A stretch of DNA of 64,000 nt from Clostridia bacterium (GTDB taxonomy: Bacteria > Bacillota > Clostridia > Oscillospirales > Acutalibacteraceae), in contig JAFXBF010000026.1 of NCBI GenBank assembly GCA_017516745.1, positions 1 through 64,000 of the forward strand, written 5' to 3'. The notes under the pieces were generated by a model. The model had not been told where the DNA came from. It saw only the letters and a program-made list of their open reading frames with translations, and made no database searches. Shown piece by piece: positions 1 to 64,000 of this stretch. Within the stretch, counting starts at the first letter, position 1; every line of letters starts with the position of its first letter. Both the position numbers and the translations under genes were made by a program.

Positions 1-45
1 ATTTCATAGAGTGTTTTGTATAGTCTGTTTTCATAAATTTAAAAT

Positions 46-567
46 TACCCTTCATTATGTTTGCACTGAGAAAGGGTAAATTGGGGTGATTTTTCAGAGA
101 AAATTTAAATATCCCTTCACTTATTTGAACAAGCACCCCCAAAATGGACACCCAAAATTCGCTGTTTTCGGAAAAGTTCAAAAAGTTTTTTAAAAATACC
201 CTCCACTATATATGCACTGGGAGAGGGCAATTTGTAGGGTGTTTTGCAAAAAAATTTAAAATAGCCTTCACTTATTCCCACCGAGAGAAGGCATTTGTAC
301 GCCCTAATTCCGAAATATTTACAAAGAATTCAAAAAGTCCTCTCATTATGTTTGCACTGGGAAGAGACAAATTGGGGTGATTTTTCGAAAAGAAATTTTC
401 AAAAAGTGTAATTGTGACGGCAAAAGTGCCGTCATAAATTCAAAAATCATTCTTTGTTCTTTGCAACTTGACGGCAGAATTGCCAACACTTTTTCAATGC
501 ACCTCACTTGTTTGGAATTAGAAGCGTCTTTTGTACACCCTGATTTCAAAAATACTTTCAGACAATA
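46..567. repeat. Degenerate tandem repeat array of alternating A and B units
   Basis: Two imperfect unit types alternate. A units begin near 46, 197 and 337: a CCCT arm, a core ending in GCACTG, a pairing AGGG arm, then a GGGGTGATTTTT-like tail. B units begin near 111, 262 and about 500, with a CTTCACTTATT-like core and a later TTTGTACnCCCTnATT segment. Composite A+B units are spaced about 150 and 140 bp apart. The third is split by about 100 bp carrying two hairpins: a perfect TGACGGCA/TGCCGTCA stem at 415-434 and a similar weaker one near 467-484. Small open frames here follow the repeat and lack start signals, so none is called. Base 1 to 613 otherwise holds no gene. Function is unknown. 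Confidence 0.65.
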
Positions 568-598
568 AAAAATGCCCTCCCGTTTTCACGGAAGAGCA
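563..598 (-). terminator. Rho-independent terminator of the four-gene operon
   Basis: On the minus strand a nine-pair stem (574-582 with 589-597, including two G-U pairs) closes a short loop and is followed by ATTTTTTATT. It lies 16 bases beyond the stop of the last gene of the operon. Confidence 0.75.
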
Positions 599-613
599 AG
601 TGTATAATTATAC

Positions 614-1213
614 TTATTTATATATTTTCCATAGGTCTTCAAAATATGCCTCTAATGCTGAATAACCTGAACTTGATTTTGAGTATCTTTGCATTGGACT
701 TAATCGTCCTGGAGTATCCGACGATTGAAAAGATAGATAGAGGCTATTGTCAAAAATAATTAGTCTAAACCTTAAAATTTCATTATGTTCTCGTAATTCT
801 ATGTTTAAATTAGTATTTGCAACCTCTTTAAAACATCCTATAGAATTTTCAATTCCCATTTTTAAATTGTTATTTTTTAATTCTTTACCCCTTTGTACAA
901 CATACGGGTTATTAGGAGATGATATTAAATATTTTTGTTTTGTTGGACCATCTAATAATAAATCATGCAATTCACCAGCGTCTCCAGGACTTGAAAAAGT
1001 ATCGCCTTTCATGGCAACAACTCTTAAGGTGTTTGAATTTCTAGCATCTCGTCTTATTGATTTTAAGGCTTTCTTTTGGTTTTTAAATTCCTTATCAAAA
1101 CTTTTTCTAAATTTAGGTGGTATAATTTTTCTGAAAAGACCCAAAACATACAAAATATATGATGCAAATAATGAGCTGGCTATTCCAAGTATGAATGATG
1201 TAAAATTGCTCAT
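614..1213 (-). CDS. Membrane-anchored protein with PLD/DUF5919-like domain (unknown function)
   Basis: This 199-residue protein has one clear hydrophobic segment (about residues 5-28), then a basic linker and a soluble alpha/beta domain (about 60-165). The domain reads like the phospholipase-D-like or DUF5919 folds found in effectors, with a YLISSPNN turn and a RLIIFDNSLYLSF strand pair. No HKD catalytic motif is seen, so enzymatic activity is doubtful. The start overlaps the kinase-like gene upstream by ATGA and has a GGAGG ribosome site, so the two are translationally coupled. It is the last gene of a four-gene leftward operon and the only one with a membrane segment, which would fit an effector role. 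That role is inference. Confidence 0.6.
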   Translation of the reverse strand: MSNFTSFILGIASSLFASYILYVLGLFRKIIPPKFRKSFDKEFKNQKKALKSIRRDARNSNTLRVVAMKGDTFSSPGDAGELHDLLLDGPTKQKYLISSPNNPYVVQRGKELKNNNLKMGIENSIGCFKEVANTNLNIELREHNEILRFRLIIFDNSLYLSFQSSDTPGRLSPMQRYSKSSSGYSALEAYFEDLWKIYK

Positions 1214-1929
1214 TTGTTTTCCTCCGTTTCCTTGCCTATGATTCTTTTTAACTGTTCGAAAGCAGTTTTGGTTGCATGAATAGTTGACATATTATTCGAA
1301 TATAAATTTAAAACAACGTAATCATATGTCAAAAAATCTGACGAGTACAATTCTTCTTGGTTTTTAATGCTTTCTAATCTTAATTTAAACTCTTCTTCTT
1401 CAAGCAATATACTGTCAATTAACTCGTTTATTTTTTCAATACAGGCAATAAAGCCTTCACCATTATCTTTATCTAACATTTTTTTGCTTGCATGTAATTG
1501 ATCATTTATATGAGATTGAACGGATCTTATCGAAGGAAACCCATGACGCTTCATATATATTTGTCTTAGCAATCTTTTATTTATATCTGAAACAATATAA
1601 ATAACTACTACTTGATTTGGAAAAATTGTTTTTAATTTTTCAATGGTTTGCTTATCGTTAGTTATTAATATTTGATGACTGCATTGTAATTTTTTATATA
1701 GATTTGATGAACTAAATCCATATCTATTTCCATATTTGGTATAAACAATATCACATTGCAAACTCGGATCGTTTATGTTTTTTACAGATGTTACATCGTC
1801 AACAGTATTAAAACGCTTACGTTCAGAATACTTTACAGCAGCACTACAGTATTTCTCTGTAACAAGTCTATCTAGCAAAGTAGATTTGCCAGCGCCTGAT
1901 GCTCCCGATAAAACAAACAGTTTATTCAT
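1210..1929 (-). CDS. Guanylate-kinase-like P-loop NTPase
   Basis: A 239-residue protein with a Walker A motif GASGAGKST at residues 9-17. A later segment near 60-73 (TKYGNRYGFSS) resembles the GNxYGT motif of the guanylate kinase and PhnN families, so a nucleotide or small-molecule kinase fold is likely. The C-terminal 80 residues are helical and not typical of housekeeping guanylate kinase. It sits third in the four-gene operon, 46 bases after the MBL gene, with an AAGGAG ribosome site, and overlaps the membrane-protein gene by four bases. Substrate unknown. In this AT-rich setting it is unlikely to be the cell's essential guanylate kinase. Confidence 0.7.
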   Translation of the reverse strand: MNKLFVLSGASGAGKSTLLDRLVTEKYCSAAVKYSERKRFNTVDDVTSVKNINDPSLQCDIVYTKYGNRYGFSSSNLYKKLQCSHQILITNDKQTIEKLKTIFPNQVVVIYIVSDINKRLLRQIYMKRHGFPSIRSVQSHINDQLHASKKMLDKDNGEGFIACIEKINELIDSILLEEEEFKLRLESIKNQEELYSSDFLTYDYVVLNLYSNNMSTIHATKTAFEQLKRIIGKETEENK

Positions 1930-1975
1930 ATTAAACTCCTTATAATACTAATAATTCTTGTGATAAAACACCTAC

Positions 1976-3112
1976 TTAATAATCGACAACAAAATGTATT
2001 GCACTTTTATTTTCTTCTGTAACAACTAAGGGATAGTGCTTGTTGAACATTAAGTCTCTAATTACATATGGATGTGGGTGATTATATTTGTTGTTTTGTC
2101 CGGCAAATATAATAAAATAGGCATCTAAACTAGAAAAGTTTTTATTATAATCTTTTTTTGAACCGTGATGTGGTATTTGAATACAACCAATATTATCCCA
2201 ATATTTAATATACCTTTCTTTTAATTCTATAAAATTAGTTGTTTTCCCTGCTTCATAATCACCTGTATACAAACATCCAACATTTTTACAACAACAGTCG
2301 CAACAAACACGAAAGCAAGGATAGCTATGTAGAAAACATTGAAATCCACTGCATCTTGAAGTTCCAGAATATAGAGTCATTGAGTTGGTGTTGAGTGAGC
2401 CTGGAAGCGATTTGTATACCGCTCTTATTTTGTTTTTTATTTCAGGTGTGCCTTTTATCCATAAATTTTCTACACTCAGAATTTCATCATCATTTATTCT
2501 CAAAACTTGCTGTAGTTTTTCTGTTAGTTGTTGTGTTCTATCTTTATATCGAAAATTAAAAGGTATGTACATCCAATGGTTAAAGATTCTTTCATCATCA
2601 CATATATAACAGGATAAGTTTTCTCCCGAGTTTACTGTAGAGAGTGTGTTTTGACCATTGTCATTAGCTATATAATCTTCAGGAGAAATCTGAATTAAAT
2701 GTGGTAGTTGTTTGTTGTATTTCGCTTTGTTTTCCAATGCTAAACTAGGATCTTTTATAAAAGAAACAGCAAAACTATCTTGGTTTACACCGTTAATAAG
2801 ATTGTTTAATACCAAAATAGCTTTTTCTATATTAGTCGTTAAAGGAAAAATAATATTCTTAACACAACAATACTCCAAAAGAAACTCTAAGCCATTAATA
2901 TGGTCATCATGTAAATGAGAAATAAAAACAGCATGGATTGGTTCATCTTCCATGAAAGTAGCTTTTATTTGTTTTTTGACGAGTTCAACATCTGTTGATG
3001 AACCACAATCATATACAATATTTATAGTTTCGTTAGAAAATGAAGCACTTTGGATTTGTTCACAACAGAATGCGCCTTGACCTACAGGTAAAAAACTTCT
3101 GATCATTTTCAT
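1976..3112 (-). CDS. Metallo-beta-lactamase-fold hydrolase with cysteine cluster
   Basis: A 378-residue protein of the ComEC/Rec2-like MBL branch. Metal ligands are visible: H66-L-H-D-D70-H71, an acidic TGDYE motif (D285), the PHHGS motif (H315, H316) and a late HPHPYV (345-350). Such enzymes hydrolyse phosphodiester or related bonds using two metals. Between residues 254 and 280 there are nine cysteines, just before the TGD motif, which is unusual for this fold and may form an extra metal site. It has no membrane segments, unlike ComEC. It is second in the operon, 20 bases after the gene at 4152-3133. Start at 3112 with GGTGGTG upstream; the ATG two codons later is also possible. Specific substrate unknown. 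Confidence 0.75.
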   Translation of the reverse strand: MKMIRSFLPVGQGAFCCEQIQSASFSNETINIVYDCGSSTDVELVKKQIKATFMEDEPIHAVFISHLHDDHINGLEFLLEYCCVKNIIFPLTTNIEKAILVLNNLINGVNQDSFAVSFIKDPSLALENKAKYNKQLPHLIQISPEDYIANDNGQNTLSTVNSGENLSCYICDDERIFNHWMYIPFNFRYKDRTQQLTEKLQQVLRINDDEILSVENLWIKGTPEIKNKIRAVYKSLPGSLNTNSMTLYSGTSRCSGFQCFLHSYPCFRVCCDCCCKNVGCLYTGDYEAGKTTNFIELKERYIKYWDNIGCIQIPHHGSKKDYNKNFSSLDAYFIIFAGQNNKYNHPHPYVIRDLMFNKHYPLVVTEENKSAIHFVVDY

Positions 3113-3132
3113 AAATTAACACCACCAATTGT

Positions 3133-4152
3133 TTAAAAATTTTTTTCACGAGAAATCCTTTTTATTTTTCCCAAATAACGATGTGCTTGAAGTTTCATTT
3201 TTGTTTCTTTAATATAACTGGGAATATAGTATAACTCTTTAAGTGAACTTAAATCAGAGTATGCTGTAGCTAAATCCAAAGCAATATTTTGATTATCATT
3301 AAATAAGTTTGTTAAACTTGTGTATGTTAGAAATGTTGAAGTAACGGTACCAACTGTCAAATAAAGTAATCTCGAAATATCATTAGCAATCCTTTTAGAA
3401 TTGTAAGAAATAAAATCTTCGCGACTATCACTACTAATAAACTTTTTTATTTCCTTAGCATATGAACGCCTGTAAGCAGTAAAATCCTTACTATTTCTTA
3501 ATTCAATTATTTTTTTATAAGGAATTTGTTCTAATCCAGCAGGAATAACAAAATCAATATATTTTTTAGCGATTTGAAAATCAATTGATTTATCATGCAT
3601 ATGGTTTATATCGCTGTTGATAAGTTGAGTATTGTAACGACTTGAATCAGTAAACATTTCATAATCATTATTTCTTGCGATCAAATCAGCTAAAAAGCTC
3701 ATATATACAAACGCTAAATCTTCTGAAATCATAATTCCGTTTTCAAATGGTGTTGATAATTTGTGTTCCTTACAATAATCTTCAAAAACCCTATTAAATT
3801 TCCCTTCATATAATTTGCACAAGTGATTATCTGGATTCGTCCATTTATTAATTATATTGGATCTATTATGTACAGTAAAAAAGCGGGAATAAAGATTTGG
3901 TCTTTTTAGATAATTATCAAATCTTTCACACGCATATGCTACGGCAACACACCCCTCATCAAAACTCGGCTTGTATGGGTGTATTAAATCTGTGTCTTCC
4001 ATTATTCTTATTGCCTTGTCACTCAGGTATTCCGATTTTTTTACAAACATATCTGGGATAATTGGTCGTAAATCGTCAAAATATAAAAGAGCAAATTTCA
4101 ACCATTTTTCATTTTTCACTTCAAATCCAGGGTAATAAATTATATTTTCCAT
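3133..4152 (-). CDS. Conserved hypothetical protein (DUF6236-like), first gene of operon
   Basis: A 339-residue soluble protein with no catalytic motif that can be assigned. The N terminus (YYPGFEVKNEKWLKFALLYF) resembles, from memory, the uncharacterised DUF6236 type; this is not verified. The middle is mostly helical and charged, and residues about 250-280 hold a more hydrophobic stretch that could be a buried helix. It has a GAGGTG ribosome site and a 20-base gap to the MBL gene, so it heads the operon. In context it may be the sensor or regulatory component, which is pure inference. Confidence 0.55.
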   Translation of the reverse strand: MENIIYYPGFEVKNEKWLKFALLYFDDLRPIIPDMFVKKSEYLSDKAIRIMEDTDLIHPYKPSFDEGCVAVAYACERFDNYLKRPNLYSRFFTVHNRSNIINKWTNPDNHLCKLYEGKFNRVFEDYCKEHKLSTPFENGIMISEDLAFVYMSFLADLIARNNDYEMFTDSSRYNTQLINSDINHMHDKSIDFQIAKKYIDFVIPAGLEQIPYKKIIELRNSKDFTAYRRSYAKEIKKFISSDSREDFISYNSKRIANDISRLLYLTVGTVTSTFLTYTSLTNLFNDNQNIALDLATAYSDLSSLKELYYIPSYIKETKMKLQAHRYLGKIKRISREKNF

Positions 4153-4331
4153 TTTGACACCTCATTAGTTGTTAATATGAGAACACAAAAATATATTTGT
4201 AAAATTTTTCTTATTTATATATGACAAAAATCGTAAAATGTTACGCAAAAATTTTAAGTTTTTTAAAGTTTCTCTGTTTTCGACAAATATAAGCGTTGAT
4301 AATTGTGCAGAATCACGACGCAAAACGACAA

Positions 4332-4375
4332 AACTCGCACCATAGCTGTAGTGCTATGATGCGAGTTGTTTTTTT
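4332..4375. terminator. Bidirectional terminator hairpin
   Basis: A 15-pair stem (4332-4346 with 4353-4367, one mismatch) is followed by GTTTTTTT on the plus strand and GTTTTGTCGTTTT on the minus strand. It most likely ends the leftward transporter gene at 4424. Bases 4153-4331 upstream of the four-gene operon are AT-rich; no strong promoter could be fixed there. Confidence 0.65.
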
Positions 4376-4423
4376 GCGTATAAAGATTTTAGCAAATGTC
4401 TTAATCGTTTTTATGAATAATTA

Positions 4424-5851
4424 TTAAGATTGGTTATTGTTTGTTTCTCTTCTTTCGGCAAGATCCATAAGCATCCTTTCGTGTGTTGTTTTATCAAGAC
4501 TATAGAAAAAGAAAGGAAGGGCTGCAAGTATATAACTTATAGCTATCGGTAGAGAGAATATATTGAAAATTCCTTTTTGTACTTTGTTTTGTTGCGATAA
4601 TCTTACGCTTGAATTGCTTGTTTTATAACCGATTGCAGAAAGCAAAACGGAGCTTACAGATTGGGAAAGTGTTCCGCTCATTTTCTGCGTTACAATTTTC
4701 ATTGAAAAACTCAATCCCTCGTTTCGTTTTCCAGTTTTCCATTCGGTGTAGTCTGTTGCTTCAGCCATCATTTCGTTATAAACAACCGAAGCGGGAGTGC
4801 CCATCAATCCGTTAAAGAGTTGTGCTACCATAATTGCAGGAATCATAATAAACGGTGAATTGTAGAATACCGTACCGGCAAAGAAAACTGTAAACCAAAC
4901 AATACCTATACTTAAGTATGCCAATAGCATAATTTGTTTCTTTTGCAGGCGTTGTTTAAGTTTGTTTAAAAACGAATACGAGAATCCCCACGAAATTGCA
5001 GCAGGAATTGCAACTAAAATAGACAAACTTGCATATCCAAGAACATCTATGTAGTAATATGTCGCAACAGACCAACCTATTCCTTCAATAAATCGAGTCA
5101 AGTTGGAAAGAACCAACACCCGAAGCAACGGGTTTTTGAAAAACTCTGAAAAGCTCTCTTTAAAACTTGGTTTTTCTTCGGATTGGAGAACTCGCTCATT
5201 AACTTTATATGAAGCGATTATCATAAATACTCCGGTTAAAACGGCAGATAATATTCCGATTGACAGAAATGCTGTTTTGGTGGAAAAGGGACTGTTGTCA
5301 GTAGAAGTGTAATCAAGAAGCAACGGAACAGCTACACCCGGAATAGCTGCGAACACATTCATTGCAACACTAACATTCTTTGATATATTCGCTCTGTCTG
5401 ACGAGCTTGGAGATATTGCGGCGGACAAGCCCCAATACGAAACATCAACAAGCGTGTAACATGTTTCCCAAAGGAAATATGTAAGGAACATAAACAATAT
5501 CTTTGAAGGTGCGGTTGGCGATGTGTCTGTGATTATAAACGGTCCGCAAAACAACAAAACAGTAAGTAGTGCAAGAGGTAAGGCTCCGTTTCGTAAGTAT
5601 GGAAGCATCTTTCCGTACTTTGTGCGTGTTCTGTCAACGATAATTCCTGCCAACGGATTGTTAAACAAGTCCCATATACCCTCAAACAACAGCATTGCAC
5701 TAACAATTCGTAAGTCAACATTAAAAACATTGACATAGAAATACATCATATAGCTTGTTATAAGATTATACGCAAGACATTGTGTTCCGCCGGCAAAACT
5801 GTAAATGCCAATTTCGGTTTTGCTGACAAAAGAGTTTTGATAATTATTCAT
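4424..5851 (-). CDS. GPH-family (MFS) sugar:cation symporter
   Basis: A 475-residue integral membrane protein with about 12 hydrophobic segments. The N-terminal region carries the glycoside-pentoside-hexuronide family pattern: a DLFNNPLAGIIVDRTRTKYG loop after the second segment, and a second EATDYTEWKTGKRNEG motif in the C-terminal half. Such carriers import glycosides or pentoses with Na+ or H+. The gene has its own promoter (5882-5910) and lies downstream of a regulator gene on the same strand, with a shared promoter motif. Sugar specificity cannot be read from the sequence. Confidence 0.85.
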   Translation of the reverse strand: MNNYQNSFVSKTEIGIYSFAGGTQCLAYNLITSYMMYFYVNVFNVDLRIVSAMLLFEGIWDLFNNPLAGIIVDRTRTKYGKMLPYLRNGALPLALLTVLLFCGPFIITDTSPTAPSKILFMFLTYFLWETCYTLVDVSYWGLSAAISPSSSDRANISKNVSVAMNVFAAIPGVAVPLLLDYTSTDNSPFSTKTAFLSIGILSAVLTGVFMIIASYKVNERVLQSEEKPSFKESFSEFFKNPLLRVLVLSNLTRFIEGIGWSVATYYYIDVLGYASLSILVAIPAAISWGFSYSFLNKLKQRLQKKQIMLLAYLSIGIVWFTVFFAGTVFYNSPFIMIPAIMVAQLFNGLMGTPASVVYNEMMAEATDYTEWKTGKRNEGLSFSMKIVTQKMSGTLSQSVSSVLLSAIGYKTSNSSVRLSQQNKVQKGIFNIFSLPIAISYILAALPFFFYSLDKTTHERMLMDLAERRETNNNQS

Positions 5852-5881
5852 AAAAATACTCTCCCCATAGAATATGAGAAG

Positions 5882-5910
5882 AGTATAACATTATATTAGA
5901 TGATTGTCAA
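5882..5910 (-). promoter_or_regulatory. Sigma-A promoter of GPH transporter
   Basis: On the minus strand TTGACA (5905-5910), 17-base spacer, TATACT (5882-5887). The spacer carries a 17-base AT-rich motif (5885-5901) that recurs in the promoter of the adjacent regulator. Confidence 0.8.
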
Positions 5911-5927
5911 ATATAATTTAATTTACA

Positions 5928-6935
5928 TTAAACTTGTTTTGAAAACATGCGGTCTAATGCAGTTGTTAACCACTTTGCATGATTTGAATCAATAGTGTAA
6001 TAAATACGTTTCTGATTATCGTCACAGGTAGTCATTTTTGCAATTCCACAGGCAAGTAAAACATCTATGTGGTGCATTACCGTTGCAGGAGTCAAATTCA
6101 GTTTAGCAGCAAGTTCTCTGTTGTACCACGGTCTTTCACTCAAAAGCAAAAGAATTTCCGCTCTTGTTGCGTCACCTATAGCTTTGCAGGTTTCAACTAT
6201 TCGTTCTTTTTCATCAAGTCTTTCTTCTTCAGGTCTTATGTCGGCATTGAAAAGTCCATAATAATAGGTTTCGTTAATTATGAAAGCATTTGTGTATATG
6301 CTCAACTGGGGATAAACGTGCTTAATCGGCGCCTTCATATCTATATTGGATTTCTTGTAAAATTCATCCGAATTATTCCAACTTAAAGCAACAAAACCTT
6401 GTGCTTCTGTACGGACTTCATCCCACGCATTCTCCATTGCCGGAACATTATTGCGTATAATCTCATTAAACGCAAAAAGATATTCTTTGGGATTGTTATA
6501 AATTGCATTAAGCCCGTCACTTGAATCAAGATATTCTTCAAGCTCACAGCAAGCCGAGCCGTTTGACATTGAATCGGTTATGAAACGGTAGCTTTCTTTC
6601 ATTGCATTGCGAATTTCATCAACATCAGTTGAGTCAATATCGTACACCCAATCCCTGTTATTTAGATACATAACGGTCAGAACAAGATAATCAACAAGAG
6701 GGATTTCTTCAAAGAAAAATTCATCGTGTTCGCTGCTGACTCGATTTTTGTTAAAAGCATTAGTATATTTCTTGTGGAGTTGTTCGTGACGGGTCATAAA
6801 TTCACGAACATCCCATTCACGCTCGCCAATTAGGTTTATCATAAGTTCAACCATCTCGTCACGCTGTCTTGATATATACAGCAATGCTATGGTTTCACAA
6901 AGCCATTCGGGTTTGTTGTGGATTATGGGTTTCAT
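5928..6935 (-). CDS. ArsR-type winged-helix transcriptional regulator
   Basis: A 335-residue protein. The last 80 residues form an ArsR-like winged helix: RAEILLLLSERPWYNRELA, then LTPATVMHHIDVL as recognition helix, then a KRIYYTID wing. No metal-binding ELCVCDL motif is present. The first 250 residues are an unrecognised, acidic, mostly helical domain that probably senses a ligand. It lies just upstream of the GPH transporter on the same strand. Both promoters contain the same 17-base motif, so it probably controls itself and the transporter. Start chosen at 6935 from the AGGTG site. Confidence 0.75.
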   Translation of the reverse strand: MKPIIHNKPEWLCETIALLYISRQRDEMVELMINLIGEREWDVREFMTRHEQLHKKYTNAFNKNRVSSEHDEFFFEEIPLVDYLVLTVMYLNNRDWVYDIDSTDVDEIRNAMKESYRFITDSMSNGSACCELEEYLDSSDGLNAIYNNPKEYLFAFNEIIRNNVPAMENAWDEVRTEAQGFVALSWNNSDEFYKKSNIDMKAPIKHVYPQLSIYTNAFIINETYYYGLFNADIRPEEERLDEKERIVETCKAIGDATRAEILLLLSERPWYNRELAAKLNLTPATVMHHIDVLLACGIAKMTTCDDNQKRIYYTIDSNHAKWLTTALDRMFSKQV

Positions 6936-6967
6936 TTAATTCACACCTTTGTTTTACTGATGAAAAC

Positions 6968-6996
6968 ACTATAACATAATATTTGATATTATTCAA
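6968..6996 (-). promoter_or_regulatory. Sigma-A promoter of ArsR-type regulator
   Basis: On the minus strand TTGAAT (6991-6996), 17-base spacer, TATAGT (6968-6973). Motif 6971-6987 in the spacer matches 15 of 17 bases of 5885-5901 in the transporter promoter, at the same place relative to the -10 box. Confidence 0.7.
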
Positions 6997-7051
6997 CAAG
7001 AAATCTATTTTGTTTGACGGTTGTTAAACTTAAAATATAGTTAGTTCAGAT

Positions 7052-8140
7052 TTACTTTTGATACAATCTCATAATCTGCGGATAAAACTTTTTCTCATCT
7101 GCAAATGATGAAAGACCACCAAACTGACTTAATGTACCAATAAACGGTATATTTTCTAAAGCTGTACCTTTTAATTTCTCGGCTGTTGCTTCGGCAAATT
7201 TATCTGCAAATATAACTTTAATATCTCTACCGAAATAACACTCAATTTGATAGTCAACAATATCTGTCAAACCGCTTGAGTTATGCATATCGGCAACCAT
7301 AGCCTGAGCCTCAACAATTTTGTCCTCACGTTCGGTCAAACTGTTTGCTGAAAGTGCCACCTGAATGGTTTGTTTTATACTTATGTCAATATCAAGACGA
7401 TTGAAAGCTGTTCCAAACCACTTACTGTATGGGGCGTTGGTATCTTTGTAAAGAAAGCACAATCTCATCAGTCGTTCTGCAATTCTTGCACAGACAAGCT
7501 GTGAGCCTATTTCGTCACCACATTCACCGCAACGCTTTACAAAAGCCTGTTCCGATGCAACTATTTCCCAATTAGAAGCAATCATAATACAGTTTGACTT
7601 CGTGGGGATAATATTTAATCTTTGCAACTTTTTCTGAGCAGTTAAGACCGTCAACAAAGAACCTACCTGACACTAACGATAATAGTCTGTGTTCCGAAAA
7701 AACGAGCCATTGAATGGTCGAAATATTATCTGCATCTGCTGTGCCTAGTTGCTCGGTCAGATACTCATCAAAAGTGTGTATAAACACCAAAGGATTAACA
7801 TTGCCTTTGATTATGAATTCAGGGTGCTGAACACCGCAATCATTTGGGTCAGGTTCGGTAAAATTAACGCTGTAACCTTTATATGTATAGGGTAAATTTT
7901 CAGATAATGCGTTTATAATATCGCTTTTCTTTGAAATGTCAGCCTCGCTCAAAAACAAATAAAAGCGAGGTCCCACATATGGTCAGTAGAAACTGCATCA
8001 TCATAACCCAATACATCAGAGCCGTAGCCAATTAACCCGGCTGAATATTTTAATTCATGAAAGTTTTCTTCAATAATAGGTTTTGCGTATTCATTGAAAA
8101 AGCCTTCACATAAGTCCAGTCCTTTTATAAAATTTTTCAT
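7052..8140 (-). pseudogene. Frameshifted DUF4037-like nucleotidyltransferase-fold gene
   Basis: Three overlapping frames on the minus strand read as one protein of about 362 residues of the DUF4037 type. The first piece starts at 8140 with MKNFIKGLDLCEGFFNEY and holds the GYGSDVLGYDD segment, which fits the GS-x-D core of a nucleotidyltransferase fold. It breaks at 7972-7974, where one G appears lost from a G run (TGGGACC where TGGGGACC restores the frame). The second piece runs to about 7585, where one extra base shifts it into the third, which begins in frame at IASNWEIVASEQ and continues to 7052. Ribosome site GGAG precedes 8140. Two separate indels argue for decay, although sequencing error in the G run is possible. 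Confidence 0.75.
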
Positions 8141-8291
8141 TGTTAAATCTCCAATTCAGCAATTAACATTCGACAAAATATGCGTTTTTGCAGAAAATCG
8201 ATACATTTTTGTATTACAGATTGATTTGTTTATTAATTTTATTAAAATTAAATACTGTATAAGTGTTTATAATCCTCAATAGTTAATTCTT

Positions 8292-8334
8292 TTCAAAAAA
8301 CAATTAAAGGCACCTCCGAAACGGAGATGCCTTG
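8292..8334 (-). terminator. Terminator of a short leftward transcript
   Basis: A 12-pair stem (8308-8319 with 8323-8334, one G-T position) followed on the minus strand by TTAATTGTTTTTTG. It lies about 110 bases downstream of the promoter at 8447-8475 and would end a transcript of about 150 nt. Confidence 0.7.
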
Positions 8335-8440
8335 CGGTTTACATAAAATAAATTACATCATTTGCAAACGGACAAAACGAGTCTCCGATTCATTGTGTTA
8401 ATCTTTATAGTCATCTTACCCACTTGCCTTTAGATAATTA
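8292..8440 (-). ncRNA. Predicted 150-nt transcript with possible 18-codon ORF
   Basis: A near-consensus promoter (8447-8475) and a strong terminator (8292-8334) delimit a short leftward transcript with no recognised gene. It holds an 18-codon frame at 8414-8358 (MTIKINTMNRRLVLSVCK) behind a weak GTGGGT site, so it may encode a small peptide or act as RNA. It lies in the 590-base gap between the DUF4037 pseudogene and the divergent STAND gene; nothing else is seen in that gap apart from the STAND -10 box. Confidence 0.45.
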
Positions 8441-8446
8441 TTATTT

Positions 8447-8475
8447 ATTCTAATAATATAGGAATAATTTGTCAA
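8447..8475 (-). promoter_or_regulatory. Sigma-A promoter of the short transcript
   Basis: On the minus strand TTGACA (8470-8475), 17-base spacer, TAGAAT (8447-8452). Only one position departs from consensus, so this should be strong. Confidence 0.75.
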
Positions 8476-8732
8476 CTGTTTTTTCATCCTAATGCAAAAG
8501 TGTTTTGAAAGCTTCTTTTCACAAGGGTAGATCCTTATACTATGTAGCAGATATTAAAAAAACGACACTTTATATTAATTTAAAAACTAATATCAGAGCT
8601 TTTTAAAATATAAAAACTAATTGCATAAGGATTTTAGTGCTGTTTTTCAGTTCTTTTTGTTAACAACCATTTGAATATAATTGTTTAAGATATTAAAGCG
8701 TTTAAAAAACTAATGATCGGAGGGTGTATGAT

Positions 8733-11150
8733 ATGTTTTTTGATATATATGGAATTTTAAAGGATGCATTTGAATTATTCATAAAAGGCAAAAAACATGT
8801 TTCAAAAAGAATATCTTTTATTAAAGCTTTTAAATATTCTTTGAAGGAGTGCAAAGAAAATGAAAACATAAGTCAAGAATTCTGTTCTTTGCTTGAAAGT
8901 TCAAAAAAGCCTACCATATCAGAACAAATTAAAAATGTAATAAACAAATCAAACGGTGCACGAGAATTAGAAGAAGATTTACGTCAAATTTTTTTAAACA
9001 CAAATATTCAAGTGAACAACCAAGAAGTGACTTGTTTCATTTCCTCGTTATTCTATTATCTTTTGCAAAGTGAAGAATATTCCCAAAAAATTATTAACAT
9101 GAGGACTGACATTGAAGTTTCCGAAACCCATCAAATGTTAAAAAAGCACTTGTCTCGAAGTGCAAACAGTTCTAAGCCAATATCAGCTCCTAGAATTTTA
9201 ACTCGTTATGCACCTAGAGCACAGGAAGAACTTGTTGGTAGAGAGAACGATCTTACTAACATTTTATCTATGCTTAATGACAAAAACAAAATTGTGATCG
9301 TAAATGGTATGGGTGGTATTGGAAAAACTGCTTTATGTCGAGCATTATTTCATAATAAAAAAATCACAAAACAATTGGCTTGGATAAATTACAAAGGCAA
9401 TTTGCTTGACGATTTGGTAGAGCAGTTCTATTACCCAATATTTGATAATGACACTTCATATAATGAGCGATTGGATAGAATTTTAATATTTTTAAGAGAA
9501 GAAATTAAGGAAACTGCGTTTTTGTTTATTGATAACGTAAACGCAACAATAGCTGAAGATCAAAATCTTCAAGTATTAGACAGCTTTCGATGTAAAATAA
9601 TATGTACATCAAGAATTAGAGGACTTGGATTATTTGACATATATGATCTTGATTTTTTAAACGAACATGAATGTATCAAAATGTTTGAACAATATTATCG
9701 AGTATTAGATTCTGAAGAAGAAAAGCAAGCTATAAAAGAAGTTGTTAGATTAGCAGGATTTCACACTTTGACTATTGAGGCAATAGCAAAGGTGTCTTTA
9801 GAGGATGGTTTGTTTCCTTTGGATATTTTAGATAAGTTAAAATCAGACGGTTTTAATTTATCAGAAGCTGTTGCCCAAATAACCCATAGAGATCAAATGG
9901 TTAGGGAAACAACAATTATTAATCATTTAAAATATGTATTTGACATTACAAATTTAAATGAGAATGAGTTAACAGTATTAAAATGTTTGGCAATATTTCC
10001 AAACATGTCAGTACCAGTTGATGCATATAAATGGTTTGAACTACCAAATTTAAGACTTTTTAATCATTTAACAAAATATGCTTGGTTAAAAAAGACGGAT
10101 AATGGATTTTTTATGCACCACGTAATAAAAGAGGTCATTAAATGTAGTTGTGAAATCTCAATAGAAGATATAAAAAAAGTAATTTTTTACTTTATAAAGG
10201 AATTAGAAAGTGATGAAAGCAAAAGTATAAAACATTACAATAGCCTATTGCCTTTTGCGGAATATGTGTTAAATCATTTTAATGATTCTCAAAATATTGA
10301 AATTGGTTTACTCTGTTGTTCTATTGGACAAGCCTACTATTATGTAGGAAAGTATTCTGAGGCAATGTCTATATTAAATAAAGCATTGCAAATATTATCC
10401 ATAGATTATACCGATAATGACAAAAAAATATTTTCTATTTATTGTGTTCAGGCTGCAATACAGAATAAGGTTGGTGAATTTGAAACATCGGCATATCTCT
10501 ACAAAAAAGCAATTATTGGTTGTGAATCATCTGACCATACCAATACAACAATAATGGCTGATATATATAGAGATACTGCTACAAATTATATTGATCTCAA
10601 TGATTATTCTTTGTCAATAAAGTATGGAAAAATGGCAATTAAGATTTATGAAGAAAAATCAGAAATCCTTGATTTGGCTTCTGCTTATAATAATTTAGGA
10701 TTAACGTATTATTATGTTAATAAACACGATGATGCTCTTCATTGTTATTTCAAAGCAAAGAAGCTTTATGAAAATAATATTCCTGACGATCATCAAGACT
10801 TTGCAACTCTTTATAATAATATTGCGCTAATAATGTGTGATAAAGGTGAATTTGATCAGGCTCTTGAGTACCATTTACGTGCGCTAAATATTCGAAATAA
10901 ATTTGAAAATGAAAACCATATAGATTTATCAGAAACCTATAATAATATCGCTACCGTATTTGGTCGTAAGGGGATTTATGAAAAGGCAATAGAGTATCAA
11001 ATATTAGATATCTCAATTTTGCAAAAAATCAATAAGAATCATCCATATCTAAAACAATCCTATCAGAAAATGCAAGAGTATTATGAGGCAATCGGTGATA
11101 TGGAAAAATCCAATTTTTATCGTGAAAAATCTAATATGATTGAGATATAA
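8733..11150 (+). CDS. STAND (NB-ARC type) NTPase with TPR repeats
   Basis: An 805-residue regulator or defence protein. Residues 1-150 are an unrecognised helical N-terminal domain. An NTPase follows: EELVGREN box near 166, Walker A GMGGIGKT near 192-199, Walker B AFLFIDNVN near 262, and a KIICTSR sensor near 288. A helical and winged-helix-like region runs to about 490. Residues about 505-800 hold seven TPR units of 40-44 residues of kinesin-light-chain style (for example AYNNLGLTYYYVNKHDDALH). In such proteins the repeats sense a ligand and the NTPase oligomerises to activate the N-terminal domain. The ATG at 8733 is preferred over the GTG at 8724 because CGGAGGG lies eight bases before it. 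A TATAAT at 8676-8681 is the likely -10 box. AT-rich, island-like. Avs-like antiviral function is possible but unproven. Confidence 0.85.
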   Translation: MFFDIYGILKDAFELFIKGKKHVSKRISFIKAFKYSLKECKENENISQEFCSLLESSKKPTISEQIKNVINKSNGARELEEDLRQIFLNTNIQVNNQEVTCFISSLFYYLLQSEEYSQKIINMRTDIEVSETHQMLKKHLSRSANSSKPISAPRILTRYAPRAQEELVGRENDLTNILSMLNDKNKIVIVNGMGGIGKTALCRALFHNKKITKQLAWINYKGNLLDDLVEQFYYPIFDNDTSYNERLDRILIFLREEIKETAFLFIDNVNATIAEDQNLQVLDSFRCKIICTSRIRGLGLFDIYDLDFLNEHECIKMFEQYYRVLDSEEEKQAIKEVVRLAGFHTLTIEAIAKVSLEDGLFPLDILDKLKSDGFNLSEAVAQITHRDQMVRETTIINHLKYVFDITNLNENELTVLKCLAIFPNMSVPVDAYKWFELPNLRLFNHLTKYAWLKKTDNGFFMHHVIKEVIKCSCEISIEDIKKVIFYFIKELESDESKSIKHYNSLLPFAEYVLNHFNDSQNIEIGLLCCSIGQAYYYVGKYSEAMSILNKALQILSIDYTDNDKKIFSIYCVQAAIQNKVGEFETSAYLYKKAIIGCESSDHTNTTIMADIYRDTATNYIDLNDYSLSIKYGKMAIKIYEEKSEILDLASAYNNLGLTYYYVNKHDDALHCYFKAKKLYENNIPDDHQDFATLYNNIALIMCDKGEFDQALEYHLRALNIRNKFENENHIDLSETYNNIATVFGRKGIYEKAIEYQILDISILQKINKNHPYLKQSYQKMQEYYEAIGDMEKSNFYREKSNMIEI

Positions 11151-11201
11151 CAAAAAGAAGAATACATATATTGTAAAAAACAGAATAATTTATGTTAAAA
11201 G

Positions 11202-11245
11202 CAAACATCAGGTGCAACAAAAATTGTTATTGCACCTGATGTTTG
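11202..11245. terminator. Hairpin between convergent genes
   Basis: A perfect 16-pair stem (11202-11217 with 11230-11245) sits between the convergent STAND and AAA15 genes. There is no clear T run on either side, so it may be a weak terminator or an RNA end protector. Confidence 0.5.
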
Positions 11246-11254
11246 AGTAAATAA

Positions 11255-12589
11255 TTAAAATTTATATGTATTGTTTTTTATGTTAGGAACCGCAATTTTG
11301 CCTAGTAAGTATGATTTCATCAAATTTTTATCTGCTCTAATATTTGAGATGCCCATAGATTCCAATGTAGAACAACCATCTTCTTTCGAAACAAACCAAA
11401 CTTCATCTTTTCTTAATAGATTAAAATCTAAAAGAATAGATTCATGAGTAGTGACTATGAGCTGACAATTAGTTTTTTTGGCTTTTTCTAAAAAAGCAGA
11501 TATAAAATTAAAAGTTAAAAGCGGATGTAAACATCTGTCGATTTCATCAACAACATAAACAATGTCATCATCTTCTTGGAAAAGTATTTCTAAAAGTTTG
11601 AAAATCTTTTTAGTACCATCTGATTCTTCAGACATATAAAATGGTGTTTTTGTTCCTTCGTGATAAAACTGAATAGTTTCAAAACTAATATGTTCATCAA
11701 CGATTTTAGCAATGTAAAAATCATCTGCTAAACCAAACATAACGCAATTATTCTCTTCATCTTCTATCAAATCTTTTTCTATTCTAGATACTAAATCCTC
11801 GAAAATTTCTTTAGGTAACTTTAGTGCAATTTGTTCCTTAGGACATTCAAAAAAATTATAATTTGATATTGATAAATCAAAATCTTTAAAGAACTTTAAA
11901 ATACTATCCATATTTTTTTCGGACATAAAATATGCATAGTCTGAAATAATACTATCTGGTTTTTTAACTTTTAAATTGATTTCAAACCACCAAAACACTT
12001 CTTTTAAAATGATAGCTTCACTATGTTCGGAAAACAAATTGTTATAAGTGCTAACAGCTTTTAAGAAAAGTATACCGTTGTTTGAGGATATACTATCCGA
12101 AATAATATTTAATCGATTTCTCAAATCGTTATTTCTAAAGTATTCGCCTAAAATAAATTCGTTATTTTTTCTTTCGTGCTTGAATACTAATTTATCTGTT
12201 CTGGAAGTGTTTAAATATAACCATTCTGCAACAACTTCATTTTTTGACAGCAAAATCTCAAAACCATATGTATATATTTTTTGATCTATAGAAATCTTGT
12301 ATTCAAAGCTTGATGTCGACTCTTTGCAATTTGGATTTATTTTATTATATTTTTGAATAGTTGCTCTGTCGTTTCCTCTAATTATGTAGTCTCTGGAAAA
12401 TGAAATAGCTTTAACAAAATTTGATTTACCCGAGCCATTAGCTCCAAACAGCGATGAAAATTTTAGAATCTTATTACTTCCGTTTTGATAGAGACGCTCA
12501 TTGAAATTCCTACCTTTTCCGGCAACCAAGCTAAAAACTTCCTCTTTTTCAAAGGATAAGAAATTTCTAACTTTGAAATCAATTAACAT
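11255..12589 (-). CDS. AAA15-family ATPase (AbiLii/RloA-like)
   Basis: A 444-residue SMC/ABC-like ATPase. It starts MLIDFKVRNFLSF, the typical opening of the COG1106 family. Walker A GANGSGKS is at residues 49-56, an ABC-like signature region SEESDGTKK in the C-terminal third, then Walker B IVYVVDEIDRCLHP and the LIVTTHES switch. Relatives act in abortive infection or with an RloB-type nuclease encoded next to them. Here no RloB partner is adjacent, so it is either an orphan or works with something else. The in-frame ATG at 12589 is chosen because GAGGAG lies eight bases before it; the longer frame from 12622 begins at the -10 box. Confidence 0.8.
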   Translation of the reverse strand: MLIDFKVRNFLSFEKEEVFSLVAGKGRNFNERLYQNGSNKILKFSSLFGANGSGKSNFVKAISFSRDYIIRGNDRATIQKYNKINPNCKESTSSFEYKISIDQKIYTYGFEILLSKNEVVAEWLYLNTSRTDKLVFKHERKNNEFILGEYFRNNDLRNRLNIISDSISSNNGILFLKAVSTYNNLFSEHSEAIILKEVFWWFEINLKVKKPDSIISDYAYFMSEKNMDSILKFFKDFDLSISNYNFFECPKEQIALKLPKEIFEDLVSRIEKDLIEDEENNCVMFGLADDFYIAKIVDEHISFETIQFYHEGTKTPFYMSEESDGTKKIFKLLEILFQEDDDIVYVVDEIDRCLHPLLTFNFISAFLEKAKKTNCQLIVTTHESILLDFNLLRKDEVWFVSKEDGCSTLESMGISNIRADKNLMKSYLLGKIAVPNIKNNTYKF

Positions 12590-12613
12590 AAACATCGCTC
12601 CTCTCGTATCTGT

Positions 12614-12641
12614 ATTATACACGATTCTCGAAAAAAATCAA
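12614..12641 (-). promoter_or_regulatory. Promoter of AAA15 ATPase
   Basis: On the minus strand TTGATT (12636-12641), 16-base spacer, TATAAT (12614-12619). It lies close upstream of the chosen start at 12589. Confidence 0.7.
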
Positions 12642-12700
12642 CACTAATTTCGCCACAAAGCATAATTCGAGTGAGATTTTACGAAAATTTCGAGAAACGC

Positions 12701-12770
12701 TTGACAGCAACTGGCACTTATGGTATAATGTGGTTGCAAAAAAATAAAGAGTGAACCCACTTCACTCTTT
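12701..12770 (+). promoter_or_regulatory. Perfect consensus promoter with leader hairpin
   Basis: TTGACA (12701-12706), 17-base spacer and TATAAT (12724-12729) match the sigma-A consensus exactly. The transcript would begin near 12736, and within ten bases it holds a perfect nine-pair hairpin (12746-12754 with 12762-12770). A leader of about 150 nt precedes the first gene at 12888. Its remainder (12771-12880) shows no known riboswitch. Confidence 0.8.
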
Positions 12771-12887
12771 ATCAGGAATACGCCGGCTGAGCCAACGCAT
12801 ATCCAACCTCAATTGATATGTTACCACAGATTTATTGAATTGTCAACCTGAAATTCTGTGCTACCGGCGAGAAATGGAGGACACAGT

Positions 12888-13100
12888 GTGGCTAAGCAAA
12901 GAGTCACTGTTACTCAGGAAAGCAGCACCGGTAGGAACACGCGATTTCACGACAATATAACCGGCACAGATATGACACGAGCAGGATTTGTACGACAAAT
13001 CAAAAACGGTTCATATGATGATTACTATGTGCGAAATATAAATGGTGTTCCGACGCCTTGTAGCAAACCTGATAGTAGCAAAAGCAACAATCTTGAGTGA
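12888..13100 (+). CDS. Small DUF3892-like protein
   Basis: A 70-residue protein starting at GTG 12888, seven bases after GGAGG (12876-12880). The ATG 30 bases upstream has no ribosome site. It opens AKQRVTVTQESSTGRNTRFH and has a GFVRQIKNG...YYVRNINGV core, which resembles the DUF3892 type of small proteins common on mobile elements of Clostridia; family assignment is from memory. Function unknown. It is followed by two hairpins and then by the 300-residue gene, so the two probably share the strong promoter at 12701. Confidence 0.65.
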   Translation: MAKQRVTVTQESSTGRNTRFHDNITGTDMTRAGFVRQIKNGSYDDYYVRNINGVPTPCSKPDSSKSNNLE

Positions 13101-13150
13101 TACAATCACTCACACCGCCCTCCGAGAAATCGGAGGGTATTATTTTTTGA
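13095..13150 (+). terminator. Attenuator-like hairpins between the two genes
   Basis: A seven-pair hairpin at 13095-13111 overlaps the stop codon of the small gene. A second, perfect eight-pair hairpin (13118-13125 with 13130-13137, GAAA loop) is followed by TATTATTTTTTGA. The second looks like a true intrinsic terminator 15-25 bases before the ribosome site of the next gene, so expression of that gene would need read-through. Confidence 0.7.
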
Positions 13151-13164
13151 AAGGACGATTATTT

Positions 13165-14067
13165 ATGACAAAAAGAATTTCAAACCATTTACTATCACAA
13201 AACAAGGTTGAACACTGTAATATTGATTTTGTGAATACTGCCATCTCTAGAGACGAACAACTTTTTATTGACCCTGTTTTAATCGAAGTAGGGACAACTT
13301 CTTTTTGCGATGTTGCAAAAAGAAAAACTGCTGATTTTTTCAGTCAGTTACATACAGCATATTATGTAGCTAACAATGTGGAACATAAAAAACATTTGTT
13401 AAAACACGCCAGAGAAATAAACGATACTCACCTTGGTTATGCGAAAAAACACGGTAAAGGCAATACAGAAGAAGGTTTATATGAGATATTCAAGGGGATT
13501 GATGATTATATAACTTCTATAAAAATTAATAGAATGTTTGAACTGGTGTTATATGTACCTGAATTTGCTGAAGACGGAATGTCAGATTTGCTTACCAACA
13601 TTTTGTATAAAGAATTAAGTGAATTTACTGTTCAGCAATGCCAAAAGTATAATATTGAAACCCAAATATGTCCCAAAGAAAGGTTTTATTGGAATAGTCA
13701 AACACATACTTGGATAAAATACACAGGACAATCTCTTGTTATAGATGGGAATATACATCTATTGGTTCCCAAGGAAATCGTACAGACTCACTATCGATTT
13801 ACAACAGACAACTTTTTGAGAAGTGTTATCGTTGAAAACATTTGTGAAGCTGAGGCCAGTTACGATAAAAACGGAAAAAAGAGCAGACCTCAAAAAGATA
13901 AAGTTAGAGAGAATATTTTGAAACAAAACGGAACTATTTTTGATACAGTTCATAAATTTGCCGAGGGTAATAACGATTTATTGAAGCAATATCAAAAGAT
14001 TGTCGATGAGAAGTATAGAGCTTTAACTCTAAGCGATGAGGAACTTGATATGCGTATATATAAATGA
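13165..14067 (+). CDS. Conserved hypothetical protein of mobile regions
   Basis: A 300-residue soluble protein of unknown function. The start at 13165 follows GAAAGGACGATTATTT; the longer frame upstream overlaps the small gene and the terminator. Features include an LFIDPVLIEVG segment near residue 35, a GKGNTEEGLYEIFKG glycine-rich turn near 92, an AEDGMSDLLTNILYKEL helix near 134, and an ERFYWN motif near 172. These recur in a family met on phage-like and integrative elements, but no catalytic function can be named. AT-rich like the STAND and AAA genes. Its partner is the small gene upstream. Confidence 0.65.
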   Translation: MTKRISNHLLSQNKVEHCNIDFVNTAISRDEQLFIDPVLIEVGTTSFCDVAKRKTADFFSQLHTAYYVANNVEHKKHLLKHAREINDTHLGYAKKHGKGNTEEGLYEIFKGIDDYITSIKINRMFELVLYVPEFAEDGMSDLLTNILYKELSEFTVQQCQKYNIETQICPKERFYWNSQTHTWIKYTGQSLVIDGNIHLLVPKEIVQTHYRFTTDNFLRSVIVENICEAEASYDKNGKKSRPQKDKVRENILKQNGTIFDTVHKFAEGNNDLLKQYQKIVDEKYRALTLSDEELDMRIYK

Positions 14068-14074
14068 AACTAAC

Positions 14075-14113
14075 AATGAAGCTGGCTCACCATTTCAGTG
14101 AGCCAGCTTCATT
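14075..14113. terminator. Hairpin between convergent genes
   Basis: A perfect 16-pair stem (14075-14090 with 14098-14113) with a seven-base loop. It abuts the stop codon of tnpV on the minus strand and follows the plus-strand gene by seven bases. T runs are poor on both sides. Confidence 0.55.
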
Positions 14114-14488
14114 CTATGTGTAAATAAATTCTGAGTTTATAGTTTTAGTTGCTCGAACTTTAATATTATTCATTTGGGCAACCCATTCCATTGGGCTTTG
14201 CTCTTTGAGTCGTTCTGCAATCCCCTCGTTAACCTTCATCTGTTCTACCAACCGATAAAACATATCGGATGCCTGTTCATCAACCTCTGCAAGGTGGTTC
14301 CACAATGTACCGTTCATAAGCATAATATTAAATTGAACTCGTTTGTGTTGCATAAGAAAATCTTTGCGTTTCAGGCCCCATACACCGAGTGGCTTGTTTG
14401 TTTCGACAGGTAATGTGATGTTGGGGATTATATAATTGCCAACCATTCTATAACTTCCGCCATTCTGTTCAAACGATGATTTACTCAT
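14114..14488 (-). CDS. tnpV: TnpV family transposon-associated protein
   Basis: A 124-residue protein with the TnpV pattern: NYIIPNITLP near residue 18, a P-x-G-x-WG-x-KR segment near 33, and the conserved ending MEWVAQMNNIKVRATKTINS. TnpV proteins are carried by integrative and transposable elements of Clostridia, usually near a site-specific recombinase; their role is not known. Here no recombinase is seen in the window, so this looks like a remnant or an edge of an element. It is two bases downstream of the DUF6809 gene and clearly co-transcribed with it. Confidence 0.85.
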   Translation of the reverse strand: MSKSSFEQNGGSYRMVGNYIIPNITLPVETNKPLGVWGLKRKDFLMQHKRVQFNIMLMNGTLWNHLAEVDEQASDMFYRLVEQMKVNEGIAERLKEQSPMEWVAQMNNIKVRATKTINSEFIYT

Positions 14489-14490
14489 TC

Positions 14491-14772
14491 CTATATTCTC
14501 CTTTCAATCAGTAACAAATGTGTCGTATGTAAATTTAGCACAAGTCTGAAATCTGCTATAAAACTGTCTGCATTACTTATACAAAGGAACTCGCTGGATT
14601 GACTTGCATACTTTACGAACAGTTCCTTTTTCTCATCGGTTAGTTTTGATGCAAGTTGTTCTTCGGTTTGCGTAAGTATGCTCAGTTTCTTTTTTAGTTC
14701 AGAAATGAGTCCCGAACTGCTCTCTTGCGGCTCAATGTTTCCATAGTAAAAATCTTCTATAAATCTGGACAT
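14491..14772 (-). CDS. DUF6809 family protein
   Basis: A 93-residue protein starting at 14772 behind GGAGG. The start SRFIEDFYYGNIEPQE fits the DUF6809 pattern (short helix, YxGxIxPxE), followed by a coiled helical region. Proteins of this kind are often next to tnpV on Clostridial mobile elements, as here. Function unknown. A perfect eight-pair inverted repeat at 14786-14808 just upstream may be an operator. Confidence 0.75.
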   Translation of the reverse strand: MSRFIEDFYYGNIEPQESSSGLISELKKKLSILTQTEEQLASKLTDEKKELFVKYASQSSEFLCISNADSFIADFRLVLNLHTTHLLLIERRI

Positions 14773-15034
14773 TGTATAATCCTCCGTTTGAATGAATCAT
14801 ATTCAAACTCTTTTAAGCATTACGGAAGGATGAGAATATGTTTGTTACTGCCGAAGGTTATTATTTTTTAGTAAATCCCTTATGAACATCCGTACCAGTA
14901 AAAACCGTTAAATCCGCTGTTTATGCGAGGTTTGACGGTTTTATTTTTTGCTTTATTACATGCTATAATATTTAATCAATAGAAATATGGAATAGAATCT
15001 CCGGAAAGTGTAACAAATGTGTAACTCGGTTTTG
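14773..15034. other. Gap between transposon genes and GH3 gene
   Basis: Contents: an inverted repeat at 14786-14793/14801-14808 upstream of DUF6809; a 15-codon frame at 14838-14885 (MFVTAEGYYFLVNPL) behind GGAAGGA, of doubtful reality; and a long imperfect hairpin from about 14903 to 14943 followed by TTATTTTTTG on the plus strand, which is terminator-like although no plus-strand gene precedes it. It may mark the border of the accessory region. Confidence 0.45.
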
Positions 15035-15063
15035 TTGCAATAATTGTTCGGGTATGCTATACT
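15035..15063 (+). promoter_or_regulatory. Promoter of GH3 gene
   Basis: TTGCAA (15035-15040), 17-base spacer, TATACT (15058-15063) with an upstream TG (TATGCTATACT), an extended -10 form. Confidence 0.7.
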
Positions 15064-15097
15064 GAAATCAAATCCGCACCGTAAGGAGGCTGTTTTT

Positions 15098-17590
15098 ATG
15101 AAAAACAAGCGAAAATTTTTCAGGCGCACAGTTTCGGTTATTCTTACTTTATGTCTTATTGCTTCTTCGTCGGTCTGTGCTTTTGCATCCAGTCTGATTT
15201 CTGAAGAAACAACGGCGAAGTCCAAAGAAATTGCCAACATGATTGAATCCGAGGGTATAGTTCTGCTCAAAAACGAAGACGATGCTCTGCCTCTGAAAGA
15301 GCGAAAGGTTAATGTTTTCGGTGCGGCATCGTGCTCAATTGCGTTTGCAGGTGCAGCAGGCTCTGGTGCGGTACGTTCATCTGATGCTGTAGGTTTTTAC
15401 GATGCGCTTACAAATGCAGGTATTGAATATAACAAAGACCTGTATAAGACTTATGCTTCACACACGGGCACTCTTTTTGACCTTGGCTTTATCGGTTATA
15501 TCATCACCGTTTTAAAACAGTTTTTCGGCGGCGGTCAGTCTGAAATGCCCGTTAATAAAATCAGTGACAAACTGATGTCATCTGCTGTTGAGTACTCCGA
15601 TAATGCAATCATTGTTATCGGCAGGGTAGGCACGGAAATGAAGGATTTGAGCGTTGAACAGCTTAACCTTACTGCCGATGAAAAAGAGATGATTGATAAG
15701 GTCTGCTCTCTTTTTGATAATGTTATTGTAGTTTTCAATATTTCAAACATAATGGATATGTCGTGGATAGAGGATTATGACTCCATTAAGGCGGCAATGA
15801 TTATGTGGTTGCCCGGTGAGGTTGGAACAGATAGCGTCGGTAAGGTTCTTACTGGCGAAGTAAATCCCTCAGGTAAACTTGTTGATACGGTTTCTTACGA
15901 TATTGAAGACCATCCCGCTTCCGAGAATTTCGGTAATTATATGTACAAGGGTATTTTGGGCATTCCTAAATACTTTGTCAACTACAGCGAGGGCATTTAT
16001 GTCGGCTACAGATATTTTGAAACCCTTGCACCTGAAAAGGTACAGTATCCTTTTGGCTTCGGTCTTTCCTATACCGATTTTGAATGGAATGTGACGTCAT
16101 ATTCTGCTAATGATGAAAAAATTACGGTAAAAGTAAATGTTAAAAACACGGGTGATGTTGCAGGTAAGGATGTAGTTCAGGTTTATTTTGCTGCACCTTA
16201 TTATGAGGGTGGAATAGAAAAGAGCGCAACTGAGCTTGCCGCTTATGCAAAAACCGAGCTTCTTGAACCGGGTGACAGCGATACACTTGAGATTTCCTTC
16301 TCTGTTGAAGATATGGCTTCCTACGATTCTGTAAAAGAACAGGCGTGGGTGCTTGATGAAGGTGAATATGAAATCCGTGTTGCCCGTGATGTCAGAACTT
16401 TTGTCAAGACATTTACTTATACTGTTGACGAAAAGGTAGTTTATAAGACCGATGACAATTCAGGCAACGAAATCAATAACCTTTTTGAAGATGCAGAAGG
16501 GGATTTAACATATTTTTCACGTGCGGATGTTAAAGGCACATATCCCACACCTCCGACAGACTACAAAGCTCCCGATATTGTTAAAAACAGTGACAGAAGA
16601 CCTGACCCCACAACTGAAGGCGAAGCACCTAAAATGGGTGTAAAGTATGATACGGGTGTTATAACACTCAATGATGTCGCTAAAGATGAAAGTCTTTGGG
16701 ATGCATTCCTTGACCAGCTTACCCTCAACGAAATGATATCGCTCATTGCAGACTGCGGCTATGAAACCACTGCCGTTAAAAGGCTCGGCATACCTGCCAC
16801 ATCCGATAATGACGGCCCGTCCTGCGTTAAAGGTGAGGGCGGTTTGCTCTATTCCGATTGCGGTCTTGCTTTCCCTGTTGCAACAGCTCTTGCCTGCACG
16901 TGGAATGATGAGCTTGCAGAAGAATTCGGCGAGATAATAGGCGAGGAAGCAAACCAGCTTGGCACTCACGTATGGTATGCACCCGGCTGTAACATTCACC
17001 GCAGTCCTCAAGGCGGCAGAAACAACGAATATTATTCCGAAGACCCGCTTCTTTCAGGCAGAATGTCTGCCGCCGTTACAAGAGGCGCGCAGTCAAAGGG
17101 TATTGTTGTTACCGTCAAGCACTTTGCGGCAAACGAACAGGAAACCAACAGACAGTCTAACGGCCTTTACACCTGGCTGAATGAACAGTCCTTGCGTGAA
17201 ATTTATCTTGAGCCGTTTGAAATTTCCGTCAAAGAAGGCAAGGCAAAGGGTATTATGTCCGCATACAACAGAATCGGTGCAGAGTGGTGCGGCGGCAGTA
17301 AAACGCTTATTACAGACCTTCTCAGAAATGAATGGGGCTTTGACGGTTTTGTTATTACGGATGCAAGCATTGACCTTACAGGTGAAGGCTACCTTGACCC
17401 TGCACTTGCGGTTTATGCACGCAACGACGGTATTCTTACTATGCTTTATGTTATTTCCGCTCCGCAGACAATTCTTTCACTCAGACTCGCTTACCGTAAA
17501 GACCCGATTGGTTTTGGTAACGCAATGAGACTTTGTGTTTATGATATCTGCCGTATGAAGATGCAGACAGCTGCTTTTAATGCCGAATAA
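15098..17590 (+). CDS. Secreted GH3 beta-glucosidase with swapped domain order
   Basis: An 830-residue glycoside hydrolase family 3 enzyme. The start at 15098 follows AAGGAGG by eight bases and gives a signal peptide (residues 1-32, ending VCAFAS). The (alpha/beta)6 C-terminal-type domain comes first (ESEGIVLLKNEDDALPL), then a fibronectin-III-like domain (about 325-440), then the TIM-barrel domain with K674-H675 (VKHFAANEQE) and the nucleophile D755 (GFDGFVITDAS). This reversed order is known for beta-glucosidases of rumen Clostridia such as Ruminococcus albus and Butyrivibrio. It should release glucose or related sugars from oligosaccharides outside the cell. No anchor or cellulose-binding module is seen. 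Confidence 0.9.
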   Translation: MKNKRKFFRRTVSVILTLCLIASSSVCAFASSLISEETTAKSKEIANMIESEGIVLLKNEDDALPLKERKVNVFGAASCSIAFAGAAGSGAVRSSDAVGFYDALTNAGIEYNKDLYKTYASHTGTLFDLGFIGYIITVLKQFFGGGQSEMPVNKISDKLMSSAVEYSDNAIIVIGRVGTEMKDLSVEQLNLTADEKEMIDKVCSLFDNVIVVFNISNIMDMSWIEDYDSIKAAMIMWLPGEVGTDSVGKVLTGEVNPSGKLVDTVSYDIEDHPASENFGNYMYKGILGIPKYFVNYSEGIYVGYRYFETLAPEKVQYPFGFGLSYTDFEWNVTSYSANDEKITVKVNVKNTGDVAGKDVVQVYFAAPYYEGGIEKSATELAAYAKTELLEPGDSDTLEISFSVEDMASYDSVKEQAWVLDEGEYEIRVARDVRTFVKTFTYTVDEKVVYKTDDNSGNEINNLFEDAEGDLTYFSRADVKGTYPTPPTDYKAPDIVKNSDRRPDPTTEGEAPKMGVKYDTGVITLNDVAKDESLWDAFLDQLTLNEMISLIADCGYETTAVKRLGIPATSDNDGPSCVKGEGGLLYSDCGLAFPVATALACTWNDELAEEFGEIIGEEANQLGTHVWYAPGCNIHRSPQGGRNNEYYSEDPLLSGRMSAAVTRGAQSKGIVVTVKHFAANEQETNRQSNGLYTWLNEQSLREIYLEPFEISVKEGKAKGIMSAYNRIGAEWCGGSKTLITDLLRNEWGFDGFVITDASIDLTGEGYLDPALAVYARNDGILTMLYVISAPQTILSLRLAYRKDPIGFGNAMRLCVYDICRMKMQTAAFNAE

Positions 17591-17597
17591 TATTTAT

Positions 17598-17631
17598 AAA
17601 AACAGCCGACCTGATAAAGTCGGCTGTTTTT
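17598..17631. terminator. Bidirectional terminator
   Basis: A perfect 13-pair stem (17598-17610 with 17619-17631) begins with five A and ends with five T, serving both the GH3 gene and the convergent membrane-protein gene. Confidence 0.9.
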
Positions 17632-17651
17632 AAAACATTTATAATTAATTG

Positions 17652-19010
17652 TTATTTGATTTTCATTGCTTTCTTGATACTCCATATCATAACAGCGATG
17701 AAGGAAATCAGACAGCACCACAGATGGAACATATTGAAATTCATATAGTCGCCGTGTTCTGTGCCGCCCGTGAAAAGATAAGCGGCAAACATGAAGCACA
17801 TAAAGAAGGGGAGAAGTAATGCGGAGTATTTTACGGTATCTATTTTTGTCATATCAAAGCCCCATTTTTTGATGAGGAGAACAACAAACGCAACTGCGAC
17901 AAGTACGGCAATAACGGTAAATATTACCTGATAAACAACATTATAGTCGTATCTTTCAAGTATAGGACGGACTATGCTGACACCGATAAGGAATATGAAG
18001 CCTGCAATAAATGTGAGTATATTGTTTGCTTTCTGCGGTACTTTGTTGAACGCAAGCTCCGGTACATCTTTACCGGACTTTAATTTAATAAGGTATGCCG
18101 TTATTATACCGCCTGCGATAAAGCCGGTGAAGTATTCCCAGCATGACCAGGGAGCAATGCTTGCCGGGAAGATATTTTCGCCGAGCTTATGGTAACCGCC
18201 ATCGCCGAAGTAGAAGAAGAGGTCTGCAAATGCAATCGCAAATGCAAAGGCGGATGAAACAACAAGACCTGTTTTTGCGGCAACTTTGTCTTTGATAATA
18301 AATCTTGCGGTTACAATTGCGGCAATGCTTCGAAGCATTGCAGATATACATTCAATTGACTGGAAATAGTTTCTGCCGATGCTGTTGCTGTTAGGTATCT
18401 TCTTTGCCCATGAAACATCGTCAAAGTGCTGTAGATATACTTTCCATGCGCTGCCTTCAATTCCGTTTTCGGCAAACACGGTTTCAAGACTCTGTGCTGC
18501 TTCAGGCTGAACAAGACCGAGTATCCAATGTGAAACGGTAGCCTTTGTAACAAGGTCTGTTATGTAGAAAACAGCAATAAGAATAACGAGATCCTTTGTT
18601 TTCCATTGCTTGTCGCTGAAGCCTCTGCCAAGCAGTATGCCGAAAAGCGTTGCCATACCGAAGCCTATACAAAGCATAAGGAATACTGCCGAGAATATTG
18701 AAACATAGACAGGAGTTCCGTTATTGAACTGAGCTTCGACAAGAACACCGGTTATCTGGTCAAGTATAGTACCCCATGCAGGTACTGTCAGCATAAAGCT
18801 GATAGAGGTTACCGCAAGCCAGCCGATGTTGAGCTTTTCACGTGCGCCTTTGAACAGAACGACAAAAAGCGAGTAGATGAAGCCTGCGTTGAGAACACCC
18901 CAGGCAGCACCCCAGCCGTGTTCACCTCTGATTCTCCAAAGGAAGCCCATCAGCAGACAGCCGATTATAACTGTAATTATGTTGTTTAAGGTTTGCTTTT
19001 TATCTTTCAA
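17652..19010 (-). CDS. Polytopic membrane protein of unknown function
   Basis: A protein of about 452 residues with roughly 10-12 hydrophobic segments. A GFLWRIRGEHGWGAAWG motif lies after the first segment, and repeated aromatic-glycine loops (FYFGDGGYHKLGE, APWSCWEYFTGF) suggest a substrate-binding face outside the membrane. I do not recognise the family. The TTG at 19010 is preferred: GAGGTG lies six bases before it, whereas the GTG at 19019 overlaps that site. It lies between the GH3 gene and the divergent pyrimidine operon and appears to be transcribed alone. It might be a transporter or enzyme, but that cannot be decided. Confidence 0.7.
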   Translation of the reverse strand: MKDKKQTLNNIITVIIGCLLMGFLWRIRGEHGWGAAWGVLNAGFIYSLFVVLFKGAREKLNIGWLAVTSISFMLTVPAWGTILDQITGVLVEAQFNNGTPVYVSIFSAVFLMLCIGFGMATLFGILLGRGFSDKQWKTKDLVILIAVFYITDLVTKATVSHWILGLVQPEAAQSLETVFAENGIEGSAWKVYLQHFDDVSWAKKIPNSNSIGRNYFQSIECISAMLRSIAAIVTARFIIKDKVAAKTGLVVSSAFAFAIAFADLFFYFGDGGYHKLGENIFPASIAPWSCWEYFTGFIAGGIITAYLIKLKSGKDVPELAFNKVPQKANNILTFIAGFIFLIGVSIVRPILERYDYNVVYQVIFTVIAVLVAVAFVVLLIKKWGFDMTKIDTVKYSALLLPFFMCFMFAAYLFTGGTEHGDYMNFNMFHLWCCLISFIAVMIWSIKKAMKIK

Positions 19011-19144
19011 AATAACCACCTCGCATTTTTATTTATAATATCATTGATTCTGATTAATTACAATACCAAATTATTAATCGGAATTATGGTTAAATTGCAT
19101 AAAAAAACGGCGCTTATTTCCACCTCGTTTTACCCTCCGATTTA

Positions 19145-19173
19145 TTGACAAAACTGCGTGTGTGTGGTAACAT
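19145..19173 (+). promoter_or_regulatory. Promoter of pyrimidine operon
   Basis: TTGACA (19145-19150), 17-base spacer, TAACAT (19168-19173). The leader to the pyrC ATG is only about 40 nt and has no terminator-antiterminator pair, so classic PyrR attenuation is not visible here. Confidence 0.65.
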
Positions 19174-19221
19174 AATCGATAAGGTTTTTAGTTATTAACC
19201 GTATGTTTAAAAGGAGAAAAT

Positions 19222-20448
19222 ATGAAGGCCGTCTTTAACAATTGTCTTAAATATGAAAACGGTAGATTCGTTAAAACAGATTTCTCTGAATTCACTCTTC
19301 AGGGAGGTCAGGATAGCGTCTTCAAATTTAATAATTGTATTATATTTCCCGCCTTTTGTGATGTTCACGTTCATCTCAGAGAGCCGGGTTTTTTTTATAA
19401 GGAAACCATTGCAAGCGGTACTGCCGCTGCGGCGAGAGGCGGATATACGGATGTTTTTTCAATGCCTAATCTTAACCCGGTGCCGGACTGTGTGGAGTCG
19501 ATTAAGCAGCAGCTTGACATAATTGACTCGGATGCGGTAATCAAGGTTCACCCTTATGCTTCGATTACCGTAGGACAAAAGGGTGAACAGCTTTCGGATT
19601 TTGAAGAACTTTCTCCGTATTGCTGTGCTTTTTCTGATGACGGCAGGGGAGTGCAGAGCGAAGAAATGATGCTTGAGGCAATGAAAAAAGCCAAAGCCTT
19701 AAATAAAATTATTGTTGCCCATTGTGAAGATAATTCTCTGCTTAACGGCGGATATATACACGACGGAGAATATGCAAGGGCAAACGGTCACCGTGGAATT
19801 TGCAGTGAAAGCGAATGGAAGCCTATTGAGCGTGATTTGCGTCTTGCCGAACAGGTGGGCTGTAAATACCACGTCTGCCATATATCAACCAAAGAAAGCG
19901 TTGAATTAATCAGACAGGCAAAGAAAAGGGGAGTGGATGTCACCTGTGAAACCGCTCCGCATTATCTTGTTTTCGATGACAGCGATTTGCAGGAAGACGG
20001 AAGATTCAAAATGAATCCGCCCATACGCAGTAAGGCTGACAGACAAGCCCTTATCGAGGGCATAAAGGACGGCACTATCGATATGATAGCAACTGACCAT
20101 GCACCTCACAGCGCAGAAGAAAAATCGAAGGGTCTCAAGGGCAGCCTTATGGGTGTTGTCGGTATAGAAACCGCCTTTCCTGTGCTTTTTACACAGCTTG
20201 TAAAGGAAGAGTGTGCAATAACTCTTCAAAAGCTGATTGAGCTTATGTCCGTCAATCCCCGTAAGCGCTTCGGGCTTGAGCTTCGGGCGGATGACTACTG
20301 TGTTTATAATATTGAAGCTAATTATAAAATCGACCCTGACGAATTCCTTTCAATGGGCAGAAGCACTCCTTTTGAAGGAATGACAGTCAGCGGAAAATGT
20401 GAATTAACTGTATGCGGAGGTAAAGCAGTATGGATAAACAGAAAATAA
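19222..20448 (+). CDS. pyrC: Dihydroorotase
   Basis: A 408-residue amidohydrolase that cyclises carbamoyl aspartate to dihydroorotate, third step of UMP synthesis. Metal-binding H49-V-H51 with LREPG follows at once, then NxNPVPD, VAHCEDNS and HVCHIST histidines, and the DHAPHS aspartate motif near residue 292. This is the long class I form. The start follows AAAAGGAGAAAAT. It is the first gene of the nine-gene operon and overlaps carA by 19 bases. Confidence 0.95.
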   Translation: MKAVFNNCLKYENGRFVKTDFSEFTLQGGQDSVFKFNNCIIFPAFCDVHVHLREPGFFYKETIASGTAAAARGGYTDVFSMPNLNPVPDCVESIKQQLDIIDSDAVIKVHPYASITVGQKGEQLSDFEELSPYCCAFSDDGRGVQSEEMMLEAMKKAKALNKIIVAHCEDNSLLNGGYIHDGEYARANGHRGICSESEWKPIERDLRLAEQVGCKYHVCHISTKESVELIRQAKKRGVDVTCETAPHYLVFDDSDLQEDGRFKMNPPIRSKADRQALIEGIKDGTIDMIATDHAPHSAEEKSKGLKGSLMGVVGIETAFPVLFTQLVKEECAITLQKLIELMSVNPRKRFGLELRADDYCVYNIEANYKIDPDEFLSMGRSTPFEGMTVSGKCELTVCGGKAVWINRK

Positions 20449-21521
20449 TGCAGTTTGAGCAGTATGACAGAAAAATCGTACTTGAAGACGGTACAGAATT
20501 TTACGGCAGAGGCTTCGGCAGCGAGTGTGAGCGTGTTTGTGAGCTTGTTTTCAACACGGCTATGCTCGGCTATCAGGAGATTATCTCCGACCCTGCTTAC
20601 ACATATCAGGCTGTTGTAATGACCTATCCGATTATCGGTAACTACGGCACCTGCGATGACGATTTCGAGTCGAAAGTACCCACAATCGGCGGTCTTGTGG
20701 TAAGAGAATATAACGATGTTCCTTCTAACTTCCGTACAACAAAGACTCTTAACGAGGTTATGGAGGATTACAATATCCCCGGTATCGAAGGACTTGATAC
20801 AAGAGAGCTTACTCGCCACATCCGTGACAACGGTACCTGCAAGGTTCTTTTCACAAGCATAGATACGCCCAAAGAAAAGGCACTCGAAATTCTCGGTGCT
20901 ACGGAAATTCCCACAAACGCAGTTGAGGTTGTAAGCTGTAAGAAGCGCTGGTATTCAAGAACAGCAAACGCTAAGTATAATGTTGTTGCTATCGACTGCG
21001 GTATCAAGCTCAGCCTTATCCGTATCCTTAATTCAAGAGGCTGCAATATTACAATAGTTCCCTTTGACACAAGCGCAGAAGAAGTCCTCAAAATGAAGCC
21101 CGACGGTATTTATATTTCCGATGGCCCGGGTAACCCCGAGGATGTTCCCAGCGTTATCGAGCTTGTAAGACAGCTTAAAGGTAAGTGTCCGATATTCGGT
21201 GTAGGTCTCGGTCACGAAATAATCGGTCTTGCTTACGGCGCAAAGACATATAAGCTTAAGTTCGGTCACAGAGGCTGCAACCACTCCGTACATTCATTAA
21301 TAAATAACACCTTCCGCAACCACACACAGAATCACAGCTATGTAATTGATGCAGAGTCTGTTGAAGGTACGGAGCTTAAAATAACACACGTTAACCTTTT
21401 CGACAAAACGGTTGAAGGTGTCAGCTGTGAAAAGGATAACGTGTATTCCGTACAGTATGTACCGTGTGAAATTTCACTGTTTTACGAAAGATTCATCAAT
21501 CTTATGAAGGGGGACAAGTAA
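20430..21521 (+). CDS. carA: Carbamoyl-phosphate synthase small subunit, glutaminase residues lost
   Basis: A 363-residue CarA. The N-terminal domain (TYPIIGNYG) and the class I amidotransferase scaffold ([28 protein letters not shown]) are intact, but the catalytic triad is not. The nucleophile cysteine of the usual GICLGHQ motif is Gly259 (GVGLGHE), and the usual HPE motif is V344-P345-C346, so the histidine and glutamate are also gone. The SPGP loop after it is deleted. It should not hydrolyse glutamine; it may serve as a structural or regulatory partner while CarB uses ammonia. The frame is intact with no decay. Start at 20430 after GGAGG, overlapping pyrC; carB follows after one base. 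Confidence 0.92.
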
Positions 21522-21522
21522 G

Positions 21523-24500
21523 ATGGCAAAAAGAACAGATATTAAGAAGGTACTTGTTATCGGCTCCGGCCCGATTGTTATCGGCCAGGCTGCCGAGTTC
21601 GACTATGCCGGCACACAGGCTTGTCTTGCTCTTAAAGAAGAGGGCTACGAGGTTGTTCTCTGCAACTCAAACCCTGCTACAATTATGACTGATACCACCA
21701 TTGCCGATAAGGTTTATATGGAGCCTCTCACCCTTGAGTATGTTGCAAAGGTTATCCGTTATGAGCGTCCCGATGCAATTGTTCCCGGTATCGGCGGTCA
21801 GACAGGTCTTAACCTTGCAATGCAGCTTGAGAAGAAGGGTATTCTTAAAGAATGCGGTGTTGAGCTTCTCGGCACAAGCAGCAAGAGTATTGAAATGGCA
21901 GAGGACAGAGAGCTTTTCAAAGAGCTTTGCGAATCCCTCGGTGAACCTGTTCTTCCGTCACTCATAGCTAACACAATGGAAGAGGGTCTTGCTGCGGCAG
22001 AAGAAATCGGATACCCGGTTGTTCTTCGTCCTGCATTCACTCTCGGCGGTACAGGCGGCGGCTTTGCCGATAACGAAGAACAGTGCAGAGAAATTCTTAA
22101 GAACGCTCTTGCTCTGTCTCCCGTTCATCAGGTTCTTGTTGAAAAGAGCATTAAGGGCTACAAGGAAATCGAATACGAAGTAATGCGTGATGCAAACGAT
22201 ACGGCTATTGCAATCTGTAATATGGAAAATATAGACCCTGTCGGTATTCATACAGGTGACTCCGTAGTTGTCTGCCCCACACAGACTCTTACCGCAAAAG
22301 AGCACAATATGCTCCGTGACAGCGCACTCAAAATTATCCGTGCGCTCAAGATTGAAGGCGGTTGTAACGTTCAGTTTGCTCTCGATCCTCTTTCTTTCAC
22401 ATATTATCTTATCGAGGTTAACCCCAGAGTTTCCCGTTCTTCCGCACTTGCTTCCAAGGCAAGCGGTTATCCAATTGCAAGAGTAACGGCAAAGATTGCT
22501 CTGGGCATGACACTCGATGAAATCAAAATCGCCAACACCTACGGTGCATTTGAGCCTACAATCGACTATGTTGTTACAAAGATGCCCCGTTTCCCGTTTG
22601 ATAAGTTTACAAATGCAAACAACACGCTTTCAACTCAGATGAAGGCTACCGGTGAGGTTATGAGCATCGGCAGAACTGTTGAAGAGAGCCTTCTTAAGGC
22701 TGTCCGTTCTCTTGAAACAGGTGTAAACCACCTTTATCTCAAGAAGTTTGACAGCTTTACGGATGATGAGCTTCTCAAGTACATTGTTGACGGTACTGAC
22801 GACCGCTTCTACGCTATTGCGGAGCTTCTGCGCAGAGGCATTGACGTAGGTATGATTAACCACGCAACTAAAATTGATATGTACTTTATCGAAAAGCTCA
22901 AGAACATTGTTGACCTTGAGAAAGTTGTAAAGGCTAACAAGGGCGATGTTGCCGTTCTTTATAAGGCAAAGAGAATGGGCTTCTCCGATGAATACATTGC
23001 AGGCGTATGGGGTATGACAGCCAAGGAAGTCTTCGAGCTCCGTGAGGCAAACGATATGTTCCCCGTTTACAAAATGATTGATACCTGCGCAGCAGAGTTT
23101 GACGGCTATATTCCGTATCTCTACTCCACTTACGAGGCTGAAAACGAGTCCAAGATGTCCGACAAGAAAAAGATAGTCGTTCTCGGTTCGGGCCCCATCC
23201 GTATCGGTCAGGGTGTTGAATTTGACTACTCAACCGTTCACGCCGTAACAACAATCAAAAAGTTCGGTTACGAGGCTATTATAATTAACAATAACCCCGA
23301 AACTGTTTCGACTGACTATACATGCTCCGATAAGCTCTATTTTGAGCCGCTTTGCGTGGAAGATGTTATGAATATCATTCACCTTGAACAACCCGAAGGT
23401 GTAGTAGCTTCTCTCGGCGGTCAGACCGCTATCAACCTTTCCGACGGTCTTAAGAATATGGGTGTCAAGATTATCGGTACAGACTGCGATGCTATCGAGC
23501 GTGCAGAAAACCGTGACTCCTTCCAGAAGGTTCTTCAGTCGCTCAATATTCCTCAGCCCGAGGGTCAGGCAGTTACAAAGATTGAAGACGGCGTTGCCGC
23601 AGCAGCAAGAATAGGTTATCCTGTGCTTGTGCGTCCTTCCTTTGTTCTTGGCGGCCGTGCAATGGAAATTGTAGCCGATGAAGCACAGCTTCGCAGATAC
23701 CTCACTACCGCTGTTGAAATCGATGAGGACAAGCCCGTTCTTGTTGATAAGTATATCGTCGGTAAAGAGGTTGAGGTTGACGCAATCTGCGACGGTACTG
23801 ATGTATTTGTTCCCGGCATTATGGAGCTTGTTGAAAGAACGGGTATCCACTCGGGTGACTCTATCAGCGTTTATCCGACCTTCTCAATCTCCGAAAAGGT
23901 TCAGGAAACAATCATAGATTACACCAAAAAACTCGGTCTTGGTATCGGTATTGTTGGTCTTTACAATATCCAGTTTATCGTTGATAAGGATGACAATGTC
24001 TTTATTATCGAGGTTAACCCCCGTTCCTCCAGAACAGTTCCCTTCCTTTCAAAGTCCACAGGCTACAGCCTTGCCGATATTGCAACCCTTTGTATGCTCG
24101 GTGTATCTCTCAAAGAGCAGGGCATTGATTACACAATCGCTCCCAGAAAGAAGCGTTGGTACGTAAAAGTTCCCGCTTTCTCGTTCTCCAAGCTCAGAGG
24201 TCTTGATGCTTACCTTTCACCCGAAATGAAGTCAACGGGTGAAGCAATCGGCTATGATGACAGCCTTCGCCGTGCACTTTATAAGGCACTCCAGGCAAGC
24301 GGTATGAATGTCAAGAGCTACGGTACAGTATTCGCCACAATTTCCGATAAGGATAAGGAAGAGGCTCTTCCGCTCATCCGCCGCTTCTACAATATGGGCT
24401 TCAACATTCAGGCTACAGGAGGCACTGCACAGTATCTCAAGGAGCACGGTATCAGAACCCACACTCTTCCCAAAATCAGCGACGGTAACGACGATATTCT

Positions 24501-24702
24501 CAAGGCTATCCGTCAGGGCTATGTAACCTATGTTATCAACACAAGAGATATGAACGCTGTCGGCGGTGCAATGGACGGCCACGAAATCAGACAGTGCGCC
24601 GTTGAAAATAACGTAACTATGTTTACTTCTCTTGATACTGTTAAGGTTCTTCTTGATGTACTTGAAGAAACAACACTCTTTATTTCAACAATTGACGCAT
24701 AA
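21523..24702 (+). CDS. carB: Carbamoyl-phosphate synthase large subunit
   Basis: A 1059-residue protein of normal length that makes carbamoyl phosphate from bicarbonate, ammonia and two ATP. Two homologous ATP-grasp halves start with [18 protein letters not shown] near residue 13 and [16 protein letters not shown] near 555. Each carries the IEVNPR metal-binding motif. An oligomerisation domain lies between (about 400-550). The MGS-like allosteric domain is C-terminal (about 930-1059, ATGGTAQYL). The start follows GGGGGACAAGTAAG. Since its CarA partner lacks glutaminase residues, ammonia from solution is the likely nitrogen source. Confidence 0.97.
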
Positions 24703-24713
24703 AGGTGATATAA

Positions 24714-25445
24714 ATGATTCAGGGATTATATAAAATCCTCTCCAATGTTCAGCTCACGGGCACTGTTTACAAAATGGTGCTCGAGGGCGATACATCCTCA
24801 ATAACTGCTCCCGGTCAGTTTGTTAATATCAAGCTTGACGGTAAGTTTCTGCGCAGACCTATTTCTATCTGTGATTACGATGAAACCACAATTACTCTTG
24901 TTTACAAGGTTGTCGGTGTCGGCACAGAGCAGATGTCTGCTATGAATGCAGGTCAGGTGCTTGATGTGCTTGTCGGTCTGGGTAACGGCTACAGCCTTGA
25001 TAAATGCGGCGAATATCCGCTTCTTATCGGCGGCGGTGTCGGTGTGCCTCCTCTTTATAATCTTTGCAAAAAGCTTATAAATGCCGGCAAAAAAGTAACT
25101 GTTGTTCTCGGTTTCAATACAAAAGACGAAATCTTTTTAGAAGACGAGTTCAAGGCACTCGGTGCTGAAGTCAAAGTTGCAACGGCTGACGGAAGCTACG
25201 GCGTTAAAGGCTTTGTGACCGATGCTATGAAGGATGTTGATTATACATATTTCTTCACCTGCGGCCCTATGCCAATGTTCAAGGCTATTGAAGCTGTTGC
25301 TGCAACAAGCGGTCAGTACAGCTTTGAAGAGAGAATGGGTTGCGGCTTCGGTGCTTGCATGGGCTGCTCCTGCAAGACAAAGTACGGCAATAAGCGCATC
25401 TGTAAGGATGGCCCCGTACTTGAAAGGGAGGAGATTATATGGTAA
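24714..25445 (+). CDS. pyrK: Dihydroorotate dehydrogenase B, electron transfer subunit
   Basis: A 243-residue FAD and [2Fe-2S] protein that passes electrons from dihydroorotate oxidation in PyrD to NAD+. FAD binding is shown by RRPISICDYD near residue 44 and the NAD-side GGGVGVPPLYNL near 104. The iron-sulfur cysteines are in CGFGACMGCSC with a following C in RICKDG near the end. It overlaps pyrD by seven bases, so the two subunits of the heterotetramer are translationally coupled. Confidence 0.95.
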   Translation: MIQGLYKILSNVQLTGTVYKMVLEGDTSSITAPGQFVNIKLDGKFLRRPISICDYDETTITLVYKVVGVGTEQMSAMNAGQVLDVLVGLGNGYSLDKCGEYPLLIGGGVGVPPLYNLCKKLINAGKKVTVVLGFNTKDEIFLEDEFKALGAEVKVATADGSYGVKGFVTDAMKDVDYTYFFTCGPMPMFKAIEAVAATSGQYSFEERMGCGFGACMGCSCKTKYGNKRICKDGPVLEREEIIW

Positions 25446-26350
25446 ACACTAAGGTTAATTTAAGCGGTATAATGCTTGATAATCCCGTTATCCCTGCAAG
25501 CGGAACTTTCGGCTTCGGTTATGAATTTGCCGAGCTTTACGATATTAACTGCCTCGGTACTTTTTCATTCAAGGGAACTACAAAGGACCCCCGTTTCGGC
25601 AATCCCTGTCCGAGAATAGCTGAATGTGACAGCGGTATGATTAACGCTGTCGGTCTCCAGAATCCGGGTGTTGAAAAGGTAATTGAAAACGAGCTTCCCA
25701 AGCTCAAGGCTTGTTTTAACAAACCTGTTATGGCTAACGTAAGCGGCTTTTCCGTTGAAGATTATGCATACACGGTTGAAATGCTTGATTCTCAGGAGCA
25801 GATTGGCTGGTTTGAGGTCAATGTTTCCTGCCCGAATGTTCACGGCGGTGGAATGAGCTTCGGCACTTCTCCCGAAGCTGCTGCCGAGGTTACCTCTGCC
25901 TGCCGTAAGGTTACAGATAAACCCCTTTATATAAAGCTTTCTCCCAACGTTACAAATATTGTTGATATAGCCAAGGCTTGCGAGGCCGCAGGTGCAGACG
26001 GCATCAGTATGATTAATACGCTTCTCGGCATGCGCATTGACCTTAAAACAAAAAAGCCTGTTATTGCAAATAAGATGGGCGGTTTTTCGGGCCCCGCAAT
26101 TAAACCTGTTGCACTTCGTATGGTTTATCAGGTTTACGAGGCTGTCAAAGTGCCGATTATCGGTATGGGCGGTATAGCAAGTGCAGAAGATGTAATTGAA
26201 ATGATGCTTGCAGGTGCAACGGCAGTACAGGTTGGTGCGGCAAACCTTGTTGACCCCTTTGCTTGCAGAGATATTATCAACAATTTACCGAAGGTTATGG
26301 AAAAATATAAAATAGACGATTTATCACAGATTATAGGAGGCGCACACTAA
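25439..26350 (+). CDS. pyrD: Dihydroorotate dehydrogenase B, catalytic subunit
   Basis: A 303-residue FMN-binding TIM barrel of class 1B that oxidises dihydroorotate to orotate. The catalytic base is Cys131 in [11 protein letters not shown], diagnostic for class 1; FMN phosphate binding is by GMGGIAS and VQVGAAN near the end. The adjacent pyrK marks the NAD-dependent 1B type. The stop codon shares its last A with the pyrF start. Confidence 0.97.
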
Positions 26351-27048
26351 TGGGTAAAGACGTAATTATTGCTTGCGACTTTGCGAGCAAGGCAGATGTT
26401 ATGAACTTCCTTGATAAGTTCACGGACTGCAAACCCTTTGTAAAAATCGGTATGGAGCTTTACTATGCCGAAGGTCCTGCAATTGTAAAGGAAATCAAGG
26501 CAAGAGGACACAAGATTTTCCTTGATCTCAAGCTTCACGATATTCCCAACACAGTCAAAAAATCTATGGCTGTGCTTTCACACCTTGATGTTGATATGAC
26601 TAACCTTCACGCAGGCGGCACAATAACAATGATGCAGGCTGGCCTTGAAGGTCTTACCCGTCCCGACGGTACACGTCCGCTCCTTATCGCTGTTACTCAG
26701 CTTACTTCCACAAGCCAGGAGAGAATGGAAGCTGACCTTCTTATAAACGAGCCTATTGACAAGGTTGTTATGCACTACGCAAAGAATGCTGCTACAGCAG
26801 GTCTTGACGGTGTTGTTTGCTCTCCGCTTGAAGCAGGCAAGGTACACGAAACCTGCGGTGAAAAGTTCCTTACAGTTACACCCGGTGTCCGCTTTGCAGA
26901 CGGTGATATCGGCGACCAGTCCAGAGTTATGACACCTGCACAGGCAAAGGAAATCGGCAGTGACTATATCGTAGTCGGCAGACCGATTACAGCAGCAGAA
27001 GATCCCGTAGCGGCTTACAAGCGCTGTGTAGCCGAGTTTGTTGGTTAA
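26350..27048 (+). CDS. pyrF: Orotidine 5'-phosphate decarboxylase
   Basis: A 232-residue TIM barrel that decarboxylates OMP to UMP, last step of the pathway. The catalytic set D59-x-K61-x-x-D64 is in [10 protein letters not shown], and the phosphate-binding end VVGRPIT is near residue 214. It is the short bacterial form. Its ATG overlaps the pyrD stop, with AGGAGGCGCAC as ribosome site. Confidence 0.96.
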
Positions 27049-27082
27049 TCAACACGTTAAAATATAAAGGAGATACATTGAT

Positions 27083-27715
27083 ATGCAGAAACTTATTGCC
27101 AAGGATTTACTTAAAATCAAAGCAGTTTTCTTCCGCCCCGAAGAGCCCTTCACATGGGCAAGCGGAATCAAGAGCCCCGTTTACTGCGACAACCGCCTTA
27201 TCCTTACTGCTCCCGAAGCACGTAAGGACGTAGAAAACGGTCTTGCAACTATCATCAAGGAAAATTATCCCGAGGTTGAAGTTCTTATGGGTACATCAAC
27301 TGCAGGTATTGCTCACGCTGCTATTACAGCAGAAATTATGGGTCTTCCCATGGGCTATGTCAGAGGCTCCAATAAGGATCACGGCAGACAGAACAGAATT
27401 GAAGGTAAGCTCGAAGCAGGCCAGAAGGTTGTCGTTGTTGAGGATCTTATTTCAACAGGCGGCAGCGTTATTGATGTTGTTGATGCTCTGCGTGAAGCCG
27501 GTGCAGAAGTACTTGGCATTGCTTCCATCTTTACCTACGGTATGCAGAAGGGTCTTGACAGACTTGCAGCCGCAAACGTTAAGAATGTAAGCCTTACGAA
27601 CTTCGACTGCATTGCAGAGGTTGCAGCAGAAGAAGGCTATATTGCTCAAGAGGATATTGCAAGACTTATAAAGTTCCGCAATAATCCTTCCGATGAAAGC
27701 TGGATAGGTGCATAA
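27083..27715 (+). CDS. pyrE: Orotate phosphoribosyltransferase
   Basis: A 210-residue type I phosphoribosyltransferase joining orotate and PRPP to OMP. The PRPP-binding signature VVVVEDLISTGGSVIDV is at about 116-132, and the flexible-loop lysine region YVRGSNKDHGRQ is near 92-103. It follows pyrF by 34 bases with a GGAG site and precedes pyrB by three bases. Confidence 0.96.
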   Translation: MQKLIAKDLLKIKAVFFRPEEPFTWASGIKSPVYCDNRLILTAPEARKDVENGLATIIKENYPEVEVLMGTSTAGIAHAAITAEIMGLPMGYVRGSNKDHGRQNRIEGKLEAGQKVVVVEDLISTGGSVIDVVDALREAGAEVLGIASIFTYGMQKGLDRLAAANVKNVSLTNFDCIAEVAAEEGYIAQEDIARLIKFRNNPSDESWIGA

Positions 27716-27718
27716 GCT

Positions 27719-28630
27719 ATGAGAAGTTTGATAGACATTCTCGAGCTTGATGTCAATGAGATAAAAGAGCTTATTGAAAAGGCTAACGATATTATTGCAA
27801 ATCCCGCCAAATACAGCGAGAAGTGCAGAGGAAAGAAGCTGGCAACGCTTTTCTTTGAGCCTTCAACAAGAACAAGGCTCAGCTTTGAAGCGGCTATGTA
27901 CGAGCTTGGCGGCAATGTTCTCGGCTTTTCCGAGGCACAGAGCTCTTCTGCCGCCAAAGGTGAGAGTATTGCGGATACAGCCAAAACAACATCCTGCTAT
28001 GCCGATATCATAGCAATGCGTCATCCCAAAGAGGGTGCACCGCTTGTTGCTGCTATGAACGCTTCAATTCCGGTTATCAACGCAGGTGACGGCGGTCACA
28101 ACCATCCGACACAGACTCTTACAGACCTTCTCACTATTCAACGTGAAAAGGGCAGACTGGATAATCTGACTGTCGGCTTCTGCGGTGACCTTAAGTTCGG
28201 CAGAACGGTACATTCGCTTATCAATGCGCTTTCAAGATATGAAAATATCAAGTTTGTTCTTGTTTCTCCCGAAGAGCTTAAATTACCCAGCTATGTAAAA
28301 GAAACACTCAAAAAGAACAATCTTGAGTATGTTCAGACTACTGACCTTGACAGTGTTATGCCTGAACTCGATATTCTTTATATGACCCGTGTTCAGCGTG
28401 AACGCTTCTTTAATGAGGAGGATTATCTTCGTCTTAAGGACAGCTATATTCTCCGTCCGGAGCGTCTTAACACAGCAAAGGCGGATTTATCAATTATGCA
28501 TCCGCTGCCCAGAGTAAACGAAATCAGCGTTGAAATTGACAATGACCCGAGGGCCTGCTATTTTAAGCAGGTACTTAACGGCAAATACATCCGTATGGCG
28601 CTTATTTTAAAGCTGTTGGAGGTTGAATGA
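27719..28630 (+). CDS. pyrB: Aspartate carbamoyltransferase catalytic subunit
   Basis: A 303-residue enzyme that condenses carbamoyl phosphate with aspartate. The carbamoyl-phosphate loop S49-T-R-T-R53 ([12 protein letters not shown]), the 80s-loop SSAAKGES and the HPLPRVNEI aspartate-binding motif are all present. The gene is followed directly by pyrI, which means the allosteric class B holoenzyme, as in enterobacteria. Confidence 0.97.
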
Positions 28631-28631
28631 T

Positions 28632-29054
28632 ATGAAAATTGATTCAATTAAAAACGGTATTGTTATCGACCATATCACAGCAGGCAAGGCTATGAAGATT
28701 TATAATCTTCTTGGTCTTGATGAGCTGGATTGCTCCGTAGCGCTGATTAAGAATGTTTCAAGCTCTAAAATGGGTAAGAAGGACATAATTAAAATTGATA
28801 CGGATTTCCATGTTGACCTTGATATTCTCGGCTATGTTGACCCCGGTGCAACTGTTAATATCATTCAGAATGAAGTAACGGTTGACAAGAAAAAGCTTGA
28901 GCTTCCCGAAAAGCTTACAAACGTAATCAAGTGCAAAAATCCCCGTTGCATAACCTCAACAGAGCAGGAGTTGCCGCAGATGTTCAAACTCACCGATAAG
29001 GAAAAGAAAGTTTATCGCTGTGTTTACTGCGAAACGGCAGCCGCTAAAGAATAA
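28632..29054 (+). CDS. pyrI: Aspartate carbamoyltransferase regulatory subunit
   Basis: A 140-residue allosteric subunit that binds nucleotides at its N-terminal domain and holds the ATCase dodecamer together through a zinc domain. Zinc ligands C101 and C106 (CKNPRC) and C130 and C133 (CVYC) are present. The ATG at 28632 is chosen because GGAGG lies nine bases before it; a TTG nine bases upstream would overlap pyrB. It is the last gene of the operon and is followed by a strong terminator. Confidence 0.95.
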   Translation: MKIDSIKNGIVIDHITAGKAMKIYNLLGLDELDCSVALIKNVSSSKMGKKDIIKIDTDFHVDLDILGYVDPGATVNIIQNEVTVDKKKLELPEKLTNVIKCKNPRCITSTEQELPQMFKLTDKEKKVYRCVYCETAAAKE

Positions 29055-29069
29055 GTTTTTAGCATACGC

Positions 29070-29106
29070 AAAAAGGACTGACAGCATAAAACTGTCAGTC
29101 CTTTTT
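29070..29106. terminator. Bidirectional terminator of pyr operon and ackA
   Basis: A perfect 15-pair stem (29070-29084 with 29092-29106) with A-rich and T-rich ends, between convergent pyrI and ackA. Confidence 0.92.
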
Positions 29107-29123
29107 GAATGTTAATTAGTTGA

Positions 29124-30329
29124 TTAAAGGCTTTCTGCGATTTCCTTTGTATCTCTTGCAATAGCAAGCTCTTCGTTAGTGGGAAGAACAAATACCTTAA
29201 CCTTGGAGTTAGCCGTGCTGATTTCGCCTTCAGCACCCTTGACAAGTGTTGCGTTGTATTCCTTGTCAATCTCAATGCCGAGATAGGTGAGGTTGGAGCA
29301 GACATCTTCACGAAGGTCAGTTGTGTTTTCGCCGATACCGCCTGTGAATACTATAGCATCAACACCGTCCATAGCTGCTACATAGCTGCCGATAACCTTG
29401 CGTACCTGATATTTGAGAATTTTTCTCGCAAGTGCTGCTCTTTCGTTGCCTTCGTCAATTGCCTTGAGAAGGTCACGGTCATCGCTGGAAACACCGGAAA
29501 CGCCGAGGTAACCTGATTTCTTGTTGAGAACATCGCTTGTCTGCGCAGGTGTCCAGCCTTCTTTTTCCATAAGGAAGAGGATAGCGGAGGGGTCAACAGC
29601 ACCGCAGCGTGTGCCCATTTCAAAGCCATCAAGGGGAGTGAGACCCATGCTTGTGTCGATAACCTTGCCGCCCTTAACAGCAGTGATTGAGGAGCCGTTA
29701 CCGAGGTGGCAGGTAACGATTTTAAGCTCTTCTGCAGGCTTGCCCATAACCTCTGCGCAACGTGCGCTTACGAAGCGGTGGGATGTGCCGTGGAAGCCGT
29801 AGCGGCGAATCTGGTACTTTTCGGTGTACTCATAGGGAATGGGGAAGGTGTATGCTTCTTCGGGCATAGTGCTGTGGAAAGCGTTGTCAAATACAGCGAT
29901 TTCGGGAACATCGGGGCCAAAAACCTCAAAGCAAGCCTTGATACCCTGAATGTGTGCAGGATTGTGAAGAGGAGCAAGGTCGCAAAGGCTTTCAATGCCT
30001 TCAATTACCTTTTCATCTATAAGAACGCTCTTCTGGAAAAGAGCACCGCCCTGAACAACTCTGTGGCCGACAGCAGCGATTTCATCAAGGCTGTCGATAA
30101 CTTTGCAATCGCCTTCGGTAAGTGCCTTTTTAACCTCAATAAAAGCCTCTGTGTGGTTCTTGAGGGGAACTTCATAGAAGAACTTTCTGCCGTCTGCTGT
30201 TTTGCCGTCAATCTGACCTGCAAAGCCGACCTTTTCACAAATGCCCTTGGCAATCATCTGCTCGGTTTCCATATCAATAAGCTGATACTTGAGTGATGAG
30301 CTGCCGGCGTTAATTACAAGAACTTTCAT
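29124..30329 (-). CDS. ackA: Acetate kinase
   Basis: A 401-residue ASKHA-fold kinase interconverting acetyl phosphate + ADP and acetate + ATP, the energy-yielding end of anaerobic acetate formation. It shows the N-terminal VINAGSSSLKYQ motif, the catalytic-arginine segment HRVVQGG, the phosphate-binding CHLGNGSSI, and the adenine-side FTGGIGEN. The full usual length is present. No phosphotransacetylase gene adjoins it in this window. Confidence 0.97.
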   Translation of the reverse strand: MKVLVINAGSSSLKYQLIDMETEQMIAKGICEKVGFAGQIDGKTADGRKFFYEVPLKNHTEAFIEVKKALTEGDCKVIDSLDEIAAVGHRVVQGGALFQKSVLIDEKVIEGIESLCDLAPLHNPAHIQGIKACFEVFGPDVPEIAVFDNAFHSTMPEEAYTFPIPYEYTEKYQIRRYGFHGTSHRFVSARCAEVMGKPAEELKIVTCHLGNGSSITAVKGGKVIDTSMGLTPLDGFEMGTRCGAVDPSAILFLMEKEGWTPAQTSDVLNKKSGYLGVSGVSSDDRDLLKAIDEGNERAALARKILKYQVRKVIGSYVAAMDGVDAIVFTGGIGENTTDLREDVCSNLTYLGIEIDKEYNATLVKGAEGEISTANSKVKVFVLPTNEELAIARDTKEIAESL

Positions 30330-30361
30330 TTAATTTTCCTCCGGATATATAAACTAAAATT

Positions 30362-31945
30362 TTATCTGACTGAATCAAGAAGACCGTAGAAGGCTGTTGC
30401 AAATGCAGAGCCTGCCTTCGGGCCGGGAGTAACGATTTCTTCATTTTCACAAAGGAAAGAACGCCAGCTGTTATCGGTAAGCATATAACCGGTCTGGTCG
30501 TTAGTGATACCGAAAACTATAAGTGTTCTGCCGTCTACGTTATCCTTGATGGGCTCAAAGTTCCATTCCTCGCCGCTCCAGGACTCTTCTTTTGTTGTTG
30601 CACCGCCGTATGCAATTTCGGGAGCAAGCTCACCGCCTGCAATAACAACAGCGATATCTTTACCAAGCTCCATATAACCAACCTCGGAAACAACACTGTA
30701 TTTCCAGAGACCTGTCTTTACAACCGTGTTTGTAAGAAGGCCGCCCTTACCTGCAAGGATAAGAATCTGGTTTTCTGTGGGAATAAGGTAGGTGCTTGTT
30801 GCATAGTTGAGGATGGGATCAATCTTCTTGCTGTCCTGAACTGAGCAAGCGAATTCACCCAGCTTTGCACCATAAGCAGCCATTCTTGCGTAACCCTCGT
30901 CAACCTTTTCAACAATAGCCGGGTCAACGACAAGATTTTCGCCGTATTCAGAAGTGATTGCAAGCTCTGCACCCTGAATCATCATAAAGTTAGCCTTGGC
31001 GTTTTCATTGATATACTTTTCCATGTAGTAGGGGTAGTCAGCGGAAACGCTTGTACCGCCTGCACCGAGACCAACTGTATGGATAGCAAGGTTAACTATC
31101 CATGTTTCTGTGCTGCCGTCTGCAGGAACGAAACGGAAACGGTTGAGGTTGGGGTCAATAACCTGGGGGTCACGTTTGTCGTGGATATATTCGGAAATAT
31201 CTACGCTGCCGTAGTAGAGGTCGCCCTCGGTCATATTCTTGACGGCAGTTTCAACAGTACCGATAACCTTTGCGTAGAGGTTGTTCATAAATGCCTCATT
31301 CTGACCGCTGGGGTTGGGGATACCGAGAATGTTTCTGATAGGACTGAGGAAGAGTGCACCGACAAGGTCGCCGTTCATACCGAAGGTATCAACACAGCTG
31401 TGCTGGTGGAGAGAGGAAATGTTGATGCTGACAACATTGTTCTCCTTCGCAAAACTGCTGAGCATATCTCTTACTTTGTAAACCTCGGAAGAAGCAAAGC
31501 CGAAGCAGTCAAGAGCAACAAAAACGTGTGTGCCTCTGCCGTCGGAAATTGCAACTGTTCTGACTCTCTGATCGTCATAAACTTCTGTTGCAAGTTTCTT
31601 TGTTACTGCAAGGCTGCCGCCGACATAGCACTCAAGCTCGTTGCCTGTCTGGAGAGTGTCACTTGCATAACCGAGTGACCAGTATTCAGCCTGAGCATCG
31701 TCAACGAATTCTGTCTTGGTGTCGTAAAGCTCGGTTGTTTCAAAGTACTTGTCTTCGCTGAGCCACTTGTTGGGGGCTTTGATGAGTGCAGTAATAACGC
31801 CTACAAGACCCTGAATAACTTTTTCGCCGATTGTGTTGAGTGTAATTTCCGATGCAGTGAATTCATCTGCAGCGAGAACGGGGAGGGATGTTGCCGAAAA
31901 AATCATAGCAACACTGAGGATGATTGCGATTAAACGTTTTTTCAT
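30362..31945 (-). CDS. Secreted neutral/alkaline ceramidase-like protein
   Basis: A 527-residue protein with a clear signal peptide (residues 1-25, ending LPVLAA). The first half after it resembles the N-terminal catalytic domain of neutral ceramidases: VALDCFGFASSEVYKVRDML followed by INISSLHQHS, matching the family's HTHS-type metal histidines, and later IVNLAIHTVGLG. No transmembrane anchor is seen, so it is likely exported. It could hydrolyse N-acyl amides such as ceramides from host or diet, or another amide. The assignment rests on motif likeness only. It is not obviously in an operon with ackA, 32 bases downstream, though read-through is possible. Confidence 0.55.
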   Translation of the reverse strand: MKKRLIAIILSVAMIFSATSLPVLAADEFTASEITLNTIGEKVIQGLVGVITALIKAPNKWLSEDKYFETTELYDTKTEFVDDAQAEYWSLGYASDTLQTGNELECYVGGSLAVTKKLATEVYDDQRVRTVAISDGRGTHVFVALDCFGFASSEVYKVRDMLSSFAKENNVVSINISSLHQHSCVDTFGMNGDLVGALFLSPIRNILGIPNPSGQNEAFMNNLYAKVIGTVETAVKNMTEGDLYYGSVDISEYIHDKRDPQVIDPNLNRFRFVPADGSTETWIVNLAIHTVGLGAGGTSVSADYPYYMEKYINENAKANFMMIQGAELAITSEYGENLVVDPAIVEKVDEGYARMAAYGAKLGEFACSVQDSKKIDPILNYATSTYLIPTENQILILAGKGGLLTNTVVKTGLWKYSVVSEVGYMELGKDIAVVIAGGELAPEIAYGGATTKEESWSGEEWNFEPIKDNVDGRTLIVFGITNDQTGYMLTDNSWRSFLCENEEIVTPGPKAGSAFATAFYGLLDSVR

Positions 31946-32022
31946 TTTTTAACCACCTTTCTGTACCATTATATGTTAACACAAAAATACAGAAAAATCA
32001 ATATAAACTAATATTAATTAAT

Positions 32023-32049
32023 ATAAAAAGAGGAGCCTTCCGACTCCTC
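32023..32049 (-). terminator. Terminator of ABC-DUF1854-darA operon
   Basis: On the minus strand a GAGGAG/CTCCTC stem with inner GGAA-type pairs (32030-32049) followed by TTTTTATAT. Confidence 0.75.
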
Positions 32050-32056
32050 AAATTTA

Positions 32057-32383
32057 TCAATATTTATCCATGCTGTTTACATCAAGAACAAATACAGTTG
32101 CACCACCGACCTTGACTTCTGTTGGCATATCGTTATTGTTAAGGTCTCTGCCGAAGGAAGCGGTAGAATGAGTTGCTGCCGTTCTTGTCTGTGAATACTT
32201 TTTGATGATTTCCTTTACTCTCGGTACATCTTCATCGTTTGCACCGATAAGGAAGGTTGTGTTGCCGACCATAAGGAAACCGCCTGTTGTGGAAAGCTTG
32301 GTAACAATAAAGTTTTCGTTTGTGAGCGCAGAGGAAACTACTGCACTGTCATCGTTATTTACAATAGCAATAATAAGTTTCAT
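32057..32383 (-). CDS. darA: Cyclic-di-AMP receptor (PII-like, DarA/PstA)
   Basis: A 108-residue PII-like protein of the DUF970 family: MKLIIAIVNNDD start, TKLSTTGGFLMVGNTTFLIG loop that binds the adenine, and a C-terminal GGATVFVLDV strand. It forms trimers that bind c-di-AMP; its downstream partner is not known. The ATG at 32383 follows AAGGAGA; the longer frame overlaps DUF1854. It is last in an operon with the DUF1854 protein and an ABC exporter, 25 bases apart. Confidence 0.9.
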   Translation of the reverse strand: MKLIIAIVNNDDSAVVSSALTNENFIVTKLSTTGGFLMVGNTTFLIGANDEDVPRVKEIIKKYSQTRTAATHSTASFGRDLNNNDMPTEVKVGGATVFVLDVNSMDKY

Positions 32384-32408
32384 TATATCTTCTCCTTGAA
32401 ATTTTAAA

Positions 32409-32897
32409 TTAAACATCGGGCAATATGAGCTTTATACTGCGTTTATCAAGTGCATAAAGGTCTGGAATTTCATAGCGGTTGTCGTTACCGTCTTTAATAA
32501 GAATTCTGCCGTCGTAAAGGGTTTTGATCGACTGCCAGCTGTTGATAATCTCAAATGTGTATTCACCTCTGTCTGTATCAACCGTCCACATCCATATCTT
32601 GAACTTTTCTGTTCTTTTGATAAGACGTGTGATTTTCGGTATCATATACCTTTCGTTCAGGCAATTTAATATAACCTCTTTTGACTCGGGCATAAGCTGG
32701 TCAAGGTCACGGATTATCATCTGCTCATTTCCTTCTTCGTCAAGAAGCGAAATGTACTTCATCAGACCGCTGACAGGGAAGAGGCGATGCGGCTCGAGCA
32801 TTGTGAATTTTTCGCCTGTGTAAAGCTCGGCATCAACATAAATCTTATCGTTTACAGTAAAGCGTACTGCGTTGGGGTCAACAAAATTTCTTGCCAT
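32409..32897 (-). CDS. DUF1854 domain protein
   Basis: A 162-residue soluble protein matching the DUF1854 pattern: early EPHRLFPVSGLMKYISLLD, mid RYMIPKITRLIKRTEKFKIWMWTVDTDRG, and a C-terminal DGNDNRYEIPDL. Its role is unknown, but DUF1854 proteins often sit beside ABC exporters like the one immediately upstream here (17-base gap), suggesting they act with it. It is co-transcribed with the c-di-AMP receptor. Confidence 0.8.
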   Translation of the reverse strand: MARNFVDPNAVRFTVNDKIYVDAELYTGEKFTMLEPHRLFPVSGLMKYISLLDEEGNEQMIIRDLDQLMPESKEVILNCLNERYMIPKITRLIKRTEKFKIWMWTVDTDRGEYTFEIINSWQSIKTLYDGRILIKDGNDNRYEIPDLYALDKRSIKLILPDV

Positions 32898-32914
32898 AAG
32901 TCACACACTCCTCC

Positions 32915-35182
32915 TTATTCAAAGTTTTCGGCTGCTTTGTCTGCCGCAACCTTTTCGGACATCGACTGAATCTGTATGAGCTTGTAATACTTGCCTTTAA
33001 GTGCCATAAGCTCGTCGTGTGAGCCGTTTTCAATAATTCTGCCCTTGTCAACAACAAGGATTCTGTTTGCCTTTCTGAGTGTTGACAGACGGTGGGCTAT
33101 CATAAAGGTTGTTCTGCCTCGGATAACCTGGTCAATTGCATCCTGAATCAGTTTTTCTGTTTCGGAGTCAACAGCCGATGTTGCCTCGTCAAAAATCATA
33201 AGATTCGGGTTTTTAAGAACGGCACGGGCAATTGAAAGCCTCTGCTTTTCACCGCCCGAAAGACCTACGCCACGCTCACCGAGTGTCGTATCATACGCAT
33301 CGGGAAGACGGGAAATAAAGGTGTGCGCATTTGCAACATCTGCCGCATTAAGCACCTGGTCAACGTGTGCACCGGGCATTGAATAAGAGATGTTGTTGAA
33401 AATTGTGTCACGGAACATCAAGGGCTCCTGCTGAACGTAACCTATTTTCGAACGGAAGAATTCCATATCAATGTCTTTTATGTTGACATCGTCAATAAGA
33501 ATTTCACCCTCATAATCGTCATAAAAACGCATAAGCAGGTTTATAAGCGTTGATTTGCCTGAGCCTGTTGTGCCGACAATACCGACGGTTTCGCCGGGCT
33601 GGATTACGAAACTTACATTGTTGAGAATCTTCTTTGAACGGTCGAAGGAGAAGTTGACGTTTCTGAATTCAACCTTGCCTTCAAGGAATTTGGGTGCTTC
33701 GCCCTTACCGAAGTTGTGTTCGGGCTCGGCATTGATGATATCAAGTATCTTTTCTGTTGAGGCAAGTGCGTTCTGGTAGCTGTCGCTTAAACTTGCAAAG
33801 AAGTTGACGGGATTATAGAACATACTTGCATATGAAATGAACGAAACAAGTACACCGAGTGTGAGGTCACTTGTACCGTCGATAACGTATTTACCGCCGA
33901 CAAACCATATAAGGATTGAACCGCAGGTGACAAAGAAGGTGATTGCGTTGGGGAAGATGCTGGCTGTTTTTGCGGCACGCTTGTCCTCGTTCATCCAGTC
34001 GTCCATATATCTGCCGAACTTCTTGATTGTACGTTCTTCGCTTGTGAAGGACTTGACAACTCTGATACTCGGAATAGTATCGGTAAGGATAGTTGAAATG
34101 GAGCTTGACCTTCTCCAAAGTCTGCGGTACATCGGCGAAAGTTTACGGCCGAAATAACGGCTCAGAAGTGCAACAACGGGAACGGGAATAAGTGAAACAA
34201 GCGCAAGGCGCCAGTTCATAACAAGCATTATAACAATAATACCAATCATCATAAAGAACTGAACAACAGCTTCCTGCGTGATGCGCAGCATAAAGTTCTG
34301 GAGCTGTGTGGTGTCGCTGTTAATTCTGTTGATGATTGAGCCTGTTGAGGTTTTGTCATAGAACTTCATCGGCAGATACTGTGCTTTGGCGTAAATATCC
34401 TTTTTAAGGTCAACGATAATCATATCGCCGGTAATTCTTAAAAGATATGCTCTGAGTGCACCAAGACCGTATTGCAGCAGATAAACACCCAAAAGTGCAG
34501 CGATTGTTATAATCAACATCTGCATATTTTTGTCCGGGATGATGTCGTCAACCATCATCTTGGTTATGTAAGGAGGCACAAGTGCCATAGCCGTTGTGAG
34601 AATTGAAAGAACAATACTTACGGAAAGGCGTTTGACGTATGGCTTAATGTAGCCGAAAAGCACCTCAAACATCTTGCCTTTACCCTTACAGTTCATACAG
34701 TCTGCGTGTGGGGAGGCGAGCTTTCTGCCGCATTTTGGGCAGAAGGAGCGAAGATTCTGATAAGTGTTTTCAACAATACGAAGCTGTTCGTCAATATCTG
34801 CTCCTTCCTTGACCTTGATGATAAACTCGGAAACAGCATCGCAAAGGTCGGTTGTGGAGTAGGTGAAGCGAAGCAAATCCAGAACTTTGCCTTCGTTTGT
34901 CTTTACTCTGAAAACAGCATTGCCGTACAATCTTTTCACGCTTGCTTCGTCAATGTCTTCAAACAGCAGCATTAAGCCGTCCGCTTCAAGTTCTTTTGAA
35001 ACAGCAATAAGCCTGTCGGCGCAAACAAGAACGGCTCCGTTACCGTATCTTCCGTTGAGCTTAAGATCGCCGACAACAGCCATAAGCGGCATAGCACCGC
35101 AAAGCAGTTCATTGGCTCTCGCTTCAAGCTCGGGCGGTATCGGTTTGTTGGTAAGTAAGGTCTTGTTTTCCGTTTTAATCAC
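32915..35182 (-). CDS. ABC exporter with N-terminal PH-like domain and zinc ribbon
   Basis: A 755-residue half-transporter. Residues 1-145 form a PH-like beta domain with an acidic LFEDIDEASVKRL strand. Residues 148-165 hold a zinc ribbon (C148, C151, C162, C165). Six transmembrane helices follow (about 180-470), then a nucleotide-binding domain with Walker A GTTGSGKST, signature LSGGEKQRL, Walker B LMIFDEATS and the switch histidine in IAHRLST. It is of the MsbA/LmrA exporter type, acting as a dimer. Similar extended exporters next to DUF1854 have been linked to cyanophycin-related clusters, but no cyanophycin gene is seen here. The GTG at 35182 has only a weak ribosome site. Confidence 0.85.
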   Translation of the reverse strand: MIKTENKTLLTNKPIPPELEARANELLCGAMPLMAVVGDLKLNGRYGNGAVLVCADRLIAVSKELEADGLMLLFEDIDEASVKRLYGNAVFRVKTNEGKVLDLLRFTYSTTDLCDAVSEFIIKVKEGADIDEQLRIVENTYQNLRSFCPKCGRKLASPHADCMNCKGKGKMFEVLFGYIKPYVKRLSVSIVLSILTTAMALVPPYITKMMVDDIIPDKNMQMLIITIAALLGVYLLQYGLGALRAYLLRITGDMIIVDLKKDIYAKAQYLPMKFYDKTSTGSIINRINSDTTQLQNFMLRITQEAVVQFFMMIGIIVIMLVMNWRLALVSLIPVPVVALLSRYFGRKLSPMYRRLWRRSSSISTILTDTIPSIRVVKSFTSEERTIKKFGRYMDDWMNEDKRAAKTASIFPNAITFFVTCGSILIWFVGGKYVIDGTSDLTLGVLVSFISYASMFYNPVNFFASLSDSYQNALASTEKILDIINAEPEHNFGKGEAPKFLEGKVEFRNVNFSFDRSKKILNNVSFVIQPGETVGIVGTTGSGKSTLINLLMRFYDDYEGEILIDDVNIKDIDMEFFRSKIGYVQQEPLMFRDTIFNNISYSMPGAHVDQVLNAADVANAHTFISRLPDAYDTTLGERGVGLSGGEKQRLSIARAVLKNPNLMIFDEATSAVDSETEKLIQDAIDQVIRGRTTFMIAHRLSTLRKANRILVVDKGRIIENGSHDELMALKGKYYKLIQIQSMSEKVAADKAAENFE

Positions 35183-35271
35183 CCCGTTTTTTTATCTTTC
35201 GCCGATATTATTGCAGTATTTTTTAATAATGTCAATGGTATTGCCAAAAGTTTTTAAATAAATTTTATTAA

Positions 35272-35302
35272 GCAAAAAGACCCGACTTTTCAGTCGGGTC
35301 AG
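35272..35302 (-). terminator. Terminator of GPH transporter
   Basis: On the minus strand a nine-pair stem GACCCGACT/AGTCGGGTC (35281-35302) followed by TTTTTGCTTAAT. Confidence 0.85.
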
Positions 35303-35309
35303 ATGTGAA

Positions 35310-36860
35310 TTATTTATCGCTGTCGGGTGAAGTTGCGGCTTCATTTGCAAGGTCAACATCATTCTGCATAAGCTTACGGCGCTCGTAAAGCTCTGCGTAC
35401 ATCTTGTCCTTCTTTTCACCCTGAAGGTCATAGAAGAGCTGGGGAACGATGCTGAGGATACCTGTAATAACGGGAAGGAGTGTGGACATCCAGAAAAGAG
35501 CGTGACGTGCACGGACTGTCTGATTACCCTGAGTAGCGTTGGGGTTGTAGCCGAACTGCTTGAGGAGAAGAGGCTGAATGAAGTTCTTGAAGGTGCCTAC
35601 CATCTTGGTAACAAGACCCTTTGCAACGCCTGTCATACCTTCGGAACGGAAGCCGTTCTTCCACTCGCCGTAGTCGATAGCCTCGTTTCTCATTTCCTCG
35701 GGAATAACCTTTCTGATACCCCAGAAGAACATCCAGATGGTTTCACGAAGCATAAAGGACGGAATCATAACAGCAAGGTTCTCGTAACCCTTCTTACCGC
35801 CGAAGTTAATCAATTCACCGGCTGCGAATACGCCGAGCATCAGGACGCTGTCAACGTGAGAGCCTGCAATCCACAGAGCCTTGGTTGAGAACTTGGAACG
35901 TGCCCAGGGAACGTATGAGTAGGAGATGGGGGAAACAACAGCGCCGGGAATACCGACGATTGTTGACATAGAAGCAAGGTTAAGAACGTTGATGTAGTAA
36001 AGGTTGAGACCCGAGTTAAGGCTGAACGCTGCAAGGAACTCGGAAAGAGTGATAAGAAGAAGGGGCTTGTTGGTAACAACGGACTTGACACCGCTGAATA
36101 CACTGGGACGTTCAACAGTCTGCATAACTCTTTCTTTTGCAACAAATGCATAGAACAGAGCAAAGAGACCTGCAACAACAGCCGTGATAACACCGCCGAG
36201 AACGAACATTCTGTTGTAACCGGCCTGATAAAGTGTGTTGTTTGTAATTTCGAGAGCCTGATTTTTGGGGCTGTTGATATAAATATCGATAAGCAGACCC
36301 ATAAGGATTTCGGGAGCCTTCTCAACAAAGCCCGAAAGGAGGTTAGCCTGGGTAATCAGACGTGTTCTGTCAACAATGTTGGGGGTAATTGTTGAGGTCA
36401 TACCCTGACGGACAATAGCGATAAGTGAGCTTGCAAGATTTGAGAAAATTTGTAAAACAAGATATACGGCAAATCTCGGAATATTTGAACCGATACCTTG
36501 TGTGCCCATAAAAATAGGCAATGCCCAGTAGAGAACTGTGAGGAACACACCGGGTACGGCGTAAACTACAAGCCACGGCTTGAATTTACCCCAACGGGTA
36601 CGGGTTTTATCGACAATAGCTGCAAGGAACATATCGTTGATAATGTCCCATACACCGATTACGCCGTTGGTAACCGACTGCAGAACGAGGTCGATTTTAA
36701 GAATATTCATCTTAAAAACGTCGTCATATTTGCCGATGTTAAAGCTTTGTGCTATGTCATCAAGTATGTAGGCAAAGGTTTCCTTTGTACCGACATAGCG
36801 TCTGTTCAGAGTCTTTTTAGCTTCACTGGTGGTTGAAACTGCTGTGTTTTCAGCTGACAT
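35310..36860 (-). CDS. GPH-family sugar symporter (arabinose cluster)
   Basis: A 516-residue membrane protein with about 12 hydrophobic segments and GPH family motifs: DIINDMFLAAIVDKTRTRWGKF after the second segment and EAIDYGEWKNGFRSEG in the C-terminal half. The ATG at 36860 is chosen because AAGGAG lies eight bases before it; an upstream ATG has none. It lies 94 bases downstream of araA on the same strand, so it probably imports L-arabinose or an arabinoside. The C-terminal tail of about 40 residues is charged and cytoplasmic. Confidence 0.85.
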   Translation of the reverse strand: MSAENTAVSTTSEAKKTLNRRYVGTKETFAYILDDIAQSFNIGKYDDVFKMNILKIDLVLQSVTNGVIGVWDIINDMFLAAIVDKTRTRWGKFKPWLVVYAVPGVFLTVLYWALPIFMGTQGIGSNIPRFAVYLVLQIFSNLASSLIAIVRQGMTSTITPNIVDRTRLITQANLLSGFVEKAPEILMGLLIDIYINSPKNQALEITNNTLYQAGYNRMFVLGGVITAVVAGLFALFYAFVAKERVMQTVERPSVFSGVKSVVTNKPLLLITLSEFLAAFSLNSGLNLYYINVLNLASMSTIVGIPGAVVSPISYSYVPWARSKFSTKALWIAGSHVDSVLMLGVFAAGELINFGGKKGYENLAVMIPSFMLRETIWMFFWGIRKVIPEEMRNEAIDYGEWKNGFRSEGMTGVAKGLVTKMVGTFKNFIQPLLLKQFGYNPNATQGNQTVRARHALFWMSTLLPVITGILSIVPQLFYDLQGEKKDKMYAELYERRKLMQNDVDLANEAATSPDSDK

Positions 36861-36954
36861 CTGCGCCACTCCTTTACACATAATATTTGAATTATATCAC
36901 ATCACGTTGCTTTTGGCAAGTAAAATTTAGTAAATGTCGAAGATTAAAGACTTT

Positions 36955-38400
36955 TTATTTCCACGCAGCGTCGCCAAGCATAAGCTTTAATTCGAAATCG
37001 GAGATATTAGTGTCCTTGCCGATAACCACACACTCGATTCCTGCCATTCTTGCAAAATCGATAATATGCTCTTTTGTAAGCGTGTAGCTTAATACGGAAT
37101 GGTGTGCACCGCCTGCGAGAAGCCAGGCCTTTACACCGTTTTTAAAATCGGGATACGGTTTCCACATTGCGCTTGCAACGGGGAGGTTGGGCATAGGTTC
37201 GGGAGTTGTTATGCACTCAACCTCTGCACAGATAAGCCTGAGCCTGTTACCGAGGTCAACAAGTGAAACACAGATTGCTTCACCTGCTTTTGAATTGAAA
37301 ATAAGTCTTGCAGGAGGCTCTCTGTCACCGATACCAAGGGGCTGAACATCAAGCTTTATTTCGCCGTCCGCTATTGTGGGGCAGACCTCAAGCATATGAG
37401 CACCGAGTATTGCTTCTTCACCCTTGACAAGATTATATGTATAATCCTCCATAAAGGCTGTGGAGTCATTTTCGCTCATAATTTTCATAGCACGGGTGAG
37501 TGCGGCTGTTTTCCAGTCGCCTTCGGCACCGAAGCCGTAGCCCTTAGCCATAAGACGCTGTGCACTTAAACCGGGCAGCTGCTTAAGACCGTGAAGATCC
37601 TGGAAATTTGTGGTGAAAGCAGTGCTTTCGGTTTTATTGAGGAAACGTTCAAGGGCAATTTCATACTTTGCCTGTTCTTTGATTGCGGAAATATCATCCG
37701 TAACAACAGTGTAAGTATTCTTATATTCCTCAACAAGCGAATCTGCTTCTTCGTCTGTGACTTGGTTGATTTCTTCAACAAGGTCACCTATGCCGTAATA
37801 ATCAACACTCCAGCCGAGCTTTGCCTGCGTTGTTACCTTGTTGCCTTCCGTAACAGCAACATCACGCATATTGTCGCCGAAGCGTACAACACGAAGCGAA
37901 CTGCCTGCGGCAAAAGCCTTTGCAGCGCTTACCCATGTTCTGATTTCTTCGATAGCATCCTCGTCCTGCCAATGTCCGACAACCTCTTTGCGGCTTTTAC
38001 GCATAAGCGCAAAAAGGTGGCTGTGTTCACGGTCGCCGTGTGCCGACTGGTTAAGATTCATAAAGTCCATATCAATTGCGGAATAGGGAAGTGCCTCATT
38101 GAACTGTGTGCTGAAATGCAGTATGGGCTTTGTGATTGTCTTAAGTCCGTCAATCCACATTTTGGAAGGGGAGAAGGTGTGCATCCACGTGATTACACCG
38201 ATACATTCTTCGTCGGCATTAGCCTTTCTCATAACGTCGGTGATTTCGGGTGCTGTTGTAACAACGGGTGTACAGAACACCTCTGCACCAATCCTGCCGT
38301 TGAGATGTTCTGCAATAACTGCCGAATCTGCGGCAACCTGCCTGAGTGCTTCGTCACCGTAGAGATGCTGACTGCCTGTTATAAACCAAACATTGCTCAT
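36955..38400 (-). CDS. araA: L-arabinose isomerase
   Basis: A 481-residue enzyme converting L-arabinose to L-ribulose. It starts at 38400 (VWFITGSQHLYG), preceded by GGAAAGGAATTATAATT; the longer frame overlaps araD. Conserved segments include VITWMHTFSPSKMWI, the metal glutamates in GFGAEGDWKTAAL and FMEDYTYNL, and the late PVASAMWKPYPDFKNG histidine region (LLAGGAHHSV). Together with araD and the GPH transporter it forms an arabinose catabolic set; no araB is visible. Confidence 0.96.
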   Translation of the reverse strand: MSNVWFITGSQHLYGDEALRQVAADSAVIAEHLNGRIGAEVFCTPVVTTAPEITDVMRKANADEECIGVITWMHTFSPSKMWIDGLKTITKPILHFSTQFNEALPYSAIDMDFMNLNQSAHGDREHSHLFALMRKSRKEVVGHWQDEDAIEEIRTWVSAAKAFAAGSSLRVVRFGDNMRDVAVTEGNKVTTQAKLGWSVDYYGIGDLVEEINQVTDEEADSLVEEYKNTYTVVTDDISAIKEQAKYEIALERFLNKTESTAFTTNFQDLHGLKQLPGLSAQRLMAKGYGFGAEGDWKTAALTRAMKIMSENDSTAFMEDYTYNLVKGEEAILGAHMLEVCPTIADGEIKLDVQPLGIGDREPPARLIFNSKAGEAICVSLVDLGNRLRLICAEVECITTPEPMPNLPVASAMWKPYPDFKNGVKAWLLAGGAHHSVLSYTLTKEHIIDFARMAGIECVVIGKDTNISDFELKLMLGDAAWK

Positions 38401-38419
38401 AATTATAATTCCTTTCCGT

Positions 38420-39109
38420 TTATTTCTGGCCGTAATAGGCGTTTTCGCCGTGCTTGCGGTTGTAGTGCTTGTCAAGGATATATTTCGGGATAGGGTTGCT
38501 GTTGGGATTGATAGCTTTCATAAGTATAGCCATTCTTGCAACTTCTTCCATAACTACTGCGTTGTGTACCGCTTCGGCTGCGTCTTTTCCCCACGCAAAC
38601 GGACCGTGGTTTGCAACAACAACACCCGGTACGGCAACGGGGTCAATCAGCTTGAATGCTTCAACAATAACTCTGCCCGTGTTTTCTTCGTAATATCTTG
38701 CTGTTTCTGCGGCTGTAAGCTCTCTTGTGCAGGGAATATCACCGTAAAAATAGTCTGCGTGTGTTGTGCCGTAGGCAGAAATAGGTGAGCGTGCCTGAGC
38801 AAAAGCTGTGGCGTTAGTTGAGTGTGTGTGTACAACACCGCAGATACCGTCAAAATTCTTGTAAAGATGAATGTGTGTAGGAGTGTCACTGGAAGGCTTC
38901 AAATCACCTTCGACAACATCACCGTTCAAATTTACCACAACCATTTTGTCTGGTGTCAGGTCATCGTATTCAACGCCCGAGGGTTTGATAACTATCAGAC
39001 CGCTTTCTCTGTCAATTGCGGAAACATTTCCCCATGTAAAGGTTACAAGACCATGCTTAGGCAGCATACAGTTAGCCTTGCAAACCTTTTCTTTCAAACT
39101 TTCTAACAA
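38420..39109 (-). CDS. araD: L-ribulose-5-phosphate 4-epimerase
   Basis: A class II aldolase-fold enzyme of 229 residues forming D-xylulose 5-phosphate. It shows the [15 protein letters not shown] start, [11 protein letters not shown], the zinc histidines in [15 protein letters not shown] and the late [11 protein letters not shown]. The TTG at 39109 is preferred: AGGGGGA lies six bases before it and the protein then starts at the usual place (LLESLKEKV). An ATG start at 39157 would overlap the DUF6886 gene. Confidence 0.93.
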
Positions 39110-39129
39110 AACAATTCCCCCTGAATATT

Positions 39130-39645
39130 TTATCTCTTTGCGTAACCCATTCTGCACAAAGACCAGTTTAATGAAGATTCTTTAACTTCATTGGCAATGG
39201 TTTGCAAATTGTCTGTAATTATTATTTCAACATTTCTTTTGATAAGCTCGTCAAACAAATCGTCAATTATGTATTTTGCAATCGGTACCTGAGTTGTTTT
39301 TGATACATAGTATCCTGCAATATCATCCTGTAATTCAAAATCGGAACAGTCAAACTCATAGATATAAAGCTTTGTGTTCTTCATTTTAGCGTACCACTCG
39401 TTTTCAATAACGACAGCGTGTTCAACCGAAGGAGAAGAAAAAAACTTTTGTCTATCTTCCTGTGTTGTTCGGCTGTTAATATGATAAGTTACTCTCGGAC
39501 AGTTTCTTGGTGTCAGAAAATTGGGCAATCGCTTTTCATCAATCGCCCAAACAAGACCGACATTTTTGTCCATATCGTCTCTGTCCGATTTTCTCGGATG
39601 AAAAACATAAATATCGGATTCTTCGCTGACGTGAAACAACCTCAT
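39130..39645 (-). CDS. DUF6886 family protein
   Basis: A 171-residue soluble protein. It opens [18 protein letters not shown], then [27 protein letters not shown], which fits the uncharacterised DUF6886 pattern and recalls small ADP-ribosyltransferase-like folds, without proof. It sits between proA (14-base gap) and araD (20-base gap), so it is co-transcribed with both; its role there is unclear. Confidence 0.75.
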
Positions 39646-39659
39646 ATTGAAACCTCAAC

Positions 39660-40901
39660 TTATCTTACTTGTCCGTTACCCCTGATAACGAACTTTGTAG
39701 TTGTCAACTCGGGCAGACCAATAGGGCCTCGTGCGTGGAGCTTCTGTGTTGAAATACCGATTTCTGCACCGAAGCCGAACTGACCGCCGTCCGTAAACCT
39801 TGTGCTGGCGTTCACATAAACAGCGGAGGAATTAACCTTTTGCGTAAATTTCTGTACGCTTTCGTAGCTGTTTGTGATTATTGCCTCGCTGTGCCCCGTT
39901 GAGTAGGTGTTGATGTGGTCAATCGCTTCGTCAACATCCGCAACAGTTTTTACAGACATCTTATAATCAAGATATTCCGTGCCCCAGTCTTCTTGAGTTG
40001 CGGGAAGAATATCAATGTACTTTTGGGCTTCTTCATCGCCGTAAAGGACAACATTCTTTTCGTCGAGCTTTGCTTTGATTGCCGGAAGTGCCTTTTCAGA
40101 AATTTCTCTGTGAATAACAAGGCTTTCTGCGGCGTTGCATACAGAAGGACGTGAGGTTTTGGCATTAAAAATAATGCTGACAGCCATATCTATATCGGCA
40201 GTTTTATCAACAAATATGTGGCAGTTTCCGACACCGGTTTCGATAACGGGTACGGTTGCATTTTGCACAACGCTGTTGATAAGTCCTGCACCGCCTCTGG
40301 GAATAAGGACGTCAACATATTTATTCAGCTTCATAAGTGCGTTGGCGGTTTCTCTGTCGGTGTTTTCTACAAGCTGAATACAGTTTCTGTCAAGACCGAT
40401 TGCTTCGATTGCGTTTCGCATAATTCCGGCAGTTGCAATGTTGGAGTTGATTGCTTCCTTACCGCCACGCAGAATTACCGTGTTGCCCGATTTGAGGCAG
40501 AGTGCCGCAGCATCAATTGTTACATTTGGCCTTGCTTCATAAATTACTGCGACAGTGCCAAGCGGTACGGCAACCTTTTCAATATTGAGTCCGTTGGGTC
40601 TTGTTGAGCCGTCTTTAATTCTGCCGACAGGGTCGGGGAGTGCAACAATTTCAAGCACGCTGTCCGCAATATCATCTATTCTTTTTTCACTTAATGCAAG
40701 TCTGTCGAGCAGAGATTCCGACATACCGTTTGCTTTGCCTTTTTCAAGGTCAAGCGCATTTGCCTTGAGAATTTCGGCTTTGTTAGCTTTAAGAGCGTTG
40801 CAAATAGCTGTCAGAGCTTCATTCTTCAATGCTGTTGAAGCAGAAGCGAGTGAATTCTGTGCGTTTTTGGCGTTAATGCCAAGCTGATTGATATATTCCA
40901 T
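39660..40901 (-). CDS. proA: Glutamate-5-semialdehyde dehydrogenase
   Basis: A 413-residue NADPH-dependent enzyme reducing glutamyl 5-phosphate, second step of proline synthesis. It carries IYEARPNVTIDAAALCLKSGN, the nucleotide-binding RGGKEAINSN, the catalytic cysteine in TSRPSVCNAAESL, and the late FGFGAEIGISTQKLHARGP. It lies four bases after proB. Confidence 0.97.
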   Translation of the reverse strand: MEYINQLGINAKNAQNSLASASTALKNEALTAICNALKANKAEILKANALDLEKGKANGMSESLLDRLALSEKRIDDIADSVLEIVALPDPVGRIKDGSTRPNGLNIEKVAVPLGTVAVIYEARPNVTIDAAALCLKSGNTVILRGGKEAINSNIATAGIMRNAIEAIGLDRNCIQLVENTDRETANALMKLNKYVDVLIPRGGAGLINSVVQNATVPVIETGVGNCHIFVDKTADIDMAVSIIFNAKTSRPSVCNAAESLVIHREISEKALPAIKAKLDEKNVVLYGDEEAQKYIDILPATQEDWGTEYLDYKMSVKTVADVDEAIDHINTYSTGHSEAIITNSYESVQKFTQKVNSSAVYVNASTRFTDGGQFGFGAEIGISTQKLHARGPIGLPELTTTKFVIRGNGQVR

Positions 40902-40905
40902 AGTT

Positions 40906-41685
40906 TCAGTCTTCCTTTACAAAGTGGGTGCCTATTCTGTGACCCTCAATAAGTCTGTAAATATCGTCGGGGTTTTCGCCGTTGATAATATATGTATCAA
41001 TATGCGCCTTGGTGGCTTCCTGTGCGGCGTGTACTTTGGTTATCATTCCGCCTGTACCTCTGTTTGTGCCTGCACCGCCTGCAAGGCTGATTATGCTTTC
41101 ATCAATTCTCTTTACAACGGGAATAAGCTGTGCGTCCTCGTGCTCCATCGGGTTTTTGTCAAACAGACCGTCAGTGTCCGTTAGAATTATCAGCTTATCT
41201 GCGTGAACGAGCTTTGCAACCTGTGCAGAAAGGTTGTCGTTATCGCCGTAAACAATTTCTTCAACGGCAATTGAATCGTTTTCATTGATAACCGGAATTG
41301 CACCGAATTTGAGTATATGCTCAAAAGCGTTTATGAGATTTGTCCTTCGTTCTTCGTTTTCGATATCGCTCTTTGTGATAAGAAGCTGACCTATCGTACA
41401 GCCAAGCTCACCGAAAAACTTGTCATACATGAACATCAGCTCGCATTGGCCGATACAAGCTGCAGCCTGTCTGCCGGGGGTTGTGTCGGGCTTTTTGTCA
41501 AGGCCGAGCTTGCCCACACCGACACCGATTGCGCCCGAGGTGACAAGCACAATTTCACAGCCGCTGTTATGTAAATCCGCAAGCGTTCTCACAAGAGCCT
41601 GCATTCTTCTTATATTTGCTTTACCCGTAGCGTATGTAAGGGTAGATGTACCAACCTTTACAACGATTCTTTCTTTTTTTTGCAT
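40906..41685 (-). CDS. proB: Glutamate 5-kinase, no PUA domain
   Basis: A 259-residue amino-acid kinase that phosphorylates glutamate, first step of proline synthesis. Motifs: VVKVGTSTLT, VTSGAIGVGVGKLGL, PVINENDSIA, and GTGGMITKVHAAQ. It ends without the C-terminal PUA domain of the enterobacterial enzyme, which is common in Clostridia. It is the first gene of the leftward series and has its own promoter at 41717-41744, with AAGGAAG as ribosome site. Confidence 0.96.
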   Translation of the reverse strand: MQKKERIVVKVGTSTLTYATGKANIRRMQALVRTLADLHNSGCEIVLVTSGAIGVGVGKLGLDKKPDTTPGRQAAACIGQCELMFMYDKFFGELGCTIGQLLITKSDIENEERRTNLINAFEHILKFGAIPVINENDSIAVEEIVYGDNDNLSAQVAKLVHADKLIILTDTDGLFDKNPMEHEDAQLIPVVKRIDESIISLAGGAGTNRGTGGMITKVHAAQEATKAHIDTYIINGENPDDIYRLIEGHRIGTHFVKED

Positions 41686-41716
41686 AAAATATACACTTCC
41701 TTATATAATCTTTTCT

Positions 41717-41744
41717 ATTATAACACAGTAAGTTTGCTTGTCAA
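41717..41744 (-). promoter_or_regulatory. Promoter of proB series
   Basis: On the minus strand TTGACA (41739-41744), 16-base spacer, TATAAT (41717-41722). Both boxes match consensus. Confidence 0.8.
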
Positions 41745-41787
41745 TTGATATTAGTGTTCATTTGATGAAAATTATTTATCCAAAATA

Positions 41788-41815
41788 TTGACATTGAAAA
41801 TAAAGGTCGTATAAT
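41788..41815 (+). promoter_or_regulatory. Promoter of aminotransferase gene
   Basis: TTGACA (41788-41793), 16-base spacer, TATAAT (41810-41815), divergent from the proB promoter. Confidence 0.8.
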
Positions 41816-41847
41816 TGAATTATTCTACTGAAACGGAGCGAAAAGAA

Positions 41848-43065
41848 ATGAGAGAGATATTAAGATCCGATAAACTTGCAAACGTCCATTCCGATATAAG
41901 AGGTCCCGTATTTGTCGAGGCTATGCGAATGAGAAAAGAGGGCATTGACGTTCTTCGCCTTAACACGGGTAACCCTGCAACGTTCGATTTCAAAATGCCC
42001 GACAGCGTAAGAAACGCTCTTATTAATAATGCCGACAAGGCTGTTGCTTACTGCGACCTCAAGGGTATGCCCGATGCAAGAGAATCCATCTGCAATTACC
42101 ACAAGGGCAAGGGTATTGAAGGTATCACACCCGACGATGTATTTATAGGCAACGGTGTAAGTGAGCTTGTAACAATGGCTCTTACGGCTTTGCTTAACTA
42201 TGGCGATGAAATTCTTGTTCCTGCACCCGACTATTCACTCTGGACAAATTCTGTCTGGATTGCAGGCGCAAAGCCCGTACACTACATCTGTGACGAAGAG
42301 TCCGACTGGTATCCCGACATCAACGACATCAAGTCCAAAATCACACCCAAAACAAAGGCTATCGTAATCATCAACCCCAACAACCCCACGGGTGCTCTTT
42401 ACCCGAAGGAAGTGCTGGAGGAGCTTGTTGCCGTTGCACGTGAGCACCAGCTTGTAATTTTCTCCGATGAAATTTATGACAGACTTGTTATGGACGACCT
42501 TGAACATATTTCAACCGCTACTCTTGCACCCGACCTTCTTGTCTGCACAATGAACGGTCTTTCCAAGTCACACATCATCTGCGGCTTCCGCTGCGGCTGG
42601 ATGGTTGTAAGCGGAGCAAAGGAAAACGCAAAAGACTTTATTGCCGGTCTTGTTCAGCTTTCCGCTATGCGTCTTTGCGCTAACGCACTTATGCAGCTTG
42701 TAATTCCTGCTGCACTCAACGACCCCCAGAGCACCCGTGAAATGATTGTTCCCGGCGGCAGACTTTACGAGCAGAGAGAGGCAACCTGCCGTGAGCTTGA
42801 AAAGATTGACGGCATTTCTTTTGTCAAGAACAGCGCTGCCTTCTATATTTTCCCCAAGCTCGATATCAAGAAGTTCAACATAACCGACGACCAGCAGTTT
42901 GCAATGGATTATCTGCACAGCAAGAATGTTATGATTATCCCCGGCAGAGGCTTCAGCTGGGATAAGCCTGACCACTTCCGTATCGTTATGCTTCCCGAGC
43001 CCGAGAAGATAGCAAAGGCTATGCGTGACCTCGGCGACTTCCTCAAGGATTATCGTCAGAACTAA
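41848..43065 (+). CDS. Pyridoxal-phosphate aminotransferase, AlaA-like
   Basis: A 405-residue class I aminotransferase. The PLP lysine is in NGLSKSHIICGFRCGWM; other family marks are INPNNPTGALY, FSDEIYDRL and the late arginine in DHFRIVMLP. The protein is closest in feel to the AlaA glutamate-pyruvate aminotransferase group, which makes alanine from pyruvate. The ATG at 41848 follows GGAG by nine bases; the longer frame from 41815 starts inside the promoter. The last four bases overlap the convergent gene. Confidence 0.88.
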   Translation: MREILRSDKLANVHSDIRGPVFVEAMRMRKEGIDVLRLNTGNPATFDFKMPDSVRNALINNADKAVAYCDLKGMPDARESICNYHKGKGIEGITPDDVFIGNGVSELVTMALTALLNYGDEILVPAPDYSLWTNSVWIAGAKPVHYICDEESDWYPDINDIKSKITPKTKAIVIINPNNPTGALYPKEVLEELVAVAREHQLVIFSDEIYDRLVMDDLEHISTATLAPDLLVCTMNGLSKSHIICGFRCGWMVVSGAKENAKDFIAGLVQLSAMRLCANALMQLVIPAALNDPQSTREMIVPGGRLYEQREATCRELEKIDGISFVKNSAAFYIFPKLDIKKFNITDDQQFAMDYLHSKNVMIIPGRGFSWDKPDHFRIVMLPEPEKIAKAMRDLGDFLKDYRQN

Positions 43066-43373
43066 TCGTATGCTTCAATGAGCTGCTGCAGCTCTTCTTC
43101 GGTTTCAATGTCTATTCCTGCCGTGAGCTTTTGTGCTTCATCATCGGGCAGGGATTTCAGCGGACATTCAAGCACCTCAATAGGATAGGTGCTGCCGAAG
43201 CTGAACACGGCAACGTTTCCGTTAAATTCTTTTACCGTATATTTATATCCGACGGCTGAATTTTCGCTGTCGGATATATTTTTTTCACTTCTGTTATCTG
43301 CTTTAATCATTGCACCGCAAATCACGCCAGCAGTCAGGCAAAGTGTAAATATAATTATCAGTTTTCGTTTCAT
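43062..43373 (-). CDS. Small exported protein with BofC-like C-terminal domain
   Basis: A 103-residue protein with an N-terminal signal anchor (residues 1-25). The remaining 60 residues (YTVKEFNGNVAVFSFGS, SLPDDEAQKLTAGIDIETEEELQQLIEAYD) resemble the C-terminal domain of BofC, a forespore regulator in Bacillus, and related small Clostridial proteins. It converges on the aminotransferase gene with a four-base overlap. Confidence 0.6.
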   Translation of the reverse strand: MKRKLIIIFTLCLTAGVICGAMIKADNRSEKNISDSENSAVGYKYTVKEFNGNVAVFSFGSTYPIEVLECPLKSLPDDEAQKLTAGIDIETEEELQQLIEAYD

Positions 43374-43476
43374 TTTTAACTCCTGTCATTTTACTGAACA
43401 ATAGAAGTATGGTATTATTTAACCGTGAATATTAAAGTAAATTTAAAAATCCTCTTTATTTTTCCGAAAGTTATGC

Positions 43477-43482
43477 TATAAT
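43477..43482 (+). promoter_or_regulatory. Extended -10 box of PBP gene
   Basis: TATGCTATAAT has the TG extension; the -35 region is poor (CTTTAT at the right distance). Confidence 0.5.
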
Positions 43483-43536
43483 AGAAAAGATTAATATGGC
43501 TAAATATACATGTTTACGATTAATCGAGGTGTCACA

Positions 43537-45741
43537 ATGAAAGGAAACTCAAGTAAAGCTAAGAAAAAGAACAATCTCAATATCAGCAAAAAGACGGTTA
43601 TTATATCCGTTCTTGCTTTTTTCGTGCTGACGGGTATTATTGTCTGCGGCTATGTGTTTGCGTATATGTATTCCGTTGTCAGTGGTGATATGGTTATTGA
43701 CCTCAATGATTATAAGGCAAATCAAAGCCAGACATCCATTATCTACGCCTATGACGAAAAAGGCGAAATTTACGAAATGCAGCGTCTTCACGGCACGGAA
43801 AACAGAATTTACGTCAGCCTTGACGAAATTCCGAAGCACCTGCAGGATGCGTTTATTGCTCTTGAAGATGCCCGTTTCCCCAAGCATCACGGCGTTGACT
43901 GGATTCGCTTTATTGCCGTATTCATAAAAGACCAGCTTTCTACGGGCGGTTCAACCATAACCCAGCAGCTTGTTAAAAACCTTACCGATGAGCGTGACCC
44001 CACCTTTGTGCGTAAGTTCAAGGAAATCTGCTATGCGCTTAACCTTGAAAGGCATTTTGATAAGGATGAAATCCTCGAGGCATATCTCAACACGCTTTAT
44101 CTCGGTGAGGGCTGTTACGGCGTAAAAACCGCCTGCGAAGTATATTTCGGCAAGGATGTCAGCCAGATTAACCTTGCAGAAGCGGCTTGTATAGCTTCTA
44201 TTACTAAAGCACCGTATACTTTTGACCCGTTGATTGACCCCGAGGAAAACGAAAAACGCCGTGAGGAAAAGTGTCTTGCTGCTATGCTTGAGGAAGGCTA
44301 TATTGACCAGGCTTTGTATGATGAAGCTGTTGCTCATGAAATAATTTTCACCAACAGCGAAAACTACGTTCCCGATAAAAAAACGGAAGAGGAAAAAGCA
44401 ACAGGCACCTCCGAAATCTGGAGCTTTTATACCGATTATATTGTAGATTGTCTTTACGACCAGTTTATTAATGAATACGATATGACGGAACGTCAGGCAA
44501 CACAGAAGATTTATTACGGTGGTCTTAAGGTTTACGCCGCCGTTGACCCTGAAATCCAGAAAATTGTCGAAGACGTTTACTATAACCGTAAAACATTCCC
44601 GAATGAATCGGGTAAAGATGTCAAGGCACAGTCCGCAATAACAATTATGGATTATTCTGGAAGGGTTGTTGCAATTTGCGGTGAAGCAGGCGAAAAAACA
44701 AGAAACAGAGGTCTCAACCGTGCCTCCGATTCACCCCGTCAGCCGGGTTCGTCGATTAAGCCTTTAAGTGTTTATGCCCCTGCTGTTGAAGAGGGTATTC
44801 TCACCTGGTCAACGCTTTATCTTGACAAGGCATTTGCATATCAGGGTAAACAGTGGCCGAAGAACTATACGGGTGATAAAGGTACGGGTGCTTCCGTAAC
44901 TGTTCAGAATGCTCTTGCACGTTCACTCAATACCGTTCCCGCAAGAATTGCGTATTATGATTTAGGCCTCAAAAAATCCTATCAGTATCTTACCGAAAGA
45001 TTTATGATTTCAACTGCACATCCTCAGCACGATGTTGCGCCTGCGCCCCTTGCAACGGGCGCTATGAATGTCGGTATCACAACGCTTGAAATGTCTGCGG
45101 CTTATGCAGTTTTCGGCAACGGCGGTGTTTACCACAAGCCTTTCTGCTACTATAAAGTTACCAACAGCGACGGCTCAACGGTTTATTTCGATAACTCCGT
45201 TAACAACGGTGTTCAGGCTGTAAGCGGCGAAACAGCAGATATTATGTGCGAGCTGCTTCAGACTGTTACAACCTCAAGTGTCGGTACGGGTACACGCTAC
45301 AAGGTCAAAGGCTTCCCGACCATGGCAAAAACCGGTACAACATCCGATGACTTTGACCGTTGGTTTGTCGGCGGCACACCTTATTATGTTGCGGCTGTCT
45401 GGTACGGCTACGACCTTAACAAAACCGTTTCCAATGTCAGCGGCAACCCCTCGGGTAAGCTGTTTGCTGAGATTATGAACAGAGTACACAGCGGCTTGCC
45501 TGATAAATCGTTCCCGAAATCAAGCCTTACTACCGAAAAGAAATACTGCACACGAACAGGTCTGCTCGCAGGTGATAAGTGTCCTTCAACAGCAACGGGT
45601 TGGTATTCAATTAAAAATCTGCCCAAAACCTGTACAAGCTGTAAAGGCGCTCCTCACGAATCAAGCACAGAAAAAGGCGGTATACTTGAAGATATCACCA
45701 ATGCGCTCGGTTCACTCGGAAATCTTATACCCATAGGTTAA
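43537..45741 (+). CDS. Class A penicillin-binding protein (transglycosylase/transpeptidase)
   Basis: A 734-residue bifunctional cell-wall enzyme. A basic cytoplasmic start and one membrane helix (about residues 12-42) are followed by the GT51 transglycosylase domain with catalytic E110 (EDARFPKHHGVDW) and STITQQLVKN. The transpeptidase has S405-S-I-K408 (QPGSSIKPLS), a SLNTVPA element and K598-TGT. The last 60 residues contain paired cysteines (CTRTGLLAGDKC, TCTSCKG), which could form disulfides outside. The ATG at 43537 follows GAGGTG; the upstream ATG has no site. Confidence 0.93.
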   Translation: MKGNSSKAKKKNNLNISKKTVIISVLAFFVLTGIIVCGYVFAYMYSVVSGDMVIDLNDYKANQSQTSIIYAYDEKGEIYEMQRLHGTENRIYVSLDEIPKHLQDAFIALEDARFPKHHGVDWIRFIAVFIKDQLSTGGSTITQQLVKNLTDERDPTFVRKFKEICYALNLERHFDKDEILEAYLNTLYLGEGCYGVKTACEVYFGKDVSQINLAEAACIASITKAPYTFDPLIDPEENEKRREEKCLAAMLEEGYIDQALYDEAVAHEIIFTNSENYVPDKKTEEEKATGTSEIWSFYTDYIVDCLYDQFINEYDMTERQATQKIYYGGLKVYAAVDPEIQKIVEDVYYNRKTFPNESGKDVKAQSAITIMDYSGRVVAICGEAGEKTRNRGLNRASDSPRQPGSSIKPLSVYAPAVEEGILTWSTLYLDKAFAYQGKQWPKNYTGDKGTGASVTVQNALARSLNTVPARIAYYDLGLKKSYQYLTERFMISTAHPQHDVAPAPLATGAMNVGITTLEMSAAYAVFGNGGVYHKPFCYYKVTNSDGSTVYFDNSVNNGVQAVSGETADIMCELLQTVTTSSVGTGTRYKVKGFPTMAKTGTTSDDFDRWFVGGTPYYVAAVWYGYDLNKTVSNVSGNPSGKLFAEIMNRVHSGLPDKSFPKSSLTTEKKYCTRTGLLAGDKCPSTATGWYSIKNLPKTCTSCKGAPHESSTEKGGILEDITNALGSLGNLIPIG

Positions 45742-45759
45742 TAAATTAAAGAAAGGTCG

Positions 45760-45788
45760 GAGGGACTGTTTGCTTTAAACAGTCCCTC
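45760..45788. terminator. Hairpin between PBP gene and ruvX
   Basis: A perfect 12-pair stem (45760-45771 with 45777-45788) 11 bases before the ruvX ATG. No T run follows, so it may be a processing or translation-control hairpin instead. The only GGAGG (45758-45762) lies at its 5' foot. Confidence 0.5.
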
Positions 45789-45798
45789 GCTTTGAAAA

Positions 45799-46215
45799 AT
45801 GGTTATTTTAAGTGTTGATTACGGTGATGTAAGAACAGGAGTTGCTGTTTGTGACAAGCTGGAAATGCTGGCTTCTCCCGTTGGCGTCATTAACGAAAAA
45901 TATGAGCCCAAGCTCATTAATTCACTTGTTGATATTATTAAAACAAAAAAGCCCGAGCTTATTGTCGTAGGTCTGCCTAAAAATATGGACGGCTCACTGG
46001 GCTTCAGGGCGGAAGCCTGTACTCAGTTTGCCGAGCATCTCAGTGAAGCCTGCGGCATTCAAACCGTTATGTGGGATGAACGGCTTACAAGTGTTATAGC
46101 GCACAGGCAGCTTCAGGCGGTCGGCAAGCGAGAAAAACAGCACAAAATGATTGTCGATGCTGCTGCGGCTGTTGAAATACTGCAAAGCTTTATTGACAGC
46201 AGAAAGCGTAAATAA
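45799..46215 (+). CDS. ruvX: RuvX/YqgF Holliday-junction resolvase-like nuclease
   Basis: A 138-residue RNase-H-fold protein: LSVDYGDVRTGVAVCD at the start with the catalytic aspartate, VVGLPKNMDGSLG in the middle, and the late acidic set VMWDERLTSV and DAAAAVEILQSFID. It is thought to act in recombination or 16S rRNA processing. No standard ribosome site stands next to the ATG because a hairpin occupies that place. It ends two bases before the VanZ-like gene. Confidence 0.9.
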   Translation: MVILSVDYGDVRTGVAVCDKLEMLASPVGVINEKYEPKLINSLVDIIKTKKPELIVVGLPKNMDGSLGFRAEACTQFAEHLSEACGIQTVMWDERLTSVIAHRQLQAVGKREKQHKMIVDAAAAVEILQSFIDSRKRK

Positions 46216-46217
46216 TA

Positions 46218-47078
46218 ATGATAAACAAGATAAATCCGAAAATATTATTTTCCATAGAAGTATTATTCGTTTCTGCTTGCTTTGTGCTGTTGTCAATTCC
46301 GGCTTTCAATATGACGGGGTTAATTATTAAACCGCTTTTGCTTTGCGTTGTCGGCGGTGCTGCGATAAGTTTCGTGCTGTCTTTTATTCCGAAAGGCGAA
46401 ACCGTCTGCGGTTATGGTTTGCTGTTTTTTGTTTGCTTCTGGGCTGTATTTGCAATTGCAAAAGAGCTTGAACTTCAAATTCAGTACGGTTTTCCCGGGA
46501 AATGGATTGAGTTTTTTTACTTTGACAAATTGCTGATGGTCGGTACAATCTGGCTTGCTTCGTCAGCATTTTTTGCGGTTATGCGTCTTTTGAGCAAAAA
46601 CTCCGCAAAAAATTATAACGGCTTTTTCAAAACAAGTTCAGTTGCGTTTATTATTTTTTATGCGTTTTTGCTGCTTTACTCCTTTGTGCTTATCAGGCTT
46701 GAAAGGGGAGTATATCCCTTGAATTGGGTGCCGTTCAAAACAATAAAGGATTACATTTTCGATTATTCAAGCATACCCTATGAAGTGTTTATGATGTTTT
46801 TCGGCAACCTTCTTTATTTTACACCGCTTGGTGTTATCTTTTATCTTTTTTTGAAAAAGCATAAAACTATAGTTAAAATACTTGTAATTACGGTATTTCC
46901 GCTTGCGGCCTTCTCATTGCTTGAGTATTCACAGTATCTTTTCCAAAACGGCTTTTGCGAATTTGACGATATGATGATGAATTCTCTCGGCTTCTGGCTC
47001 GGTGCCGTATTGGGTGTCATTGCCGATACAATTGTAAAGAAAGCAACAAAAGGCAGAATTACATGTTTCTGGGGCTGA
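46218..47078 (+). CDS. VanZ-like membrane protein
   Basis: A 286-residue protein with about seven or eight hydrophobic segments. The C-terminal half fits the VanZ family: LNWVPFKTIKDY, a FFGNLLYFTPLGVIFY helix, SLLEYSQYLF, and FDDMMMNSLGFWLGAVLG. VanZ confers low teicoplanin resistance in enterococci, but most family members have no known role. It follows ruvX closely and precedes cwlD. Confidence 0.85.
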   Translation: MINKINPKILFSIEVLFVSACFVLLSIPAFNMTGLIIKPLLLCVVGGAAISFVLSFIPKGETVCGYGLLFFVCFWAVFAIAKELELQIQYGFPGKWIEFFYFDKLLMVGTIWLASSAFFAVMRLLSKNSAKNYNGFFKTSSVAFIIFYAFLLLYSFVLIRLERGVYPLNWVPFKTIKDYIFDYSSIPYEVFMMFFGNLLYFTPLGVIFYLFLKKHKTIVKILVITVFPLAAFSLLEYSQYLFQNGFCEFDDMMMNSLGFWLGAVLGVIADTIVKKATKGRITCFWG

Positions 47079-47123
47079 AATAAATAGCAACATATAAACA
47101 TACCTATTTTATGAGGTGTGTTT

Positions 47124-47822
47124 ATGAAACGTATTTTTATCGGATTTGTTTCTCTTGTTTTTATTTTCGGTTGCTGTCTGTTTTTAGTCCGTCTGTATAA
47201 TAAAACCGAGTCCGTTTCGTCAAGTGCCGAAAACAGAGGTCTTTACATAATTCTGGATGCAGGTCACGGCGGTATGGACGGCGGAACAAGTGCGGCAGAC
47301 GGAACAAAGGAAAAAGATATTAATCTGTCAATCGCTAAAAAGTTGAATTCACTGCTTGTGGCTTCCGGTTACAAAACTGTAATGCTTCGTAATGACGATG
47401 CACTGATAGGGGATAATTCACTTTCAACAATAAGGGCACGCAAGGTATCGGATATCAGAAAGAGGCTTGAAATTGCCGAAAGTTATCCCGATTCAATGCT
47501 TATCAGCATTCATCAGAATTATTATTCAGTGCCGAAGTACAGCGGTACACAGGTGTTTTATTCAACAAATTCGCCTGAAAGCAAAATTCTGGCGCAGTCT
47601 GTTCAACAGACTGTTGTTAAAATGTTACAGCCCAATAACAGCCGTAAAATAAAGCCTGTCGGCTCTAATATATACTTACTGTATAATTGCACAATACCTG
47701 CAATTATGGTTGAGTGCGGTTTTTTATCAAATGTAAATGAAGCGCAAAAGCTTAAAACTGACAGCTATCAGACACAGATAGCTTTATCAATAATGCAAGG
47801 AATTACAGATTATCTGGAGTGA
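47124..47822 (+). CDS. cwlD: N-acetylmuramoyl-L-alanine amidase CwlD
   Basis: A 232-residue zinc amidase of the Amidase_3 family with an N-terminal signal anchor (1-22). Motifs: ILDAGHGGMDGG (zinc histidine), KEKDINLSIAKKL (zinc glutamate), LISIHQNYY and the catalytic glutamate in PAIMVECGFLSN. In Bacillus CwlD makes muramic delta-lactam in the spore cortex, needed for germination. The ATG at 47124 is preferred over GTG 47118, which is part of the ribosome site. Confidence 0.9.
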   Translation: MKRIFIGFVSLVFIFGCCLFLVRLYNKTESVSSSAENRGLYIILDAGHGGMDGGTSAADGTKEKDINLSIAKKLNSLLVASGYKTVMLRNDDALIGDNSLSTIRARKVSDIRKRLEIAESYPDSMLISIHQNYYSVPKYSGTQVFYSTNSPESKILAQSVQQTVVKMLQPNNSRKIKPVGSNIYLLYNCTIPAIMVECGFLSNVNEAQKLKTDSYQTQIALSIMQGITDYLE

Positions 47823-47828
47823 TTAAAA

Positions 47829-49190
47829 TTGGCTAAAGCAAAATCATTGTATATATGCTCTGTTTGCGGTTATGAATCTGCAAAATGGTACGGCTGCTGC
47901 CCGGGCTGCGGTGAGTGGAATACTATGAATGAAGAAATACTTTCACAATCCACAGCTGCAAGGGCCGGAAATATCAGAGCAGCGTCAGCACAAAAACTTA
48001 ATGAGATTAAGAACGATGTTTCCGTCAGATATTCAACCGGTCTCAACGAGCTTGACCGAGTGCTTGGCGGCGGTATAGTCAAGGGCTCACTTGTGCTTTT
48101 AAGCGGTGACCCCGGTATCGGCAAGTCAACACTTCTTTTACAGATTTGTAAAACCCTCAATGATAAATTAAACATTCTGTATATTTCGGGAGAAGAGTCT
48201 GCACACCAGATTAAGCTGCGTGCGGAACGCCTTGGTGTTAATAATTCACGTCTTTCAATAATGTGTGAAATAGATGTACTTTCTATTACCGAATACATTC
48301 GTCAGAATAAGCCCGACCTTGTTTTTGTTGATTCGGTGCAGACTATGGATTATTCCGATGTCAATTCTTCTCCCGGCAGCGTAACACAAGTCAGAGAATC
48401 GGCAAACGTGTTTATGCGCACGGCAAAATCCCTCGGTATCCCGATAGTACTTGTCGGTCACGTCAACAAAGACGGCAATATTGCAGGCCCGAAGGTGCTT
48501 GAACACATTGTTGATGCCGTTCTTTATTTTGAAGGCAACAGAAACTTTTCGTACAGAATTCTTCGTGCCGTTAAAAACCGTTACGGCTCAACCAACGAAA
48601 TAGGTGTTTTTGAAATGCGTGACAGGGGACTTGCTGAAGTTGAAAACCCGTCGCTTATGCTGATTTCCGGCAAGCCGAAAAACGCTTCGGGCTCCTGCAT
48701 AGCATGTACCATGGAAGGCTCAAGACCCATTATGGCGGAAGTTCAGGCCCTTGTAACGCCCACGGGATTCGGCAATCCCAGAAGAATGTGCACGGGCTTT
48801 GATTATAACCGTGCAGCTATGATTCTTGCCGTGCTTGAGAAGAAAGCAGGCTATTTCTTCGGCACAATGGACACATATATCAACATTGTCGGCGGTCTTA
48901 AAATTGATGAGCCTGCAACAGACCTTTCTGTTGCAATGGCGCTTGTATCAAGCCTTAAGGATACGGTTGTTGCTGATGATACGCTTGCTTTCGGTGAAAT
49001 CGGTCTTGCAGGCGAAATCAGAGGTGTAAACAACTGTGAGCAACGTGTTAAAGAGGCCATAAGGCTCGGTTTTTCAAGGTGTATTATTCCTCATCACAAT
49101 CTCAAAAACCTTTCCTCGGATATAAGCGGCGATACTGAAATTATCGGTGTTCGCAATATCCGTGAAGCCTTTGAGGCGCTTGTAAAATGA
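47829..49190 (+). CDS. radA: DNA repair protein RadA
   Basis: A 453-residue RecA-like branch-migration ATPase. The N-terminal zinc finger has C10, C13, C24 and C27; Walker A GDPGIGKST is at 93-101; the RadA-specific KNRYG motif is at 249-253 (usual form KNRFG). A Lon-like C-terminal domain ends it. TTG start behind GGAGTG. It overlaps the DUF6873 gene by four bases. Confidence 0.95.
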   Translation: MAKAKSLYICSVCGYESAKWYGCCPGCGEWNTMNEEILSQSTAARAGNIRAASAQKLNEIKNDVSVRYSTGLNELDRVLGGGIVKGSLVLLSGDPGIGKSTLLLQICKTLNDKLNILYISGEESAHQIKLRAERLGVNNSRLSIMCEIDVLSITEYIRQNKPDLVFVDSVQTMDYSDVNSSPGSVTQVRESANVFMRTAKSLGIPIVLVGHVNKDGNIAGPKVLEHIVDAVLYFEGNRNFSYRILRAVKNRYGSTNEIGVFEMRDRGLAEVENPSLMLISGKPKNASGSCIACTMEGSRPIMAEVQALVTPTGFGNPRRMCTGFDYNRAAMILAVLEKKAGYFFGTMDTYINIVGGLKIDEPATDLSVAMALVSSLKDTVVADDTLAFGEIGLAGEIRGVNNCEQRVKEAIRLGFSRCIIPHHNLKNLSSDISGDTEIIGVRNIREAFEALVK

Positions 49191-49930
49191 CAGATTACTC
49201 ATTTTTGACTAATCCCAATCTTCCCGATGAAAAGATAATTCACGCTGTTGTTTCTCCGCAGTATCCTCAGGTTATTTCCGCTCTAAAAGAATTGGATGTT
49301 ATATCGATTACCGTAAAAAGCTGTGAGAATGTTCTGTATCCGTTGAGAAATCACACGGATATGCTCTTTTCTTACCTTGGCAGCGGTGCTTTCGCCGTTG
49401 AACGCAGTCAGACTGCTTTGTTAAATGATTTAGACTGTATGGGTTTGCGCTGTCTTTCCGAGAGTATTGAATTGAAACCCGATTATCCGTTTGATATACC
49501 GCTTAATAATTGCATTATCGGTCAATATTTCATCTGCAAAAGTGCTAACACGCCCGAAATATTGAAGCAGGGAAAGACGGTAATTGATGTAAAACAGGGT
49601 TATGCAAAATGCTCCTGCGTGCCTGTGGATGAGAATTCGCTTATTACAGACGATTTGTCAATCTACAATGCCGCAATTAATTTCGGATTAGACGCTTTGT
49701 TTGTCAGAAAAGGATACATAAGGCTTGATGGCTTTGACACAGGCTTCATAGGCGGCTGCTGCGGCAAATTGTCAAAAGATATGCTTGCCTTCTTCGGCGA
49801 TATCACAAAACACCCTGACTATGCACAGATTAATTCGTTTTTGCGTGAACGAAATGTTTATCCGCAAGGTCTTTTTGACGGTGAACTTATTGACATAGGC
49901 TCAGTTATACCGATAACTCAGCATTCTTAA
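49187..49930 (+). CDS. DUF6873-family GME-fold protein
   Basis: A 247-residue protein. Repeated short alpha/beta units with HAVVSPQYPQ near residue 19, VKQGYAKCSCVPVDENSLITDD near 135 and GGCCGKLSKD near 188 recall the DUF6873 type, thought to share the fold of guanidino-group-modifying enzymes; recalled from memory. The Asp and Cys residues could be catalytic, but the substrate is unknown. It is coupled to radA by ATGA and followed by a terminator. Confidence 0.65.
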   Translation: MTDYSFLTNPNLPDEKIIHAVVSPQYPQVISALKELDVISITVKSCENVLYPLRNHTDMLFSYLGSGAFAVERSQTALLNDLDCMGLRCLSESIELKPDYPFDIPLNNCIIGQYFICKSANTPEILKQGKTVIDVKQGYAKCSCVPVDENSLITDDLSIYNAAINFGLDALFVRKGYIRLDGFDTGFIGGCCGKLSKDMLAFFGDITKHPDYAQINSFLRERNVYPQGLFDGELIDIGSVIPITQHS

Positions 49931-49960
49931 CTGCACCTGATAACTCGGGTGCGGTTTTTT
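49931..49960 (+). terminator. Terminator after the DUF6873 gene
   Basis: A GCACC/GGGTGC stem (49933-49952) followed by GGTTTTTTG. Confidence 0.75.
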
Positions 49961-49992
49961 GTTGATATTTTCCGAACAGCAAAAAATTTTTA

Positions 49993-50021
49993 TTGCATAA
50001 TATAGAATAAAGTGTTATAAT
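49993..50021 (+). promoter_or_regulatory. Promoter of recJ operon
   Basis: TTGCAT (49993-49998), 17-base spacer, TATAAT (50016-50021). Confidence 0.75.
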
Positions 50022-50049
50022 TTGTAAATATTATTTAGGTGGTGAAACA

Positions 50050-52074
50050 ATGAGCAGAAAAATATGGCAGGTCAATAAGGTTGACAAGGCACTTGCAGCA
50101 TCTCTTGCAGAAGCACATACTCTTTTTCCCATGGCTTCTCTCATTGCTTCCTCACGAGGAATTGATGCCGACGAAAAAATACGCTCGTTCTTTTTTGACG
50201 AGCTTGAATTATCATCTCCCTGGGATTTTCCCGATATGGATAAAGCGGTTGCAGCAATTTCAGCCGCACTTGAAAATTTTGACAGAATAGCTGTTTTCGG
50301 CGATTATGATGCCGACGGAATTACTGCCACGGCTTTGCTCTATTCTTACCTTGCTGACCAGGGTGCGGATGTAATGTGCAAAATACCCGACAGGGCAGAA
50401 GGATACGGTCTCAAATGTGCCGATATTGATTATTTTGCCGAGCAAGGTGTTAAACTTATTGTTACCGTTGACTGCGGCATCAGCAACATTGAAGAAGCCG
50501 AATATGCAAAAAAACTCGGCATTAAAATGGTTGTCACCGACCACCACAGGGTAGGAGATGTGCTTCCCGATTGTTGTGCGGTTGTTGACCCGTACCGAGA
50601 TGACTGCAAATGTTCTTTCAACAGCTTTGCAGGTGTCGGTGTTGTTTTCAAACTTCTCTGCGCAATGGAGGATTCCGATTACGATTTCGTGCTTGATGCA
50701 TACAGCGATATTGTTGCTCTCGGTACTATCGGTGATGTAATGCCGCTTATTGACGAAAACAGATACATTGTCAGGCGTGGCGTTGAGATGATTAATAACT
50801 CTGATCGCTATGGCATCAATTCACTTCGTGAGGTTGCAGGCTACAGTAAAAAACGAATGAGTGCAGGTACACTTGCTTTTACGCTCATTCCGAGAATAAA
50901 TGCCGCAGGCAGAATGGGCAGTCCTTCCAGAGCGCTCAATCTTCTTCTTTGCGAAGACCCGTCAATAAGTGACGATATTGCTCAGGAAATCGATTCCGCA
51001 AATGTACAGCGGCATAAAATCGAACTTGAAATACTTGAAGAAATAAAAGAAAAATTCAAAGCTGACCCGTCATTGAAATATGACAGAGTGATTGTTGTTG
51101 ACGGTGAAAACTGGCCAAACGGCATTATCGGTATAGTCGCTGCAAAACTCGTTGAGCTTTACGGCAAGCCTGCAATAGTAATTGCCCGTGACGGTGATGA
51201 GGCAAGAGGCTCGGGACGCAGTTTTGAAGGCTTTTCGCTTTACGATGCAATCAAGGCTGCTGCCGATGCGCTTGACCATTTTGGCGGTCATACACTTGCG
51301 GCCGGCATTGGTCTCAAGTGTGAAAACATTGAATTATTCCGCAGAAAAATCAATGAATATGCAGCCTCTCTCGGCGATGTCAATTTCCCTGTTCTTAATA
51401 TTGACTGTCGTCTTAACCCTGCCGCAATAGATAAAGAATTACTTGACGCACTTTCAACTCTTGAGCCTTTCGGCGCCGGCAATCCCGTTCCCGTTTTCGG
51501 CCTGTTCAATATGAAGATTGATGCTGTACAGGCTGTCAGCGAGGGTAAACATATCCGTATTATGTTCTCAAAGGGTGATACAAAAATTTCTGCAATGCGT
51601 TTCGGTGTATCACCGCACGAATTTTCATTCAAAAAAGGCGATACGGTTGACCTTGCCGTTACGGTTGAACCGAATGAATACCTCGGCGAAATAAGACCAA
51701 GTGTTCATATCAAAGCCGTCAGAGGTACCGGTATGGATGATATCTCCGTGCTTAAAGGCTTCTCGCTTTATGAAAAAATCAAGCGACACGAAATTCTGAC
51801 TGCCGAAGAAAAATCAACTGCCAGACCCGAAAGAGAATTTATGCTTGATGTTTTTAAATTAATAAAAGCTAACGGCGGTTGGAAATACGATATAGAAACG
51901 CTTTGCTACCGTCTTGGTGACAACGGTACCAACCTTTGCAAGGTTGCTGTTTCATTGGATGCAATGCTTGAACTCAATGTTCTTGTCCGTGACGAAAACG
52001 GAACAATATGTCTGCCCGAAAATTCCGTTAAGGCAGATTTGTCTTCTTCCTCATTGCTTAACTATCTTACATAA
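50050..52074 (+). CDS. recJ: Single-strand-specific exonuclease RecJ
   Basis: A 674-residue 5'-3' exonuclease. Manganese ligands: GDYDADG (from D85), D164-H165-H166, and the DHHA1 motif FGGHTLAAGIGL near residue 415. An OB-fold follows (IDCRLNPAAI onward). The C-terminal 110 residues form a helical domain typical of Firmicutes forms. GGTGGTGAAACA serves as ribosome site. It heads the series recJ-relA-dtd-MBL-hemZ. Confidence 0.95.
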   Translation: MSRKIWQVNKVDKALAASLAEAHTLFPMASLIASSRGIDADEKIRSFFFDELELSSPWDFPDMDKAVAAISAALENFDRIAVFGDYDADGITATALLYSYLADQGADVMCKIPDRAEGYGLKCADIDYFAEQGVKLIVTVDCGISNIEEAEYAKKLGIKMVVTDHHRVGDVLPDCCAVVDPYRDDCKCSFNSFAGVGVVFKLLCAMEDSDYDFVLDAYSDIVALGTIGDVMPLIDENRYIVRRGVEMINNSDRYGINSLREVAGYSKKRMSAGTLAFTLIPRINAAGRMGSPSRALNLLLCEDPSISDDIAQEIDSANVQRHKIELEILEEIKEKFKADPSLKYDRVIVVDGENWPNGIIGIVAAKLVELYGKPAIVIARDGDEARGSGRSFEGFSLYDAIKAAADALDHFGGHTLAAGIGLKCENIELFRRKINEYAASLGDVNFPVLNIDCRLNPAAIDKELLDALSTLEPFGAGNPVPVFGLFNMKIDAVQAVSEGKHIRIMFSKGDTKISAMRFGVSPHEFSFKKGDTVDLAVTVEPNEYLGEIRPSVHIKAVRGTGMDDISVLKGFSLYEKIKRHEILTAEEKSTARPEREFMLDVFKLIKANGGWKYDIETLCYRLGDNGTNLCKVAVSLDAMLELNVLVRDENGTICLPENSVKADLSSSSLLNYLT

Positions 52075-52090
52075 AAGGAGGTGCTGCATA

Positions 52091-54283
52091 GTGTGTAAAA
52101 CCGAAAATGTTGATGAAGTTGCCGTTCTTTACGCTGAACTCAAAAACATAATCAAGGACAGTTATACTGCCGAACAGCTTGAACTGATTGACAAAGCCTT
52201 TTCAATTGCCGAAAAAGCACACGAGGGTCAGCTGAGAAAATCCGGTCAGCCCTATATTATTCATCCCGTTTCCGTTGCAACAATACTTGCACAAATGGGT
52301 ATGGATGCCGAATCACTTGCCGCAGCACTTCTTCACGATGTTGTTGAAGATACGGAATATACGAGCGAAGACTGCGAGCGTGATTTCGGCAAAAGCATTT
52401 CCGCACTTGTTGACGGCGTAACAAAGCTCGGCAAGGTTTCACTTGCCAACAAAGAAGAACAGCAGGCGGAAAATCTGCGTAAAATGCTTATTGCGATGTC
52501 GCACGATATCCGTGTAATTATTATAAAACTTGCTGACCGTCTTCACAATATGCGCACCCTCGGCTTTATGAAGGAACAGAAACGCCGTGACGTTGCGCTC
52601 GAAACACTTGAAATTTATGCTCCAATTGCGCACCGTCTCGGTATACGTCCCGTTAAAATTGAGCTTGAAGACCTTGCAATCAGTTACCTTGACAGTATAG
52701 GCTACAAGGAAATCGAAGAAAACCTTGCCAATCAGCTCACACAGCGCAATGAGTTTCTTCTCGATGTCAAAGAGCGCATTATTGAGCACATTGCCGAAAC
52801 GGGTATCAAAGCCAAGGTTGACGGCAGGATAAAAAGTGTTCACGGCATATACAGAAAGATGTATATGCAGAACAAGAATTTCGATGAAATTTATGATATT
52901 TACGCCGTAAGAATTATTGTTGATACTGTTATTGACTGTTACAACTGCCTCGGTGTCATTCACGATATGTTCCGACCTCTGCCCGGCAGATTCAAGGATT
53001 ATATCTCTACACCTAAGCCCAATATGTACCAGTCTCTTCACACAACGGTTATCAGTAAAGAGGGCATACCCTTTGAAGTTCAGATAAGAACCTGGGAAAT
53101 GCATTATACTGCCGAATACGGTATTGCTGCTCACTGGAAATATAAGCTCAATATGTCGGGCGGCAAAAAATCGTTTGATGAACGTCTTTCGTGGATAAGA
53201 CAGCTTCTTGAAAGTCAGGATGAAGCGGCAGGTGTTGATGAAATAGTCAGCACTATCAAGAGTGACCTTGTTCCCGATGATGTTTATGTATTTACACCCA
53301 AAGGCGATGTTAAAAATCTGCCCGTCGGTGCAACGGTTATTGACTTTGCTTATGCAATTCATTCCGCCGTCGGTAACAAAATGACCGGTGCCAAGGTTGA
53401 CGGCAGAATGGTTTCGCTCGACTATAAGGTACAAACGGGTGAAATTGTCGATATCATCACTTCTTCACAGCCGGGTAAAGGCCCGAGCAGAGACTGGCTC
53501 AATATTGTCAAAACAAGTGAAGCAAAGAGTAAAATCCGCTCGTGGTTCAAGAAGGAACGACGTGAAGAAAATATTGAGCAGGGCAGAGAACAGCTCGAGC
53601 GTGAATTCCGCCGTGCACTTATCAGACTGCCCGAAGATGAAAGCGAAGCCTTTCTTAAAAAGATTGCCGAAAGACAGCGCTGTCAGACTATTGACGATTT
53701 CTACGCTGCTATAGGTTACGGCGGCATTCTGTTGAGCAAAATTATGCCAAGAATCAAGGATGATTACGCAAAGCTCGTATCATCCAAGCAGATAAAAGTT
53801 CCTGTTGAAGCACCTAAAAAGAGAGTAAAGAGCAGCGAAGGTGTTGTTGTTGAAGGTATTGACAACTGTCTTGTAAAATTTGCTCATTGCTGTAATCCTC
53901 TTCCCGGGGATCAGATTATCGGCTTCATCACAAGAGGACACGGTGTGTCCATTCATTCCAGAAACTGCACCAATGTTCCCGAAGATATTGAAAAAAGTGC
54001 CGAGCCCTACAGATGGCTCAATGCTTACTGGGACAAAGGCGTTAAGGAAGAATATAACGCAAACCTGTTTATTACGGGTATTGACAGAATCGGTATTCTT
54101 GCAGATATTTCCGTTATGCTCAGCAATATCAGGGTTCTTATTACAAACATTAACTCACGCTCACTCAAGGATGGCTCATTCATTATGACCTGCACGATTT
54201 TTGTCGACGGTATAGAGCATCTAAAAAGTGTTATTTCAAAGATTGAAAAAATTGACGGTGTATTAAAGGTTGAAAGAAAGTAA
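52091..54283 (+). CDS. relA: Bifunctional (p)ppGpp synthetase/hydrolase
   Basis: A 731-residue Rel/SpoT protein of the stringent response. The HD hydrolase domain has H82-D83 (LLHDVVEDTEYT). The synthetase domain has GRFKD (R300-D303), the RxKD form seen in bifunctional enzymes, and NMYQSLHTTV. TGS (about 390-450), zinc-finger-like CCNPLPGDQIIGFITRG and ACT (ITGIDRIGILADIS) domains follow. The GTG at 52091 is chosen because AAAGGAGG lies nine bases before it; the longer frame is a reading of recJ in another frame. Confidence 0.95.
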   Translation: MCKTENVDEVAVLYAELKNIIKDSYTAEQLELIDKAFSIAEKAHEGQLRKSGQPYIIHPVSVATILAQMGMDAESLAAALLHDVVEDTEYTSEDCERDFGKSISALVDGVTKLGKVSLANKEEQQAENLRKMLIAMSHDIRVIIIKLADRLHNMRTLGFMKEQKRRDVALETLEIYAPIAHRLGIRPVKIELEDLAISYLDSIGYKEIEENLANQLTQRNEFLLDVKERIIEHIAETGIKAKVDGRIKSVHGIYRKMYMQNKNFDEIYDIYAVRIIVDTVIDCYNCLGVIHDMFRPLPGRFKDYISTPKPNMYQSLHTTVISKEGIPFEVQIRTWEMHYTAEYGIAAHWKYKLNMSGGKKSFDERLSWIRQLLESQDEAAGVDEIVSTIKSDLVPDDVYVFTPKGDVKNLPVGATVIDFAYAIHSAVGNKMTGAKVDGRMVSLDYKVQTGEIVDIITSSQPGKGPSRDWLNIVKTSEAKSKIRSWFKKERREENIEQGREQLEREFRRALIRLPEDESEAFLKKIAERQRCQTIDDFYAAIGYGGILLSKIMPRIKDDYAKLVSSKQIKVPVEAPKKRVKSSEGVVVEGIDNCLVKFAHCCNPLPGDQIIGFITRGHGVSIHSRNCTNVPEDIEKSAEPYRWLNAYWDKGVKEEYNANLFITGIDRIGILADISVMLSNIRVLITNINSRSLKDGSFIMTCTIFVDGIEHLKSVISKIEKIDGVLKVERK

Positions 54284-54295
54284 CAGGGTGAAATA

Positions 54296-54751
54296 ATGAA
54301 AGCGGTTATTCAAAGGGTAAAGAGGGCAGACGTGGTTGTTGACGGTAAAACCGTAGGTGAAATTGACAGAGGTTTTCTGATATTGCTCGGTGTTGTTGAA
54401 GGCGATACAGAAAAAGAAGCCGAAATTCTTGCCGCCAAAACTGCAAAGCTTCGCATTTTTGAGGATGAAAACGAGAAAATGAATCTTTCTCTTACCGATG
54501 TTGACGGTGAAGCGCTTGTTGTTTCTCAGTTCACTCTCTGCGCCGATTGTAAGAAGGGCAACCGTCCGTCTTTCACTGCGTCTGCTGCTCCCGATATTGC
54601 CAATACGCTTTATGAAAGATACTCTGCTTTATTGCTTGAAAACGGTATAAGAAAAGTTGAAAACGGTGTTTTCGGTGCTGATATGCAGGTTTCGCTTGTT
54701 AATGACGGCCCTGTTACAATTATTCTCGATACTGACCTATGGAGGAAATAA
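54296..54751 (+). CDS. dtd: D-aminoacyl-tRNA deacylase
   Basis: A 151-residue enzyme that removes D-amino acids from tRNA. It opens [17 protein letters not shown], has [17 protein letters not shown] (the S/T-Q-F-T-L motif) near residue 79 and ends with [10 protein letters not shown], the cross-subunit GP motif. Normal length. Confidence 0.95.
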
Positions 54752-54753
54752 AA

Positions 54754-55377
54754 ATGAATATACAATGTCTCCCGCTTGGCGATTACGGTGCAAACTGTTA
54801 TGTAATTACTGACAATGCAACTAAATCGGCTGTTGTTATTGACCCGGGTGTTCCCTCAGATGAACTCAACGATGCATTACTCGGATTTGATTTGAAATGC
54901 ATCCTTCTCACACACGGCCATTTTGACCATATATTCGGCTGCAAGGCGTTGAAGGAAATCTATCCTAACGCTGAAATCTGCATTCATTCGGACGATGAAA
55001 TCTGTCTTGAGAATAACGAAATGAATCTTGCCGGCGATTTTGAAGAAACTCCCGGTGTTGTTGCGGATAAGCTCCTTAAAAACGGTGATGTGATTGACTT
55101 TGCGGATACTTGCTTTTACGTTTTAAGTACACCCGGTCATTCACCCGGCTCCGTAAGTTATGTTGACAAAAAAAACAAGCTCATTTTCAGCGGTGATACT
55201 TTGTTCTGCCTTACTGTCGGCAGAACGGATTTCATCGGCGGTAACTTTGAGGATATGATGGCTTCCGTCAAGAAGCTTTCCGAGTTTGACGATGATTATG
55301 CGGTTTATCCCGGTCACAACCGATCCACAACCATTGGCTTTGAACGCAAAAGAAACAGATATATGAGGAAGCTCTGA
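54754..55377 (+). CDS. MBL-fold hydrolase, glyoxalase-II-like
   Basis: A 207-residue soluble metallohydrolase: THGHFDHIFG, a STPGHSPGSV histidine, SGDTLF aspartate and YPGHN histidine give a full two-metal site. The type is common in Firmicutes beside relA and dtd. Substrate unknown, perhaps hydroxyacylglutathione-like thioesters. The ATG at 54754 follows GGAGG by eight bases; the ATG 15 bases upstream overlaps dtd. Its stop overlaps the hemZ start. Confidence 0.85.
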   Translation: MNIQCLPLGDYGANCYVITDNATKSAVVIDPGVPSDELNDALLGFDLKCILLTHGHFDHIFGCKALKEIYPNAEICIHSDDEICLENNEMNLAGDFEETPGVVADKLLKNGDVIDFADTCFYVLSTPGHSPGSVSYVDKKNKLIFSGDTLFCLTVGRTDFIGGNFEDMMASVKKLSEFDDDYAVYPGHNRSTTIGFERKRNRYMRKL

Positions 55378-56843
55378 TGACAGTTTACATTATCGGCCAC
55401 AAGTTTCATTTTGAAACCGAAAACCTGTGCCGTATGTTTTATCCCAACAGCGATATACACCTTGAATATGAAATGCAGGATATACAGGGCGATTTAATAA
55501 TTACAAAAATGAATATTGCTGACGGTAATACTGTTTTATCTGTTGATGCTTCAATTGACGGTAAAACAGAAAAAGCAGAAAGAACGATAGATATTTATAC
55601 TGACGACGAGGTAGAATATAATTTAGCCCTGTGTCTTTATGACTGCCTGACTAAAATTACCGATTATACGCCTGCATGGGGCTTGCTGACCGGTGTCAGA
55701 CCGTCAAAGCTGATGAACCGCCTTATTGAAGAAAAAGGCGAAGAAAACGCAAAGACTTATTTTAAAAATAAGCTACTCGTGAGCGAGGGCAAAACACAGC
55801 TTGCTTTTGATGTTGCAATGGCACAGAAGCAGATTTTTAATGATAACAGAGCTGATTCTTTCAGCCTTTATGTATCAATTCCGTTTTGTCCCAGCAGATG
55901 CAGCTATTGCTCCTTTGTTTCACATTCTATTACGAGCAGCAATGCAAAAAAACTGCTTGAGCCGTATATTGAAAACCTTGCTAAAGAAATCGTTATCACG
56001 GCAGATTATGCAAAGAATAATAATTTAAGGCTTGAAAGCGTTTATTTCGGCGGTGGCACACCGGGCATTCTTTCTGCTGAACAATCGGAATTTCTGATCA
56101 ATACCGTAAAGAATAATTTTGATATGTCCTTCTGCCGTGAATTTACCTTTGAATCGGGCAGGGCAGATACAATCACCGATGAAAAGCTGCTTACGCTAAA
56201 GAATTGCGGTGTTGACAGAATAAGCATAAATCCGCAGACGTTTGATAATGGTGTTCTTGAATTAATCGGCAGAAAGCATACTGCCGAGGAAGCTGTTGAA
56301 GCATACCGACTTGCACAAAATATCGGTTTTGACAGCATTAATATGGATTTGATTGCAGGCTTGCCCGGTGATACAGTTGAAGGCTTTATGAATTCGGTTG
56401 ACAAAGCAATTTCACTCGGCGCAGAGAATATCACCGTTCACGCACTGGCTCTCAAGCGTTCGAGTAACCTTGTCACAAAAGAAAACGCTGCTCTTTCACA
56501 GGATATGGCGGCTGCACAGATGATTGATTATGCTAACAAAACTCTCTCGGAAAGCGGTTATATTCCGTATTATATGTACCGTCAGAGCCGTTGTGTAGGC
56601 AACCTTGAAAACGTCGGCTGGTGTTTACCCGGAAAAGAATGCCTTTACAATGTTTATATGATGGAGGAAATCCATACCGTACTCGCCGTTGGCGCAGGTG
56701 CGGTTACGAAGCTTAAAGCGCCGCACGACAATCTTATAGAGCGTATTTTCAATTATAAATATCCTTATGAGTATAATACGGGATTTGATACTCTCGTGGA
56801 AAGAAAAAACAGAATATCCGAGTTTTATTCTACATACAATTAG
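55377..56843 (+). CDS. hemZ: Coproporphyrinogen dehydrogenase HemZ-like radical SAM protein
   Basis: A 488-residue radical SAM protein. An N-terminal domain of 165 residues, characteristic of HemZ, is followed by the cluster-binding C171-x3-C175-x2-C178 (PFCPSRCSYCSF), the SAM-binding FGGGTP and the family HALALKRSS and VGAGAVTK segments. In Bacillus HemZ takes part in haem synthesis, but in organisms without other haem genes its role may differ; no other haem gene is in this window. Confidence 0.85.
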   Translation: MTVYIIGHKFHFETENLCRMFYPNSDIHLEYEMQDIQGDLIITKMNIADGNTVLSVDASIDGKTEKAERTIDIYTDDEVEYNLALCLYDCLTKITDYTPAWGLLTGVRPSKLMNRLIEEKGEENAKTYFKNKLLVSEGKTQLAFDVAMAQKQIFNDNRADSFSLYVSIPFCPSRCSYCSFVSHSITSSNAKKLLEPYIENLAKEIVITADYAKNNNLRLESVYFGGGTPGILSAEQSEFLINTVKNNFDMSFCREFTFESGRADTITDEKLLTLKNCGVDRISINPQTFDNGVLELIGRKHTAEEAVEAYRLAQNIGFDSINMDLIAGLPGDTVEGFMNSVDKAISLGAENITVHALALKRSSNLVTKENAALSQDMAAAQMIDYANKTLSESGYIPYYMYRQSRCVGNLENVGWCLPGKECLYNVYMMEEIHTVLAVGAGAVTKLKAPHDNLIERIFNYKYPYEYNTGFDTLVERKNRISEFYSTYN

Positions 56844-56873
56844 TTTAAGTATTAGTATTCGGAGGTCCTGCTA

Positions 56874-57800
56874 ATGGCAGATGTTATCAACACACTTTCA
56901 CAGATTAATTACGAGGCTGAAAACGATACGGCAGATTTTATTTCGGCGGCTGAGGAGAGATACAGCTTTGCTCTTGACTGTGTTGTTGAAAGAATTATAA
57001 ATAACAAATCCGTAGAAATCGTTCTTCTTGCAGGCCCGAGCTGTTCGGGCAAAACTACTACCGCAAATAAATTAAGAGAAAGACTTGCCGATAAAGGTCA
57101 TAAGGCATATACAATTTCACTTGATGATTTTTACCGTAATTCCGTGGATGCAATTATAGGCGATGACGGCAAGCCTGATTATGAAACCGTGCACGCACTT
57201 GACCTTGATTTGCTTGAAAAGGTGCTGAAAAAACTTGTTAAAGATAGAACGGCAAAAATTCCCCGTTTTGATTTTGATACAGGTATCAGATCCGACAATG
57301 CCTTTGAAATAACGCTTGATGAAGGCGATGTAGTCATACTTGAAGGTCTGCACGCACTTAATCCGCTTATTTACGGCTATCTGCCGTCAGATGCGCTTTT
57401 AAAAATTTATATCAGCGTTTCCACAAGAATTTATGATGATTCGGGCTATGTGCTTCTGTCAAAGCGTGACTTACGGCTTATCAGACGTACTGTAAGAGAT
57501 TTTCATTCCCGAAGCAGTTCGGTTGAAAATACCTTTGATATGTGGGACGGTGTACTCGAAGGCGAAAACAAATATCTTGCACCGTATAAGTACTGTGCCG
57601 ATATTCTCATCGATACAATTCACAACTACGAGCCTTGTGTTTTCAAAAGCAGAGCTCTTGATTTGTTTAAAACCGTTGAGCCCGACAGCGTATGGTTTGC
57701 CGAAACTCAAAGGCTTACCGAAAAACTTGTCAGGTTTTCGGATATTGCGGAAGAAAATGTTCCCCGTTCGTCACTGCTTGTCTGTGAATTTTTAGGTTAA
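56874..57800 (+). CDS. Uridine kinase-like nucleoside kinase
   Basis: A 308-residue P-loop kinase. Walker A GPSCSGKTT at residues 54-62, a DDFYRN lid start near 87, and EGLHALNPLIYGYL Walker-B-like segment near 154. It resembles the Firmicutes nucleoside (uridine) kinases that usually carry an N-terminal TGS domain; this one has only a short 45-residue N-terminal extension. Ribosome site GGAGGTCCTGCTA. Confidence 0.85.
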   Translation: MADVINTLSQINYEAENDTADFISAAEERYSFALDCVVERIINNKSVEIVLLAGPSCSGKTTTANKLRERLADKGHKAYTISLDDFYRNSVDAIIGDDGKPDYETVHALDLDLLEKVLKKLVKDRTAKIPRFDFDTGIRSDNAFEITLDEGDVVILEGLHALNPLIYGYLPSDALLKIYISVSTRIYDDSGYVLLSKRDLRLIRRTVRDFHSRSSSVENTFDMWDGVLEGENKYLAPYKYCADILIDTIHNYEPCVFKSRALDLFKTVEPDSVWFAETQRLTEKLVRFSDIAEENVPRSSLLVCEFLG

Positions 57801-57830
57801 TTTTATTCCAATAAGTAAGGAAGTGTTATT

Positions 57831-59621
57831 TTGGGACAGGAGAAAACAGCCGTTAAAGGCCAGTCAATGCTCAACGGAGCACTTATTCTTGTTGCCGCAA
57901 CACTCATCGTAAAGGTAATAGGCGCTATTTACAAAATACCGCTTACCGCCCTTATCGGTGAGGTCGGCAGAGGATATTTCAGCTCTGCTTACGAAATTTA
58001 TACACCCATTTACGCTATTTCTATGGCAGGTCTGCCGGTAGCGGTTTCAAAAATGGTTTCCGAAAGCGTAACCCTCGGCAATTACCGTGATGCAAGGATG
58101 ATTTTCAAGGTTGCACAGCGACTTTTCCTTATTGTGGGTATTGTCGGCACGCTTTTGCTTGTTTTCATTGCATTTCCGTATGTAAAGCTCGGTAAGTGTG
58201 AGGACAACCTGTGGAGCATTCTTATGATTGCTCCGTCAATATTCTTCTGCTGTGTAATGTCTACATACAGAGGATACTATGAGGGTCTTCGTAATATGAC
58301 TCCGACTGCGGTTTCACAGGTTATTGAAGCACTCGGCAAGCTTGTACTCGGTCTTGTTTTTGCAAAGGCTGTTATGACTTTCGGCCTTAATAAATTCAAC
58401 AGCGGTGAGGCTGTTTTCGGCAAGGTCTGCGCAGACGAAGCCGAAGCGCTCAGCGTTATTTATCCTTTTGCCGCCGCTGCAGCCGTTCTTTCGGTTACAA
58501 TCGGCACTATGGCAGCCCTTATGTTTATGATTATTCATAAAAAAATCAAGGGCGATACATTCACAAGAACAATGCTTGTCAATTCTCCGAGACCCAAATC
58601 ATCCTCCGAAATTACAAATCTTATGATAACCATTGCCATCCCGATGGTTATCAGCGCACTTATCACAAACGTAACAAACCTTATTGATAATTTTACCATC
58701 CGTACCCGTCTTGCCCACGCAGTTGCAGATAACCTTGATTATTTCAAAACTGTTTTTGCTGCTTCGCTTCAGGGCTCAGGCACACTTGATAAGGATATCG
58801 GCACATATCTTTACGGCTGTTATTTTTCAGCACTTGATTTTAAAAACCTTATAACATCAATTACCATGTCACTTGGCGTAAGTGCAATTCCTGCACTTGC
58901 TGCCGCAGTGGCAATCAAAAATAAAAAGGAAACGGGCAGTATAATCAACTCCGTTGTTCGTGTCTGCATGCTTGTTGCAGCACCTGCCGGTTTAGGAATT
59001 GCCGCACTTGCAAAGCCTGTTATGACCCTGCTTTACGGCGGCACTGCAGCGGAAAACCTTATTCCTATTTCTTCTCCCATAGTAATGATATACGGTATAG
59101 GCACATTCGTAATCGCTCTTTCAACGCCTCTTACCAATGTTCTGCAGGCTATGGGCAGGGCAGATATACCTGCCAAAACTGTTGCCATAGGCGCTGTTAT
59201 TAAGGTAATCTGTAACTTTATTTTTGTCGGTATGCCGAGATTTAATATCTACGGTGCAACAATCGGTACGCTTGTCTGCTATACGGTTATAGTTGTTCTC
59301 AATATTTACTTTGCCGTTAAGATTTCCGGCTGTAAGGTTAAGCTTGTTTCAACAATAGTTAAACCGATGATTGCTGCGGCAATATGTGCATTTTCCGCCT
59401 ATGCAACACAGGCTGTATTTTCAAATCTTCTCACCTTTGGCGATGCAGGAAGCAGACTCAACGGCTACAATTTATCGACACTTCTCGGTGTTGGTGTTGC
59501 AGTAGTTGTTTATGCAGTTTCTCTCCTTGTTATTAAAGGAATAGCAAAAGATGATTTATTAATGCTTCCCAAGGGCAAAAAAATTGCAAAAACCCTTGAA
59601 AAATTTGACTTAATAGGGTAA
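57831..59621 (+). CDS. MATE/MVF-type flippase, SpoVB-like
   Basis: A 596-residue membrane protein with about 14 hydrophobic segments. It opens LNGALILVAATLIVKVIGAIYKIPLTALIG with the AYEIYTPIYAISMAGLPVAVSKMVSE family motif of the polysaccharide/lipid II flippase group to which SpoVB belongs. It probably moves lipid-linked cell-wall or cortex precursors. TTG start behind AAGGAAG. Confidence 0.85.
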   Translation: MGQEKTAVKGQSMLNGALILVAATLIVKVIGAIYKIPLTALIGEVGRGYFSSAYEIYTPIYAISMAGLPVAVSKMVSESVTLGNYRDARMIFKVAQRLFLIVGIVGTLLLVFIAFPYVKLGKCEDNLWSILMIAPSIFFCCVMSTYRGYYEGLRNMTPTAVSQVIEALGKLVLGLVFAKAVMTFGLNKFNSGEAVFGKVCADEAEALSVIYPFAAAAAVLSVTIGTMAALMFMIIHKKIKGDTFTRTMLVNSPRPKSSSEITNLMITIAIPMVISALITNVTNLIDNFTIRTRLAHAVADNLDYFKTVFAASLQGSGTLDKDIGTYLYGCYFSALDFKNLITSITMSLGVSAIPALAAAVAIKNKKETGSIINSVVRVCMLVAAPAGLGIAALAKPVMTLLYGGTAAENLIPISSPIVMIYGIGTFVIALSTPLTNVLQAMGRADIPAKTVAIGAVIKVICNFIFVGMPRFNIYGATIGTLVCYTVIVVLNIYFAVKISGCKVKLVSTIVKPMIAAAICAFSAYATQAVFSNLLTFGDAGSRLNGYNLSTLLGVGVAVVVYAVSLLVIKGIAKDDLLMLPKGKKIAKTLEKFDLIG

Positions 59622-59662
59622 AATTGTTATAGTACGGTTTTTATGCGTACAGGGAGTTAAAA

Positions 59663-60460
59663 ATGGTAGATAACTTTGAATTCAAAAAGAATTACGTGTT
59701 TGGCGACCTTGTTAACATAGTTGCTCTTCTGCGTGGTGAGGGCGGCTGTCCGTGGGATGCCGTTCAGACCCACACCACAATTAAAAAAGACCTCATAGAA
59801 GAAACCTACGAGGTTATCGAGGCTATAAACAAGGACGACAAAGCTCTCCTTTGCGAAGAGCTTGGCGACCTTATGCTTCAGGTTGTTTTCCACTCACAGA
59901 TTGAAACCGAAGCAGAGTGCTTCAATATTGACGATATCTGCGATGGTATCTGCAAAAAACTCATTGAGCGCCATCCCCATGTTTTCGGTGAGGTCAATGT
60001 TGACGGTGTTGAGGATGTTCTCACAAACTGGGACGATATCAAACGCCGCACCAAGGGGCAGAAAACCACAACTCAGGCTATGCAGGCTGTACCACGTGAA
60101 TTGCCTGCACTGATGAGAAGCACTAAAATCCAGAAGAAGGCAAAGAAAGCCGGCTTTGATTGGGATGATATTTCCGGTGCTCTTGATAAGCTTGAGGAAG
60201 AGATTGCGGAGCTTCGTGTAGCAATCGACGCACAGGACGACAATGCCTGCTTCGATGAACTCGGTGATGTTCTTTTCTCTGCTGTCAATGTTTCAAGATT
60301 TATAGATGTCGATGCAGAAGAAGCACTTACCGCCGCAACGGACAAGTTCTTCAACCGCTTTTCTATTGTTGAACAGCTTGCCGAAAAAAAGGGCATTGAT
60401 ATGAAAAACACTTCTCTTGAAGAGCTGGACAAGCTCTGGGATGAAGCAAAAAAAGGTTAA
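59663..60460 (+). CDS. mazG: Nucleoside triphosphate pyrophosphohydrolase MazG
   Basis: A 265-residue house-cleaning enzyme with two MazG repeats. It opens with GGCPWDAVQTHTTIKKDLIEE near residue 30 (EExxE motif completed by CEELGDLMLQVVFHS), then KAGFDWDDISGALDKLEEEIAEL with FDELGDVLFSAVN. It hydrolyses non-standard dNTPs. Ribosome site GGGAG. Confidence 0.95.
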   Translation: MVDNFEFKKNYVFGDLVNIVALLRGEGGCPWDAVQTHTTIKKDLIEETYEVIEAINKDDKALLCEELGDLMLQVVFHSQIETEAECFNIDDICDGICKKLIERHPHVFGEVNVDGVEDVLTNWDDIKRRTKGQKTTTQAMQAVPRELPALMRSTKIQKKAKKAGFDWDDISGALDKLEEEIAELRVAIDAQDDNACFDELGDVLFSAVNVSRFIDVDAEEALTAATDKFFNRFSIVEQLAEKKGIDMKNTSLEELDKLWDEAKKG

Positions 60461-60517
60461 TAATACTAAGGTTAATAATACTGTAGTATTATATATAAAT
60501 TCAGGAGGTTTAACAAA

Positions 60518-60790
60518 ATGAACAAAAACGAACTTATCAGCGCAGTAGCTGAAAAAACAGGTCTTTCCAAGAAGGATTCCGAAAAGGCACTCAACGCAAC
60601 ACTTGATGCTATCACAGCCGCAGTAGCAAACGGCGAGAAGGTACAGCTTATCGGCTTCGGTACATTCGAGCTTCGTGAGCGTGCAGAGAAGCAGGCTCGC
60701 AACCCCAGAACAGGCGAAACAATGACTGTTCCCGCTTGCAAGGCTCCCGCTTTCAAGGCCGGCCAGGCTTTCAAGAACGCTGCAAAATAA
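60518..60790 (+). CDS. hup: HU family DNA-binding protein
   Basis: A 90-residue histone-like protein: MNKNELISAVAEKTGLSKKD start, GFGTFELRERAEKQARNP beta-arm signature, and a C-terminal helix. It bends and packs DNA. Ribosome site AGGAGG. Upstream, between mazG and hup, is an inverted repeat TAATACTGTAGTATTA. Confidence 0.97.
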   Translation: MNKNELISAVAEKTGLSKKDSEKALNATLDAITAAVANGEKVQLIGFGTFELRERAEKQARNPRTGETMTVPACKAPAFKAGQAFKNAAK

Positions 60791-60802
60791 GTCATTTTCT
60801 TA

Positions 60803-60836
60803 TGGCTGCCTTTTACGGAGGGCAGCCACTTCTTTT
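60803..60836 (+). terminator. Terminator after hup
   Basis: A TGGCTGCC/GGCAGCCA stem (60803-60810 with 60821-60828) followed by CTTCTTTTG. Confidence 0.65.
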
Positions 60837-60870
60837 GTTAACTGCTGAATAATAAGGAGAATTATTTTTT

Positions 60871-61113
60871 ATGAGATTAGATAAATATCTTAAGGTATCA
60901 AGAATAATCAAACGACGCACCGTTGCCAACGAGGTTTGCGACGCAAAGCACGTAATGGTAAACGGCAAAATTGCCAGAGCTTCGCTTGAAATCAAGGTTG
61001 GCGACATAATAGAAATTCAGATGGGCTCAAATCTTACAAAATATGAGGTTTTAAACGTCAGCGAGCACGCAACAAAGGAAAATGCGGCTCTGATGTTCAG
61101 ACAGCTTCAGTAA
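60871..61113 (+). CDS. rqcP: S4-domain RNA-binding protein RqcP
   Basis: An 80-residue S4 protein (MRLDKYLKVSRIIKRRTVANEVC, then VMVNGKIARASLEIKVGD), homologue of Bacillus YabO/RqcP. RqcP helps the ribosome quality-control pathway add alanine tails to stalled peptides. Its place before yabP and yabQ matches the Bacillus order. Confidence 0.9.
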   Translation: MRLDKYLKVSRIIKRRTVANEVCDAKHVMVNGKIARASLEIKVGDIIEIQMGSNLTKYEVLNVSEHATKENAALMFRQLQ

Positions 61114-61174
61114 CATATTCTACCGCTATTTTGCATAATTTATAATGAATACTGTAAAATAGGGGAGAAGTACT

Positions 61175-61453
61175 TTGGAAGAAAAAAGCATTAATTTATT
61201 ACCGCATAATATTGTTCTTGAGGACAGAAAACATCTCACTGTTTCGGGCGTAAAGGATGTTGACAGCTTTGATGAAATGAATATTGTTGCTTTGACTACA
61301 CTTGGCGAAATGACTGTAAATGGCACCAACCTTCGGATAAACCGTTTCAGTACAGATGTAGGTGAGCTTGCTATTGACGGCGATATCTGTGCCATAACCT
61401 ATTCCGAAAACACCCGTGAGCAGGGCGGCTTTTTCAGCCGTATTTTCAGATAG
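61175..61453 (+). CDS. yabP: Sporulation protein YabP
   Basis: A 92-residue protein of the YabP/YqfC family: HNIVLEDRKHLTVSGVKDVDSFDEMNI-type beta strands. In Bacillus it is needed for spore cortex assembly. TTG start behind GGGGAGA. It is four bases before yabQ. Confidence 0.9.
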   Translation: MEEKSINLLPHNIVLEDRKHLTVSGVKDVDSFDEMNIVALTTLGEMTVNGTNLRINRFSTDVGELAIDGDICAITYSENTREQGGFFSRIFR

Positions 61454-61456
61454 CCT

Positions 61457-61927
61457 ATGTATATTGACGATATTTCTTCACAGCTGCAGGTTTTTCTTTA
61501 TTCTGTCGGCTTCGGCTTTATTCTCGGCTTTTTATATGATATTTTCAGAATAGTTCGTGTGTTGGTAATAAAGAACAACAGGGCAATACCCGTGCAGGAT
61601 ATTGCGTATTTTTTGTTATGTTCCGTGTTGACTTTCGTATTTTTGCTTGTGGTAAATAACGGGAGATTTCGGTTCAATATTCTTATAGCTTTGGTTTCGG
61701 GTTTTGCGGTATATTATCTTACCGTCGGCAGATTTACTTTAGATTTGGTCGTAATTTCCGCAAGAAAATTATTCATTGTTTTTAATACTGTTTCTCGGTT
61801 GATAACGGTACCGTACCGACTTGTTTTGAAATTATTTGGAAAAACTTACCGAAAATTGCCTGAAAATATAAAAAATATTGAAAATTCACGAAAAAAAGCC
61901 CCAAAAACTCTTGAAAATAAAGAATAA
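61457..61927 (+). CDS. yabQ: Spore cortex protein YabQ
   Basis: A 156-residue membrane protein with about four hydrophobic segments (GFGFILGFLYDIFRIVRVL at the start, typical of YabQ) and a basic tail. It acts in cortex formation with YabP, and its neighbours support the assignment. Confidence 0.9.
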   Translation: MYIDDISSQLQVFLYSVGFGFILGFLYDIFRIVRVLVIKNNRAIPVQDIAYFLLCSVLTFVFLLVVNNGRFRFNILIALVSGFAVYYLTVGRFTLDLVVISARKLFIVFNTVSRLITVPYRLVLKLFGKTYRKLPENIKNIENSRKKAPKTLENKE

Positions 61928-61969
61928 TATGGTATATAATTAATTGAAATATTATTAAGTAGGTGCATC

Positions 61970-62257
61970 ATGAACAAGAAAAATAAAGGAAGAGTAAGCA
62001 TCGTCCTTGTTCTCGCTCTGGTGGCATTGATTGGCTATTTTATTATTAATTCGATACAGCTTCGTATGGACATAAAGGACAAGACTGATGAGGTTTCCGA
62101 GCTTTCCGAGCAGATATCTGCACAGGATGAGGAAAACAAACAGCTCGAGGACATTCTCAACAGCGAAAATGAGTCCGAGTATCTTCAGCAGTATGCAAGA
62201 GAAGAGCTCGACTATGTTATGCCCGGCGAAAGAGTATATGCGAATTCAGCAACCTAG
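61970..62257 (+). CDS. divIC: Septum formation initiator DivIC/FtsB-like
   Basis: A 95-residue bitopic protein: basic start, one membrane helix (about 9-28), a coiled coil (33-67) and the YARExLxYVMPGE motif near the end. It belongs to the FtsB/DivIC group in the divisome. The stop codon TAG (62255-62257) is formed by the TA target site plus the first G of a MITE-like element, so the last codons before it may differ from the ancestral end. Confidence 0.9.
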   Translation: MNKKNKGRVSIVLVLALVALIGYFIINSIQLRMDIKDKTDEVSELSEQISAQDEENKQLEDILNSENESEYLQQYAREELDYVMPGERVYANSAT

Positions 62258-62528
62258 GGTGGCGAATATAATCCGAATTCGCCCAAAAGCGTGAATTTTT
62301 GCGGCTTTTCGGTGTTTCGGATTTGAAAGGCGACAGCCTGTCGGCATCCTCAACATCCAAAAATCCATCAAAAATTCGCACTTTTGGGTCGCAGATTTTT
62401 TGCGAAGCGGATTTTTGACATATCAAGGCACAAAACGCAGTAAATCCTAACGGATTTACGAGTATTTTAACGATGAGATGGCGGAAATCCGCCCCGCAAA
62501 AAACGGGTTCGGATTATACTCGCCACCC
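62257..62528. mobile_element. MITE-like element with 21-bp terminal inverted repeats
   Basis: A 272-bp block between divIC and yabR is bounded by inverted repeats 62257-62277 and 62508-62528, identical at 20 of 21 positions (GGGTGGCGA-TATAATCCGAA). TA dinucleotides flank both ends (62255-62256 and 62529-62530), as for Tc1/mariner/IS630-type transposition. It encodes no transposase. Internal hairpins include GTAAATCC/GGATTTAC near 62440-62459 and GGCGGA/TCCGCC near 62480-62493. Confidence 0.8.
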
Positions 62529-62560
62529 TAAATTATTTTCAGAGGAGAACACAGGTTTCT

Positions 62561-63019
62561 ATGCAGATTGAAGTTGGAGCAATTATTGAAGGTAAGGTAA
62601 CTGGCCTTACCAATTTCGGTGCTTTCGTTACGCTTGAGGGTAACACAACAGGCATGGTACATATTTCCGAAGTATCCAACACATACGTAAAAGACATAAA
62701 AGAGCATCTTTCCGAAGGCCAGCAGGTCAAGGTAAAGGTTCTTTCAATAGGTGCAGACGGTAAAATCAGCCTTTCCATCAAGCAGGCTAATCCTACCGTA
62801 CAGCAGCCTGCCCCTACTCAGCAGCATAAGCCCAGAAACAGCCACTCCAGACCCAACGTCTGGCAGGGTCAGCCTCAGCAGTCCTCTAACGAGCCTGCAT
62901 CTTTTGAAGATATGATGGCAAAGTTCAAGCAAGTAAGCGACGACAAATTTTCGGATCTTCGCCGTTCAAACGACTCCCGCTACAGCCAGACAAGCTCCAG
63001 ACGAGGCAACAGAAAGTAA
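62561..63019 (+). CDS. yabR: S1-domain RNA-binding protein, YabR-like
   Basis: A 152-residue protein. The S1 domain is at residues 2-72 (IEGKVTGLTNFGAFVTLEGN, VHISEVSNTYVKDI, VLSIGADGKISLSIKQ). A Gln/Pro-rich linker and a conserved SFEDMMAKFKQVSDDKFSDL tail follow. It closes the rqcP-yabR order known from Bacillus. The start lies just beyond the MITE, with AGAGGAG 13 bases and a closer AGG five bases before it. Confidence 0.9.
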   Translation: MQIEVGAIIEGKVTGLTNFGAFVTLEGNTTGMVHISEVSNTYVKDIKEHLSEGQQVKVKVLSIGADGKISLSIKQANPTVQQPAPTQQHKPRNSHSRPNVWQGQPQQSSNEPASFEDMMAKFKQVSDDKFSDLRRSNDSRYSQTSSRRGNRK

Positions 63020-63026
63020 ACAAAAT

Positions 63027-63060
63027 ATGCACTGTAAAGTCCGTCTTTGCAGTGCATTAT
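63027..63060 (+). terminator. Terminator between yabR and the fumarate hydratase gene
   Basis: A 13-pair stem (63027-63039 with 63045-63057, one G-T pair) followed by TATTTAATA. The ATG at 63027 lies in this stem and is not a credible start. Confidence 0.65.
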
Positions 63061-63077
63061 TTAATATGGTGAGCAAT

Positions 63078-63920
63078 ATGAGAGAAATCAATGTAAGTTT
63101 AATTACCGATGCAGTAGCATCGCTTTGCATTCAGGCTAATAAAAAATTGCCGGAAGACCTTAATGAGTTAATAAATGAATTTACCGAAAGCGAAGAAAAT
63201 GCTCTTGCAAAATCAGTTATGAATGATATTGTAGAGAATATTTGGGCTGCAAATGAGCTTGATATTCCTATTTGTCAGGATTGCGGTATGGCTGTTGTAT
63301 TTGTCGAAATAGGACAGGACGTTCATTTTACCGGCGGTAATTTTGAAGAAGCAATAAACGAAGGTGTCAGAAGGGGATATACCGAAGGTTTCCTTCGCTG
63401 TTCTGTTGTTGCTGACCCGATTATGAGAAAAAACACCGGTGACAATACTCCTGCCGTAATTCATACAAGAATTGTTGACGGCGATAAAGTTAAAATCACC
63501 GTTGCGCCCAAAGGCTTCGGCAGCGAGAATATGAGCAAGCTTAAGATGTTTACGCCTGCCGCAACAAGAGAAGATATTGTCGAATATATTCTTGATTGCG
63601 TAGTTAAAGCCGGCGGAAATCCCTGTCCACCCATTGTGCTCGGTGTCGGCATCGGCGGCGATTTTGAGCAATGTGCCTATCTTGCAAAGAAAGCTCTTTG
63701 CAGGGATGTAAGCATTCGCAACAGCAACGAATATTATGCCGATATGGAAAAAGAAATACTATCTCTTGTAAATTGTCTTAACATCGGTCCGCAGGGCTTC
63801 GGCGGTAAAACTACTGCTCTTGCAGTAAATATTGAAACGGCACCGACACACATTGCAGGTCTTCCCGTAGCAGTCAATTTCGGTTGCCATGTTACCCGTC
63901 ATAAATCGACAACAATATAA
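63078..63920 (+). CDS. Fumarate hydratase class I, alpha subunit
   Basis: A 280-residue alpha subunit of the two-subunit iron-sulfur fumarase/tartrate dehydratase family. Cluster cysteines are in PICQDCGMAVVFVE near residue 72 and GGNPCPPIVLGVGIGG near 180; NIGPQGFGGKTTAL is near 237. It converts fumarate and malate. The ATG at 63078 matches the usual family start; the frame upstream lies in a terminator hairpin. The beta subunit is not in the window and may follow. Confidence 0.88.
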   Translation: MREINVSLITDAVASLCIQANKKLPEDLNELINEFTESEENALAKSVMNDIVENIWAANELDIPICQDCGMAVVFVEIGQDVHFTGGNFEEAINEGVRRGYTEGFLRCSVVADPIMRKNTGDNTPAVIHTRIVDGDKVKITVAPKGFGSENMSKLKMFTPAATREDIVEYILDCVVKAGGNPCPPIVLGVGIGGDFEQCAYLAKKALCRDVSIRNSNEYYADMEKEILSLVNCLNIGPQGFGGKTTALAVNIETAPTHIAGLPVAVNFGCHVTRHKSTTI

Positions 63921-63955
63921 AATTGGTTATTTGACATAAAATATTGTTATACCCC

Positions 63956-63984
63956 TTTACAAATTATGTGCAATATGATATAGT
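63956..63984 (+). promoter_or_regulatory. Promoter at the window end
   Basis: TTTACA (63956-63961), 17-base spacer, TATAGT (63979-63984), reading out of the window. A TTGACA at 63931-63936 is an alternative -35 without a fitting -10. Confidence 0.65.
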
Positions 63985-64000
63985 AAGAGTGAAGATAGGG

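Follow-up and report, generated by a model that had tools for sequence, protein, structure and literature searches.

A four-gene operon at the beginning of a Clostridia bacterium contig (assembly GCA_017516745.1, contig JAFXBF010000026.1) may constitute a horizontally acquired anti-phage module of the abortive type, with gene B as a gated DNase effector, gene A as its partner, and genes C and D as accessories. The probability of this reading is put at about 0.4. It leans towards defence because part of B's own family is found near defence-type genes, which are located within 3 kb of the metallo-beta-lactamase (MBL) gene in at least 18 of 82 loci, the remaining loci being classified only in part. 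To this extent the defence role proposed earlier from the letters alone (the sequence-only reading) gains ground; recurrence of the four genes as a set does not speak for it. The four genes were not seen together elsewhere, and only A and B recur, once, in locus L041. The window referred to below is the whole stretch of 64,000 nucleotides that was analysed.

Layout of the operon and its surroundings

The four genes are tightly packed and run leftward, with gaps of 20 bases between A and B and 46 bases between B and C, and a 4-base overlap between C and D. This arrangement, described in the sequence-only reading, was reproduced from the ORF coordinates. Purine-rich stretches resembling Shine-Dalgarno sequences are present 5' of all four starts (GAGGTG, GGTGG, AAGGAG, and GGAGG). 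The features are as follows:

4332..4367, minus strand: terminator-like hairpin upstream of gene A, 3' of the preceding MFS-like gene, 15-pair stem
3133..4152, minus strand: gene A, ORF of 339 aa, predicted divergent DUF6236-type protein
1976..3112, minus strand: gene B, ORF of 378 aa, probable stand-alone ComEC-type MBL-fold hydrolase
2900..2920, minus strand: metal-site motif of B, S65-H-L-H-D-D-H71, with S65, H66, D70, and H71 identical in 75 of 75 aligned sequences
2276..2362, minus strand: Cys-rich, hypervariable loop of B (residues 251-279; 8 of the 29 are Cys), immediately ahead of C280 and the catalytic-type D285
1210..1929, minus strand: gene C, ORF of 239 aa, predicted divergent guanylate-kinase-like P-loop protein
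1882..1905, minus strand: Walker A motif of C, GASGAGKS, from an alignment with five guanylate kinases of relatives
614..1213, minus strand: gene D, ORF of 199 aa, orphan protein with a single transmembrane (TM) segment at its N-terminus
1133..1201, minus strand: TM segment of D, Kyte-Doolittle above 1.6 in 19-residue windows starting at residues 5-9
573..598, minus strand: intrinsic-terminator-like hairpin just 3' of gene D, the last gene, 11-pair stem followed by a T-run

The terminator at which the operon had been said to end corresponds to the hairpin at 598-573, directly 3' of gene D. The scan for hairpins covered 4.5 kb and returned four, two of them overlapping, compared to 1.9 +/- 1.5 expected from shuffled sequence. 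The window starts with the contig, which is 67 kb long, and only 0.6 kb remain past gene D, holding an 88-base repeat in three copies.

The operon lies in an AT-rich stretch, as had been noticed before: the GC content is 30-31% over positions 1-4000 and 43-46% over 16-46 kb (40-46% from 16 kb on). The neighbouring STAND NTPase was recovered as a STAND protein with TPRs at 8724-11150 (NB-ARC, 1.5e-7). For the gene at 11255-12622, called an AAA15 ATPase, the better name is AAA_21/AbiLi-like (PADLOC AbiLi, 5e-70). Concerning the transposon genes mentioned for this stretch, the single ORF examined (13042-14067) showed no Pfam family at E 1e-4.

Gene B and the loci of its family

Gene B contains the Lactamase_B core (Pfam, 2.3e-9), in agreement with its initial description as an MBL hydrolase. 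With an alignment of B and three plasmid relatives as query, the best profile match was a ComEC-type structure (2.9e-8), followed by RNase Z and then by Apyc1, also of the MBL fold (E 0.0011). Comparison of the aligned B family with one ComEC MBL domain (L011) by hhalign gave a probability of 98.1 over residues 6-99. By these matches, gene B specifies a ComEC-type MBL-fold hydrolase, which is probably a DNase. When the operon was compared to the PADLOC models, gene B matched those for LmuA, PDC-M48B, RTasMBL, and Avs1a in part, and genes A and D matched none. The NCBIfam model for Avs1a matched gene B weakly: its cut-off is 420 bits, and 29 were reached.

A scan of genome contigs detected 133 relatives of B, from which 79 loci were kept and combined with three plasmid loci to give 82. 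Two weaker plasmid matches, from Rahnella and Tistrella, lie outside the loci examined. A phage search with gene B and a scan of viral contigs for B, C, D, and A gave no result. Alignment and tree comprise 75 of 83 sequences (the window and the 82 loci), since eight lacked the GQG letters or were shorter than 300 aa; the presence of GQG in all 75 rows is therefore partly due to selection. Besides the metal-site residues listed above, DCG is identical in 75 of 75 sequences, and G284, D285, and H315-H316-G317 are kept in 74.

The distance between P90 and D285 ranges from 159 to 262 residues in the B family, with a median of 198, and amounts to 71 in the one ComEC compared. In this interval, gene B has about 125 additional residues relative to that single protein. 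The hypervariable loop is located at the end of this stretch; in the family, it measures 34.6 +/- 11.8 residues on average. The 75 loops contain 179 Cys, while 43 +/- 6 were expected from a random dealing of each protein's Cys, minus the two conserved ones, in which kinship among the sequences was ignored. Three or more Cys are found in 33 of the 75 loops. The length and composition of this region are the grounds on which gating of the active site is proposed.

Type I restriction genes were detected within 3 kb of the MBL gene in nine of the 82 loci (L067, L068, L076, L077, L087, L090, L093, L096, and L103), Ser/Thr kinase genes in L043, L094, and L097, an RloB/AbiL ATPase in L050 and L104, HipA in L052 and L063, NACHT in L031, and a pair of OLD/TOPRIM and UvrD genes about 2 kb from the MBL gene in L033. 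These classes were obtained from sequence clusters read by eye and from Pfam tallies, which do not name single members. By reading, a truncated RloB end was noted in L037, and ordinary genes adjoin many of the MBL genes.

The PADLOC model for HsdR was found in six of 132 adjacent genes, and the commonest family more than 5 kb away in two of 89. These values, for which 132 of 140 adjacent genes were scanned and the eight dropped were among the largest, represent a slight excess of defence genes, the within-locus comparison being the sole control. ORFs in the loci were the output of a simple longest-ORF script, and contig ends cut many loci. No ORF on the same strand was present within 150 bp for 21 of the 82 MBL genes, a low figure, as small doubtful ORFs were counted as neighbours. 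In a quick tree of 75 rows, the 21 labelled rows belong to eight classes and need 11 changes, compared to a minimum of seven. A crude pattern, applied without a positive control, detected no trypsin- or caspase-like motif pair in ORFs up to 5 kb from B in the window and the 82 loci.

Gene A and the accessory genes C and D

The match of PF19749 (DUF6236) to gene A is weak (E 0.0019), its 17.9 bits falling below the gathering cut-off of 26.2. The N-terminal motif of gene A is shared in alignments with an annotated DUF6236 protein (L034) and with other relatives, and gene A is recognised by this motif as a divergent relative of DUF6236. PDB searches with gene A gave no result. The AlphaFold model is of low confidence (mean pLDDT 57.9, pTM 0.56); ten-residue means are 48-85 over residues 1-180 and lower thereafter, except for 70-81 around residues 211-230. 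In the literature search, no mention of DUF6236 was found.

In L041, a Clostridia contig, a homologue of gene A with 42% identity directly precedes the MBL gene on the same strand and in the same order, at a distance of 72 to 99 bases depending on the start codon. It is the only MBL locus out of 82 with such a homologue; the other 81 are devoid of A as far as the stretches reach. Gene A was detected in four of 391 genomes of the class: the host, G358 with a strong match, and two distant relatives. Among the 147 genomes of the order, only the host and one distant match were found. The close homologue in G358 (L134) adjoins a serine recombinase identified by Pfam. No MBL gene is present in the 12 kb read there, and G358 matches the B profile only weakly and in part, within longer ORFs. 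Two of the three close A genes precede an MBL gene. By reading, serine recombinases also lie beside A relatives in L136 and L153. A PIN-like gene next to the A relative in L136 had been suspected by eye only; it matched no Pfam family and was not considered further.

The B protein of L041 is the sister of the kinase-linked B of L043 with full support in the tree. A clade of the window and L041 B sequences was rejected (AU test, p 7e-6, 20 rows), in a test of two rows picked after the 75-row tree had been seen. Because this clade is rejected, the A-B pairing is more than the joint inheritance of a single B lineage. A and B appear to have come together anew instead of descending as a unit, and such re-pairing speaks for a working link, based on two cases only. 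A new partnership of a known kind of effector is plausible.

Gene C had been described as a guanylate-kinase-like NTPase, and this is borne out by a match to TIGR03263 (6.6e-9) and by the presence of the P-loop. The score of 35.6 bits is far under the curated cut-off of 160.45. The YG..YG motif of guanylate kinases is retained, residues between the P-loop and this motif and beyond are changed, and there is an additional C-terminal part. The canonical gmk of the host is located on a separate contig (231.8 bits), and gene C is, judged from these comparisons, an extra, degenerate relative of guanylate kinase. Six of the matches to C in relatives were read and are apparently true guanylate kinases. 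At the class level, 21 matches to C lie outside the host, and the neighbours of a minority of these were inspected. The nearest odd relative is a double Gmk-like gene of 455 aa (L135), in whose stretch no A, B, or D was detected by phmmer. In the PDB, a 'core-binding domain' protein also matched C; this was apparently a coincidence between helices and was left out of account.

Gene D is a small TM protein, as expected, with a hydropathy peak at residues 5-27. The PLD/DUF5919-like domain attributed to it was not recovered, as nothing exceeded the cut-offs in Pfam, NCBIfam, PADLOC, PHROGs, and PDB. An NCBIfam model for a type I toxin comes nearest, aligning with the TM region at E 0.0032 and 17.9 of 60 bits. 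Searches of plasmids, genomes, and families yielded no convincing relative; the phage search gave E 3 or worse, and among the 147 genomes of the order gene D was detected in the host alone (E 0.01). Twelve further genome matches with E 0.015-0.1 were taken as chance.

Across the stretches obtained for the 82 MBL loci, no predicted gene is matched by C or D. At the class level, no genome outside the host has two of A, C, and D on one contig (391 genomes for A, 391 for C, and 291 for D), and no plasmid record was matched by two of the four genes. A literature search at the level of listings returned no paper on this gene set.

Possible functions and relation to known systems

In the anti-phage reading, the effector would be B, an MBL DNase of the ComEC type that stands alone and is held inactive by the roughly 125 extra residues before the second metal-site motif, among them the Cys-rich loop. 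The DUF6236-type protein A would serve as partner of B, either as sensor or as release factor. Upon detection of infection by A, B would be unlocked and DNA degraded. The nucleotide-kinase-like C and the membrane-anchored D could be additions confined to this lineage, with C perhaps sensing or modifying a nucleotide and D perhaps keeping the complex at the membrane. Arguing for this reading are the ComEC-like nature of B, the neighbours in the loci of its family, the published gating by insertions of MBL DNases of this kind in Hachiman, Avs, and canu (PMC12799240), the long P90-D285 distance, the occurrence of A-B in L041, and the AT-rich island with its STAND-TPR and AbiLi-like genes. Against it stand the limitation of A-B to two places, A without B in L134, the 81 of 82 B loci lacking A as far as they reach, the 21 of 82 MBL genes with no same-strand ORF nearby, the absence of recurrence for C and D in the searches, the partial nature of the PADLOC matches, and the slightness of the defence-gene excess.

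Alternatively, the genes could be unrelated cargo sharing a transcript by chance, with A-B as the sole functional pair or with none. In the loci and genomes searched, C and D turned up beside A or B nowhere else, and G358 has A without a full-length B-family gene; both would fit, but the close spacing, the 4-base overlap, the hairpins on both flanks, and the second instance of the A-B order in L041 make this doubtful. A toxin-antitoxin or addiction unit of a mobile element, with B (or D) as the toxin, A as its antidote, and no need for an anti-phage role, appears unlikely. Serine recombinases beside A relatives (L134, L136, and L153), the AT-rich island, HipA-type genes beside two B loci, and the weak likeness of the TM region of D to a type I toxin model point in this direction; A, however, is large and is found without B in L134, and toxin-antitoxin units of four genes are unusual.

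A nucleotide-signalling module is rather unlikely as well. In such a module, C would make or phosphorylate a signal, B would destroy it as a phosphodiesterase in the manner of Apyc1, D would read it as a membrane effector, and A would sense the trigger. The presence of Apyc1 among the profile matches of B, the P-loop and YG..YG motif kept in C, and the one TM segment of D are consistent with this, but the ComEC matches of B are stronger, C and D match nothing in other B loci, and cyclase families are absent from the matches of the four genes. A housekeeping function in DNA uptake or nucleotide metabolism, to which B's relationship with ComEC and C's with Gmk would point, is highly improbable given the canonical gmk already in the host, the near restriction of A and D to the host within its order, and the AT-rich island.

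Within the anti-phage reading, a bolder version would regard DUF6236-type proteins as a new class of partner, switching a ComEC-type pro-DNase without proteolysis via a Cys-rich, hypervariable lid next to the active site that reacts to redox state or takes up metal, and the lid-bearing DNase as an interchangeable effector common to loci with type I restriction, RloB/AbiL, kinase, or NACHT genes. This version is quite unlikely. Should the anti-phage reading be right, the DNase module of protease-activated immunity would also operate with quite different triggers, and DUF6236, a family of unknown function, would gain a testable role. The Cys-rich loop of B offers a direct biochemical handle.

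Among known proteins, the MBL domain of ComEC/Rec2 resembles B in fold, in the GQG, SHxxxDH, GD, and HHG motifs, and by profile match, whereas B has no channel domain and is longer between P90 and D285. Gene A is like DUF6236 in its N-terminal motif and its length of about 340 aa, with a score under the family cut-off, and gene C is like guanylate kinase and PhnN in its P-loop and YG..YG motif, with scores far under the cut-offs. According to Tuck et al. (PMC12799240), ComEC-like MBL nucleases are common to Avs, Hachiman, Lamassu, and DRT systems, where they have trypsin-like partners, and accompany caspases in canu. For the MBL DNases of Hachiman and Avs, inserted segments are reported to obstruct the active site until they are cleaved by the partner protease, and the reasoning extends to canu (PMC12799240). 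These gated pro-nucleases (HamM, Avs1a, the Lamassu and DRT relatives, and CanC) are likewise specified by separate ComEC-like MBL genes, and B, too, is longer than the ComEC compared, its family being joined to unrelated defence genes across genomes. In contrast to those systems, no trypsin- or caspase-like partner was found in the operon, A, C, and D matching no protease family; the partner of B would instead be a DUF6236-type protein, and the loop of B is Cys-rich and hypervariable.

Features of the window and their relatives

The following features were found in the window:
38-416, an 88-base repeat, present three times, where the contig begins
8724-11150, NB-ARC STAND protein with TPRs
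11255-12622, AbiLi-like AAA_21 ATPase (PADLOC AbiLi, 5e-70)

The second and third repeat copies show 75% and 67% likeness to the first, respectively. For the STAND protein, the PADLOC search yielded no match. In another genome stretch, such an ATPase, together with RloB, is located directly in front of the closest relative of gene B, the ComEC-type metallo-beta-lactamase-fold (MBL) gene, in locus L050.

Judged by eye, three ORFs of the window (7052-8140) are pieces of one DUF4037-type gene. An unbroken relative of this split gene, encoding 362 aa (PF13228, 1.3e-26), is present in MBL locus L042 at 5687-6775, 1.2 kb from the MBL gene. Therefore, parts of the window's island may recur in this locus.

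The nearest odd relative of guanylate-kinase-like gene C specifies a 455-aa protein (6295-7662 of stretch L135), which reads as a tandem pair of guanylate-kinase-like domains.

Neighbours in other MBL loci

One small membrane protein family is common to three MBL loci, where it is accompanied by further MBL-fold genes. Its members are:
L040, 7480-7989
L042, 10073-10612
L077, gene of 160 aa

In another locus (L102, 2395-3755), the MBL gene is followed by a Prok-JAB-like gene, scoring just below the PF14464 cut-off (24.1 versus 25 bits), and a small partner, an arrangement that brings to mind ubiquitin-like bacterial systems.
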